A stretch of DNA of 39,027 bases, from positions 1 to 39,027 of the forward strand of contig JANXMC010000096.1 of assembly GCA_025354825.1 (NCBI GenBank), given 5' to 3'. A program made the position numbers and the translations under genes. The notes under the pieces are model-generated. The model had not been told where the DNA came from, did not search any database, and saw only the letters and a list, made by a program, of their open reading frames with translations. Source of the stretch: Myxococcales bacterium (GTDB taxonomy: Bacteria; Myxococcota_A; Polyangia; Polyangiales; Polyangiaceae). Positions within the stretch are counted from its first letter, which is position 1. Each line of letters begins with the position of its first letter. Positions 1-39,027 of this stretch are shown one piece after another.

Positions 1-2
1 GC

Positions 3-833
3 GTCAAAGCGCCCATCGACCCCGCAGCCTTCGCGACGGAGCAGGTGATCTATCCGTCCAAAGACGGCACGCCCGTCTCCATGTTCGTCGTGCGTCGCAA
101 GGACGTTCCGAGAGACGGCTCGACGCCCTTCCTGCTCACCGGCTACGGCGGGTTCGGCTTCGGCATGACACCGTGGTTCAGCGCGACCCAGTACGCGTGG
201 GTCGAGGCCGGCGGCGGCCTTGCCATCCCCAATCTGCGCGGCGGAAACGAGTACGGCGAGGACTGGCACCGCGCCGGAATGCTCACGAAGAAGCAGAACG
301 TCTTCGACGACTTCATCGGGGCCGCCGAGCACCTCGTGAAAGGCGGTTACACGAAGCCTGAGCGCCTCGTCATCGAGGGCGCCTCCAACGGAGGTCTTCT
401 CGTCGCCGCCGTGGCGGTGCAGCGCCCGGGGCTGTTCCGCGCCGTGCTTTGCGGGGTGCCTGTCATCGACATGCTGCGCTACCCGCTCTGGGGCGACGGC
501 AAGACGTGGATAAGCGAATATGGGTCTTCGAAGGACGAGCCCGTCTTCAAGGCGCTCGTCGCGTACTCGCCGTATCACAACGTCAAACCGGGGACGGCGT
601 ACCCTTCGGTGCTGATGCTCTCGGCGGACGCGGACGACCGTGTGTCGCCGCGCCACGCGTGGAAGATGACGGCAGCGTGGCAAGCGGCGCAGGCGTCCAA
701 CCGGCCTATTCTCATGCGCGTCGAGGCGCACTCAGGCCACGGCGGCGCCGACATGGTGAAGGCGGAAGTCGACCTTGCCGCCGACGAGCTGGCTTTTGCA
801 ATGAATGCGACGGGCCTCCCGCCGCAGCACTGA
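3..833 (+). CDS. Prolyl oligopeptidase family serine peptidase (S9A), 3' part only
   Basis: This is the C-terminal peptidase domain of a prolyl endopeptidase, which cleaves short peptides after proline. The frame is open from base 3, so the gene starts upstream of the window and the beta-propeller is missing. The alpha/beta-hydrolase features are clear: a SKDGT entry strand, the oxyanion-region GYGGFG motif, RGGNEYGEDWH, and the nucleophile elbow EGASNGGLL with the Ser codon at 384-386. The acidic member of the triad lies in SADADDRVSP and the His in EAHSGHGGAD. The stop at 831-833 faces the end of a reverse-strand gene 66 bp away. The family call is firm; substrate and cellular location cannot be judged without the N-terminus. 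Confidence 0.93.
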   Translation, partial: VKAPIDPAAFATEQVIYPSKDGTPVSMFVVRRKDVPRDGSTPFLLTGYGGFGFGMTPWFSATQYAWVEAGGGLAIPNLRGGNEYGEDWHRAGMLTKKQNVFDDFIGAAEHLVKGGYTKPERLVIEGASNGGLLVAAVAVQRPGLFRAVLCGVPVIDMLRYPLWGDGKTWISEYGSSKDEPVFKALVAYSPYHNVKPGTAYPSVLMLSADADDRVSPRHAWKMTAAWQAAQASNRPILMRVEAHSGHGGADMVKAEVDLAADELAFAMNATGLPPQH

Positions 834-899
834 CCGATTCCTCGGCTCGGGCCCCAGCTCACGCCCGCACTCCGCCCCCCTGCGGTCAAAGCCCCACGA

Positions 900-1886
900 T
901 CAGTGGCACTCCGTGTAATACGGCGCGCAGACGTTGTTCGCGCATTGCGAATAGTAGCCACACGCGGTGGTAGATGCGTCGATCGTGCACGCCTCGCCGT
1001 CCTTCAGAACCTTACTGCACGTGGCCGAGCCGACCGGGTTCCCCTGAGCATCGGAGACGGTGTTGCAAACCCCTTCGGCGCACTGAATGGTGACGTCGTT
1101 GCAGGCGTCGCCGGGGAGCGCCCAGGTCACCTTGGTGCAGATGCCGTTCGAGCACGAGTTGCCGGCTTGGCACTCCGAGGTCCTCGCGCAGATGGCACCG
1201 GCGGCGAGGCGCGGGGCGCACGTTCCGCCGATGCACCGCAGGGGGCTTGCGCAGTCACGCTCGTCGCGCGAGCTCGTGATGCGGCACGATTCGCCCTTCT
1301 GGCGGATCGGTTGGCATTTCGTATCGATACATTTGTAGCCAGTCGCGCACTGCCCCGATGTTCCATCACAGGTCGCGCCGGCGGGGATCGTATCGCCACA
1401 CACACCGCAGGGGCCTTCGGTCTGGTAGGTCGTACCGTCTGCTCCCGTGACCTGATTGGTCGGGAGGACGCAGTAGCCCGACGTGCATTGCGAACCGAAG
1501 TTGCATGCTGCGCCCTTTGCCATCGACCCCGGCCACTGGCACGCGGTGAGCGGCTCGTCGCAGGCGGCCGATTCTTCCTGGCGCGTGCACGCGTCGAACA
1601 TCGCCGGCGTCGGTTTCACACCGGGGAGGCTCGCGTAGTCTTTACACCCCTGAATCGACGCCGCGCGCGTGTCCGCCGGGTCGGGGTTTGCGCCGGTACA
1701 ACGCAAGGCGCGAGCTCTGTACACGTCGTAATCATGGGAGCACGCCGCCTCGAGCGACGCTTCCGTGAACAGCGGCGGCAGGTCGGAGCCGTTCACCGTG
1801 GACGAGCACGCGAGGGGAGAGAACAGCGCGAACGAGAGGGTCGCGGCGCCGGCGAACGTTGCGCGCGTGCGAGAGAACGGGTTCAT
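900..1886 (-). CDS. Cysteine-rich secreted lipoprotein, myxobacterial type
   Basis: This 328-residue protein has unknown function. The ATG at 1886 is preferred over the much longer open frame upstream because it is followed at once by a basic then hydrophobic export signal (MNPFSRTRATFAGAATLSF) ending in SPLACSS, a plausible lipobox, and because a GAGG stretch lies a few bases before it. The mature part is rich in Cys arranged in short repeated blocks such as GSQCTSGYC, SGQCATGYKC, ASPLRCIGGTC and GNSCSNGIC. This resembles the Cys-rich repeats of many myxobacterial surface proteins. It probably sits at the outer membrane with disulfide-stabilised modules. It lies downstream of the kinase gene in the same direction but 259 bp away, so it probably has its own promoter. 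Confidence 0.8.
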   Translation of the reverse strand: MNPFSRTRATFAGAATLSFALFSPLACSSTVNGSDLPPLFTEASLEAACSHDYDVYRARALRCTGANPDPADTRAASIQGCKDYASLPGVKPTPAMFDACTRQEESAACDEPLTACQWPGSMAKGAACNFGSQCTSGYCVLPTNQVTGADGTTYQTEGPCGVCGDTIPAGATCDGTSGQCATGYKCIDTKCQPIRQKGESCRITSSRDERDCASPLRCIGGTCAPRLAAGAICARTSECQAGNSCSNGICTKVTWALPGDACNDVTIQCAEGVCNTVSDAQGNPVGSATCSKVLKDGEACTIDASTTACGYYSQCANNVCAPYYTECH

Positions 1887-2145
1887 GGATCCTCGAAGGA
1901 AGTGGGAGAGCAAGGGAGTGTCTACGGGCGAGAGTACCGGCAAGAGCACGAGCCGCGCCAGTCGCGCGAGCCTCGAGTTAGCCCGTGTATCGGCCCCTTC
2001 GCGTCGCGGTCGTAGCCATAGGTTCACACGAGGCGCGACGGCGCGCGCAGTGCTACGCCCATCGGAACCTATGCGTCGCTCCGTGCTCCTTTTCGCGCTC
2101 GCATCGATGGTCGGCTGCCACCGCACGGTTAGCGCGGCGTTCGCC

Positions 2146-3684
2146 TCACAACCCTGTTCGTATCGTTCGCCCTTTGACCAAGTCTGTCTCGGCGCTCGGC
2201 GCGGCGGTCGTCGTAACCGCCGCGGAGGCGGACGGCGCGGCTTTCGGATCTTTCGCCGCGCGCAACGCGGCCAACGCCGCGGCCTCTTTTTCGCGCTCGC
2301 GGCGCGACTGTGAGGTCGACGTTGATGCAGCCGTGGCGCTGGGTGCGGCCGACGCCGACGGGCTCGCCGCAACGGCGGCTTCGACGGCCGGCGCGATCGT
2401 GGCCACCACTGGCGGCGGCGCAATCGGCGGCGCCGTCACGACGGGCTCCGCAACCACGCCGATACCCTGCGCACCGGCGCTGGGCGGCGGTGCGCCGCGC
2501 CCCTGCATCACTTTGAGCGCGGCGAAGCCACCGCCCGCGAGGAGCACCACCGCCGCGACGGCGATGCCGGCCGCGACACCCGACGAGCCGCGGGGCGGGT
2601 CGCCCTGCGTGCGAATGGGCGCGGCGACGTTGGGGATCGACCCCGCCGTTTTCGAGAGCTTGCCTGCGACCACCATGGGCGGGCCGCCCGCCGCCGACGT
2701 CTGCATATCGGGCGAGGGCGTCACGACGTGCATCACCGGCAGTTGATGGGCCTGCGTCGTCACGTTTCCGACGTTGCCGCCGCCTGCGAAGGACGGGCTC
2801 GAGATTCCGGTCGTCATCCCGAACGAGGACATCCATTCGTGGACGGCTTGGGCGAACTCTTGCGCGGTCTGGAAGCGCGTGTCGACCTCGCGGGCCATCG
2901 CTTTCATGATGATCGCCGCGAAGCGCGGATCGAGCCCGGCGACGATCTTCGTAGGGTCGGGCGGAGGCTCGAGGACGATCTTGAACATCAGCTCGTTGAA
3001 CGTGTCGGCCAAGAACGGGACTTGCCCGGTGGCGCACTCGTAGAGGACGACGCCTGCAGAATACAAATCCGAACGGTGGTCGGTGCTCTTCGCGCCGCGC
3101 GCCTGTTCGGGAGACATGTAATAGGGCGTCCCGATGACCGCGCCCGTGCGCGTCATGCTCATGGCCGAATCGCCTGAGAGGTTATTGAACTTCGAGACTC
3201 CGAAGTCGACGATCTTGACGAAGTCGCCCGCCGTCTTCTTGTTTCGCACCAGAAAGATGTTATCCGGCTTCAGATCGCGGTGAACGATGCCCGCGTGGTG
3301 GGCGGCGCCGAGCCCTTCGAGCATTTGCAACATGAGCGGCGCAATCTCGTGGGCGGCCATGCGCCCTGACGAGCGAATGCGGCTCGAGAGATTTTCGCCG
3401 TCCAAGTATTCCATGACCATGTAGCGCGCGCCGCTCGGCAGCTCGCCCAGGTCGAACACTTCGACGATATGGTCCGAGCCTATCTTGCCCGCGGCCTGCG
3501 CCTCGCGCTCGAAGCGCTCGACGGCGGCGCCGTTGTTGGCAATCCCCGCGTGAAGGACTTTGATGGCCACGCGGTGGTGAATACGGACGTTCTCACCCTC
3601 GTAGACGGCGCCCATTCCGCCTTCGCCCAGGAGGCGGACGATGCGGTACTTCTTGTCGATGAGCTCGCCGATTGTGACTTCCAT
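2146..3684 (-). CDS. Membrane-anchored Hanks-type serine/threonine protein kinase
   Basis: This 512-residue protein should phosphorylate Ser/Thr residues on partner proteins. The kinase domain covers about residues 14-285, with glycine loop LGEGGMGAVYEG, ATP-binding Lys42 in AIKV, catalytic loop HRDLKPDN (Asp137), the DFG Asp160 and the activation-segment end GTPYYMSPEQ. All catalytic residues are present, so it is predicted active. A Pro/Ala/Gln-rich linker leads to one transmembrane segment at about residues 369-391, followed by an Ala/Pro/Ser-rich tail that would be extracytoplasmic and shows no recognisable sensor domain. The gene follows the PEGA-protein gene by 42 bp and lies near a PP2C phosphatase, so the three probably form one phosphosignalling unit. 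A purine-rich GAGAGGG precedes the ATG. Confidence 0.95.
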   Translation of the reverse strand: MEVTIGELIDKKYRIVRLLGEGGMGAVYEGENVRIHHRVAIKVLHAGIANNGAAVERFEREAQAAGKIGSDHIVEVFDLGELPSGARYMVMEYLDGENLSSRIRSSGRMAAHEIAPLMLQMLEGLGAAHHAGIVHRDLKPDNIFLVRNKKTAGDFVKIVDFGVSKFNNLSGDSAMSMTRTGAVIGTPYYMSPEQARGAKSTDHRSDLYSAGVVLYECATGQVPFLADTFNELMFKIVLEPPPDPTKIVAGLDPRFAAIIMKAMAREVDTRFQTAQEFAQAVHEWMSSFGMTTGISSPSFAGGGNVGNVTTQAHQLPVMHVVTPSPDMQTSAAGGPPMVVAGKLSKTAGSIPNVAAPIRTQGDPPRGSSGVAAGIAVAAVVLLAGGGFAALKVMQGRGAPPPSAGAQGIGVVAEPVVTAPPIAPPPVVATIAPAVEAAVAASPSASAAPSATAASTSTSQSRREREKEAAALAALRAAKDPKAAPSASAAVTTTAAPSAETDLVKGRTIRTGL

Positions 3685-3726
3685 CGTAAACCCTCTCGCG
3701 TCAGCTCAAGTTCCCCCAAAGACGAA

Positions 3727-4761
3727 TCAGAAATTCCCGAATACCGAAATGCCGCCGCCGCCCGGGCGGTATTCGGGAGTCCACGCGACGGTGGGCGAAG
3801 CCGGTTTCGTCACGTTGCCGACGGTGGCCGGCGCAGGGTCGCTGGAGAAGTAGAAGTACGTCGTGAGCCCCGCCGAGACGATGGCCGCGCCGAAACAGAC
3901 GTCGGCGACGAGATTCAGCGTTTGGCCCGAGTCTTTGATCGACTTCGCGTTGACGGGGTCGGTTCCGTTGTTCGCCTTGTCGTAGTCGCTGTGCTTCGAG
4001 CTCGCCAAAATGCCGGTCACCACACCACCCGCGAGGAATGCGCCGGTGGCCGCTCCGAACAGCCAGACGGTGGCAGGCGTCTTGCGCGACGAATTGACCG
4101 GCGTGAGCACGCCGCGGGTATCGGCGACGGCGGCGGGCTTTTTCAGCTCGAACGTGTGCTCGCCCATCTCGGCGCCGTTCGCATCGACCTCCCACACGAC
4201 GTCCGGGTAGCCGGCGAGCTTCGCCGTGAGCGTGTGCTGACCTTGGCGGATACCGAGCTTGGTGGGGGCCGTAATCGGCCCGTAGGTATTCGTAATACGC
4301 TCGCCACGTGACGGAAGTCGCGTATCGAAGATCTGCGCGCCGGGGGGCGAGCTCGTTACGGTGATGTGCGCGACTCCGACCTTGAGCGTGCCCAAATCGG
4401 CTTTAACCTGGGCGATCTCGGCGGGCGCGAGATCGGGCGCCTCGGCGATGTACTTCTCGAAGGCGACGATGGCTTCGTCGTCCCGTTCGAGCTTCATCGC
4501 GCAGAGACCGAGATTGCCCAAAATCTTGTACGAAGGCGAAGCGGCATAGGCCGCTTTGAACTCGCGATAGGCCTCTTCGTAGCGGGGCCCTTCGGGATCC
4601 TTCAGCAGATTGACGCCGGCGGTGAAGCGCGCGCGCGCGTCGTCGGTAATCGCCACGTCGGCGGCGTGCGCCTTGGGCGCGCCTGCCATCAACGACGTCG
4701 TCGCCAATGCAAAAGGAACGGCAATACGACCGAGTTTGGAAAGGCGTGCGCGGGCCATCAT
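3727..4761 (-). CDS. Exported TPR/PEGA-domain membrane protein
   Basis: This protein of about 344 residues has unknown specific function. From the ATG at 4761 it has a signal peptide ending near APKAHA-AD. Next come tetratricopeptide-like helices (YEEAYREFKAAY, ILGNLGLCAMKL, AIVAFEKYIAEAPD), a PEGA-like beta domain (HITVTSSPPGAQIFD to GQHTLTAKLAGY) and two hydrophobic helices near ATVWLFGAATGAFLAGG and ADVCFGAAIVSAGL. An in-frame GTG at 4779 is an alternative start, and neither start has a convincing ribosome-binding site. TPR+PEGA proteins beside Ser/Thr kinases are common in myxobacteria. The position between the phosphatase and kinase genes suggests an envelope-side partner of the kinase, which is an inference. 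Confidence 0.85.
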   Translation of the reverse strand: MMARARLSKLGRIAVPFALATTSLMAGAPKAHAADVAITDDARARFTAGVNLLKDPEGPRYEEAYREFKAAYAASPSYKILGNLGLCAMKLERDDEAIVAFEKYIAEAPDLAPAEIAQVKADLGTLKVGVAHITVTSSPPGAQIFDTRLPSRGERITNTYGPITAPTKLGIRQGQHTLTAKLAGYPDVVWEVDANGAEMGEHTFELKKPAAVADTRGVLTPVNSSRKTPATVWLFGAATGAFLAGGVVTGILASSKHSDYDKANNGTDPVNAKSIKDSGQTLNLVADVCFGAAIVSAGLTTYFYFSSDPAPATVGNVTKPASPTVAWTPEYRPGGGGISVFGNF

Positions 4762-4904
4762 CCCAAAGGACGTTACCACAGGACTGGCCGTTTACAGGTA
4801 AAACCCGCGGGAAAACGCGGTGCGCGGCGCGCTCTACTGCGCCTTAGATCAGCCTACAAACGGGTGACATGCGCGGGCGCGAAGATACGTAAGACTGCAC
4901 CCCT

Positions 4905-6122
4905 TCATCGCATTCGCCCTGCAAGGTGGCGTGCGAGCCTTTCGTACAGAGCGGACGCAAGGCGTGCATCGGCCGCGCACACTTCACGAAAGTCGTCGGC
5001 CCGAAGGCGCAATACGCGAAGCGGCGTCGTGGCTTTGCAAAGCACGTTCGACTGCCCCATTCCGAGGAGCGATTCCGGGTAAAGCAGCGCGCTCGCACCA
5101 AAGGCCTGCCCGCCGGGCGCCTCGATTTCGCCTTGAAGCACGACGTAGGCGACCCGGTCGGTCGTCGACACGCGAGGCAAAGGTTCACCTTCGTGGATAT
5201 CGACCTCCACGGCCATCGCAAGGGCGCGAAGAAGGAGGCCGTCGGGCATGTCGCAGAGGAGAGGACAGCGTCGTGCGGTTTCGAAATCCCGCGCATCGAG
5301 GATCGGGTCGCCGTTGTCCTCGCGAATGCGCGTGGGAGGCCCGACGTCGATCACCAACGCCGTCGCGTTGTCGCGGCCGCCCCGCGCGAGGGCCGCGCCG
5401 ACGAGCGCCGTAGCCGCGTTCGCGCTGCCTGGGACAGCGGCGTGGGTCGATAGAATCGACTCGTCGCCGAGCATCTCGTGAACACCGTCCGTGGTCACGA
5501 CCAGCCTGTCGCCCGGTGCCACGTGAACGACGACGCAATCCGAATAGAGAACATCGGCGCGGCCAATCGCGTTCAGGAGTTGGTTATGCACCGTCGCCCG
5601 TTTTGCGAGCGTCACCTTGCCTTGGGCAACGAGGAGCGCCCGCGAGTCGTGATCGTGGGTGACTTGAATCGTCGTCGACGGCCTCACGAGGTAGATGCGA
5701 CCGTCGCCCACGTGCAGCAGGAAGATGCGGTCGCGCACAAGAAGCGCGACGTCGAGCGTGCACCCCATGGCGCTCTGCCCCTCGCGCGACATCGCTTCGG
5801 CGCGCACGGCGGCGTTCGCTTTCTCGGCTGACTTGCGCAGGATTTCGAAGATTCCACGGCGCGCTTCGAGGCTCGGCTCGCGGCGATAGGCGTCGATGGC
5901 GGCGACCGCGCCGGTGTCACCGAGAGACGCAAGCACCGTGTCGACGCAGAGCTCGGCGGCGACCTCGCCGGCAAGGTGGCCACCCATGCCGTCGGCTACC
6001 GCGAAGAGTGAGAGGGATGGATCCACCCGCCATACATCTTCGTTGTTCGAGCGGACGTGCCCGATGTGCGTAACGCCGGCGTAATCGACTGCGAAATCGA
6101 AACGCGGCACGTCGCGATTCAT
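4905..6122 (-). CDS. PP2C-type protein phosphatase fused to a cyclic-nucleotide-binding-like domain
   Basis: This 405-residue cytoplasmic protein should remove phosphate from Ser/Thr residues. The N-terminal PP2C domain (about 1-260) carries the metal-binding motifs RSNNED (Glu28/Asp29), ADGMGGH (Asp44) and GGRDNATALVIDV. The C-terminal part, about 280-400, has the beta-roll pattern of CRP/CAP cyclic-nucleotide-binding domains: CPLLCDMPDGLLLRAL, DIHEGEPL, VLQGEIEAPGG, YPESLLGMG, then LRLRADDF and C-terminal helices. The classic phosphate-binding cassette is not obvious, so ligand binding is uncertain. It heads a minus-strand run leading to a PEGA protein and a Ser/Thr kinase, so the natural guess is that it opposes that kinase. 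No clear ribosome-binding site precedes the ATG. Confidence 0.9.
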   Translation of the reverse strand: MNRDVPRFDFAVDYAGVTHIGHVRSNNEDVWRVDPSLSLFAVADGMGGHLAGEVAAELCVDTVLASLGDTGAVAAIDAYRREPSLEARRGIFEILRKSAEKANAAVRAEAMSREGQSAMGCTLDVALLVRDRIFLLHVGDGRIYLVRPSTTIQVTHDHDSRALLVAQGKVTLAKRATVHNQLLNAIGRADVLYSDCVVVHVAPGDRLVVTTDGVHEMLGDESILSTHAAVPGSANAATALVGAALARGGRDNATALVIDVGPPTRIREDNGDPILDARDFETARRCPLLCDMPDGLLLRALAMAVEVDIHEGEPLPRVSTTDRVAYVVLQGEIEAPGGQAFGASALLYPESLLGMGQSNVLCKATTPLRVLRLRADDFREVCAADARLASALYERLARHLAGRMR

Positions 6123-6227
6123 AACGACGAGCGTACACGCTGTTTCGCACGCGGCGGTACTTCCTAGCGGCGTGCTAAGGTCTCCCTCGTTCGCTGCGGT
6201 TTATGCGCGGCGCTTGGAGGAGTCGAC

Positions 6228-7436
6228 ATGGGTGGGACGGTCCGTTTGGGCACGCTAGCTCCGTTGGTGCTCATCGTTGCAATGGGGGGCGCGGTCTATG
6301 CGGGCTGCTCGTCGACGTCCGACGAAACGCCTACAGACGGCGGAACGAAGAGCGACGCTCCGGCGCCGGTCGTCGACAGCGGCGCCGACGTCGTCGTGGA
6401 TGCGGCCCCCGCCGATGCCCACAACGACGCCTTCGACTGCGCGGCAAGCCTCACCGCCGGCGGCGGCGTCTTCCCGATGGACCTCCGCTGCGCAGGGCTC
6501 TATTCCGATTGGGCGACCAAGACGGTTGACGCCAAAGCCGTCGCCTTCACGCCTGGGTACACGCTCTGGAGCGACGGCGCGCTGAAGCAGCGATGGATCT
6601 CGATCCCCGCCGGAACGAAAATCGATACCAGCGATATGGACGAATGGGTCTTTCCCGTCGGCACGCGAATCTGGAAAGAGTTCGCGCTGGGCGGAAAGCG
6701 CATCGAAACGCGCATTTTCACGAAGCTCGCGGCCACCGCTGGCCAGGGCATCAAGAATTGGGACTATACCGTTTATCGCTGGTCGGACGACGAGACCTCC
6801 GCCACGAAAATGGAGGGGGGCGAGCAAGAGGTCAACGGAACCAAATACCAAATACCGCCGAAGGCTCAGTGCAGCTCGTGCCACAACGGGCGGCTCGACG
6901 TGGTCTTGGGGTTCGATGCCATCAGTCTTTCCGGCGCCAACGCGGCGGGTCTCACGCTCGCGGGCCTCATGGCGGCAGACCTCCTGTCGGCGCCCCCCGT
7001 CACCGCGCCGCTCATCCCCGAAGACACGACCGGCAGCGCGCGCGAGGCGTTCGGCTGGCTCCACTCCAATTGCGGCACCTCGTGCCACAACGCAAACCCC
7101 ACCGCCCTCGCCACGGGGTCGACGTTGCCCAAGTTTCGCGTGAGCGCGAAGGATATTCTCGCGGCGACGGCCGCCGGCGCGCCCCTCAAGGTCACGCACC
7201 TAGACGGCTACACGACCACGGTGAACAAGGCGTCGCAATATACCGAATACGCGGCCTACGTTCGCATCAAGCCAAACGACCCTACGAACAGCCTCGTCAG
7301 CAAGCTCGCGGGAAGCCGTAAGGATCCGGTCTTCCGCCAGATGCCGCCCATCTTGTCGAACATTGCCGACCAGAACGGCGTCAACAAGGTGAACGTCTGG
7401 ATTGCCAACATGCCGCCCATCGTCGACGGCGGGTGA
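6228..7436 (+). CDS. Lipoprotein with cytochrome c-like CXXCH motifs
   Basis: This 402-residue protein starts at an ATG preceded by GGAGG (spacing about 8). The signal peptide ends in the lipobox VYAGC (Cys27), followed by an Asp/Gly-rich linker typical of outer-membrane lipoproteins. The first half has a beta-rich region with GYTLWSDGALKQRW, VFPVGTRIWKEF and YTVYRWSDDE. Two heme-binding-like sites follow: CSSCH at residues 215-219 and CGTSCH at 282-287. The second has three rather than two residues between the Cys, so covalent heme there is unproven. The protein resembles secreted cytochrome-like proteins of myxobacteria with a repeated propeller-like N-terminal half. A role in periplasmic or surface redox chemistry is inferred. 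It converges on the gene ending at 7536. Confidence 0.82.
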   Translation: MGGTVRLGTLAPLVLIVAMGGAVYAGCSSTSDETPTDGGTKSDAPAPVVDSGADVVVDAAPADAHNDAFDCAASLTAGGGVFPMDLRCAGLYSDWATKTVDAKAVAFTPGYTLWSDGALKQRWISIPAGTKIDTSDMDEWVFPVGTRIWKEFALGGKRIETRIFTKLAATAGQGIKNWDYTVYRWSDDETSATKMEGGEQEVNGTKYQIPPKAQCSSCHNGRLDVVLGFDAISLSGANAAGLTLAGLMAADLLSAPPVTAPLIPEDTTGSAREAFGWLHSNCGTSCHNANPTALATGSTLPKFRVSAKDILAATAAGAPLKVTHLDGYTTTVNKASQYTEYAAYVRIKPNDPTNSLVSKLAGSRKDPVFRQMPPILSNIADQNGVNKVNVWIANMPPIVDGG

Positions 7437-7449
7437 TGCTCTTCTGAAA

Positions 7450-7507
7450 ACGACGACGCCCTCTCTCGAATGCCTAATTGGCAGTCGAAAGAGGGCGCGC
7501 TCGTCGT
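7450..7507. terminator. Long hairpin between convergent genes, probable bidirectional terminator
   Basis: An inverted repeat pairs GCCCTCTCTCGA (7458-7469) with TCGAAAGAGGGC (7485-7496), with one mismatch, around a 15-base loop. The stem can be extended outward by ACGACG against CGTCGT. On the reverse strand it is followed by TTTT, which suits termination of the gene ending at 7536. On the forward strand there is no T run. It fills the 99-bp gap between two convergent genes. Confidence 0.7.
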
Positions 7508-7535
7508 GCTTACATACGATTCGCGTCGTCGCGAA

Positions 7536-8387
7536 TCACGCCTCGGCGGACGCGGCTTCCTCGGCAACCGGGGCTGCGCCGTTCGTGTGCGCGACGGCTT
7601 CGACGCCCGCTTCGGCCTCGCCCTTCGCCTTGCGCGGCGCCTTCTTCTTCGAGATCGGCGGCGCCACCGTGTCGGCGTCGCCCTCGGCCCAACGCAAGTA
7701 CGTCACCGCGCGGCGGGTGGCCTCGTAGGCCGTCACGAGCAGCGTGAAGGCGCGGGCGCGAATCTCACTCGGCTCCTTCGAGCCCTTCTTGGTCGCCTGC
7801 TTTTTTGCGGCGAGCGCGAACATCAGCTCGGGGCCGAGCTTTGCGGCGCGTTCGAGCTCTTTCTTCTCGACCGCCGTCTTCGCGGCGACTTGCGGCCACG
7901 CGGCGGCGAAGAGCTGCGCGAGCGTCACGATGTCCTTCGCGGCATCGAGGTCGCCCTGGCCGCGACGGATCGCCGCGACCTGCTCCTTGTCCATGAGGCC
8001 ACGGAACGCGAGCGCCTCAGCGCCGATGAGAAGGCCTTCGCGAAGGGTGGTCGCCTCGTCGATGAGCGCCTTGCCCGCTTCGGAATCGCCCGAGTGGTTC
8101 GCGAGAATGTCGGCGAACCATGCGGCGTGCGCGATCTCCTCGAGCTCGTCGATGTAGTGCGCCGGGTGCTGCGGCAGCTCGGTCGCGACCGCGTCGCGAA
8201 GCTCGCGCAACTTGGGGAGCGCGGCGAGGACGGTGGTCACGGCGGCGGAGACGTCGCTCTCGATGACGAGCACAGAGTCTTTCGGGATCGCAAGGAGCTT
8301 CGCTTCGACGTTGGCAAACGCTTCGGGCGCCTTCGCCGGCGTAAGAGCCACTCCTTCAACAACTGCATCTTTTCGGGGTCGCGCCAT
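7536..8387 (-). CDS. Conserved hypothetical protein, helical, basic Lys/Ala-rich tail
   Basis: This 283-residue protein is not assigned to a family I can name. It has no signal peptide or membrane segment. The sequence is almost entirely predicted helix and Ala-rich, with a region PKLRELRDAVATELPQ and a distinctive segment EATRRAVTYLRWAEGDAD near residue 230. It ends in a low-complexity Lys/Ala/Glu-rich tail (SKKKAPRKAKGEAEAG) that could bind nucleic acid or be disordered. Proteins with the TRRAVTYLRW-type segment are, to my recollection, widespread and unnamed in Polyangia. A GGAG lies about 9-12 bases before the ATG. The gene appears to stand alone: the importer gene on the same strand upstream ends at 8467, and the hairpin at 7450-7507 follows its stop. 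Confidence 0.75.
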   Translation of the reverse strand: MARPRKDAVVEGVALTPAKAPEAFANVEAKLLAIPKDSVLVIESDVSAAVTTVLAALPKLRELRDAVATELPQHPAHYIDELEEIAHAAWFADILANHSGDSEAGKALIDEATTLREGLLIGAEALAFRGLMDKEQVAAIRRGQGDLDAAKDIVTLAQLFAAAWPQVAAKTAVEKKELERAAKLGPELMFALAAKKQATKKGSKEPSEIRARAFTLLVTAYEATRRAVTYLRWAEGDADTVAPPISKKKAPRKAKGEAEAGVEAVAHTNGAAPVAEEAASAEA

Positions 8388-8466
8388 CGTTCACACTCCA
8401 CGTCGAGGGGGGGCGCGCACCCTGCCAAAAAATGGGCGATGCGCCAACCCGTGGCGGTCATAATCG

Positions 8467-9465
8467 CTACGGAAGAACGGTCGTGAAACATTCGCTTGCG
8501 ATCGGCGCTTTTGCGATAACGCCGAGGTCGACGAGCTGAGACGCGAGCGTCGCGAAGCGCGCTTCGTCCATCGCGCCCAAGCCCTGCGCTTTCGACGCGT
8601 CGGTCTCGATGAGCGGCTTCTGGGCTTCGGCCGCGGCCGCGAACGTTTCGGCATCCATCGCGCCGTTGAGCTTTTGCATGACGGCGTTGGCAGGCTTCGG
8701 ATCGCGCAGATACGCCTTCCACCCATCGGCCGATGCGCGCACGAAGGCGCGAACGGCGTCGCGCTTGTCGCGGAGCATCGCCCCGCGCGTGATGATCATA
8801 CTGGCATATGGATTAAAGCCCGATTCGGCGCCGAGGAACACCTTTGCGCGCACACCGCGCTTCTTCACGGCGATGGGCTCGCTCGTCACGTAGCACTGCT
8901 GCGCATACGTAGCGTCCGTGAGAAACTTCGCCACGCCGCCGTCGTAGGGGACGATCGATACGCCGTGGAAGCCGAGCTTCTTTCGTAAGTACATTCCAAA
9001 CGGCAAACCGAGCTCGAGGGCGAGAATGCCACTTTTGAGATCGGCGAGGCTCGCGACGTTTTGTTCCTCGTGGACCATGACACCTTGGGGCGAGACTTGA
9101 AACGTCGCGAAGATGGCGACCACGTCGGCGCCGCGAACGCGGGCGGTCACCACGTCGTCTGCGCCCGCGATGCCGAAGTCGGCCTGGCCGCTGGCGACGA
9201 GCTGCACGACGGGCGACCCCGCGCCGCCGCCTTTGAGCTCGACTTCGAGCCCTTCGCGCGCGTAGGCGCCGTTTTCGCGTGCGGCGTAGAGGCCGCCGAA
9301 CTCGGGCTCGGCGACCCAATTGAGCTGCACGCGCAGCTTCGTCGCGGGGGGCGCGCCGTCGCTTGCGTCGTTCGTCGTAGCTGCGGGCTTGCGGCACCCG
9401 GCGATCACCAAGAAGGCTCCCGTGGCCAATGCGAATAACGGAATGCGTCGAATCGTCGTGACCAT
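8467..9465 (-). CDS. ABC importer substrate-binding lipoprotein, NMT1/THI5/SsuA class
   Basis: This 332-residue protein is the extracytoplasmic binding component of the importer encoded just upstream. The ATG at 9465 gives a clean lipoprotein signal, FALATGAFLVIAGC, followed by a short Ser/Ala linker. The mature part matches the NMT1/THI5-like fold: KLRVQLNWVAEPEFGGLYAA, then GQADFGIAGADDVVTAR, SPQGVMVHEEQNVASLADLK and a helical C-terminus. This class binds pyrimidine precursors of thiamine, riboflavin, sulfonates or nitrate. The opening strand QLNWVAEPEFGGLYAA is most like hydroxymethylpyrimidine and related nucleobase-precursor binders, but the ligand cannot be decided from sequence. The start lies 14 bp after the permease stop, so the three transporter genes are one operon. 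Confidence 0.88.
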   Translation of the reverse strand: MVTTIRRIPLFALATGAFLVIAGCRKPAATTNDASDGAPPATKLRVQLNWVAEPEFGGLYAARENGAYAREGLEVELKGGGAGSPVVQLVASGQADFGIAGADDVVTARVRGADVVAIFATFQVSPQGVMVHEEQNVASLADLKSGILALELGLPFGMYLRKKLGFHGVSIVPYDGGVAKFLTDATYAQQCYVTSEPIAVKKRGVRAKVFLGAESGFNPYASMIITRGAMLRDKRDAVRAFVRASADGWKAYLRDPKPANAVMQKLNGAMDAETFAAAAEAQKPLIETDASKAQGLGAMDEARFATLASQLVDLGVIAKAPIASECFTTVLP

Positions 9466-9479
9466 TCGGAAGATGCCTC

Positions 9480-10268
9480 TCAGTTGTTTCTTTCGTATCG
9501 CCGAAGGGCAACTGCCGACAGGGTTGAAATGCCAACGAACATCGCAATACCCACGAAGGCCGACGCGAGAACGGCGGCGAAAAGCAGGTCTGTACGCAGC
9601 TGGCGGTACGCCGTCATCACGACGATACCGAGGCCTGGGCTCCCTTCGGCGAAGCCTGCGACGAGCTCGCCGACGATGGCGCCTATCACCGCGAGACCGC
9701 ACGCGATGCGGAGACCCGTGGTGATGTTGGGCAGCGCGTGGGGGAGCTCGAGCTTCACGAGAACCTGTGCGTGTGACGCACCATAGAGCTTGAAGAGATC
9801 GCGAAGCGAAGGGTCGACGGCGCGCACGCCGGCAAGCGTATTCGTGATTACGGGGAAGACCGAAACGATGAATGCCGAGGCCGCGACGGCGCGGGGGCCG
9901 ACGCCGAACCAGAGAACGAGAAGAGGCGCGATGGCGACGATGGGAACGGTCTGAAGGATAAGCGCGTAGGGGTAGAACGCCCGCTCGACGAGGCGCGAGG
10001 ACGCGAGCACGAACGCCGTGACGACGCCGAAGACGGCGCTGGCGACGAACCCCGCGAGGGCGGTGAGCGACGTCGTGAGGCAGGCACTCGCGAGGGGGCC
10101 CGCGTTTGCAAAAGCCGCGGCCGCAACGGCGCTCGGTGGCGGCAAGAGATAGGCGGGAATGGCAAGTCCACGCGCGATCGACTCCCAAATGAGAATGCCA
10201 ACGATTGCTGCGCCCAACGGCGGAAGAAGGATCGCGGCGACGGCTTTCGCCCGGCGGGCGGCGCTCAC
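9480..10268 (-). CDS. ABC importer permease, ThiX/SsuC (BPD_transp_1) class
   Basis: This 262-residue protein is the inner-membrane permease of the importer. It has about six hydrophobic helices, beginning with AILLPPLGAAIVGILIWES. The cytoplasmic EAA loop that docks the ATPase is visible at LRDLFKLYGASHAQVLVKLELPHALPNI. Its length is normal for the family. The GTG start at 10268 overlaps the stop codon of the ATPase gene in a GTGA, so translation is probably coupled. The binding-protein gene follows after 14 bp. Confidence 0.92.
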   Translation of the reverse strand: MSAARRAKAVAAILLPPLGAAIVGILIWESIARGLAIPAYLLPPPSAVAAAAFANAGPLASACLTTSLTALAGFVASAVFGVVTAFVLASSRLVERAFYPYALILQTVPIVAIAPLLVLWFGVGPRAVAASAFIVSVFPVITNTLAGVRAVDPSLRDLFKLYGASHAQVLVKLELPHALPNITTGLRIACGLAVIGAIVGELVAGFAEGSPGLGIVVMTAYRQLRTDLLFAAVLASAFVGIAMFVGISTLSAVALRRYERNN

Positions 10269-11056
10269 GTGTCGCCCCCCTCGAGCGCGCTCAAGAGCTT
10301 CGCCGCCTCGCGGGCGAAGCCGGGCGTCGCGCGAGTGGCAGACGTGCGCGCGCCGTTTTCCGGATCGAGGGTAATCGGCTGGTCGTAGACGACGCGGGCG
10401 GGTCGCTTGGAGAAAACGATGGCCCGCTCAGCCAAGAACGTAGCCTCGAAGATCGCGTGGGTGACGAAGAGGATCGTGAGCTTTCGCTCTTTCCAAATGG
10501 CAAAGAGTCGCTCGTCGAGCCGCTGACGCGTGAGCTCGTCGAGGGCGGCGAAGGGCTCGTCCATCAAAAGCAACTTGGGCTTGGTGACGAGCGCGCGGGC
10601 GATGGACGCACGCATGCGCATGCCGCCCGAGAGCTCACGGGGGTAGCGGTTGGCGGCGTCGGTCAGCTCCACCTGCGCGAGCGCTTCGAGCACCGCGGCG
10701 TCGCGCTCGGCGTGCGAAACGCCGCCCAGCTCCAGGGGGAGCGCGACGTTTTCGGCGACGCTTCGCCACGGAAGGAGGTGCGCATCTTGGAACACGTAAG
10801 CGATCTCTCCTCGCCCGCGCGACGCCACCTCGACCGAGCCTTCGTCGGGCGCATCGAGCCCCGATACCATTCGCAGAAGCGTCGATTTGCCGCAGCCCGA
10901 AGGGCCGATGAGCGCGCAGAACTCGCCTTCTTCGAGCGCGAAGCTCACGCCGTCGACCGCGAGGACGGAGGCGCCGTCATTCGTGAGACCGCCGAGAGGG
11001 CCTGTTTTCTCTGGGAATCGGCGCTTCACGCCGCGGATGTCGACTGTCTTCGGCAT
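10265..11056 (-). CDS. ABC importer ATP-binding protein, nitrate/sulfonate/thiamine-precursor class
   Basis: This 263-residue ATPase powers the importer. The ATG at 11056 (MPKTVDIRGVKRRFPE) is chosen over a longer Arg-rich upstream extension because the ABC domain starts there. It carries Walker A GPSGCGKST, Q-loop YVFQDAHLLPWRSV, signature LSGGMRMR, Walker B LLLMDEPFAALD and the switch His in LFVTHAIFEA. The Q-loop DAHLLPWRSV pattern is typical of SsuB/TauB/ThiZ-type ATPases. It is the first gene of the operon and is divergent from the lipoprotein gene at 11242. No thiamine-pyrophosphate riboswitch was recognised in the leader. Confidence 0.93.
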   Translation of the reverse strand: MPKTVDIRGVKRRFPEKTGPLGGLTNDGASVLAVDGVSFALEEGEFCALIGPSGCGKSTLLRMVSGLDAPDEGSVEVASRGRGEIAYVFQDAHLLPWRSVAENVALPLELGGVSHAERDAAVLEALAQVELTDAANRYPRELSGGMRMRASIARALVTKPKLLLMDEPFAALDELTRQRLDERLFAIWKERKLTILFVTHAIFEATFLAERAIVFSKRPARVVYDQPITLDPENGARTSATRATPGFAREAAKLLSALEGGDT

Positions 11057-11241
11057 AGCTTCGAGGGGGCGCGCTCCTGGCAATAGGGTGTGACGCAGCG
11101 AGGCGCAATATGCTCGGTGTCGCACGATTGTCGCAGAGCGCGGGCTACGCGCGCGCCACAACGAGACGCGAGACGGACGCACGAGAGCGAGACGGGGGCG
11201 CGCTCGCGCAGCTAGAACATGTTTCGGACGGGAACGTTGGG

Positions 11242-12471
11242 ATGCGAGAAACGCGGCTGCGACGAAACATGGCGGGCGCGCCCGTGCGCGTAGCCGTGCG
11301 CGAAAAAGCCCTGAGTCTCTCGTTCGCGCGCATCGTCGGGCTGGTTCTCGCGGTGCCTGCCGCCGTGGTGACGGCGTGCGTGGCGAGCGCCGAGCACCCC
11401 GTCGTCGACGCATCGATGGCGAGCGATGGTGGCGTTGCCGACGGGGCGCCCGACCCCTGCGCACCGACCCCCTACGACGCTTCGACCCTCGAAGGCGATG
11501 CCGCCGGATGCGCGGAGCTTCGCCTCTTGCCGTGTGGAATGCCGCCGAAGGTCGAAATGCGCGGCTGCTCTCCGGATTTGCTCAGTTGCGCGCAGATATG
11601 CAATCTCGAGGCGCTCTTCCGATGTCAGCTCTCGACGGCCTCGTGCGACACCGAGGCGGGCATTTACCCCGACGCGGCGCTCCTTTTCGAGTGCATTACC
11701 TGCGCTGGGAGCGGTGGGCGGCGCCCCCGAGGCCTCGTGCCGATGCGCGCGCGAGCTTCGACGCTCGCCGCAGAGGGTGACCTCGCCGCCGTCGGCGCGT
11801 ACTTCGCAAAGCTCGCCTACCTCGAGGCCGCGTCGGTCCGAGCGTTTCGCGAGCTCGCGGCGGCGCTCACGCGTTTCGTGGCGCCGCGTGCGCTCGTCGT
11901 GGCCGCGCACGCTTCCTCGAGCGACGAGCGGCGCCATGCCCGCGCCGTGCGGCGCCTCGCGGCTCGCTTCGGAGTAGCGCCGCCACGCCCTGCGGTCGCA
12001 CGCGAGCGTGGCGCGCGGGCGCCGTCGCTCGCCGAGATGCTCGACGACAGCGTCGTCGAAGGGTGCATCTTCGAAGGGTATTCCGCCCTGCTTTTGCAGT
12101 ACCAAGCGCGAGCGGCAGGGGATCCGCGCACGGCCCGCACCCTCTCGCGTATTGCGGACGACGAGGCGCGCCACGTGGCGCTGGCGTGGGAGATCCTCGC
12201 GTGGGGGTTGCCGAGGGTTGACGTGTCAACCCGCTGCCATCTACGTCAGTCGCTCGAGCGCGCCCTCGCGACGCTCGAAGCCCAGGCGGCGCCGCCGCCG
12301 AATGCCGACGTCGCGCGCATCGCCGGCGCGCCGTCGCCAGAGGCCACGCGCCGCCTCACGTTCGCCTTTACACGTTTCGTCCGCGCCGAGGCCGACGGCG
12401 TCTTCGGCGTCGTGCACGCCGCGTCGAGGCTCGACACGAACGACTTCGCGTTATCGACGACGCTCACGTGA
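11242..12471 (+). CDS. Secreted lipoprotein with a di-iron ferritin-like domain
   Basis: This protein of about 409 residues has an export signal (SFARIVGLVLAVPAAVV) ending in the lipobox VVTAC, an Asp/Gly-rich linker, a Cys-rich stretch with about nine Cys (LLPCGMPPKVEMRGC to ECITCAG) and a C-terminal four-helix domain. That domain shows the full di-iron ligand set: Glu195 in LAYLEAAS, Glu229-x-x-His232 in SDERRHAR, Glu273 or Glu278 in VVEGCIFEGYS, and Glu308-x-x-His311 in DDEARHVAL. This is the E/ExxH/E/ExxH layout of ferritin-like oxidases and iron-storage proteins. An extracytoplasmic location is unusual for this fold. The start at 11242 is uncertain; ATG 11269 is equally possible. Function (iron handling, oxygen or peroxide chemistry) is unknown. 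Confidence 0.8.
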   Translation: MRETRLRRNMAGAPVRVAVREKALSLSFARIVGLVLAVPAAVVTACVASAEHPVVDASMASDGGVADGAPDPCAPTPYDASTLEGDAAGCAELRLLPCGMPPKVEMRGCSPDLLSCAQICNLEALFRCQLSTASCDTEAGIYPDAALLFECITCAGSGGRRPRGLVPMRARASTLAAEGDLAAVGAYFAKLAYLEAASVRAFRELAAALTRFVAPRALVVAAHASSSDERRHARAVRRLAARFGVAPPRPAVARERGARAPSLAEMLDDSVVEGCIFEGYSALLLQYQARAAGDPRTARTLSRIADDEARHVALAWEILAWGLPRVDVSTRCHLRQSLERALATLEAQAAPPPNADVARIAGAPSPEATRRLTFAFTRFVRAEADGVFGVVHAASRLDTNDFALSTTLT

Positions 12472-12511
12472 GCCACGCACTCCCTGACACCTGCCGCCAG
12501 AGGATCATTTC

Positions 12512-14041
12512 ATGAGAACGACCCGACGCCCGTGGCCTCTTTCGCTCCCCTCGCTTCTCGCCGTCACCGTGCCTGTCGCCGCGTTCGCGACGATCGCCTT
12601 CGTGGCGCCCGCCTGCTCGACGTCGAGCACCGTTGCCGAGCCTCCGCCGCCGAGCGACGACGCGGGCGTCGCCGAAGTGCTCGCCCCGCCGCCCATCACG
12701 CGGACGGAGACCGAAGCGACACTCGCCCCCAAACGGAAGGCGTGCACGTTCAAGGCGGGCGCGTGGCCGGCCGAGAGCATTGGAAACGACTACCCACTTG
12801 GCGCCGATATTCCGATTAAGCACGTGATTGTGATCATGCAGGAGAACCGCTCTTTCGATCACTACCTTGGCCGCTTGGTCGCGCAGAACTACTATAAGAA
12901 AGGCGATTTCACCGAAGGCGGGGAAGGGTTCTCCCACAACGACGAGCTCGACGCACCGCCCGACGGATGGTCGAACGCCGACAGCGACGGCACCCTCGTC
13001 GTGCCTCACCCCGACAACGAATATTGCTATGGCGTAAATCATAGTTGGGGCGACATGCACGACGACTACAACGACGGGAAGCTCGATCACTTCGTGACGA
13101 ACAACAACCCGAACGGCCAGCGTGCGTTCTTCTACCAGGACGACACGGTCATTCCTTTTTACTACGCTCTCGCGAGCACGTTCTCTGTCGGCGACAGGTA
13201 CTTCGCGTCGGTGATGTCATCGACCTGGCCCAATCGCCTTTTCGCGATGGCGGCCACGTCCTTCGGCGTCGGTGACAACTCGTTCGTGACCCTCGACACG
13301 CTCGACAAGCCCGTCGCCCAGATTTTCTCGCTTCTCGAGAAGGGCGGCCACTCGTGGAAGGACTACACCGACGGGCCGCACCAGGTGTCTTTCTTTGCAA
13401 AGTTCGGCTGGAGCCCGGCGGCGATTGCCCACTACGGAAACATTCGGTGTGATCTCCTCGCCGACATAAAGAACGATACGCTCCCCGACGTGAGCTACGT
13501 GATGGGCGACGAGATCGATCAGACGTCGGACGAAGGGCCGTCGGCGCTTCCCGGGATTGGTGGCCAGCTCGTCGAAGGGGTCGTCCGCCAGCTCTTCACG
13601 TCGCCCTCGTGGAAGGACACGGTCGTCTTCATCAATTACGACGAGAACGGCGGAACGGCCGACCACGTACGCCCCGCCGATGCGTGCCCGCCCGACGACT
13701 TCGAGCCCCACGACGAGAACAACGCGAAGCTGCCGGGCGACTTCAAGCAGACCGGCTTCCGGGTGCCGTTCATCGTCGTTTCGCCCTATTCAAAGGCGCA
13801 CTACGCGTCGCACACGGTCTTCGACCACGCATCGGTCGTGAGGTTCATCGAGGCGAAGTTCGGCCTCCCTGCGATGACAGGGCGCGACGCGAACGCGAAT
13901 ATCCCTCTCGATATGTTCGACTTCAAAAACCCGCCGTTTCTCACGCCGCCGGACATCAAAGCCCACACCACGGTGCCGCAAGACGTGCTGACGAAGTGCA
14001 ATCAGGTCTACGCGCCGCTCACGTGCGATCGACCGCAGTGA
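12512..14041 (+). CDS. Phosphoesterase/phospholipase C-family lipoprotein
   Basis: This 509-residue protein belongs to the phosphoesterase family that includes bacterial phospholipase C and acid phosphatases. It has a signal peptide ending in a lipobox (FVAPAC) and a short Pro/Asp linker. The family hallmarks follow: KHVIVIMQENRSFDHYLG near residue 110, SSTWPNRLF near 235, VVFINYDENGGTADHV and VPFIVVSPYSK, then FDHASVVRFIEAKFGL. The length is about normal for the family. It should hydrolyse phosphate esters, possibly phospholipids, outside the cytoplasm. It follows the ferritin-like lipoprotein by 40 bp and may share its transcript. Its last 23 bases overlap the end of the convergent AI-2E-family gene. 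Confidence 0.92.
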   Translation: MRTTRRPWPLSLPSLLAVTVPVAAFATIAFVAPACSTSSTVAEPPPPSDDAGVAEVLAPPPITRTETEATLAPKRKACTFKAGAWPAESIGNDYPLGADIPIKHVIVIMQENRSFDHYLGRLVAQNYYKKGDFTEGGEGFSHNDELDAPPDGWSNADSDGTLVVPHPDNEYCYGVNHSWGDMHDDYNDGKLDHFVTNNNPNGQRAFFYQDDTVIPFYYALASTFSVGDRYFASVMSSTWPNRLFAMAATSFGVGDNSFVTLDTLDKPVAQIFSLLEKGGHSWKDYTDGPHQVSFFAKFGWSPAAIAHYGNIRCDLLADIKNDTLPDVSYVMGDEIDQTSDEGPSALPGIGGQLVEGVVRQLFTSPSWKDTVVFINYDENGGTADHVRPADACPPDDFEPHDENNAKLPGDFKQTGFRVPFIVVSPYSKAHYASHTVFDHASVVRFIEAKFGLPAMTGRDANANIPLDMFDFKNPPFLTPPDIKAHTTVPQDVLTKCNQVYAPLTCDRPQ

Positions 14042-15209
14042 CGGCGACGCCGTCGCTCGGCACGGTGAGTCGCGACGAACCGGCGGGCTCGTCGGGATGA
14101 CCTACGCCCAGGAGAACGGCGTCGACCGCGTCGGTCGTGCCGTTCTCTGCCCCCTTGGCGAGCGCCGTGTGGTCTCGAATGACCTCGGCGCTCAAGTACC
14201 CCCGTAGCCAGATGCGTTCGATGATCGGATATGCGGCCACCAGGGGGAGGACGAGAATCGCGCCGATGATCCCCTGCAGCGCCGAGCCCACGACGAGCGC
14301 CAACAGCACGGTGAGCGTCGAGAGGCGAAGCGTATTGCCGTAAACGCGCGGAACGATGATGTACGTTTCGATCTGGTGGTATCCTAAATAGCCGCCGACG
14401 ACGGCGATGGCGGCAATGGGCGATACCGTCATGGCGAGAAGGGCCGCGGGGACGACGGCGAGGATGATTCCTACAACGGGAATCACGTCGAACGCCGCCG
14501 CGAGGAACGCCAGCGGGAGAACGGCCGGGACCTTGAGAGCCCACAACAGAATCGCCACGAAGACGCCAAACAGCAGAGACGTGAACGCCTGGCCGCGAAC
14601 GTACGCGTAAACGACGTTCGACACCTCCGGCACCGTCTCCGCCATCTTCTGACGATGGTGGCGCGGTACATAGGCCAAAAGCCACGCGTAAAGACGCTTA
14701 CCGTCGATAATCAAATAGAGCGTCGTGATGACTACGAAGAACGTCGTCATCACGGTCGAGACGGCGAGCTTCCCCCAGACCAACGGCTGGTTCACGTACG
14801 CCGCGAAATCGGGCGACGACGGCAGCGCGAACACCTGGTCGATGACCTTCAGCAACACCGGCTCGTTCGGCGGTACGCGCGAGAGGACGCGCTCACGGAG
14901 CGCCGGCAAGTCGGCAATCAGCTTCGCGACCTGTTCGGCCAACGGGGGCGCTGCAACCGCGAGGAAGAGCGCCGCGAGGCCCAAGAGGAACACGGCGAGG
15001 ATCATCACCGAGATTCCGCGCTGGATGCCGCGACGTTCGCCGTGGGCGACCATGGGGTCGAGCGCAACGGCGAGCAAAAGCGATATGGAGAGGAATACGA
15101 GCTCGGGCCAGAGCTTGAGCGCGGCCCAGACGAGGAGAATCGTCGTCAGCACCTTGAGGATGGTGCGGGTCGGTATATGAATCGAATAGACGTGCTCGGG
15201 AGGGGTCAT
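14019..15209 (-). CDS. AI-2E family transporter (permease)
   Basis: This 396-residue polytopic inner-membrane protein belongs to the AI-2E exporter family, whose members move autoinducer-2, ions or unknown solutes. About eight hydrophobic segments are visible, starting with VLTTILLVWAALKLW and SISLLLAVALDPMV. The long cytoplasmic region between membrane pairs (PPLAEQVAKLIADLPALRERV) and the C-terminal family pattern GYHQIETYIIVPRVYGNTL then LPLVAAYPIIERIW are present. The substrate cannot be inferred. The 3' end overlaps the convergent phosphoesterase gene by 23 bp, so the last seven codons of each are read on opposite strands. Confidence 0.93.
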   Translation of the reverse strand: MTPPEHVYSIHIPTRTILKVLTTILLVWAALKLWPELVFLSISLLLAVALDPMVAHGERRGIQRGISVMILAVFLLGLAALFLAVAAPPLAEQVAKLIADLPALRERVLSRVPPNEPVLLKVIDQVFALPSSPDFAAYVNQPLVWGKLAVSTVMTTFFVVITTLYLIIDGKRLYAWLLAYVPRHHRQKMAETVPEVSNVVYAYVRGQAFTSLLFGVFVAILLWALKVPAVLPLAFLAAAFDVIPVVGIILAVVPAALLAMTVSPIAAIAVVGGYLGYHQIETYIIVPRVYGNTLRLSTLTVLLALVVGSALQGIIGAILVLPLVAAYPIIERIWLRGYLSAEVIRDHTALAKGAENGTTDAVDAVLLGVGHPDEPAGSSRLTVPSDGVAVTAVDRT

Positions 15210-15330
15210 GGCGACGGCGGCAAGGCTCAGTGCAAGAGCTCGGCCGCCGCGGATCGCGCTTGATTCGCGCCCCCGCGCTGCGGATGGGGTGGGGCGCTTT
15301 TGAGCGATTGTGGCTTTAGAGACGAGCGCC

Positions 15331-15382
15331 CATGTCGCGGCTCACAGCCGCGCGGACATGTCGCGGCTCACAGGCGCGCGGA
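15331..15382. repeat. 26-bp direct tandem duplication
   Basis: A 26-base unit starting CATGTCGCGGCTCACAG is present twice head to tail (15331-15356 and 15357-15382) with one mismatch (CCG versus GCG). On the reverse strand each copy can end a reading frame with Ser-Ala-Arg-Leu-stop, in two different frames because 26 is not a multiple of three. It lies at the 3' end of the doubtful small gene at 15368-15574 and looks like a recent slippage or duplication event. Confidence 0.85.
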
Positions 15383-15574
15383 CAAGTGCTCGCGCAGTAC
15401 GACGCCGCGCCCCGGGACCGCCGTGCCCGTCACGTCGTCGTTCCCCACCGGACAGCCGCCGATTTTCATGAGAAGTGGCTTCGCGAACGGCATGTGCGAG
15501 AGGCCGATGCCCGCGACGACTGCCCCGAGCGAGGTCGCCCCGTGAGAACATCGAGCCGGTTTTGAAAGTGCCAT
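15368..15574 (-). CDS. Possible small protein of 68 residues, unknown
   Basis: A reverse-strand frame of 68 codons starts with ATG at 15574, preceded by AGGA at a reasonable distance (AATAGGAAATACAATG). The product has a weakly hydrophobic stretch, SLGAVVAGIGLSHMPFAKPLL, followed by MKIGGCPVGNDDVTG and a C-terminus lying in the second copy of the 26-bp duplication. I do not recognise a family. The KIGGCPVG segment looks protein-like, but the gene sits next to decayed coding sequence and may itself be a remnant. It stops 158 bp from the AI-2E gene start. Confidence 0.4.
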   Translation of the reverse strand: MALSKPARCSHGATSLGAVVAGIGLSHMPFAKPLLMKIGGCPVGNDDVTGTAVPGRGVVLREHLSARL

Positions 15575-15586
15575 TGTATTTCCTAT

Positions 15587-15780
15587 TCAGTAGTGCGCCG
15601 CCGCGCGACGACCTACACCGCCGACCACGCCGACGTCGGCCGAGGAGGCGCCCGCGCTCGTGAGAACACCCGCGGCGATGGTGACGAACTTGTCGAAGAC
15701 GCTGCCCGGAATGCGTCGGTGACAGGAAGGGGCGTGCCCGTATCGGCTTTCGAGCCCGTGCCGCTAGCACGGCAGATCTT
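15587..15780 (-). pseudogene. Decayed coding remnant, possibly of a small lipoprotein
   Basis: The reverse strand shows coding-like sequence split over two frames. One frame reads KICRASGTGSKADTGTPLPV directly after a stop codon (near 15780-15715). After a shift, the other frame reads GSVFDKFVTIAAGVLTSAG and continues to a TGA at 15587-15589. The first piece resembles the start of a mature lipoprotein after its Cys, but no start codon or signal peptide is present. No intact frame covers the region. Together with 15210-15330, where I see nothing, this accounts for the 640 bp between the AI-2E and SIMPL genes. Confidence 0.35.
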
Positions 15781-15848
15781 TTAATTGCCTGCCGCGTCTG
15801 AACGTAGTGTCTAAGTTGAAAACAAATTTCATCAGGAGAATTCCGAAA

Positions 15849-16697
15849 ATGACTGCCCGGTCTTACGTAAATAACTTTGCGCGTGTCGCGTTTAGCCTCG
15901 CTCTTTCCGCCGTAGGGGTTGGCAGCATCGAGGGGTGCGCCTCTCAGGATCACATGGTTCTCGCGGACGCGAGCGCCACCGGCATCAGCGTCTCGGGAAC
16001 GGGCGAAGCGATGGGGCGTCCGGATATTGGCCATATTCAAATTGGATTCGAGGCGCGCTTCGCCACCGCCGAGCAGGCGAGCGATACCGCGAGCTCCCAA
16101 ATGACCGCCGTCGTCGCGGCGCTCAAGGCGCTCGGTGTCGCCGACAAAGACATTCGCACCAACCGCATTTCACTCGATCGCGAGTTTCAGCCGGCCCCTC
16201 CCACGCCCATCGCGGTCGCTCCGACGGCCCCCGTCGCGCCGCCGAAGGGCGGGAGGCCGATGGCGCCCGTTGCGCCGACGGCGGTCGTCGTCGCGCCGCC
16301 GACGCCGCAGGGGTACGAGGTTTTCCGCGCATCGGGGAGCGTCGAGGTGACCCTTCGTGATCTCGACAAGGCCGGCCTCGTGATTCAGGCGGCGACGAAG
16401 GCCGGCGCGAACGACGTTGGCAATTTCGAAATGACGGTCGAGGATCAAAAGCCCCTCGAGAAGCAGGCGCGCGACAAAGCGGTCGCCGACGCCCGCTCCC
16501 GCGCCGAGCAGCTCGCGAAGCTCGCCGGCGTCACGCTGGGGCCGGTCGTCGCCATTCAAGAAGAGGGGTCGGGCGGCTCCTATGCGCCGCGCATGGCGAT
16601 GTTCGCGCCCAAGGCTGCGGGCGAAGCGATGCCGATCGAACGGGGCGACGTGAAGGTCACGCGCCAAGTGAACCTGAGGTTTTCGATCGCCCGCTGA
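15849..16697 (+). CDS. SIMPL-domain (DUF541) lipoprotein
   Basis: This 282-residue envelope protein belongs to the SIMPL/DUF541 family, whose members (for example E. coli YggE) are linked to oxidative-stress tolerance, although the biochemical role is unclear. The ATG at 15849 is preferred because AGGAGA lies 9 bases upstream, and it gives a signal peptide ending GSIEGC. The family start ATGISVSGTGEAMGRPDIG and the repeated helix-strand pattern (MTAVVAALKALGVADKDIRT, later KAVADARSRAEQLAKLAGV) are clear. A Pro/Ala-rich insert of about 45 residues (PAPPTPIAVAPTAPVAPP) interrupts the domain near residue 120 and is longer than usual. The first codons are richer in A and T than the rest of the window. 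Confidence 0.9.
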   Translation: MTARSYVNNFARVAFSLALSAVGVGSIEGCASQDHMVLADASATGISVSGTGEAMGRPDIGHIQIGFEARFATAEQASDTASSQMTAVVAALKALGVADKDIRTNRISLDREFQPAPPTPIAVAPTAPVAPPKGGRPMAPVAPTAVVVAPPTPQGYEVFRASGSVEVTLRDLDKAGLVIQAATKAGANDVGNFEMTVEDQKPLEKQARDKAVADARSRAEQLAKLAGVTLGPVVAIQEEGSGGSYAPRMAMFAPKAAGEAMPIERGDVKVTRQVNLRFSIAR

Positions 16698-16841
16698 TGC
16701 GCAATCGAGTTGGGGCGGTATGGCTTCGGTGTCGTACTGGCGGAGCCCGCGCGAGCTGACTAGCTTCGACGCGGGCGCCGCGCGAAGATGCGGGCTCAGC
16801 CGTGTATCCCCATTTCGCGTGCGCGCAGCTAAGGGCCGAAA

Positions 16842-19800
16842 GTGTCGAGCGAGACCGAGCAGAACCGCGAGCTCCAAAAACGCCTCCGCATCGCACTCCT
16901 CACGCCTGTCGCCCTCCTCGTGGCCGTGGGCGCCCTACTGGGGCTCCAGCTCGTCCGAATGACAGGGGATGCGCATTGGGTCGAGCACTCGGATGAGGCG
17001 CTCTCGATGGCGCATACCCTGCAAAAGGACATCGTCGATCAAGAGACCGGGCTTCGAGGTTTCCTCCTCACCGACGACCGGCTCTACCTGGAGCCCTACG
17101 AGAGCTCGCATCCAGGACACACCATCACCACGCTGCACGCCTTCGTGTCGGACAACCCGGGGCAGATGGCGCGCGTCGACGCCATTCAGAAAACCTACGA
17201 GGCGTGGTCGGACGACACGTCGTCCCTCTCGCGAGGAGTTCCCTCCGCCGACCTCCGCACGCCGGCGTCGATGCGCCTTCGCAAGCGCCGGATGGACGAA
17301 GTGCGGGCGTCGCTCCAGTCGTTCATCGACGAAGAGACGAGTCTCCGCAAGACGCGCGCGCAGAAGTCGGAGTCGTCCGCCACGTGGACCAAGTGGATCT
17401 TCATCGGCCTGTTTCTGACGGCCGGCGCCGGTCTCTCATTTCTGTCGCGGCGCCAGCTGGAAGCGATTGCGTCGATCTTCGGTGCCGCGCTCAAAGAGCA
17501 GCACGCCGCGCGCGTGGCGCTCGAAGCGCAAGAGTGGATTCGCACGGGGCTTATCGTTATCGCCGAGAAAATTCAGGGCGACATGACGCTCGACCAGCTC
17601 GGCGACAGTGTCCTCACCGCGCTCGTCCCCTATGTGAAGGCCGATATCGCGGCGATCTTCACGACGGACGGCGCGACATGGAAGCGGCGCGCGGGCTTTG
17701 CCCTCGACAGCCGCGCGGTGGGGCAAGACACCTTCGGCAAACGCGAGGGTCTCGTCGGCCGCGCGGCGTCCGGCACGGCCATCGTGCACCTGAAAGAGGT
17801 GCCGGCCGATTTCATGAAAGTTCGATCGGGCACCGGCGAGCGCCTGCCGGTCGAGATCGTATTGGCCCCAGCGATTACCGAAAAGGACGTTCGCGCCGTC
17901 GTCGAGCTTGGCTTCTTGAGGCCCGTCGAGCCGCGCTGCCTCGAGCTCATCGAACGCCTCGGCGAGAGCATCGCCCTCGCGGTCCGTTCGGCGGAATACA
18001 AGGAGAAGCTGCGGGAGCTTCTCGAAGAGTCGCAGCGACAGGCCGAAGAGCTTCAGACGCAGCAAGAAGAGCTTCGGGTCGCCAACGAGGAGCTCGAAGA
18101 GCAGAGCAAGCAGCTCGAAGAGGGGCAGTCGCAGCTCGAAGAGATCAACACGCGACTCGAAGAGAAAGCCCACGAGCTCGAGGGGACGCAACGCGCCGTC
18201 ATCGACAAGGCGGCGCAGGTCGAGCAGGCGAGTCGGTACAAGTCCGAGTTCCTGGCGAACATGTCGCACGAGCTTCGGACGCCGCTCAACAGCTCGCTGA
18301 TTTTGTCCAAGCTGTTGGCTGACAACCGAGACGGCAATCTCACGGCGGAGCAAATTAAGTTCGCCGAGACGATCTACTCCGCGGGGAACGATCTCCTCAC
18401 GCTCATCAACGACGTACTCGATCTCTCGAAGATCGAGGCGGGCAAAGTCGACGTGAATACCGAGAACGTCGTCGTGTCGCGCATCACCGACGCGATGAAG
18501 CGCACCTTCGAGCCCATCGCCCGCGATAAGGCGCTCCGATTCGAGATCCTCGTCGACGACGGCGCGCCCTCGGCCATCGACACCGATCCGCAACGGGTCG
18601 AGCAGATTTTGCGTAATCTCCTTTCGAACGCGTTCAAGTTCGTCGAGCGCGGCGAAGTCTCGTTGCGAGTCACGGGCAGCGGCGAGCGGATTCAGTTCGC
18701 CGTTCGCGATACCGGAATAGGGATTCCGAAGGAGCAGCAGGGGCTCATCTTCGAAGCGTTCCGCCAAGCGGACGGGACGACGAATCGCAAGTACGGCGGC
18801 ACGGGGCTCGGGCTATCGATCTCGCGCGATCTCGCGAGGCTGCTCGGCGGCGAGCTCGAGGTCGAGAGCATCCCCGGCGTGGGGAGCACGTTCACGCTGT
18901 CGATCCCGTGGAAGCGCGCCATCGTACCGGCGCGCGCCGCGTCGATGCCGCCGCCGCGCTACCCGGCGGCGCCGATGTCGGTCGACCCTCGCGCACGCGC
19001 GCATGCCGCGAAGATCGCATCGACGGCGACCATCGCCGACGACCGCGCGACCATCGACGCGCGACGCCGCACGGTGCTCGTCGTAGAAGACGACGTGACC
19101 TTCGCGCAGATCGTTTTCGACCTCGCCCACGAGCTCGATTTCCAGTGTGTCGTGGCCCACGACGCCGACACGGGCGTGGCCCTCGCGGCCGAGCACCTGC
19201 CGAGCGCCGTGATTCTCGATCTCAACCTCCCCGACCACTCGGGCCTCTCGGTGCTCGATCGCATGAAGCGCAATCCGGCGACGCGTCACATCCCGGTCCA
19301 TGTGGTGTCGGCGATGGATTACACGCAGGCCGCGCTCTCGATGGGCGCCATCGGCGTCGCCAAAAAGCCCATCAAACGCGAAGAGCTCGTCGCAGCTTTC
19401 CGCAAGCTCGAAGAACGCTTCACGCGCCGGCTGCGCAGGCTGCTCATCGTCGAAGACGACGCGGTTCAACGCGACAGCCTATGCCTCTTGCTCGGCGGGA
19501 GCGATGTCGAGACGATCGCCGTCGGTACCGTGAAAGAGGCCCTCGCCGCCCTCGGCACCAGCTCCTTCGACTGCGTCGTGACCGATCTCACCCTCCCCGA
19601 CGCCTCGGGCTTCGACCTCTTGGATCGCATGGACGCCGACGAGGCCTACGTGTTTCCGCCCGTCATCGTCTACACGGGCCGCTCCCTCACGGCGGCCGAA
19701 GAGCAGCGCCTCCGAAAGCACTCGTCGTCGATCATCGTGAAGGGGGCGCGCTCACCCGAGCGCCTCCTCGACGAGGTGTCGCTCTTTCTCCACCGCGTCG

Positions 19801-20237
19801 AATCCGAGCTGCCGCCCGAGCGTCAGCGCATGCTCAAGCAGGCGCGCGATCGCGAGGCGTTCTTCGACGGACGCCGCATTCTCGTCGTGGAAGACGACGT
19901 GCGGAACATCTTTGCGCTGAGCAGTGTGCTCGAGCCGAAGGGTGCAAAAGTTCTCATCGCCCGAAATGGCCGCGAAGCGCTCGAGCTACTCGACAAGACC
20001 CCCAACGTGGATCTCGTGTTGATGGATATCATGAGGCCCGAGATGGGCGGCATCGAAGCCACCCGCGAGATACGCAAACGACCGCATTTTGCGAAGCTGC
20101 CAATCATCGCGCTCACCGCGAAAGCGATGAAGGACGACCAAGAGAAGGTCCGCGACGCGGGCGCGAGCGACTACATCGCAAAGCCCCTCGACGTCGAGAT
20201 GCTCCTCTCGCTGCTCCGCGTGTGGATGCCAAAATGA
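16842..20237 (+). CDS. CHASE3-GAF hybrid histidine kinase with three receiver domains
   Basis: This 1131-residue membrane sensor kinase has, in order: TM1 (about 16-38), a CHASE3 extracytoplasmic domain (QETGLRGFLLTDDRLYLEPY), TM2 (about 188-207), a GAF domain (about 230-385), a Glu/Gln-rich coiled coil (EELQTQQEELRVANEELEEQ), HisKA with phospho-acceptor His476 in MSHELRTPLN, HATPase_c with GGTGLGLSISR, and three C-terminal receivers with phospho-Asp793, Asp915 and Asp1062. All key residues are present; the third receiver reads MDIMRPEMGG where MMPEMDG is usual. The start codon is GTG. The stop overlaps the ATG of the CheR gene (ATGA), so this is the first gene of a four-gene coupled operon. 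Stimulus and outputs are unknown. Confidence 0.95.
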   Translation: MSSETEQNRELQKRLRIALLTPVALLVAVGALLGLQLVRMTGDAHWVEHSDEALSMAHTLQKDIVDQETGLRGFLLTDDRLYLEPYESSHPGHTITTLHAFVSDNPGQMARVDAIQKTYEAWSDDTSSLSRGVPSADLRTPASMRLRKRRMDEVRASLQSFIDEETSLRKTRAQKSESSATWTKWIFIGLFLTAGAGLSFLSRRQLEAIASIFGAALKEQHAARVALEAQEWIRTGLIVIAEKIQGDMTLDQLGDSVLTALVPYVKADIAAIFTTDGATWKRRAGFALDSRAVGQDTFGKREGLVGRAASGTAIVHLKEVPADFMKVRSGTGERLPVEIVLAPAITEKDVRAVVELGFLRPVEPRCLELIERLGESIALAVRSAEYKEKLRELLEESQRQAEELQTQQEELRVANEELEEQSKQLEEGQSQLEEINTRLEEKAHELEGTQRAVIDKAAQVEQASRYKSEFLANMSHELRTPLNSSLILSKLLADNRDGNLTAEQIKFAETIYSAGNDLLTLINDVLDLSKIEAGKVDVNTENVVVSRITDAMKRTFEPIARDKALRFEILVDDGAPSAIDTDPQRVEQILRNLLSNAFKFVERGEVSLRVTGSGERIQFAVRDTGIGIPKEQQGLIFEAFRQADGTTNRKYGGTGLGLSISRDLARLLGGELEVESIPGVGSTFTLSIPWKRAIVPARAASMPPPRYPAAPMSVDPRARAHAAKIASTATIADDRATIDARRRTVLVVEDDVTFAQIVFDLAHELDFQCVVAHDADTGVALAAEHLPSAVILDLNLPDHSGLSVLDRMKRNPATRHIPVHVVSAMDYTQAALSMGAIGVAKKPIKREELVAAFRKLEERFTRRLRRLLIVEDDAVQRDSLCLLLGGSDVETIAVGTVKEALAALGTSSFDCVVTDLTLPDASGFDLLDRMDADEAYVFPPVIVYTGRSLTAAEEQRLRKHSSSIIVKGARSPERLLDEVSLFLHRVESELPPERQRMLKQARDREAFFDGRRILVVEDDVRNIFALSSVLEPKGAKVLIARNGREALELLDKTPNVDLVLMDIMRPEMGGIEATREIRKRPHFAKLPIIALTAKAMKDDQEKVRDAGASDYIAKPLDVEMLLSLLRVWMPK

Positions 20238-21058
20238 ACCCCGCGGCGAGCGCCCTCGATATCGAAATACGTCTCTTGCTCGAGGCGATTTACCTTCGAT
20301 TCCACCATGACTTTCGCAGCTACTCGATGGCGTCGCTCAAGCGGCGCATCGCCGTCGCGCTGCCGCGATTCGGCTGCGAAACGGTGTCCGCGCTTCAGGC
20401 GAAGCTCCTCCACGAGCCCGACACCTTCAACGCGCTCCTCCAGTACCTCACGGTGCAGGTGAGCGACATGTTTCGCGATCCGTCGTATTTCCGAGCCTTC
20501 CGCGAGAAAATCGTCCCCGACCTTCGCACCTATCCGTCGCTCAAGCTCTGGGTCGCGGGGTGCAGCACCGGCGAAGAGGTCTATTCGTTTGCGATCATCC
20601 TCGACGAAGAGGGGCTTCTCGACCGCACGCTGATTTACGCGACGGACATCAATCCCGAGGCCCTTCAAAAGGCCGAAGCCGGTGTCTACGCGGTCGAGCG
20701 CTTGAGCGCCTTCGAAGAGAACCACAGGCTCGCCGGCGGCAAGCGCCCCCTCGCGGCGTACTGCACGACGGCCTACGGCGGCGCGGCGCTGTCGCGGTCG
20801 TTGCGAGCGAAGGTCGTCTTCTCGGACCACAGCCTCGCGACCGACAACGTATTCGCCGAGGTGCAGGTCGTCTCGTGCCGCAACGTGCTGATTTATTTTG
20901 CTCGCGCGCTGCAAGACCGGGCGGTGGGCCTCTTCAAAGAAGCGCTTCCACGCCGCGGTTTTCTCGGCCTAGGCTCGAAGGAAACTCTACAGTTCTCGCC
21001 CCACATGCACGCCTTCGAGGAGCACGTTCGTGACGATCGGTGGTACCGCCGATGCTGA
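20234..21058 (+). CDS. cheR: CheR-type protein-glutamate methyltransferase
   Basis: This 274-residue protein matches CheR enzymes, which use S-adenosylmethionine to methylate glutamates on chemoreceptors. The N-terminal helical domain (SMASLKRRIAVALPRFGC, LTVQVSDMFRDPSYF) and the SAM-binding loop WVAGCSTGEEVYS near residue 110 are present, as are ATDINPEAL and CRNVLIYF near residue 217. Its ATG overlaps the kinase stop codon and its own stop overlaps the start of the CheB gene, so expression should be tightly linked. No receptor gene lies in the window, so the substrate may be the neighbouring kinase or an unlinked receptor. CheR/CheB pairs joined to hybrid kinases are known outside classic chemotaxis. 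Confidence 0.93.
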   Translation: MNPAASALDIEIRLLLEAIYLRFHHDFRSYSMASLKRRIAVALPRFGCETVSALQAKLLHEPDTFNALLQYLTVQVSDMFRDPSYFRAFREKIVPDLRTYPSLKLWVAGCSTGEEVYSFAIILDEEGLLDRTLIYATDINPEALQKAEAGVYAVERLSAFEENHRLAGGKRPLAAYCTTAYGGAALSRSLRAKVVFSDHSLATDNVFAEVQVVSCRNVLIYFARALQDRAVGLFKEALPRRGFLGLGSKETLQFSPHMHAFEEHVRDDRWYRRC

Positions 21059-21669
21059 GCGCACCCAAGAGCTACGGGGTCGTCGTGCCGCGGGTTCCCG
21101 CCGTGAAGGCGGTCTGCATCGGCGCATCTGCCGGGGGGATCGAGGCGCTCACCGCGGTCCTCCCGTCGGTGCCGGCCGACACGCCCATCCCCGTCTTCGT
21201 CGTGATTCATTTGCCGCCCGGGCGCTCGAGCCGCCTCGTCGAGCTTTTCGCGTCGCGCTGCCAGGCGCGCGTTCGCGAGCCCCTCGACAAAGAGCCTATT
21301 GGACCCGGTATTTGGTTTGCCGCGCCCGATTACCACTTACTCGTCGAATCCGACTTCACCTTCGGCTTCTCCGTCGACGAGCCGGTCCATTTCTCGCGGC
21401 CCGCCATCGATATGCTCTTTACGTCTGCGGCAGACGTCTACGGCGAAGGGCTCGTCGGGATCGTGCTCACCGGCGCGAGCCAAGACGGCGCGGACGGCGC
21501 GCGCGCCATTCGCGATGCCGGCGGCTTCGTCATCGTGCAAGACCCGATGACCGCCCTCGCATCGACGATGCCCGCCGCCGCGGTGGGGCGCGCGACGCCG
21601 CAAATCGTTACGACACTGCCCGAGATCGCACTGCTTTTGCGCGACGTAGCGCGCGCGAGGGAGTCATGA
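21052..21669 (+). CDS. CheB-type methylesterase without receiver domain
   Basis: This 205-residue protein is the catalytic domain of CheB, which removes methyl groups (and can deamidate Gln) from receptor glutamates. The Ser-His-Asp triad is visible: Ser26 in GASAGGIEAL, His53 in VVIHLPPGRSS and Asp145 in LTGASQDGADG. Unlike chemotaxis CheB it has no N-terminal receiver, so it cannot be switched on by direct phosphorylation in the usual way. The ATG at 21052 overlaps the CheR stop by seven bases; an in-frame GTG at 21040 is an alternative start. The stop codon overlaps the next ATG (ATGA). Confidence 0.92.
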   Translation: MLSAPKSYGVVVPRVPAVKAVCIGASAGGIEALTAVLPSVPADTPIPVFVVIHLPPGRSSRLVELFASRCQARVREPLDKEPIGPGIWFAAPDYHLLVESDFTFGFSVDEPVHFSRPAIDMLFTSAADVYGEGLVGIVLTGASQDGADGARAIRDAGGFVIVQDPMTALASTMPAAAVGRATPQIVTTLPEIALLLRDVARARES

Positions 21670-22784
21670 GCACACCGAAGTTAGCGCCTGCCAAGATCCT
21701 CCTCGTGGACGACCGCGACGAGAACCTCGTCGCGCTCGAGGCCCTCCTGCGCAAGGACGACGTTCAGATCTTGAAGGCCCGTTCGGGCCTCGAAGCCCTC
21801 GAGCTTCTCTTGGTGCACGACGTGGCGCTTGCGCTGCTCGATGTCCAAATGCCCGACATGGACGGCTTCGAGCTCGCCGAATTCATGCGGGGCACCGAGC
21901 GTTCGCGCCACGTGCCGATCATCTTCGTCACCGCCGGCGTGCACGAGGCCCACCGCGTTTTCGAGGGGTACGATGCGGGTGCGGTCGACTTTCTTTTCAA
22001 GCCGCTCGACGCGCGGATTCTTCGCCACAAGACCGACGTGTTCCTGTCGCTCTACCGGCAGCGTCAGCAGCTCGTCGAGACACTGCGCCTCAACGAGACG
22101 TTCGTCGCCGCCGTTGGTCACGACCTTCGCAACCCGCTCAACGCCATCGTCATGGCCACCGAGATGATCATCGCCGGCGCCCAAGACGCGACGTCCCGCA
22201 TCGCCGCCGAACGCCTTCGCGCCAGCGGCAAGCGCATGACGCGGATGATCGACGACCTCTTCGATCTGTCGCGCGCGCGCCTCGGGCAGGGCATTCCCGT
22301 CGAGTGCAGCGACATGGATCTCCTCGCCGTCGCCAAGCACGTGATCGCCGAAGTCGAGGCGACGAGCCCCGGTCGGTCGGTGAGCCTCGCCCACGAAGGC
22401 GACGCGCGCGGCAATTGGGATCGCGGCCGCATCGAGCAGGTGGTGGCCAATCTCCTTGGAAACGCCGTGCGCCACGGCAAACCCACAGAGCCCATCTCGG
22501 TGGTGGTGAACGGCCAGAACAGCGCGCGCGTGAGCATCGCCGTGCACAACGGCGGGTCGATCCCTGGCGAGCTTTTGCCCCACCTTTTCGACCCGTTCCG
22601 TTCGAGCAACGAACACCGCGCCCGCACCGAGGGGCTCGGCCTCGGGCTCTACATCGTGCATCAGATCGTCGCGGCCCACGGCGGAACGATCGACGTCCGC
22701 TCGACCGCCGAAATCGGCACGACGTTCGAAGTGCGCCTCCCGCGCGGCGCGCCGCCCGAGGCTACGAGCAACGCGCCGGCCTGA
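21666..22784 (+). CDS. Soluble receiver-histidine kinase (REC-HisKA-HATPase)
   Basis: This 372-residue cytoplasmic protein has the receiver first and the kinase second. The receiver has phospho-Asp59 in LLDVQMPDMDGFEL and the signature EGYDAGAVDFLFKPLD. The HisKA domain has His152 in VGHDLRNPLNAI, and the ATPase has WDRGRIEQVVANLLGNAVRHG and TEGLGLGLYIVHQIV. There is no membrane segment, so its input is probably phosphate from another protein, plausibly the CHASE3 kinase of the same operon. The ATG overlaps the CheB stop codon. It is a clear paralogue of the kinase at 37427-38539. The stop codon is one base from the stop of the convergent pirin gene. Confidence 0.93.
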   Translation: MSTPKLAPAKILLVDDRDENLVALEALLRKDDVQILKARSGLEALELLLVHDVALALLDVQMPDMDGFELAEFMRGTERSRHVPIIFVTAGVHEAHRVFEGYDAGAVDFLFKPLDARILRHKTDVFLSLYRQRQQLVETLRLNETFVAAVGHDLRNPLNAIVMATEMIIAGAQDATSRIAAERLRASGKRMTRMIDDLFDLSRARLGQGIPVECSDMDLLAVAKHVIAEVEATSPGRSVSLAHEGDARGNWDRGRIEQVVANLLGNAVRHGKPTEPISVVVNGQNSARVSIAVHNGGSIPGELLPHLFDPFRSSNEHRARTEGLGLGLYIVHQIVAAHGGTIDVRSTAEIGTTFEVRLPRGAPPEATSNAPA

Positions 22785-22785
22785 G

Positions 22786-23682
22786 TCAGAACTGGCCCAA
22801 CTGAAAGTCACGGAGGGCCTTTCGGACCTCCGCTTCAGTGTTCATCACGAACGGTCCGTACTGCACCACCGGCTCGCGCAGCGGCTTGCCGCCCACGACG
22901 ATGGCGCGCGCCGGTCCGTTGCGGGACGCGATACGTACCGTGTCGCCGTCGCCGAGGATTGCGAGCTCGCCACGGGCGAGCGCTTTCGCGGAAGCCCCTT
23001 CGCCGATGCTCGTCTCGCCTTCGAACGGATAGACGAAGACCGCGTGGCTCGTCGGCAGTGGCAATGTGACATACCCATTTTCGGGAATCACGACTTCGAA
23101 GAACAGCGGCTCGGTCGCGCGATCGTCGCCAATGCTGATCGGGCCGGTCACCTCGCCCACTCGGCCTGCCACGACGCGAACGTGCACGCCGCCGTCGAGG
23201 GTCGCCGTTGGAATGTCCGCCGCCTGCAGATCGCGGTAGCCCGGCGCGCGCATCTTGTCCTTCGCCGGCAGGTTCAACCAGAGTTGAAAGCCCCAGACGA
23301 GCCCCTCTTTCTGCTCGGGCATTTCGGAGTGGACGATGCCGCGCCCGGCGGTCATCCACTGCCCGCCGCCGGCTTCGAGGAGGCCTTCGTTCCCCTTGTT
23401 GTCGCGATGGCGAAAACGCCCCGCGAGCATGTACGTGAACGTTTCGAAGCCGCGATGGGGGTGGCTGGGGAAGCCGGCGAGGTAGTCCTGGGGCTCGTCC
23501 GAGCGAAACTCGTCGAGCATCAAGAACGGGTCGACGCCTCGAAGGTGGGGCGTGCCGATGACGCGGGTGAGCTTCACGCCGGCGCCGTCGTTCGTGGGCA
23601 TTCCAAAAACCGTACGCACGACCGAACGCGGTGTGCTCGTGGTGCGGGCGCTGGCGGTGGCTTTGACGGCTGCGAGAGTCAT
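22786..23682 (-). CDS. Pirin family protein (cupin metalloprotein)
   Basis: This 298-residue protein belongs to the pirin family of bicupins; some members are quercetinases or transcriptional cofactors, but most have no known substrate. The N-terminal cupin carries DPFLMLDEFRSD, the metal-binding FPSHPHRGFETFTYML with its His residues, and AGRGIVHSEMPEQ with the later His and Glu. The second cupin (VFVYPFEGETSIGEG) is typical in lacking clear metal ligands. An N-terminal extension of about 25 residues rich in Ala/Thr precedes the usual start, so the true start may be the in-frame ATG near residue 28 (MPTNDGAGVKL). It stands alone on the minus strand. Confidence 0.93.
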   Translation of the reverse strand: MTLAAVKATASARTTSTPRSVVRTVFGMPTNDGAGVKLTRVIGTPHLRGVDPFLMLDEFRSDEPQDYLAGFPSHPHRGFETFTYMLAGRFRHRDNKGNEGLLEAGGGQWMTAGRGIVHSEMPEQKEGLVWGFQLWLNLPAKDKMRAPGYRDLQAADIPTATLDGGVHVRVVAGRVGEVTGPISIGDDRATEPLFFEVVIPENGYVTLPLPTSHAVFVYPFEGETSIGEGASAKALARGELAILGDGDTVRIASRNGPARAIVVGGKPLREPVVQYGPFVMNTEAEVRKALRDFQLGQF

Positions 23683-23841
23683 GATTCGTTCCTCCGAGCC
23701 CTCAAGCTAAGCCTCGATGCCGCGGAACAAAGGGGCGTGGCTTGAACAGATTGTTCCGCGTGCGCAACAGTGCGCGCCCCGGCGAAAACCGCCTTCGCGT
23801 GCACGCGTGCGCAGCTCCCACGCGAGTCTTACAGTGACGCG

Positions 23842-24390
23842 GTGGCCAGATATCTCCTCGTCTTTTTGTGCGCGGGCATCTTCGATCTCTACCTGCTCCT
23901 CGTGATCGGGCAGTGGGTCGGCGCGCTGCCGACCATCGCGCTCGTCGTGGCGACGGCTCTCGTCGGCGGAGTGCTCGCGAAGGCCGAAGGGCTCCGCGTT
24001 TTGCGCGGCTGGCAAGAAGCCCTCGCCGCCGGGCGCGTGCCCGAAGAGGGGATTCTCGACGGCGTTCTGGTCCTCGCGGGCGGCGTTCTCCTGATACTCC
24101 CCGGCGTGCTGGCCGACGTGACGGGGCTCGCGCTCCTCACGCCGCCCGTGCGCCGCGTCATCGCCGGCTTCCTTCGGGGCCGGGTGTCGGACGCCGTGGC
24201 GCGCGGAAGCGTGAGCATCGCGCAGAACATGCAGGTCGTGTCGTTCGCGACCTCGGGCTTCGAGCAGGCGGCCGACGTCGCCGAGGTTCGCGATGTGCTC
24301 GACGTCGTGGGCGTCGTCGTCGACGAAGAAAGCGCCGACGCCGACGCGACCCGCAGCCCCGTTCGCGACATCCCACGCCTCGGCCCCTGA
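23842..24390 (+). CDS. fxsA: FxsA family membrane protein
   Basis: This 182-residue inner-membrane protein belongs to the FxsA family. E. coli FxsA relieves F-plasmid exclusion of phage T7 when overproduced, but the normal role is unknown. The GTG at 23842 opens the family sequence directly: RYLLVFLCAGIFDLYLLLVI, then IALVVATALVGGVLAKAEGL with the typical GGxLAKxxG pattern, and a third hydrophobic segment ILDGVLVLAGGVLLILPGVLAD. The acidic C-terminal tail (about residues 120-182) is poorly conserved in this family. The upstream start near 23770 would add a basic extension and is less likely. No clear partner lies next to it. Confidence 0.87.
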   Translation: MARYLLVFLCAGIFDLYLLLVIGQWVGALPTIALVVATALVGGVLAKAEGLRVLRGWQEALAAGRVPEEGILDGVLVLAGGVLLILPGVLADVTGLALLTPPVRRVIAGFLRGRVSDAVARGSVSIAQNMQVVSFATSGFEQAADVAEVRDVLDVVGVVVDEESADADATRSPVRDIPRLGP

Positions 24391-24444
24391 CCCCGCCCCG
24401 ACGCGAGCACCGCGGGTCGCGCCGTCGACGCGAGGGTGCGGTAT

Positions 24445-24490
24445 AGACAGCCTTGCGCGTTGCGTCGCAGTGCCGCGCAGAAGGCTGTCT
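24445..24490 (+). promoter_or_regulatory. Large hairpin immediately before hisH
   Basis: AGACAGCCTT (24445-24454) pairs perfectly with AAGGCTGTCT (24481-24490). The stem continues with GCGCG (24455-24459) against CGCGC (24474-24478) past a two-base bulge, closing a 14-base loop. The ATG of hisH begins seven bases after the stem, and those seven bases (TCCTCCC) are pyrimidine-rich rather than a ribosome-binding site. A TATAG stretch lies just upstream. It may be an upstream terminator, a translational regulator or an operator. Confidence 0.5.
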
Positions 24491-24497
24491 TCCTCCC

Positions 24498-25133
24498 ATG
24501 CAGGTTGCAATCGTCGACTACGGAGCGGGAAACCTCGGATCGGTCGTGCGGGCCCTCGCCGCCATTGGGACGACGCCGCACGTCGTGACGGACGCCGCCG
24601 GCGCCAAGGCGGGCCACTTCGACAAGCTGGTGTTCCCGGGCGTGGGCGCGGCAGGCCAGGCGATGGAGCAGGTTCGCGCGCGCGGCCTCGACGATCTCTT
24701 GCGCGAGCACGCCTCGCGCGGCCGGCCGCTCCTTGGCATTTGCGTAGGAATGCAGATTCTCGGCGAGCACTCCGAAGAAGGGGACACGGCTTGCCTGGGG
24801 CTTTTGCCCTTTCGCATCTCCAAACTTCGGGTGTCCGCTCCCATTCCCCATATGGGGTGGAACAGCCTTTCGTGGAGCGCGAACCCCGAATCGGCGAAGC
24901 TCCGTCGTGGCCTCGGCGACGACGCGAACGTCTATTACGTGCACTCCTATTGCGCGCAGCCGCGAGACACCGCCGCCGCGACCGAAGCCCACGTCGCGGC
25001 GATCACGGAGTACGGCGGCGCGTCCTTCGCGGGCGTGGTCGCCCTCGGCAACGTGTGGGGGACGCAGTTTCACGCCGAGAAGAGCGGAAAAACCGGTCTC
25101 CAAATCCTGCGCAACTTCGTGGAGCTTTCGTGA
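24498..25133 (+). CDS. hisH: Imidazole glycerol phosphate synthase, glutamine amidotransferase subunit
   Basis: HisH (211 residues) hydrolyses glutamine and channels ammonia to HisF for the fifth step of histidine synthesis. The ATG at 24498 matches the family start MQVAIVDYGAGNLGSV. The class I amidotransferase features are present: oxyanion strand PGVGAAGQAM, nucleophile Cys in LLGICVGMQILG, and the His/Glu pair in WGTQFHAEKSG. HMGWN and YYVHSYCAQP are also typical. There is no recognisable ribosome-binding site; a large hairpin sits just upstream. Its stop codon overlaps the ATG of hisF by one base (TGATG). The remaining his genes are not in the window. Confidence 0.95.
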   Translation: MQVAIVDYGAGNLGSVVRALAAIGTTPHVVTDAAGAKAGHFDKLVFPGVGAAGQAMEQVRARGLDDLLREHASRGRPLLGICVGMQILGEHSEEGDTACLGLLPFRISKLRVSAPIPHMGWNSLSWSANPESAKLRRGLGDDANVYYVHSYCAQPRDTAAATEAHVAAITEYGGASFAGVVALGNVWGTQFHAEKSGKTGLQILRNFVELS

Positions 25134-25903
25134 TGGCGCACAAGAAACGGATCATCCCGTGCCTCGACGTGCGGGCCGGCGTCGTCACCAAAGGGGTCGC
25201 ATTTCAAAATAACGTCGACCTCGGCGACCCCGCGCCATTGGCAAAGAAGTATTACGAAGAAGGGGCCGACGAGATTGTCATCTACGACATCACGGCGAGC
25301 CCCGAGAAGCGGCCACCCGACGCCCACACCATTGCGCGCATCGCGGCGGGAGTGTTCGTGCCGATAAGCGTTGGCGGCGGCATTTCGTCCTTCGCCGACG
25401 CCGCGCACACGATTAAGAGCGGCGCCGAAAAGGTGTCGCTCAACAGCATTGCGCCGAAGAAGCCCGAGCTGATTACCGAAATCAGCAACCACTTCGGCGT
25501 GCAGGCGGTCGTCCTCAGCATCGACGTCGCGCGCGATGCGTCGATGCCGAGCGGCTACCGCGTCTTCACCCACGGCGGTCGGACGGCGACAGCGCTCGAC
25601 GCTCTTGCGTGGGTGACGCGCGCGATCCCCCTCGGTGCCGGCGAGCTGTGCGTCAACAGCATCGACGAAGACGGCAAACGCGCGGGGTACGACCTCACGC
25701 TTCTCAAAATGCTACGCGCCGCCGTGCACGTTCCAATCATCGTCTCGGGCGGCGCCGGGACGATCGCCCATATGGACGAAGCGCTCCGGCTAGGCGCCGA
25801 CGCCGTGCTCGTCGCAAGCATCGTCCACTCGGGCGAGCACACCATCGCGGGGCTCAAGGCGGCGCTCAGCGCGCTTGGCCACGCGATGCGGATGGATTTC
25901 TAA
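25133..25903 (+). CDS. hisF: Imidazole glycerol phosphate synthase, cyclase subunit
   Basis: HisF (256 residues) is the TIM-barrel cyclase that uses ammonia from HisH to form imidazole glycerol phosphate and AICAR. The family start KKRIIPCLDVRAG holds the catalytic Asp12, and the second catalytic Asp is in VVLSIDVARD. Phosphate-binding loops VGGGISSF and VSGGAGTI are present, as is DITASPEKR. The loop usually read as TSIDRDG is NSIDEDGKRAGYDL here, a Thr-to-Asn change; enteric HisF proteins also have Asn around this position, so activity is expected. It is coupled to hisH by a one-base overlap. Confidence 0.96.
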   Translation: MAHKKRIIPCLDVRAGVVTKGVAFQNNVDLGDPAPLAKKYYEEGADEIVIYDITASPEKRPPDAHTIARIAAGVFVPISVGGGISSFADAAHTIKSGAEKVSLNSIAPKKPELITEISNHFGVQAVVLSIDVARDASMPSGYRVFTHGGRTATALDALAWVTRAIPLGAGELCVNSIDEDGKRAGYDLTLLKMLRAAVHVPIIVSGGAGTIAHMDEALRLGADAVLVASIVHSGEHTIAGLKAALSALGHAMRMDF

Positions 25904-25978
25904 TTCCTCGAGCCCAGCCACAAACAGCGCAATTCATGCGGTTCAAGGGCCTCTATCCTCACGGACGGAGGTCTCTCA

Positions 25979-26191
25979 ATGACAACAAGCGCAGCGTCGA
26001 GACCCGTAGGCACGGCCGGTGATTCTCAACTTGCCATGTACATTTCGGCCGCGCTCACGGCCGTCATCGCGCGGCGCAATACGTTCGACGACTCTCCCGA
26101 AACGGTCGAGCACATCGCCAAGCAGGCGGTCGCCATCGGGCGCGCCATCGCGCTCGAAGTCGCGCGCACGGAAACGGGCGACCAAAAATAA
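25979..26191 (+). CDS. Small hypothetical protein, 70 residues
   Basis: A 70-codon frame starts at an ATG with a good GGAGG ribosome-binding site seven bases upstream (25967-25971). The product (MTTSAASRPVGTAGDSQLAM onward) has one mostly helical region, YISAALTAVIARRNTFDD, and HIAKQAVAIGRAIALEVART. It has no signal peptide, Cys cluster or DNA-binding motif that I can see. It is probably a small soluble helical protein of unknown function. It lies between hisF and the envelope-protein gene and could be transcribed with either. Confidence 0.65.
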   Translation: MTTSAASRPVGTAGDSQLAMYISAALTAVIARRNTFDDSPETVEHIAKQAVAIGRAIALEVARTETGDQK

Positions 26192-26227
26192 AATGAAGGT
26201 ATCGGCGCGAGCCGACACTCGTTGGGC

Positions 26228-27520
26228 ATGACGTCGCTTCGTCCCCTTAATCGGCTGTTCTCTTTGCGCGTTTTCGCCCCGATCGTGTCGCTCGCGCTTG
26301 TCGCCGGATCGCTCGCCTTCGCGCGACCGGCGTCTGCCGACGACACAAAAACCGTCGTCGTCTCGCCCACGGGGTTGGAGCCCCGGTGCCTCGACGTGGG
26401 CGAGCTGCTGTTGGCCGTTCGTCGCGATACCGGCTTCGCGCCGCGCCTCGCAACGCCCGCGTCGCCCGCGCCCCCCGCGACGCCGAACATGCCGGTCGTG
26501 TGGGTCACGTCGACGGACGAAGGCGCGCCCCTCGTGCACATCGCGCGGGGCGGCGGAAACGACGTTCATCAAGCGCTCCCCGCGCCTTCGTGCGACGCCA
26601 CGACCGACGTCGTCGCGGCTTTCGTCGCGTCGACCCTCGCGCCGTTCGCGACCGCCGCGCCGCTCGCGACGGCGCCGGCGGAGGCCTCCCCCGACGCGCC
26701 CGCATCGCCGGAAACCTCGGCCCGCGCCGAGCTTCTCGCGGCGGCGCTCTACCCTCACCGCAATGGGCGCAACTGGCTCGGATGGTCTGTGGGCGGGCTG
26801 CTCATTCTCGAAGGTGGAATTTTCACCGGCCTCGGCGTCGCGATTAGGGGCACCGAGCCGCCGTCCGCCGCAGCCCTCACGATCGCCGGCGGAGGCACGA
26901 TGATCGGCGCCGGCATCGCAAGCTATGTCGTCTCCGACGACTACCAACGCACGACAGTGGGGGTCGGCATGTCGGCCGGGCTCGGTATCCTGGCGCTCGG
27001 CCTCGAGGGCGCTCGACAGCACGGCGGCAACCGCGACTTCGACGTCGTCCCCGGATCGCTCGCGCTCCTCGGCGCGGGGTCGCTCGGGTCGGCCCTCATG
27101 CTGACGATCGACGCGCGCGTGCACCCGCCCGTCGGCGAAGAGCGGCTCGCCCGCGCCTACGCGAAGCTTGCGACGCCCGCGCAGCGCAACACCATCTCGC
27201 CGCGCGAGCTCGCGGCCACCGAAGCCGAGTACCTCGACTCGGGCTCGCATCTCTCGCCGTGGCTGATGAACATGCCCAACCTCGTGACCGGCGCTGCCAT
27301 CACGGTGCTCGGCGCCGTGCGCCTCGGCCAGAGCCCTGACTCGTCGGGGGGGAAGCTCACGACCGTCTTTGGTGCGATCGATCTCGGCTTCTCGCTGCTC
27401 AACTGCTTCATCGACCCTTCGCCGGAGACCACTGCGTACAAGCGGGCGCTCAAGCGCCGCGGGCTCGAGGTCTCGGTCACGCCGACCGTTGGCGGCATCT
27501 CGGTCTCTGGACGCTTTTGA
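26228..27520 (+). CDS. Exported membrane-associated protein of unknown function
   Basis: This protein of about 430 residues has a signal peptide (FAPIVSLALVAGSLAFARP) ending near ASA-DD, a Pro/Ala-rich region, then several Gly/Ala-rich hydrophobic segments (WSVGGLLILEGGIFTGLGV, ALTIAGGGTMIGAGIASYVV, VGMSAGLGILALGLEGA) and a C-terminus VSVTPTVGGISVSGRF ending in Phe, as outer-membrane proteins often do. I do not recognise the family. Glycine-rich segments of this kind occur in many uncharacterised myxobacterial envelope proteins. It lies 43 bp before an ECF sigma factor gene in the same direction, so it may belong to that regulon. The ATG at 26228 was chosen because the signal peptide follows; a start two codons earlier is possible. 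Confidence 0.78.
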   Translation: MTSLRPLNRLFSLRVFAPIVSLALVAGSLAFARPASADDTKTVVVSPTGLEPRCLDVGELLLAVRRDTGFAPRLATPASPAPPATPNMPVVWVTSTDEGAPLVHIARGGGNDVHQALPAPSCDATTDVVAAFVASTLAPFATAAPLATAPAEASPDAPASPETSARAELLAAALYPHRNGRNWLGWSVGGLLILEGGIFTGLGVAIRGTEPPSAAALTIAGGGTMIGAGIASYVVSDDYQRTTVGVGMSAGLGILALGLEGARQHGGNRDFDVVPGSLALLGAGSLGSALMLTIDARVHPPVGEERLARAYAKLATPAQRNTISPRELAATEAEYLDSGSHLSPWLMNMPNLVTGAAITVLGAVRLGQSPDSSGGKLTTVFGAIDLGFSLLNCFIDPSPETTAYKRALKRRGLEVSVTPTVGGISVSGRF

Positions 27521-27563
27521 GGCGGTGCCGCCCGTGCGGTTTGCGCACGCGTCCTCTCGAACC

Positions 27564-28136
27564 ATGACTCCCAATGCCCCGCGCGATGCCGCCCCGCCCG
27601 AAGGCGCACGGGCCGCGGCGCCAAGCTTCGCCGACGTGTACGAGCAGCACTTCGACTACGTGCACCGCCTCGTCGTGCGTCTCGCGCTCTCGTCGGGGTC
27701 CGATCACGAAGACCTCGTTCAAGAGGTCTTCGCCGTTGTGCATGCGCGCCTTCACGCCTTCGAAGGGCGCGCGCTTCTCACGACGTGGCTCTTCCAAATT
27801 GCCTATCGCGTCGTCGGTGCACATATCCGAAAAGAGCGCGTCCGAAGGTTCGCTTTGCGGGCGTTCGCGCTCGAGCGTCACGACGACCACCAGCCGCCGA
27901 GCGCACCCGGTCGCATCGACGGCGGGCGCCGAGCGCGAGCTCTCGCGCAGGCCCTCGATGCACTGCCCATGAAGAAGCGGTCGGCCCTCGTCCTCTTCGA
28001 GATCGAGGGGTGGTCCTGCGCCGAAATCGCCGAAAAAATGGGGATTCCAGTCGATACGGTCTACACGCGGCTCCACCACGCCCGCGCCGAGTTGGCGAGG
28101 CGAGTCGCGCGCGCGCTGAAGGAGGAGACGCGTTGA
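27564..28136 (+). CDS. ECF-type RNA polymerase sigma factor
   Basis: This 190-residue protein is a group IV sigma-70 factor. Region 2 is visible as DVYEQHFDYVHRLVVRLAL, DHEDLVQEVFAVVHARLHAF and TTWLFQIAYRVVGAHIRKER. Region 4 is LPMKKRSALVLFEIEGWSCA followed by EIAEKMGIPVDTVYTRLHHA, a helix-turn-helix that reads the -35 element. The ATG at 27564 sits just before the first sigma helix; earlier in-frame starts lie inside the preceding gene. The stop codon overlaps the TTG start of the FecR-domain gene, so that protein is its likely regulator. The regulon may include the envelope protein encoded upstream. Confidence 0.94.
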   Translation: MTPNAPRDAAPPEGARAAAPSFADVYEQHFDYVHRLVVRLALSSGSDHEDLVQEVFAVVHARLHAFEGRALLTTWLFQIAYRVVGAHIRKERVRRFALRAFALERHDDHQPPSAPGRIDGGRRARALAQALDALPMKKRSALVLFEIEGWSCAEIAEKMGIPVDTVYTRLHHARAELARRVARALKEETR

Positions 28137-29419
28137 GCGACGACTTCGACGCCTTTCGCCGCGATCTCGTCGAAATCGCGAAGCCCGCCGCGCCTCGTCC
28201 CGGCGCGAAGGGGCGCGTGCGCGCGGCGCTCGCGCGTCGCTTCGAGGCGCAGGCGCGCTTCCGGGCGACCCTTGGCTACTTCGCAGCTGCCGCCGCCGCC
28301 GCGCTCCTCGTGCTCGGCATGGCGTACGTTCGGCGCGGCACCTCGGTGCCGTCCGTGGCACCACCGCGCGCGTCCGGTGACGTGACCGTCGCGTCGTTCG
28401 CGCCGAGTACGCCGTCCATCGACGCATCGCGCACGAACCTCGAGCTCGCGTCGGGCGCGCGCGTCGTCGTCCAGCCGGGCTCGACGCTCACGACGGAGAT
28501 CGACGCACCAATGGAGGGGCGCCTCGCGCTCGCCATGGGAGAGATCTTGTTTCACGCCGAGAAGCGCCCCGGGCGTCTGTTCGAGATCGCCGCGAACGAC
28601 GTGCGCATTCGCGTCGTGGGGGCGCTCTTCGGCGTGCGGAACGATTCGCGCGGCGTCGCCGTGAGCGTCTTCGATGGTGCGGTGACGGTGGGTCTCGGCG
28701 CCGCGTCCTTCGAGCTCACGGCGGGGAGCACGTGGCCTCTCGACGCGGCGCCCATCGTGCTTCGCGAGAGCGCGCTCGCGTGGGTGCGCGGCGCGAGAAA
28801 TACGCTCGCAACTACCGAGATCGCGCCCGCGCTGCCGCCGGCGTCCATGCGCCCTTCGCTGCGTGCACCGTCGGCGCCGTCTTCTTCCGCGTCGTCACCT
28901 TTGGTCTCACCGCAGGCCTCCGCGCAGGCCTACCGCGAGGCGAAAGAGCTCGAACGCGCGGGCGACTTCGATCGCGCGGCGAGCGCCTACGCGACCCTTG
29001 CGGCCGCCGGCGGAGAGCACGCGGAGGACGCGCAGTTCGCCCTCGGGAGGCTCGCCGCGAAGCGCTTCGAAGCCGGAGCCGCATCCGACGCGGAGCCTCT
29101 CGAAGCGTTCGGCCGCTACCGCGCGCGCTTTCCCAACGGCCGCTATGCCCGCGACGTCGACGTGCACGTGCTCGGCATCTTGGTCGCGCGAGGCGACTCT
29201 GTGCGTGCGCTCGACGCATGTGCGCGGTTTCTCGGCGCGCACTCCAACGATTCGCGCGCGTACCGCTTTCGCATCGCGCGCGCCTCCATCCTCGCGAATC
29301 GCGGCGCGCCCGGTGATTGCGCCGCAGCGCTTCGCGATCTCGCGGACGCGCGCAACGCGAACGGTGCCCAGGACGCGCAGCTCGAAGCGCCCATTCGTGC
29401 GCGGTGTGCGCCGCGCTGA
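28133..29419 (+). CDS. FecR-domain membrane protein with TPR-like C-terminus
   Basis: This protein of about 428 residues begins at a TTG (28133) that overlaps the sigma factor's stop codon and is preceded by GGAGGAG at 28121-28127. A short cytoplasmic N-terminus rich in Arg leads to one transmembrane helix (LGYFAAAAAAALLVLGMAYV). The FecR domain follows (LELASGARVVVQPGSTLTTE, ENDVRIRVVGALFGVRND-like segment at about 160-170, VSVFDGAVTVGLG), then a Ser/Pro-rich linker and a TPR-like tail (AQAYREAKELERAGDFDRAA, PNGRYARDVDVHVLGILV). FecR proteins transmit a periplasmic signal to a partner ECF sigma factor. The N-terminus lacks an obvious zinc-binding anti-sigma motif. Confidence 0.87.
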   Translation: MSDDFDAFRRDLVEIAKPAAPRPGAKGRVRAALARRFEAQARFRATLGYFAAAAAAALLVLGMAYVRRGTSVPSVAPPRASGDVTVASFAPSTPSIDASRTNLELASGARVVVQPGSTLTTEIDAPMEGRLALAMGEILFHAEKRPGRLFEIAANDVRIRVVGALFGVRNDSRGVAVSVFDGAVTVGLGAASFELTAGSTWPLDAAPIVLRESALAWVRGARNTLATTEIAPALPPASMRPSLRAPSAPSSSASSPLVSPQASAQAYREAKELERAGDFDRAASAYATLAAAGGEHAEDAQFALGRLAAKRFEAGAASDAEPLEAFGRYRARFPNGRYARDVDVHVLGILVARGDSVRALDACARFLGAHSNDSRAYRFRIARASILANRGAPGDCAAALRDLADARNANGAQDAQLEAPIRARCAPR

Positions 29420-29420
29420 G

Positions 29421-29874
29421 CGAGCTCCGGACACCTCGGCGCCGGCTGTTAGCGCCTCGCGCCAAGTCTCGTCCGACGCGCCGGCTGCAGCCGTGAGCAT
29501 TCCGTTCGAGGGGCACTACGACGCCGCCACGCACACGATGGCGTTCGCGTACGGCGAGCCCGCAGGTCTCACACCGCAGGCCGTTCCGAGCATCACACTC
29601 GAGTACGGCACCGGCGTGAACCACGTCTATTTCAAGACCGACAGTGTCGTGTGGAACAGCACCTCGCACAAGCTCACGGGGCAGGTGGGGGCGTTGAACG
29701 GCTACAAGCGTTCGGTGTCGTCGATCATCTCGGTCATCGACTTGGTGACGTCGTCGAGCATCATCATTGGCAATGGCACATGGAGCGCGAACCCGCTTCA
29801 GAGCTACGGCACCGTCAACGCGACGACGACGTCGGCGCTTTCGTGGGCGTTTGGAAGCCCCGCGGACGAGCGGT
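29421..29874 (+). pseudogene. Coding-like segment without a proper start, probable 3' gene remnant
   Basis: The plus-strand frame with codons starting at multiples of three has strong coding character (GC-rich third positions, balanced composition) from about 29421 to 29875. It reads SIPFEGHYDAATHTMAFAYG, VPSITLEYGTGVNHVYFKTD and SSIIIGNGTWSANPLQSYGT. It looks like part of a secreted beta-rich protein. There is no signal peptide, no good start (a GTG at 29493 lacks a ribosome-binding site) and no stop where the protein-like sequence ends. The frame runs on as Arg-rich nonsense to 30026 over the end of a reverse-strand gene. This is best explained as a fragment whose 5' part was lost. Confidence 0.45.
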
Positions 29875-30600
29875 CTAGCGCGACGAGGGGGTCGGCGCCG
29901 CGTCGTCGTCGTCGTCGGCGAAGGCGATTGGGTACTCGACGGTCACTTGGCCGCGGCGCGGCGGCGGGCGGAACGCCATGCTCATCATCGACTCGCGAAA
30001 GCACGTCGCGAGCGTCTCGTCGGTGAGAGTTCCCGCGTCGCCGAGGCTCGCCTCTTCGACGACGCCGCCGACCTTCTCGTCGCCGACGATCGTGAACTTC
30101 ATCACGATGCTTCCGTTCACATCGGTGCGCCCGGCGTCGTGACGCTGGTCGAGGAACGCCCCGTAGCACTCGCGCGCCATGGGGAAGAAGTCTTCGCGAA
30201 CACGTTCGCGGACGTACGCCGGGTCGACCCCGCCGTCGGACAGCTCGGGCATCGGTACATGGGCGGGCGAGGCCGCGCGGGCTTCTTTTTCGGCGGTGTC
30301 GTCGCTCGCCCACGCCTCGAAAATCTTGCGGCGCATCTCCTCGCGCACGCGCGCATCGTGCACCGTCTCGCGAAGCACGCCCGCGTCGGTGAACGCGCTG
30401 CCGTGGGCGCTGGCGTTCCCGGCGCCGTCGAAGGCACCACGCCGCGCGTTCGCGCCGAGGCTGTCGTCGTCGCTGCCATCCGTCGCAGAGGCCGCGTCCG
30501 CGCGCCGCGGGTCACGGCCCTGAAGCGACACGAAGGCCGCGGCCGCGATGGCGAGGGCGACGGCGACCAAGGCAACGACGCGCACCCGTGAAGTGGTCAT
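29875..30600 (-). CDS. AgmX/PglI C-terminal domain-like membrane protein
   Basis: This 241-residue protein has an N-terminal membrane anchor or signal (VVALVAVALAIAAAAFVSL), an Asp/Ala-rich linker, and a C-terminal domain resembling the AgmX/PglI C-terminal (TonB-like) domain of myxobacteria: REDFFPMARECYGAFLDQR, GSIVMKFTIVGDEKVGGVVE, LATCFRESMMSMAFRPPPRR, VEYPIAF. In Myxococcus such proteins are linked to gliding motility. Here only the domain similarity is seen, and many unrelated proteins share it. The stop codon at 29875-29877 overlaps the run-on end of the remnant on the other strand. Confidence 0.8.
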   Translation of the reverse strand: MTTSRVRVVALVAVALAIAAAAFVSLQGRDPRRADAASATDGSDDDSLGANARRGAFDGAGNASAHGSAFTDAGVLRETVHDARVREEMRRKIFEAWASDDTAEKEARAASPAHVPMPELSDGGVDPAYVRERVREDFFPMARECYGAFLDQRHDAGRTDVNGSIVMKFTIVGDEKVGGVVEEASLGDAGTLTDETLATCFRESMMSMAFRPPPRRGQVTVEYPIAFADDDDDAAPTPSSR

Positions 30601-30679
30601 TGGGGTGAGCGTAGGCGGCGCGTGTCATCGCCACGTCACCGCGCCAACACCTCTCTGTCTCGCGGCTTCTCGTGGCCCT

Positions 30680-31498
30680 TCAAATGGCAATGATCGGCGC
30701 GCTCGTGTCGGCCGGGACGACGCCGTCGACCGTGCTCTTGGGGAGCAGCCTTCGCGTCGGAACCGGACCGCCGCGGGAGCGCAGCGCGGCGACGAGGCCG
30801 CGTTGCGCGCGGTAGTCGGTCACGAGCGACGTCGCGATGAGCATCGCACCTGCCGCGATGTGCAACGCCGACGTGATGGGGCTCTTTTTTCGGTATCCCA
30901 GCGCGAAGGGCGCCGCGATGAACGCCGCCCCAATCACGTAATCGAGCGCCTCGTGAGCCTCGACGGGGAGCACGTGGGTCGGGCTCAAATGCGTGTCGCT
31001 CAGCGCGGTGCTCGCGGCGATTGCGCTGCCGAGTGTGATCGACGCAACGAGGGCGCCGGGGCTGTTCGCGAAGACCGCACCGCCGAGGGCGCTCGCGGCG
31101 GCCGCGTAGTCGACGACGGAATGCACGTCCTGCGGGACCGCGCGCGCCAGGGGAAAAAGGCCGAGTAGCGGCTTCGACGGCACCGGCTTCGCGGGGAAGC
31201 GGAGGCCGTGCTCGATGCGATCGAGCGTGGCGAGAAGCACGTGAAAGCGCGGGCGCGATTCGTCGCTCACGTGGGCCGCATCGCGTGCGAGGCGGCGCAC
31301 CACGCGAGCGAGCCCGGTGATCCCGATGTCGCTGGCCCCCTCGCCGCCAAGCTCGCGGTCGAGGTGCTGCAGCATCGTGCGCAGCGCGGAGAGCACGTAC
31401 GAAATGTCGCCGCTGTGGCGCGCGTGCTCGTGGCGGCTCAGCTCGTCCGACACGTTGAGCGCGTTGCGAATCTCTCGGCGAATCAGCTCTCGTTCCAT
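30680..31498 (-). CDS. Membrane protein with SPW-like repeated helical pairs
   Basis: This 272-residue protein has a soluble helical N-terminal half (MERELIRREIRNALNVSDEL) of about 105 residues and a membrane C-terminal half. The membrane part looks internally repeated: DVHSVVDYAAAASALGGAVF and FANSPGALVASITLG are echoed by AHEALDYVIGAAFIAAPFAL and YRKKSPITSALHIAAGAML. This resembles SPW-type membrane repeats. Function is unknown. It follows the ABC exporter gene by 59 bp in the same direction and may be co-transcribed with it. The ATG at 31498 is the first Met before coding-like sequence; the frame open upstream overlaps the exporter. Confidence 0.7.
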   Translation of the reverse strand: MERELIRREIRNALNVSDELSRHEHARHSGDISYVLSALRTMLQHLDRELGGEGASDIGITGLARVVRRLARDAAHVSDESRPRFHVLLATLDRIEHGLRFPAKPVPSKPLLGLFPLARAVPQDVHSVVDYAAAASALGGAVFANSPGALVASITLGSAIAASTALSDTHLSPTHVLPVEAHEALDYVIGAAFIAAPFALGYRKKSPITSALHIAAGAMLIATSLVTDYRAQRGLVAALRSRGGPVPTRRLLPKSTVDGVVPADTSAPIIAI

Positions 31499-31557
31499 GG
31501 CGTCGCTCCTCCCGCGTCTCTGCGTCGAAGAACCGTTGAGCAAGGCGAGTGCCGCGG

Positions 31558-33327
31558 TCACGCCGTGACGAACTGCCTCTCGACGAGGCGCCGGTAGAGC
31601 CCATCGGTTGCGACGAGCTCGCCGTGACGGCCACTCTGCACGACCTTCCCTTCGTCCATGACGAGAACGCGGTCGGCGTCGATGACCGTGGAGAGGCGGT
31701 GGGCGATGACGAGCGTCGTGCGCCCTTTGCTCAGGCGATCGAGCGCGTCTTTCACGAGGTGCTCGCTCTCGGCGTCGAGGGCGCTCGTGGCTTCGTCGAG
31801 AAGCAGAACGCGCGGATCCTTCAGCACGGCGCGCGCGATGGCGACGCGCTGGCGCTGCCCGCCGGAGAGCTGCACGCCGCGTTCGCCGACGAGCGTTTTG
31901 TAGCCGTCGGGAAACTTCATGATGAAATCGTGGGCGTTGGCCGCGATCGCCGCGGCGTGCAGCTCGTCGTCCGTCGCGCTCGCGCGGCCGTAGCGAATGT
32001 TGTCGGCGATGGTCGACGAAAAGAGAATTGGCTCTTGCGAGACCACGCCGATTTGGCGGCGTAACCAAGCCGGATCGAGCTCTTTCAGATGGTGCCCGTC
32101 GAGGGTGACCGTCCCCACGTCGGGGTCGTAAAGACGAATTAAAAGCGCTGCGATCGTCGATTTCCCAGCGCCGGACGACCCTACGAGGGCGACGACCTCG
32201 CCGCGGGCGACGGTGAAGGAGATGCCCCGAAGAACGTTCGCGTCCTTCCGAGTTGGGTAGCTGAACTCCACATTACGTAATTCGATATTCCCCTCGACCG
32301 CGGCGAGGGTGACGCCACCTGCGCCGGCGGGGGCCATTTCGGGCGTCCGATCGAGAAGCTCGAAAACGCGTTCGGCGGCGCCGAGGGCCTTCATGAAGTC
32401 CGCCCAGAGATCGCTGAGCCCGCCGAGGGAGATTGCGACGAGCAGCGTGTAGACGAGGAACGATGTGAGGTCGCCCACGGTCATCGCTTTGCGCGCGACG
32501 AGGTGCCCGCCATACCAAAGGACGAGCGCCGCCGCGCCGTAGGCCGCGAAGGAGGCGACGCCCATGAAGGACGCGGCCATCATGATGCGCCGCCGCGCGA
32601 GGGCGAACGCTTGATCGACGGCCGATGCATAGCGCGCCGATTCAGTCTTTTCGGCGGCGAAAGCCCGCACCGTGCGAATGCCGCCGAGCGCTTCGTCGGC
32701 CACTTCGCTCGAGCGGGCGAGGGCGTCTTGCACGTCGCGCGACAGCTTGCGAACGCGGCGACCGTAAGCGACGGCGCCGAGAGCAACGGGAGGGACGACG
32801 GCGAGCATCACGAGCGTAAGGCGCGGCGAGGTGTAGATGAGAAACCCGACGCCCCCGAGCACCGATGCGAGAAACCTCAGCGCCATCGAAATGTTCACGC
32901 TGACCGTGTTTTGAAGCACCGCCGTGTCGGACGCGAGGCGGTTCACAAGCTCGCCCGTGCGGCGTGAATCGAAGAACGCAATCTCCTGATCCATCAACGT
33001 CGCGAAGAGATTCGACCGCAGTCGCGCGACGACGCGCTCGCCCGACGTGGTGAAAAGGGCGTAGCGAAGCGAGGTCGCGACGGCTTGGATCGAGAAGGCG
33101 ACGACGAGAAAGAGGGCCGCCTGGTCGATGCGCGACGTGTCGGTGTGGTCGCTTGTGAGGGCGTCGTCGACGATGCGCCGAATCGCCTGCGGAAAGAGCA
33201 GCCCTGCGACGCTGCCAATGGCGAGGAAGATCGTGCCTAGGGTGAGGTTCTTCGATTCGGGGCGCGCGAGGGTGACGATGCGCGCGAAGGAGCCGCCGCC
33301 ACGGGCGCCTCCAGACGGGGGACTCAT
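31558..33327 (-). CDS. ABC exporter, fused membrane and ATPase domains (MsbA/lipid or drug type)
   Basis: This 589-residue half-transporter should dimerise to export a lipid, drug or peptide. The N-terminal domain has six transmembrane helices with the exporter pattern IAFFDSRRTGELVNRLASDT and SSEVADEALGGIRTVRAFAAE. The ATPase domain (about 345-589) has GSSGAGKST, Q-loop IGVVSQEPILF, LSGGQRQRVAIARA, VLLLDEATSALD and the His of VIAHRLSTV. The ATG at 33327 gives a normal family length. Motifs are complete. The substrate is unknown; the sequence is of the general MsbA/TAP-like type. It begins 26 bp after the MnmC-like gene and precedes a membrane-protein gene, all on the minus strand. Confidence 0.95.
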   Translation of the reverse strand: MSPPSGGARGGGSFARIVTLARPESKNLTLGTIFLAIGSVAGLLFPQAIRRIVDDALTSDHTDTSRIDQAALFLVVAFSIQAVATSLRYALFTTSGERVVARLRSNLFATLMDQEIAFFDSRRTGELVNRLASDTAVLQNTVSVNISMALRFLASVLGGVGFLIYTSPRLTLVMLAVVPPVALGAVAYGRRVRKLSRDVQDALARSSEVADEALGGIRTVRAFAAEKTESARYASAVDQAFALARRRIMMAASFMGVASFAAYGAAALVLWYGGHLVARKAMTVGDLTSFLVYTLLVAISLGGLSDLWADFMKALGAAERVFELLDRTPEMAPAGAGGVTLAAVEGNIELRNVEFSYPTRKDANVLRGISFTVARGEVVALVGSSGAGKSTIAALLIRLYDPDVGTVTLDGHHLKELDPAWLRRQIGVVSQEPILFSSTIADNIRYGRASATDDELHAAAIAANAHDFIMKFPDGYKTLVGERGVQLSGGQRQRVAIARAVLKDPRVLLLDEATSALDAESEHLVKDALDRLSKGRTTLVIAHRLSTVIDADRVLVMDEGKVVQSGRHGELVATDGLYRRLVERQFVTA

Positions 33328-33353
33328 GGGCGGAGCGTAGCCGCAGCGCGCGC

Positions 33354-34226
33354 CTACGACGGCTGAAACTGCGGCATCGCGGCGATCCGCGCGAGCGCGT
33401 CCCACGGCGCATCGCTTGGAAACGCCGCCGACGAGCGCGCGAGTCGTGCGAGCCAGCGTGCGTCGAGGGGTCGCTCGAGCCATGCCGGAATACGCGCGTT
33501 GGTGCCCACAGCGCCGACCGTCGCCTGCTTGTTGTCGCCCGTCGTCTCGCCGAAGCCGACGGCAAAACCGCCGAGCAGCATCGCCGATCGCGTGGCCGTC
33601 GCGCCGCTGTACGTGTTCACCGTCGCGCCTTCGCGGCACAGGCGGCGGAGCGAGGTAAAGGCTCCCGCGGTCCAGAGGGCCGGGTTCGATCGTGGCGAGA
33701 ACGGGTCCCAAAAAACGGCGTCGGCGAAGACGCCGTTCTCGGCTTCGGCCTCGAGGACGCCAGGGAGCGAGCCCACGACGAGGCGCCACGACGCCCGTTC
33801 GGTTTTATGTATGCAGTTTGCAAGTAAGGCGCGCCCCGCGGCGAGAGCCTCCCCTTCGAAGCCGAAGGCCTTGGCGTTCGCGTCGTCGAGGGCTAGCGCG
33901 AAGGGGGCGAGCGTCTTCTCGAAGCTCACGATCGACAGGCGCCGCGCCGTGGCGGGCAGCGCCTCCGCCACGCGCCACGCGGCGATGGCGTTCGACCCGG
34001 CACCGAGGCCGACGTCGAGCAGCACCAGCGGTTCGTCCTTTGCGGACCCCGCGGCCAGGCGCTCCGCGAGGCGCGACGGCGTGACATACAGGCGCGCCGC
34101 TTCGACAAGAGGCCCCACGACCGGGTGCATCACCTCGCCGGTCTCGTGATCGAGCATCGCCCGCGCGCCGTCGCGCGTCGTCACCACTTCGCACGTCGCG
34201 GTGGCGCCCGCTCTGGGCGACGTCAC
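33354..34226 (-). CDS. Stand-alone MnmC-like methyltransferase (DUF752), probable tRNA modification
   Basis: This 290-residue protein matches the methyltransferase half of MnmC, which methylates the aminomethyl group on uridine 34 of certain tRNAs. The SAM-binding region is PLVLLDVGLGAGSNAIAAWR. The family signature is DAVFWDPFSPRSNPALWTAG followed by LRRLCREGATVNTYSGATA and GGFAVGFGE. The FAD-dependent oxidase half of enteric MnmC is absent; stand-alone forms are known in other bacteria. The GTG start at 34226 overlaps the tgt stop in GTGA, giving a tRNA-modification gene pair. No ribosome-binding site is evident, consistent with coupling. Confidence 0.85.
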   Translation of the reverse strand: MTSPRAGATATCEVVTTRDGARAMLDHETGEVMHPVVGPLVEAARLYVTPSRLAERLAAGSAKDEPLVLLDVGLGAGSNAIAAWRVAEALPATARRLSIVSFEKTLAPFALALDDANAKAFGFEGEALAAGRALLANCIHKTERASWRLVVGSLPGVLEAEAENGVFADAVFWDPFSPRSNPALWTAGAFTSLRRLCREGATVNTYSGATATRSAMLLGGFAVGFGETTGDNKQATVGAVGTNARIPAWLERPLDARWLARLARSSAAFPSDAPWDALARIAAMPQFQPS

Positions 34227-35383
34227 CGCGCGACCGCCTCGCGCCCCATTCGCTTGTCGCTGTGCTCGTGGCGGTCGATCGCCTCGAGCTTCGCGGAGGC
34301 GAACGCGGCATACGTCCCAGATTCGATGGCTGCGCGCGCGTCGGCCATCAATGCCAAATAGTGATGCAAGTTGTGCATGGACAAAAGGCGCGGCCCGAGC
34401 GGCTCGCTGCACTTGAACAGGTGATGAAGGTACGACCGCGTGAACGTCGTGCACGTGGCGCACGGGCAGTCACGGTCGAGGGGCTCGTCGGCATTGGCGT
34501 AGGATGCACGCGTGATCTTCACGCGCCCCGTCGACGTGAACGCCGTCCCTTGCCACGCCATATGGGTCGGGAGAATGCAGTCGAACATGTCGATTCCCGC
34601 CGCCATCGCCTGCAAAAGGTCGGGCGGCGTGCCGACGCCCATCAAGTACCGCGGGCGGTCTGTGGGCAAGAGCTCGGCAGCGAAGTGGGTGACGTCCTCG
34701 CGCTCTTCGCGCGTGTCGCCCACGGCAAGGCCGCCGAGGGCGAAACCGTCGAACGGGTGCTGCGTGAGAAACGCCGCCGACTCGCGGCGAAGGTCGTTGA
34801 TGACGCCGCCCTGCACAATGGCAAAGAGCGCCTGCGCGGGGTTCGTGCGCGCCTTCAAGCTTCGAAGCGCCCAGCGGTGCGTCCGCTCCATCGCCGTGCG
34901 CGTCGTCGCTTCGTCGGAGCGCGAGTCGACGCAGACATCGAGCACCATCATAATGTCGGAGCCGATGGCGGCCTGCATCTCGAGGGACCGCTCGGGCGTG
35001 AGCATGTGCATCCGCTTGTCGACGTAGCTGCGAAAGTGCGCGCCCCGCTCGCTGATGGTGCGATCGGCCGCGAGGGAGAAAATCTGGTAGCCGCCCGAAT
35101 CGGTGAGCACCGGCCCGCGCCACCCCATGAAGTTGTGAATGCCCCCCACGCGCCGAAGCACCTCGGGCCCCGGGCGAAGAAGCAAATGGTAGGTGTTGCC
35201 GAGCACGACCTGCGCGCCAACGGCCTTTAAATCGAGCGGATCGAGCCCCGTCACCGTGGCGCGCGTGCCTACCGTCATGAACGCGGGCGTTTGAATCGGC
35301 CCGTGGGCGGTAGCGACTGTCCCGCGCCGCGCGCGCGAATGCGTATCGCGCGCGGTCACGGTGAACGGGAGAAGCGACGTCAT
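34223..35383 (-). CDS. tgt: tRNA-guanine transglycosylase
   Basis: Tgt (386 residues) exchanges guanine 34 for preQ1 in tRNAs with GUN anticodons, the first tRNA step of queuosine formation. The substrate-binding motif DSGGYQIFSL with its catalytic Asp, the GGLAVGDTREE loop, and the nucleophile Asp in GIDMFDCILPTHMAWQGTAF are visible. The zinc site is CPCATC with a downstream Cys and His. PTHMAWQG replaces the commoner PTRLARNG, a variant I believe also occurs in other Tgt sequences. The ATG at 35383 fits the family start (MTSLLPFTVTARDTHSRARR); MVRAM four codons earlier is an alternative. The MnmC-like gene is coupled behind it. Confidence 0.96.
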   Translation of the reverse strand: MTSLLPFTVTARDTHSRARRGTVATAHGPIQTPAFMTVGTRATVTGLDPLDLKAVGAQVVLGNTYHLLLRPGPEVLRRVGGIHNFMGWRGPVLTDSGGYQIFSLAADRTISERGAHFRSYVDKRMHMLTPERSLEMQAAIGSDIMMVLDVCVDSRSDEATTRTAMERTHRWALRSLKARTNPAQALFAIVQGGVINDLRRESAAFLTQHPFDGFALGGLAVGDTREEREDVTHFAAELLPTDRPRYLMGVGTPPDLLQAMAAGIDMFDCILPTHMAWQGTAFTSTGRVKITRASYANADEPLDRDCPCATCTTFTRSYLHHLFKCSEPLGPRLLSMHNLHHYLALMADARAAIESGTYAAFASAKLEAIDRHEHSDKRMGREAVAR

Positions 35384-35454
35384 CGCGCGGACCATAGCGT
35401 GTGATGGCGAGAAGGCCCGCGCTCGCGCGGCGAATGCTGCGGCGACGACGATCG

Positions 35455-35811
35455 CTACGAGTGCTTTCCGTCGTGGTGGGTCACTTTGAGCGACTCGACG
35501 TCGACGTTGTCGAGGCACCGCACATTGAGCATGTACATCGCCGTGCCGTCCGGTTTGCTGCCCGTTGCGTAGGAGTGAATCCCGCACGTGGCGCAGAAAA
35601 GGTGGTGAACCTTCTTCTTATTAAACTGGTAATCCGTCACGGCCTTCTCGCCCGCGGTGAGCTTGAACTCGCTCGCGGGGACGAACGCCATGAGCGCGCC
35701 CTTTCGCGCGCAGATCGAGCAGTTGCACGCCATGACGCTCGATAAATCGGCATTCGCCTCGTATCGAACTTTGCCGCAGTGACAGCCGCCTGAATAATTC
35801 GTTGTGCTCAT
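35455..35811 (-). CDS. GFA family (Mss4-like fold) zinc protein
   Basis: This 118-residue protein belongs to the GFA family, named after glutathione-dependent formaldehyde-activating enzyme; most members have unknown substrates. The Cys pattern that binds zinc is complete: GGCHCGKVRYE, CNCSICARKG and LFCATCGIHSY. Length is normal for the family. It is the first gene of the minus-strand run leading into tgt (71 bp gap) and is divergent from the Hsp20 gene. An operon with tgt is possible but the gap leaves room for a separate promoter. Confidence 0.92.
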   Translation of the reverse strand: MSTTNYSGGCHCGKVRYEANADLSSVMACNCSICARKGALMAFVPASEFKLTAGEKAVTDYQFNKKKVHHLFCATCGIHSYATGSKPDGTAMYMLNVRCLDNVDVESLKVTHHDGKHS

Positions 35812-35964
35812 GGGCGAAAGTGGGCCACGCCCTGGTGTTGCTCGTCAACGACGCCGAAGGCGCGAGGCCTTTTCTCGTGGCTCGGCCTTTCTGTCGCCGC
35901 GCCTGTTCACCCTCGCGCGCTCAACCATCCGCGCCGGGAGGCCGTGGGAATTTTTTGATGAGCG

Positions 35965-35985
35965 GGCGTTGACAGAGAAAACGCC
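35965..35985. promoter_or_regulatory. GGCGTT-N9-AACGCC inverted repeat with TTGACA, upstream of hsp20
   Basis: GGCGTT (35965-35970) and AACGCC (35980-35985) form a perfect six-base inverted repeat with a nine-base spacer, 91 bp before the Hsp20 start. A TTGACA (35969-35974), identical to a -35 consensus, overlaps the left arm. No good -10 hexamer follows at 16-18 bases. The geometry resembles the CIRCE heat-shock operator, but the sequence does not. It could be an operator controlling the divergent hsp20 and GFA genes. Confidence 0.35.
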
Positions 35986-36075
35986 TTGATTAATTGTCTC
36001 GGCAGATGGTCGACGCCGCGGTTCCCAAGCGACCGTGCTGGCCCCCGGTGTCCCACCCACCCAAGGAGGAATGCC

Positions 36076-36519
36076 ATGTTTGCACTGACAAATACCGTCC
36101 CTTCGCTGGAGGGCGCGTTCGACGACGTCATGGGCTCCGCGCTCGGCTACGCAACGAGGGCCGCGCGCTTCTCGCCCTGCGTTGACGTGGTCTCCACCGC
36201 CCACGAGCTCGTCTTCCAGCTCGACGTGCCGGGTGTGAGCTACAACGATCTCGACGTTACCGTTGAGAAGGGGAGCCGCACGCTCGCGATCAGGGGGACG
36301 CGAAAGTACGCCGCGGCTCCCGACGGCCAGCGCATCGTGCTCGGGCGTTCCTACGGAGATTTCGCCATCACGTACACGCTTCCCGAGACGTGCGACGGCG
36401 ATCGGCTGGTGGCGCACCTCGCCGACGGGGTGCTCACGCTGCGCGTTCCGAAGACGCCGAAGTCCGCGCCTCGCAAGATTCGCATCGGCGGCGGCGGCAC
36501 CCCCCAAGCCGCCCTCTAA
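36076..36519 (+). CDS. Small heat shock protein, Hsp20/alpha-crystallin family
   Basis: This 147-residue cytoplasmic chaperone should bind unfolding proteins. The ATG at 36076 has a strong ribosome-binding site (AAGGAGGA, 36063-36070) close upstream. The alpha-crystallin domain covers about residues 35-135: FSPCVDVVSTAHELVFQLDV, PGVSYNDLDVTVEKG, FAITYTLPETCDGDRLVAHL and the family motif ADGVLTLRVPKT. The C-terminal tail is short and Gly-rich and lacks a clear I-x-I motif except KIRI. An inverted repeat lies about 90 bp upstream. A 66-codon acidic ORF follows after 127 bp. Confidence 0.94.
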   Translation: MFALTNTVPSLEGAFDDVMGSALGYATRAARFSPCVDVVSTAHELVFQLDVPGVSYNDLDVTVEKGSRTLAIRGTRKYAAAPDGQRIVLGRSYGDFAITYTLPETCDGDRLVAHLADGVLTLRVPKTPKSAPRKIRIGGGGTPQAAL

Positions 36520-36646
36520 GCAAGCGTTTCGGATCGCTGGGTCTTCGGACCCGCGACCTCCGTTCCAAAACCCGCGCACGTGGACTGCCCCCGTCGGTGC
36601 AGGCGGAGCGCGCGCGCCAACCCCCGTTCTGCGTAGGAGCCTGACC

Positions 36647-36847
36647 ATGCGACACCGCGACGCAATTGTGATCGACGACCTCATGACCGACGACGACATT
36701 CCGTTCGATGACGACGTGGCGATTACCTCGCTGCCGCCACATCTTCGCGCCGAGCTGTTTCACGACTCCATCGGCGGCGAGCTCGGATTGCACGACCTTC
36801 GAGAGCGCCCGGAGCGTCATCGAGGGCGCGTAAGCCTGCTCGGCTAA
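36647..36847 (+). CDS. Small acidic hypothetical protein, 66 residues
   Basis: A 66-codon frame starts at ATG 36647 with AGGAG eight bases upstream (36634-36638). The product is strongly acidic near the start (IVIDDLMTDDDIPFDDDVAI) and then has SLPPHLRAELFHDSIGGELG and a basic tail. I recognise no family. The ribosome-binding site and composition make it a credible gene; it may be co-transcribed with hsp20, 127 bp upstream. Confidence 0.55.
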   Translation: MRHRDAIVIDDLMTDDDIPFDDDVAITSLPPHLRAELFHDSIGGELGLHDLRERPERHRGRVSLLG

Positions 36848-36941
36848 CACTTGCCCTCCGCGGAGATGGTTCCGCACGGAACGGTCGGCATCATCGATTA
36901 AACCGTTGCGTTAGCAGATATCGCGATCGTTTCGCGCGGAA

Positions 36942-37145
36942 CTATTCCCGCGGAGCCACGGTCCCCCCATTTCTCTCGGAGAGATTCTTGATGTGAGACA
37001 GAACGCGGCCGTGGATCGCGTGCAGGAGCGCGTCCGAGTAGGTGACCCAGTAGCTCTCAGGCGGAATTCGCCCTGTTTCGAGACCATGTACCCCTCGAGA
37101 TGGGGCGCGTTCACGTGGGCGTAGGGGCTCCACTCCTGCACGATG
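36942..37145 (-). pseudogene. Frameshifted 3' remnant of an unidentified gene
   Basis: On the reverse strand one frame reads EWSPYAHVNAPHLEGYM then VSKQGEF (about 37143 down to 37067). After a shift near 37060-37072 another frame reads PPESYWVTYSDALLHAIHGR then VLSHIKNLSERNGGT, ending at a TAG at 36942. Joined, they look like one continuous protein C-terminus. No 5' part or start is present: upstream the sequence is the antisense of the PDZ-like fragment. Family unknown. Confidence 0.5.
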
Positions 37146-37273
37146 CGGTCAACTCTTACGACGAATCTTACAACGCCCTCGACGCGCGCCACGCCGGCGA
37201 CGAAGTCGATATCAAGCTCTCGCGCGACGGCGCCATCGTGAGCGTCCCCGTCGATTTGGTTGTCACCGAATAG
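37100..37273 (+). pseudogene. C-terminal fragment of a PDZ-domain protein
   Basis: A forward frame ending at TAG 37271-37273 reads HDAVNSYDESYNALDARHAG followed by DEVDIKLSRDGAIVSVPV. This is the end of a PDZ domain as found at the C-terminus of HtrA/DegP-like proteases, where a helix of the NSYDDLYNAL kind is followed by a basic strand. The preceding residues from the ATG at 37100 are not PDZ-like, and the protease domain is missing. The protein-like part begins about 37136, almost exactly where the reverse-strand remnant ends. The 153 bp between this fragment and the kinase start at 37427 shows nothing clear. Confidence 0.5.
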
Positions 37274-37426
37274 AGACTACGTTCCTTCAGGCCGCGAGAG
37301 GTAAGCTCCCCTAAACCATGGGGCAGGAGTCGACGCCTATCGGCGGTCGGCAAAGAATTCAATCGCAAATTCGTGCCGAACCGAGCGTGGTCGCCGGACG
37401 CAATGCGGGCGTGTTATTCGTGCCCT

Positions 37427-38539
37427 ATGGCGATCGCACCAGCAGCCGCGCAGGGTCGTGTTTGGGTTGTGGACGATAGCGCCCTCGAGCGGGAGCGAAG
37501 CCGTGGTGAGCTCGCGAAGCGCTTCGAGGTAACGGCTTATGCCGACGGTGCGGCTATGCTCGAGGCGCTTGCGCAAGGCGCGGCTCCGGATCTCCTCGTG
37601 CTCGACTGGGAAATGCCCGACATGTCTGGGCGCGAAGTTTGCGCGTTCGTCCGTGAGCGGGAGAGTGCATCCCACTTGCCGATTCTTATTCTCAGCGCCA
37701 GCGCCGAGGCGTTGGTTGGTGGGCTCGAGGTTGGCGCCAACGACTACGTCCTGAAGCCGTTTCGTCCTGAGGAGCTCAACGCGCGGGTCGCCAACCTCGT
37801 CGCTCTTCGCCGCGCCCACGCGCAGCTCGTCGACGCGGAGCAGCTTCTGCGGACGGAGGGCGCCGTTCGCGAACGGTTCATCGGAATTTTGGGCCACGAC
37901 TTGCGGCAGCCACTCAACACGATCGTCTTTAGCTCAAGTCCTCTCGCCGCCGCCGCCGCCGCCGGCGCGGGGGACACTTCGAGGGACGCGCGTGTTCTCC
38001 GAGCCGCACTTCGCATGGGCCGGATGATTGAAGAGATTCTGGACTTCACGCGGGCACGCGTTGGTGGAGGTATCCCCGTCACACGCTCGCACTGCAAACT
38101 CATCGACGTCGTTCGTCGCGCCGTCGACGAACGGAGCGAGCGACTCTCGATTATCGTAACTACTGAAGGCGACACGAGCGGGCAGTGGGACGCTGATCGA
38201 ATGGCGCAGGTGTTCGGCAACCTCCTCGGCAACGCGTTCGAGCACGGAGCGCCGGGAAGGCCGGTCAACGTGCACGTGTGGCGCTCCGCAGCGGCGGTGG
38301 AATTTGAGGTGCAGAACGAGGGCACGCCGATCACGTCCGAGGAGCAGCGGTCGCTCTTCGACCCCTTTCGTCGCGGCTCGCCGACGTCGGCCTCGGCGAC
38401 GAAAAGCTCGGGCCTTGGGCTCGGCCTCTTCATCTCGGACCAGATCGTGCGCGGCCATGGGGGCGCCATGACCGTTCGGAGCGATGCCCACGGAACCACG
38501 TTCGCTGCATCCGTGCCGCACGCTCCAGACCGGGCGTAG
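37427..38539 (+). CDS. Soluble receiver-histidine kinase (REC-HisKA-HATPase), paralogue
   Basis: This 370-residue cytoplasmic kinase has a receiver (VWVVDDSALERERS, phospho-Asp60 in LVLDWEMPDMSG, VLKPFRPEEL), HisKA with His157 in LGHDLRQPLNTI, and HATPase_c with WDADRMAQVFGNLLGNAFEH and SSGLGLGLFISDQI. The ATG at 37427 leaves a short N-terminus before the receiver; in-frame starts at 37373 and 37403 are possible. It has the same order and nearly the same length as the kinase at 21666-22784, with matching segments such as FTRARVGGGIPV against LSRARLGQGIPV. It has no partner gene and is flanked by broken genes, yet is itself intact. Confidence 0.9.
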   Translation: MAIAPAAAQGRVWVVDDSALERERSRGELAKRFEVTAYADGAAMLEALAQGAAPDLLVLDWEMPDMSGREVCAFVRERESASHLPILILSASAEALVGGLEVGANDYVLKPFRPEELNARVANLVALRRAHAQLVDAEQLLRTEGAVRERFIGILGHDLRQPLNTIVFSSSPLAAAAAAGAGDTSRDARVLRAALRMGRMIEEILDFTRARVGGGIPVTRSHCKLIDVVRRAVDERSERLSIIVTTEGDTSGQWDADRMAQVFGNLLGNAFEHGAPGRPVNVHVWRSAAAVEFEVQNEGTPITSEEQRSLFDPFRRGSPTSASATKSSGLGLGLFISDQIVRGHGGAMTVRSDAHGTTFAASVPHAPDRA

Positions 38540-38590
38540 TCGCGCTACCCGCGCGAGCCGCGACTCGAATCGGTCTGCCAGGTCACGGCA

Positions 38591-38746
38591 ATGAAGGTCC
38601 ACGAATCGGACAAGACGGGCGCAGCCGCGACCTTCTCGGGCACGGCGATGATCACGCCGCCCGTTGCGTGGACGCCGCCGGGTGTGAAGCGCGGGAAGAA
38701 CGTTGAGTGGATGGAAAAAGTGACCGACGAGCCATATCGAAATTGA
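38591..38746 (+). pseudogene. Internally deleted cupin-domain protein remnant
   Basis: A forward frame of 51 codons reads KVHESDKTGAAATFSGTAMI followed by TPPVAWTPPGVKRGKNVEWM and ends EKVTDEPYRN. The end GKNVEWMEKVTDEPYR matches the C-terminus typical of small quercetin-dioxygenase-like cupins, and the start resembles the family's opening FTGTVRIDP segment. The whole metal-binding barrel between them is missing, so this is probably an in-frame internal deletion. The reverse strand also has an open frame here, but it resembles no family I know. Confidence 0.45.
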
Positions 38747-38810
38747 GGCCGAGCAATGGTCACAGTCCCATTTGCAGTCGTCGTCTAAGACACCCTGAAG
38801 GTAGAAAAGT

Positions 38811-39027
38811 ATGACGTACGCGAACCTCGGACGAACAGGCATCAAGGTCTCCCGAATTTGCCTTGGCTGCATGACCTACGGAACGCCGGGACAAGGCAAT
38901 CAGCCGTGGGCGCTCGACGAGGCGCGAGGCGACCCCTCATTCGCCATGGGCTCGAAGCGGGCATAAACTTCTTCGGCGGCCAACGTCTACTCCGAGGGCG
39001 ACAGCGAGCGCATCGTCGACCGAGCTC
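38811..39027 (+). pseudogene. Aldo/keto reductase gene, frameshifted and cut by the window end
   Basis: The ATG at 38811 opens a typical aldo/keto reductase start, NLGRTGIKVSRICLGCMTYG, then WALDEARG. The frame hits TAA at about 38964 after 51 codons. The expected continuation is present in other frames: LIRHGLEAGINFF in one and ANVYSEGDSERIVDRA in another. At least two frameshifts are needed, one near 38920-38940 and one near 38975-38980, where two bases seem missing in what should read FFDAANVYSEG. The gene continues beyond the window. It is either a real pseudogene or low-quality sequence. Confidence 0.75.

Follow-up and report, generated by a model that had tools for sequence, protein, structure and literature searches.

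A predicted myxobacterial lipoprotein family with a ferritin-like di-metal domain, a Cys-rich head and a possible role in extracytoplasmic O2 activation

The window, the whole 39,027-nt stretch of Polyangiaceae DNA analyzed here, encodes a lipoprotein that we consider, at about even odds, to be an extracytoplasmic O2-dependent di-metal oxidase or oxygenase. The protein has a lipobox, ten conserved Cys residues in its head and a complete E/ExxH/E/ExxH ligand set. Its ferritin-like fold is predicted with confidence, its fold matches are of the oxygenase type and it belongs to a multi-copy family.

Export signal, lipid anchor and Cys-rich head

The ORF and its N-terminal features are as follows.

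11242..12471, plus strand: whole ORF, 409 aa, lipoprotein with a C-terminal ferritin-like di-metal domain
11242..11379, plus strand: signal peptide region with lipobox VVTAC and lipid-modified Cys46 (from the sequence and a family lipobox rule)
11458..11703, plus strand: disulfide-type head, residues 73-154, with ten Cys and five possible disulfides
11701..11736, plus strand: conserved linker, Cys then GRRPxGL, ahead of the bundle (R160 in 36/36, G159 in 33/36, P162 in 32/36 and C154 in 32/36)

The coordinates and residue numbers of the first-pass annotation were correct, the start at 11242 being one among several candidates, with codon 10 also possible. The protein comprises, in order, the signal peptide and lipobox, a low-complexity spacer, the head, a GRRPRGL linker and a helical C-terminal domain. 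The N-terminus had been read as a lipoprotein signal and, with Cys46 in its lipobox, it has the hallmark of bacterial lipoproteins. Three lipobox rules were tried on the upstream regions of the family. The first matched 62/125 family regions versus 4/125 reversed regions and 21/400 other ORFs; the second, at its loosest setting, gave corresponding counts of 52/125, 7/125 and 29/600; and the third matched 76/121 family regions versus 1/121 reversed regions and 34/1000 other ORFs. Many of the regions missed by the rules have a lipobox by eye, and some are cut by contig ends. Promoter and terminator scans returned no match, and a search for repeats returned nothing beyond short two-copy matches.

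The head was expected to contain about nine Cys; the Cys-rich stretch is present and the count is ten (residues 73, 90, 98, 109, 116, 120, 128, 135, 151 and 154). All ten are kept in 6/6 members with the same head, namely the window protein and those of loci L002, L042, L060, L071 and L089. No Pfam family matched the head above its cut-off, and a sub-threshold match to TACI-CRD2 (2.3e-4) was read as reflecting Cys spacing only.

Extent of the family and diversity of heads

The protein had been regarded as unusual. It is not isolated, being one of many paralogues of a family that occurs across the phylum: the source genome (8.98 Mb) contains six further whole-protein matches, making at least seven copies, and eight matches in all to a domain profile. 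Among 282 sampled genomes of the phylum, a single-protein search (E ≤ 1e-5) found a match in 109, and a 30-row profile, A1 (E ≤ 1e-10), found a match in 120. The A1 profile omits six of an earlier 36 rows, those most diverged or partial. A scan of GTDB with a motif derived from A1 yielded 276 pattern matches, 271 of which encode relatives. The best 80 of these 271 were kept and, of 79 loci, 78 are from Myxococcota and one is from a MAG labelled Pseudomonadota. Genera with the family include Corallococcus, Myxococcus, Sorangium, Nannocystis, Polyangium, Minicystis and Labilithrix. Family genes also occur as tandem pairs or triples (e.g. loci L154, L155, L170 and L174). Searches of PHROGs and, by tblastn, of plasmids returned no match.

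The Cys-GRRPxGL linker is common to most members of the family, and iterated profiles merged nearly all heads into one group through it. The heads themselves differ, falling into groups of 62, 19, 6, 5 and 3 plus six pairs, with 32 single heads. A FastTree phylogeny was built from 142 cores, and placing the 11 head groups on it takes 14 changes; at least 10 would be needed in any case, and shuffled assignments average 42.9. The heads therefore mostly track the phylogeny of the core, and free shuffling of heads between cores is unsupported. In the source genome, two tandem paralogues on another contig (locus L010, contig C145, 332-2898, minus strand) have related but distinct Cys heads.

Di-metal ligands and conserved core residues

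The conservation of the predicted ligands was evaluated in two sets of relatives, 57 non-redundant ones collected with no motif filter and 85 from the motif-based scan; fractions below are given in that order.

11824..11826, plus strand: ligand Glu195, helix 1 (57/57 and 85/85)
11926..11937, plus strand: ligands Glu229 and His232, ExxH, helix 2 (57/57 and 85/85)
12064..12066, plus strand: near-invariant Cys275, one helical turn N-terminal of Glu278 (54/57 without a motif filter)
12073..12075, plus strand: ligand Glu278, helix 3 (57/57 and 85/85; aligned to the Glu of helix 3 in relatives of known structure)
12163..12174, plus strand: ligands Glu308 and His311, ExxH, helix 4 (Glu308 in 57/57, His311 in 56/57; both in 85/85)

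The E/ExxH/E/ExxH pattern of ferritin-like di-metal proteins is thus conserved and, as anticipated at first pass, the relatives retain the Glu/His set. All six ligands occur together in 56/57 and 85/85 relatives. Every row was collected with the A1 profile (E ≤ 1e-10), which may favor typical members and which was itself built from rows trimmed around two E..H/Q motifs. The sole exception in the set of 57 is L020, which has Gln instead of His311. The motif of the second scan spans residues 273 to 282, which introduces a bias at positions 273, 275 and 278 of the 85-row set but not of the other.

The helix-3 ligand had been given as either Glu273 or Glu278. It is likely Glu278, as judged from the sequences: this residue is invariant in the relatives collected without a motif filter, whereas Glu273 is present in 53/57, and in the family-profile alignments Glu278 is paired, albeit weakly (E about 0.004 to 0.06), with the Glu on helix 3 of both sulerythrin and M. 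tuberculosis DesA2. At the same weak E-values, Glu308 and His311 align with the ExxH of these two proteins. Glu273, substituted in four of the 57 relatives, was dropped as a candidate.

Beyond the ligands, Phe202 is invariant and Asn270, Cys275, Trp316 and Trp321 are conserved in most members, with Ser at position 270 in the window protein. From the alignments, this conservation exceeds what metal binding alone would need. Cys275 sits three residues ahead of the predicted ligand Glu278 in an exported protein and could be a pocket residue.

Predicted structure and relation to known proteins

11785..12405, plus strand: ferritin-like domain with helices at residues 182-211, 216-242, 263-291, 295-325, 328-347 and 366-388 (structure models)

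AlphaFold2 models were obtained for the whole protein (pLDDT 78.5, pTM 0.72), with scores of more than 90 across the bundle and mostly 50-70 in the head, and for the domain alone (pLDDT 93.1, pTM 0.89). Both contain the four-helix bundle of ferritin-like proteins, as do the fold matches. In the models, Glu195 is 16 residues short of where helix 1 ends and Glu278 is 13 short of where helix 3 ends; Glu229 and Glu308 each come 13 residues after their helices, 2 and 4 respectively, begin. These mirrored positions place the predicted ligands at one height, with Glu195/Glu229 and Glu278/Glu308 at matching heights on paired helices. The structure prediction proposed in the first-pass annotation accordingly yielded a bundle of the ferritin-like type, its predicted ligands in register.

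The top fold match was SSO1313 (Z 16.3, 195 aligned, rmsd 3.9), followed by aldehyde-deformylating oxygenase (ADO; Z 15.7, 186 aligned, rmsd 3.2), R2lox (Z 15.5, 199-208 aligned, rmsd 3.5-4.0) and PaaC (Z 15.0-15.1), the four being near-tied. Together with PaaA and VlmB (Z 14.6), the matches span Z 14.5-16.3. Foldseek E-values were weak (best 6e-3), with TM scores mostly of 0.5-0.6. In these models, the fold supports membership of the ferritin-like superfamily and of its oxygenase-like branch, and no single named enzyme.

The closest parallels differ from the window protein in several respects. ADO (cADO) is cytoplasmic and is not known to have a signal peptide or a Cys head. It is about 13-14% identical to the window protein, and its Pfam family is not among the matches. 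The likeness lies in the fold and in the ligand order E, ExxH, E, ExxH, both common to other ferritin-like enzymes too; according to PMC4286721, the ADO ligands are E32, E60, H63, E115, E144 and H147, and fatty acids are held beside the di-iron site. R2lox, which resembles the window protein in fold, binds a fatty acid in a pocket beside its di-metal site, according to PMC4118035; however, the two are 12-18% identical and the NCBIfam R2lox model was matched by only 2/30 family members, weakly.

The window protein exceeded no Pfam or NCBIfam cut-off, and none of the libraries tested contains a curated model of the family. Weak Pfam neighbors were Rubrerythrin, AurF and DUF455, as well as Ferritin_2 for some members. 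The family has weak profile similarity to rubrerythrin (PF02915) and sulerythrin, but the window domain falls below the PF02915 cut-off (20.4 versus 22.8 bits) and the protein has a larger bundle and is exported and lipid-anchored. The AurF/VlmB N-oxygenases (PF11583), which include the fold match VlmB, were matched weakly by 9/30 members (best 2.6e-7), while the window protein scored 16.9 bits versus a cut-off of 29.6. Ferritin_2 (PF13668), an extracytoplasmic ferritin-like domain, was matched by 6/30 members (best 1.4e-4), the window protein not being listed among them. Ferritin_2 includes secreted eukaryotic proteins; we know of no Cys head in that family.

In the open-licence literature searched, we found no description of this family, and PMC4417212 and PMC12055684 are unrelated to it. 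Such a fold and ligand set have been seen before, while its export, its lipid anchor, the disulfide head, the near-invariance of Cys275 and the expansion of the family are apparently undescribed as far as the searches reach.

Possible functions

The extracytoplasmic di-iron protein proposed at first pass withstood the fold and ligand checks, although neither as a lone oddity nor with a phosphoesterase as its general partner. We infer which metals are bound in vivo, the chemistry with O2, the class of substrate, what the head does and the location at the outer membrane as follows. The lipoprotein would be anchored at the outer membrane or cell surface, where its C-terminal bundle would bind two metals (Fe/Fe or Mn/Fe). 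The di-metal site would activate O2 outside the cytoplasm and oxidize a substrate, perhaps a lipid or other hydrophobic molecule, and the disulfide-stabilized head may hold a partner or the substrate near the site.

Of an oxidase, a peroxide scavenger and an iron binder, the modelled fold favors an O2-activating oxidase or oxygenase. A family of enzymes that act on a range of targets would fit the many paralogues, in which differing heads are joined to a shared, conserved core, and the source genome encodes a separate, ordinary rubrerythrin-family gene, which we also count in favor of an oxidase or oxygenase. Counting against it, helical bundles easily yield middling Z-scores, the near-tied match PaaC is a non-catalytic subunit, no electron donor was recognized among the neighbors scanned, and iron loading outside the cytoplasm would need its own route. 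More members match Rubrerythrin than any other Pfam family (20/30 at E ≤ 0.1, best 6.8e-8), and its ligand pattern is the same, which would suit an extracytoplasmic rubrerythrin-like scavenger of peroxide or O2 that protects the envelope. We consider this unlikely given the shortfall of the window protein against PF02915, the extra C-terminal helices and listed fold matches that point to oxygenases, and the absence of a rubredoxin family from the Pfam matches. The complete di-iron ligand set outside the cytoplasm and weak EncB/EncC-type ferritin-like matches are in turn consistent with a ferroxidase or iron-binding surface protein that captures or stores iron, a role that appears distinctly unlikely: the best fold matches listed are oxygenases, storage ferritins being absent from the 50 listed (an absence that excludes nothing), and no iron-uptake genes occurred among the neighbors scanned. 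The substitution of His311 in L020 could indicate a protein that only binds, its metal site being structural or no longer capable of chemistry; with the ligands otherwise invariant and the pocket residues conserved across very diverged sequences, this is the least probable of these functions.

Extending the oxidase or oxygenase reading to the family, we tentatively suggest, as possible rather than probable, that it is a phylum-wide, multi-copy myxobacterial family of surface-anchored O2-activating di-metal enzymes, with diverse disulfide heads and a near-invariant Cys by the metal site, that oxidize lipids or secreted molecules extracellularly. To our knowledge, the characterized O2-activating ferritin-like oxygenases act inside the cytoplasm, which supplies both iron and reductant. 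For an exported, expanded family in predatory soil bacteria, the questions would be how iron and electrons reach the site, which molecules are oxidized on the cell surface and why a single genome keeps seven or more copies.

The adjoining phosphoesterase and other neighbors

12512..14041, plus strand: PF04185 phosphoesterase lipoprotein adjoining the family gene (PF04185 3.3e-65; about 40 bp past the family-gene stop)

The partner gene had been described as encoding a phospholipase C-like lipoprotein. The adjoining product is indeed a PF04185 protein with a lipobox-like APAC; however, it scored 183.6 bits against the PC-PLC equivalog TIGR03396, for which the cut-off is 580.25, and the pairing is not general. 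The two genes could encode a dedicated pair in which, for example, the family protein oxidizes a lipid that the phosphoesterase releases. The short gap, shared strand and lipobox-like sites on both proteins argue for such a pair, as does the retention of the arrangement in Minicystis rosea (L042), in which the phosphoesterase gene is directly downstream of the family gene and the two products are 73% (over 457 aa) and 43% (over 336 aa) identical to their respective counterparts. At locus L071, a PF04185 gene is directly upstream of a same-head family member. Chance adjacency should be rare because the source genome has only six PF04185 matches. Nevertheless, a PF04185 gene lies beside the family gene at only the window and two other loci of 142, and among 30 phosphoesterase loci only that of the window has a family gene within about 1.5 kb. 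The other 29 have none; on these counts a general pairing was rejected, and two independent cases of adjacency are too few to claim a system. Overall, a dedicated pair seems quite improbable.

Divergent to the family gene, at 8467-11057 on the minus strand, are genes for an ABC importer (NMT1-type substrate-binding protein, permease and ATPase) that is probably unrelated to it. The window also encodes a hybrid histidine kinase (16842-20237, plus strand), which combines CHASE3, HisKA and HATPase domains with three receiver domains, as well as a Ser/Thr protein kinase and a PP2C phosphatase (2146-3684 and 4905-6122, minus strand). In Minicystis rosea, too, a PP2C gene (L042 3206-5365, minus strand) lies upstream of the family gene. 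Finally, glutamine synthetase genes occur near family genes at several Corallococcus-type loci and in one Polyangia MAG (L055 8761-10248, L083 6678-8150).
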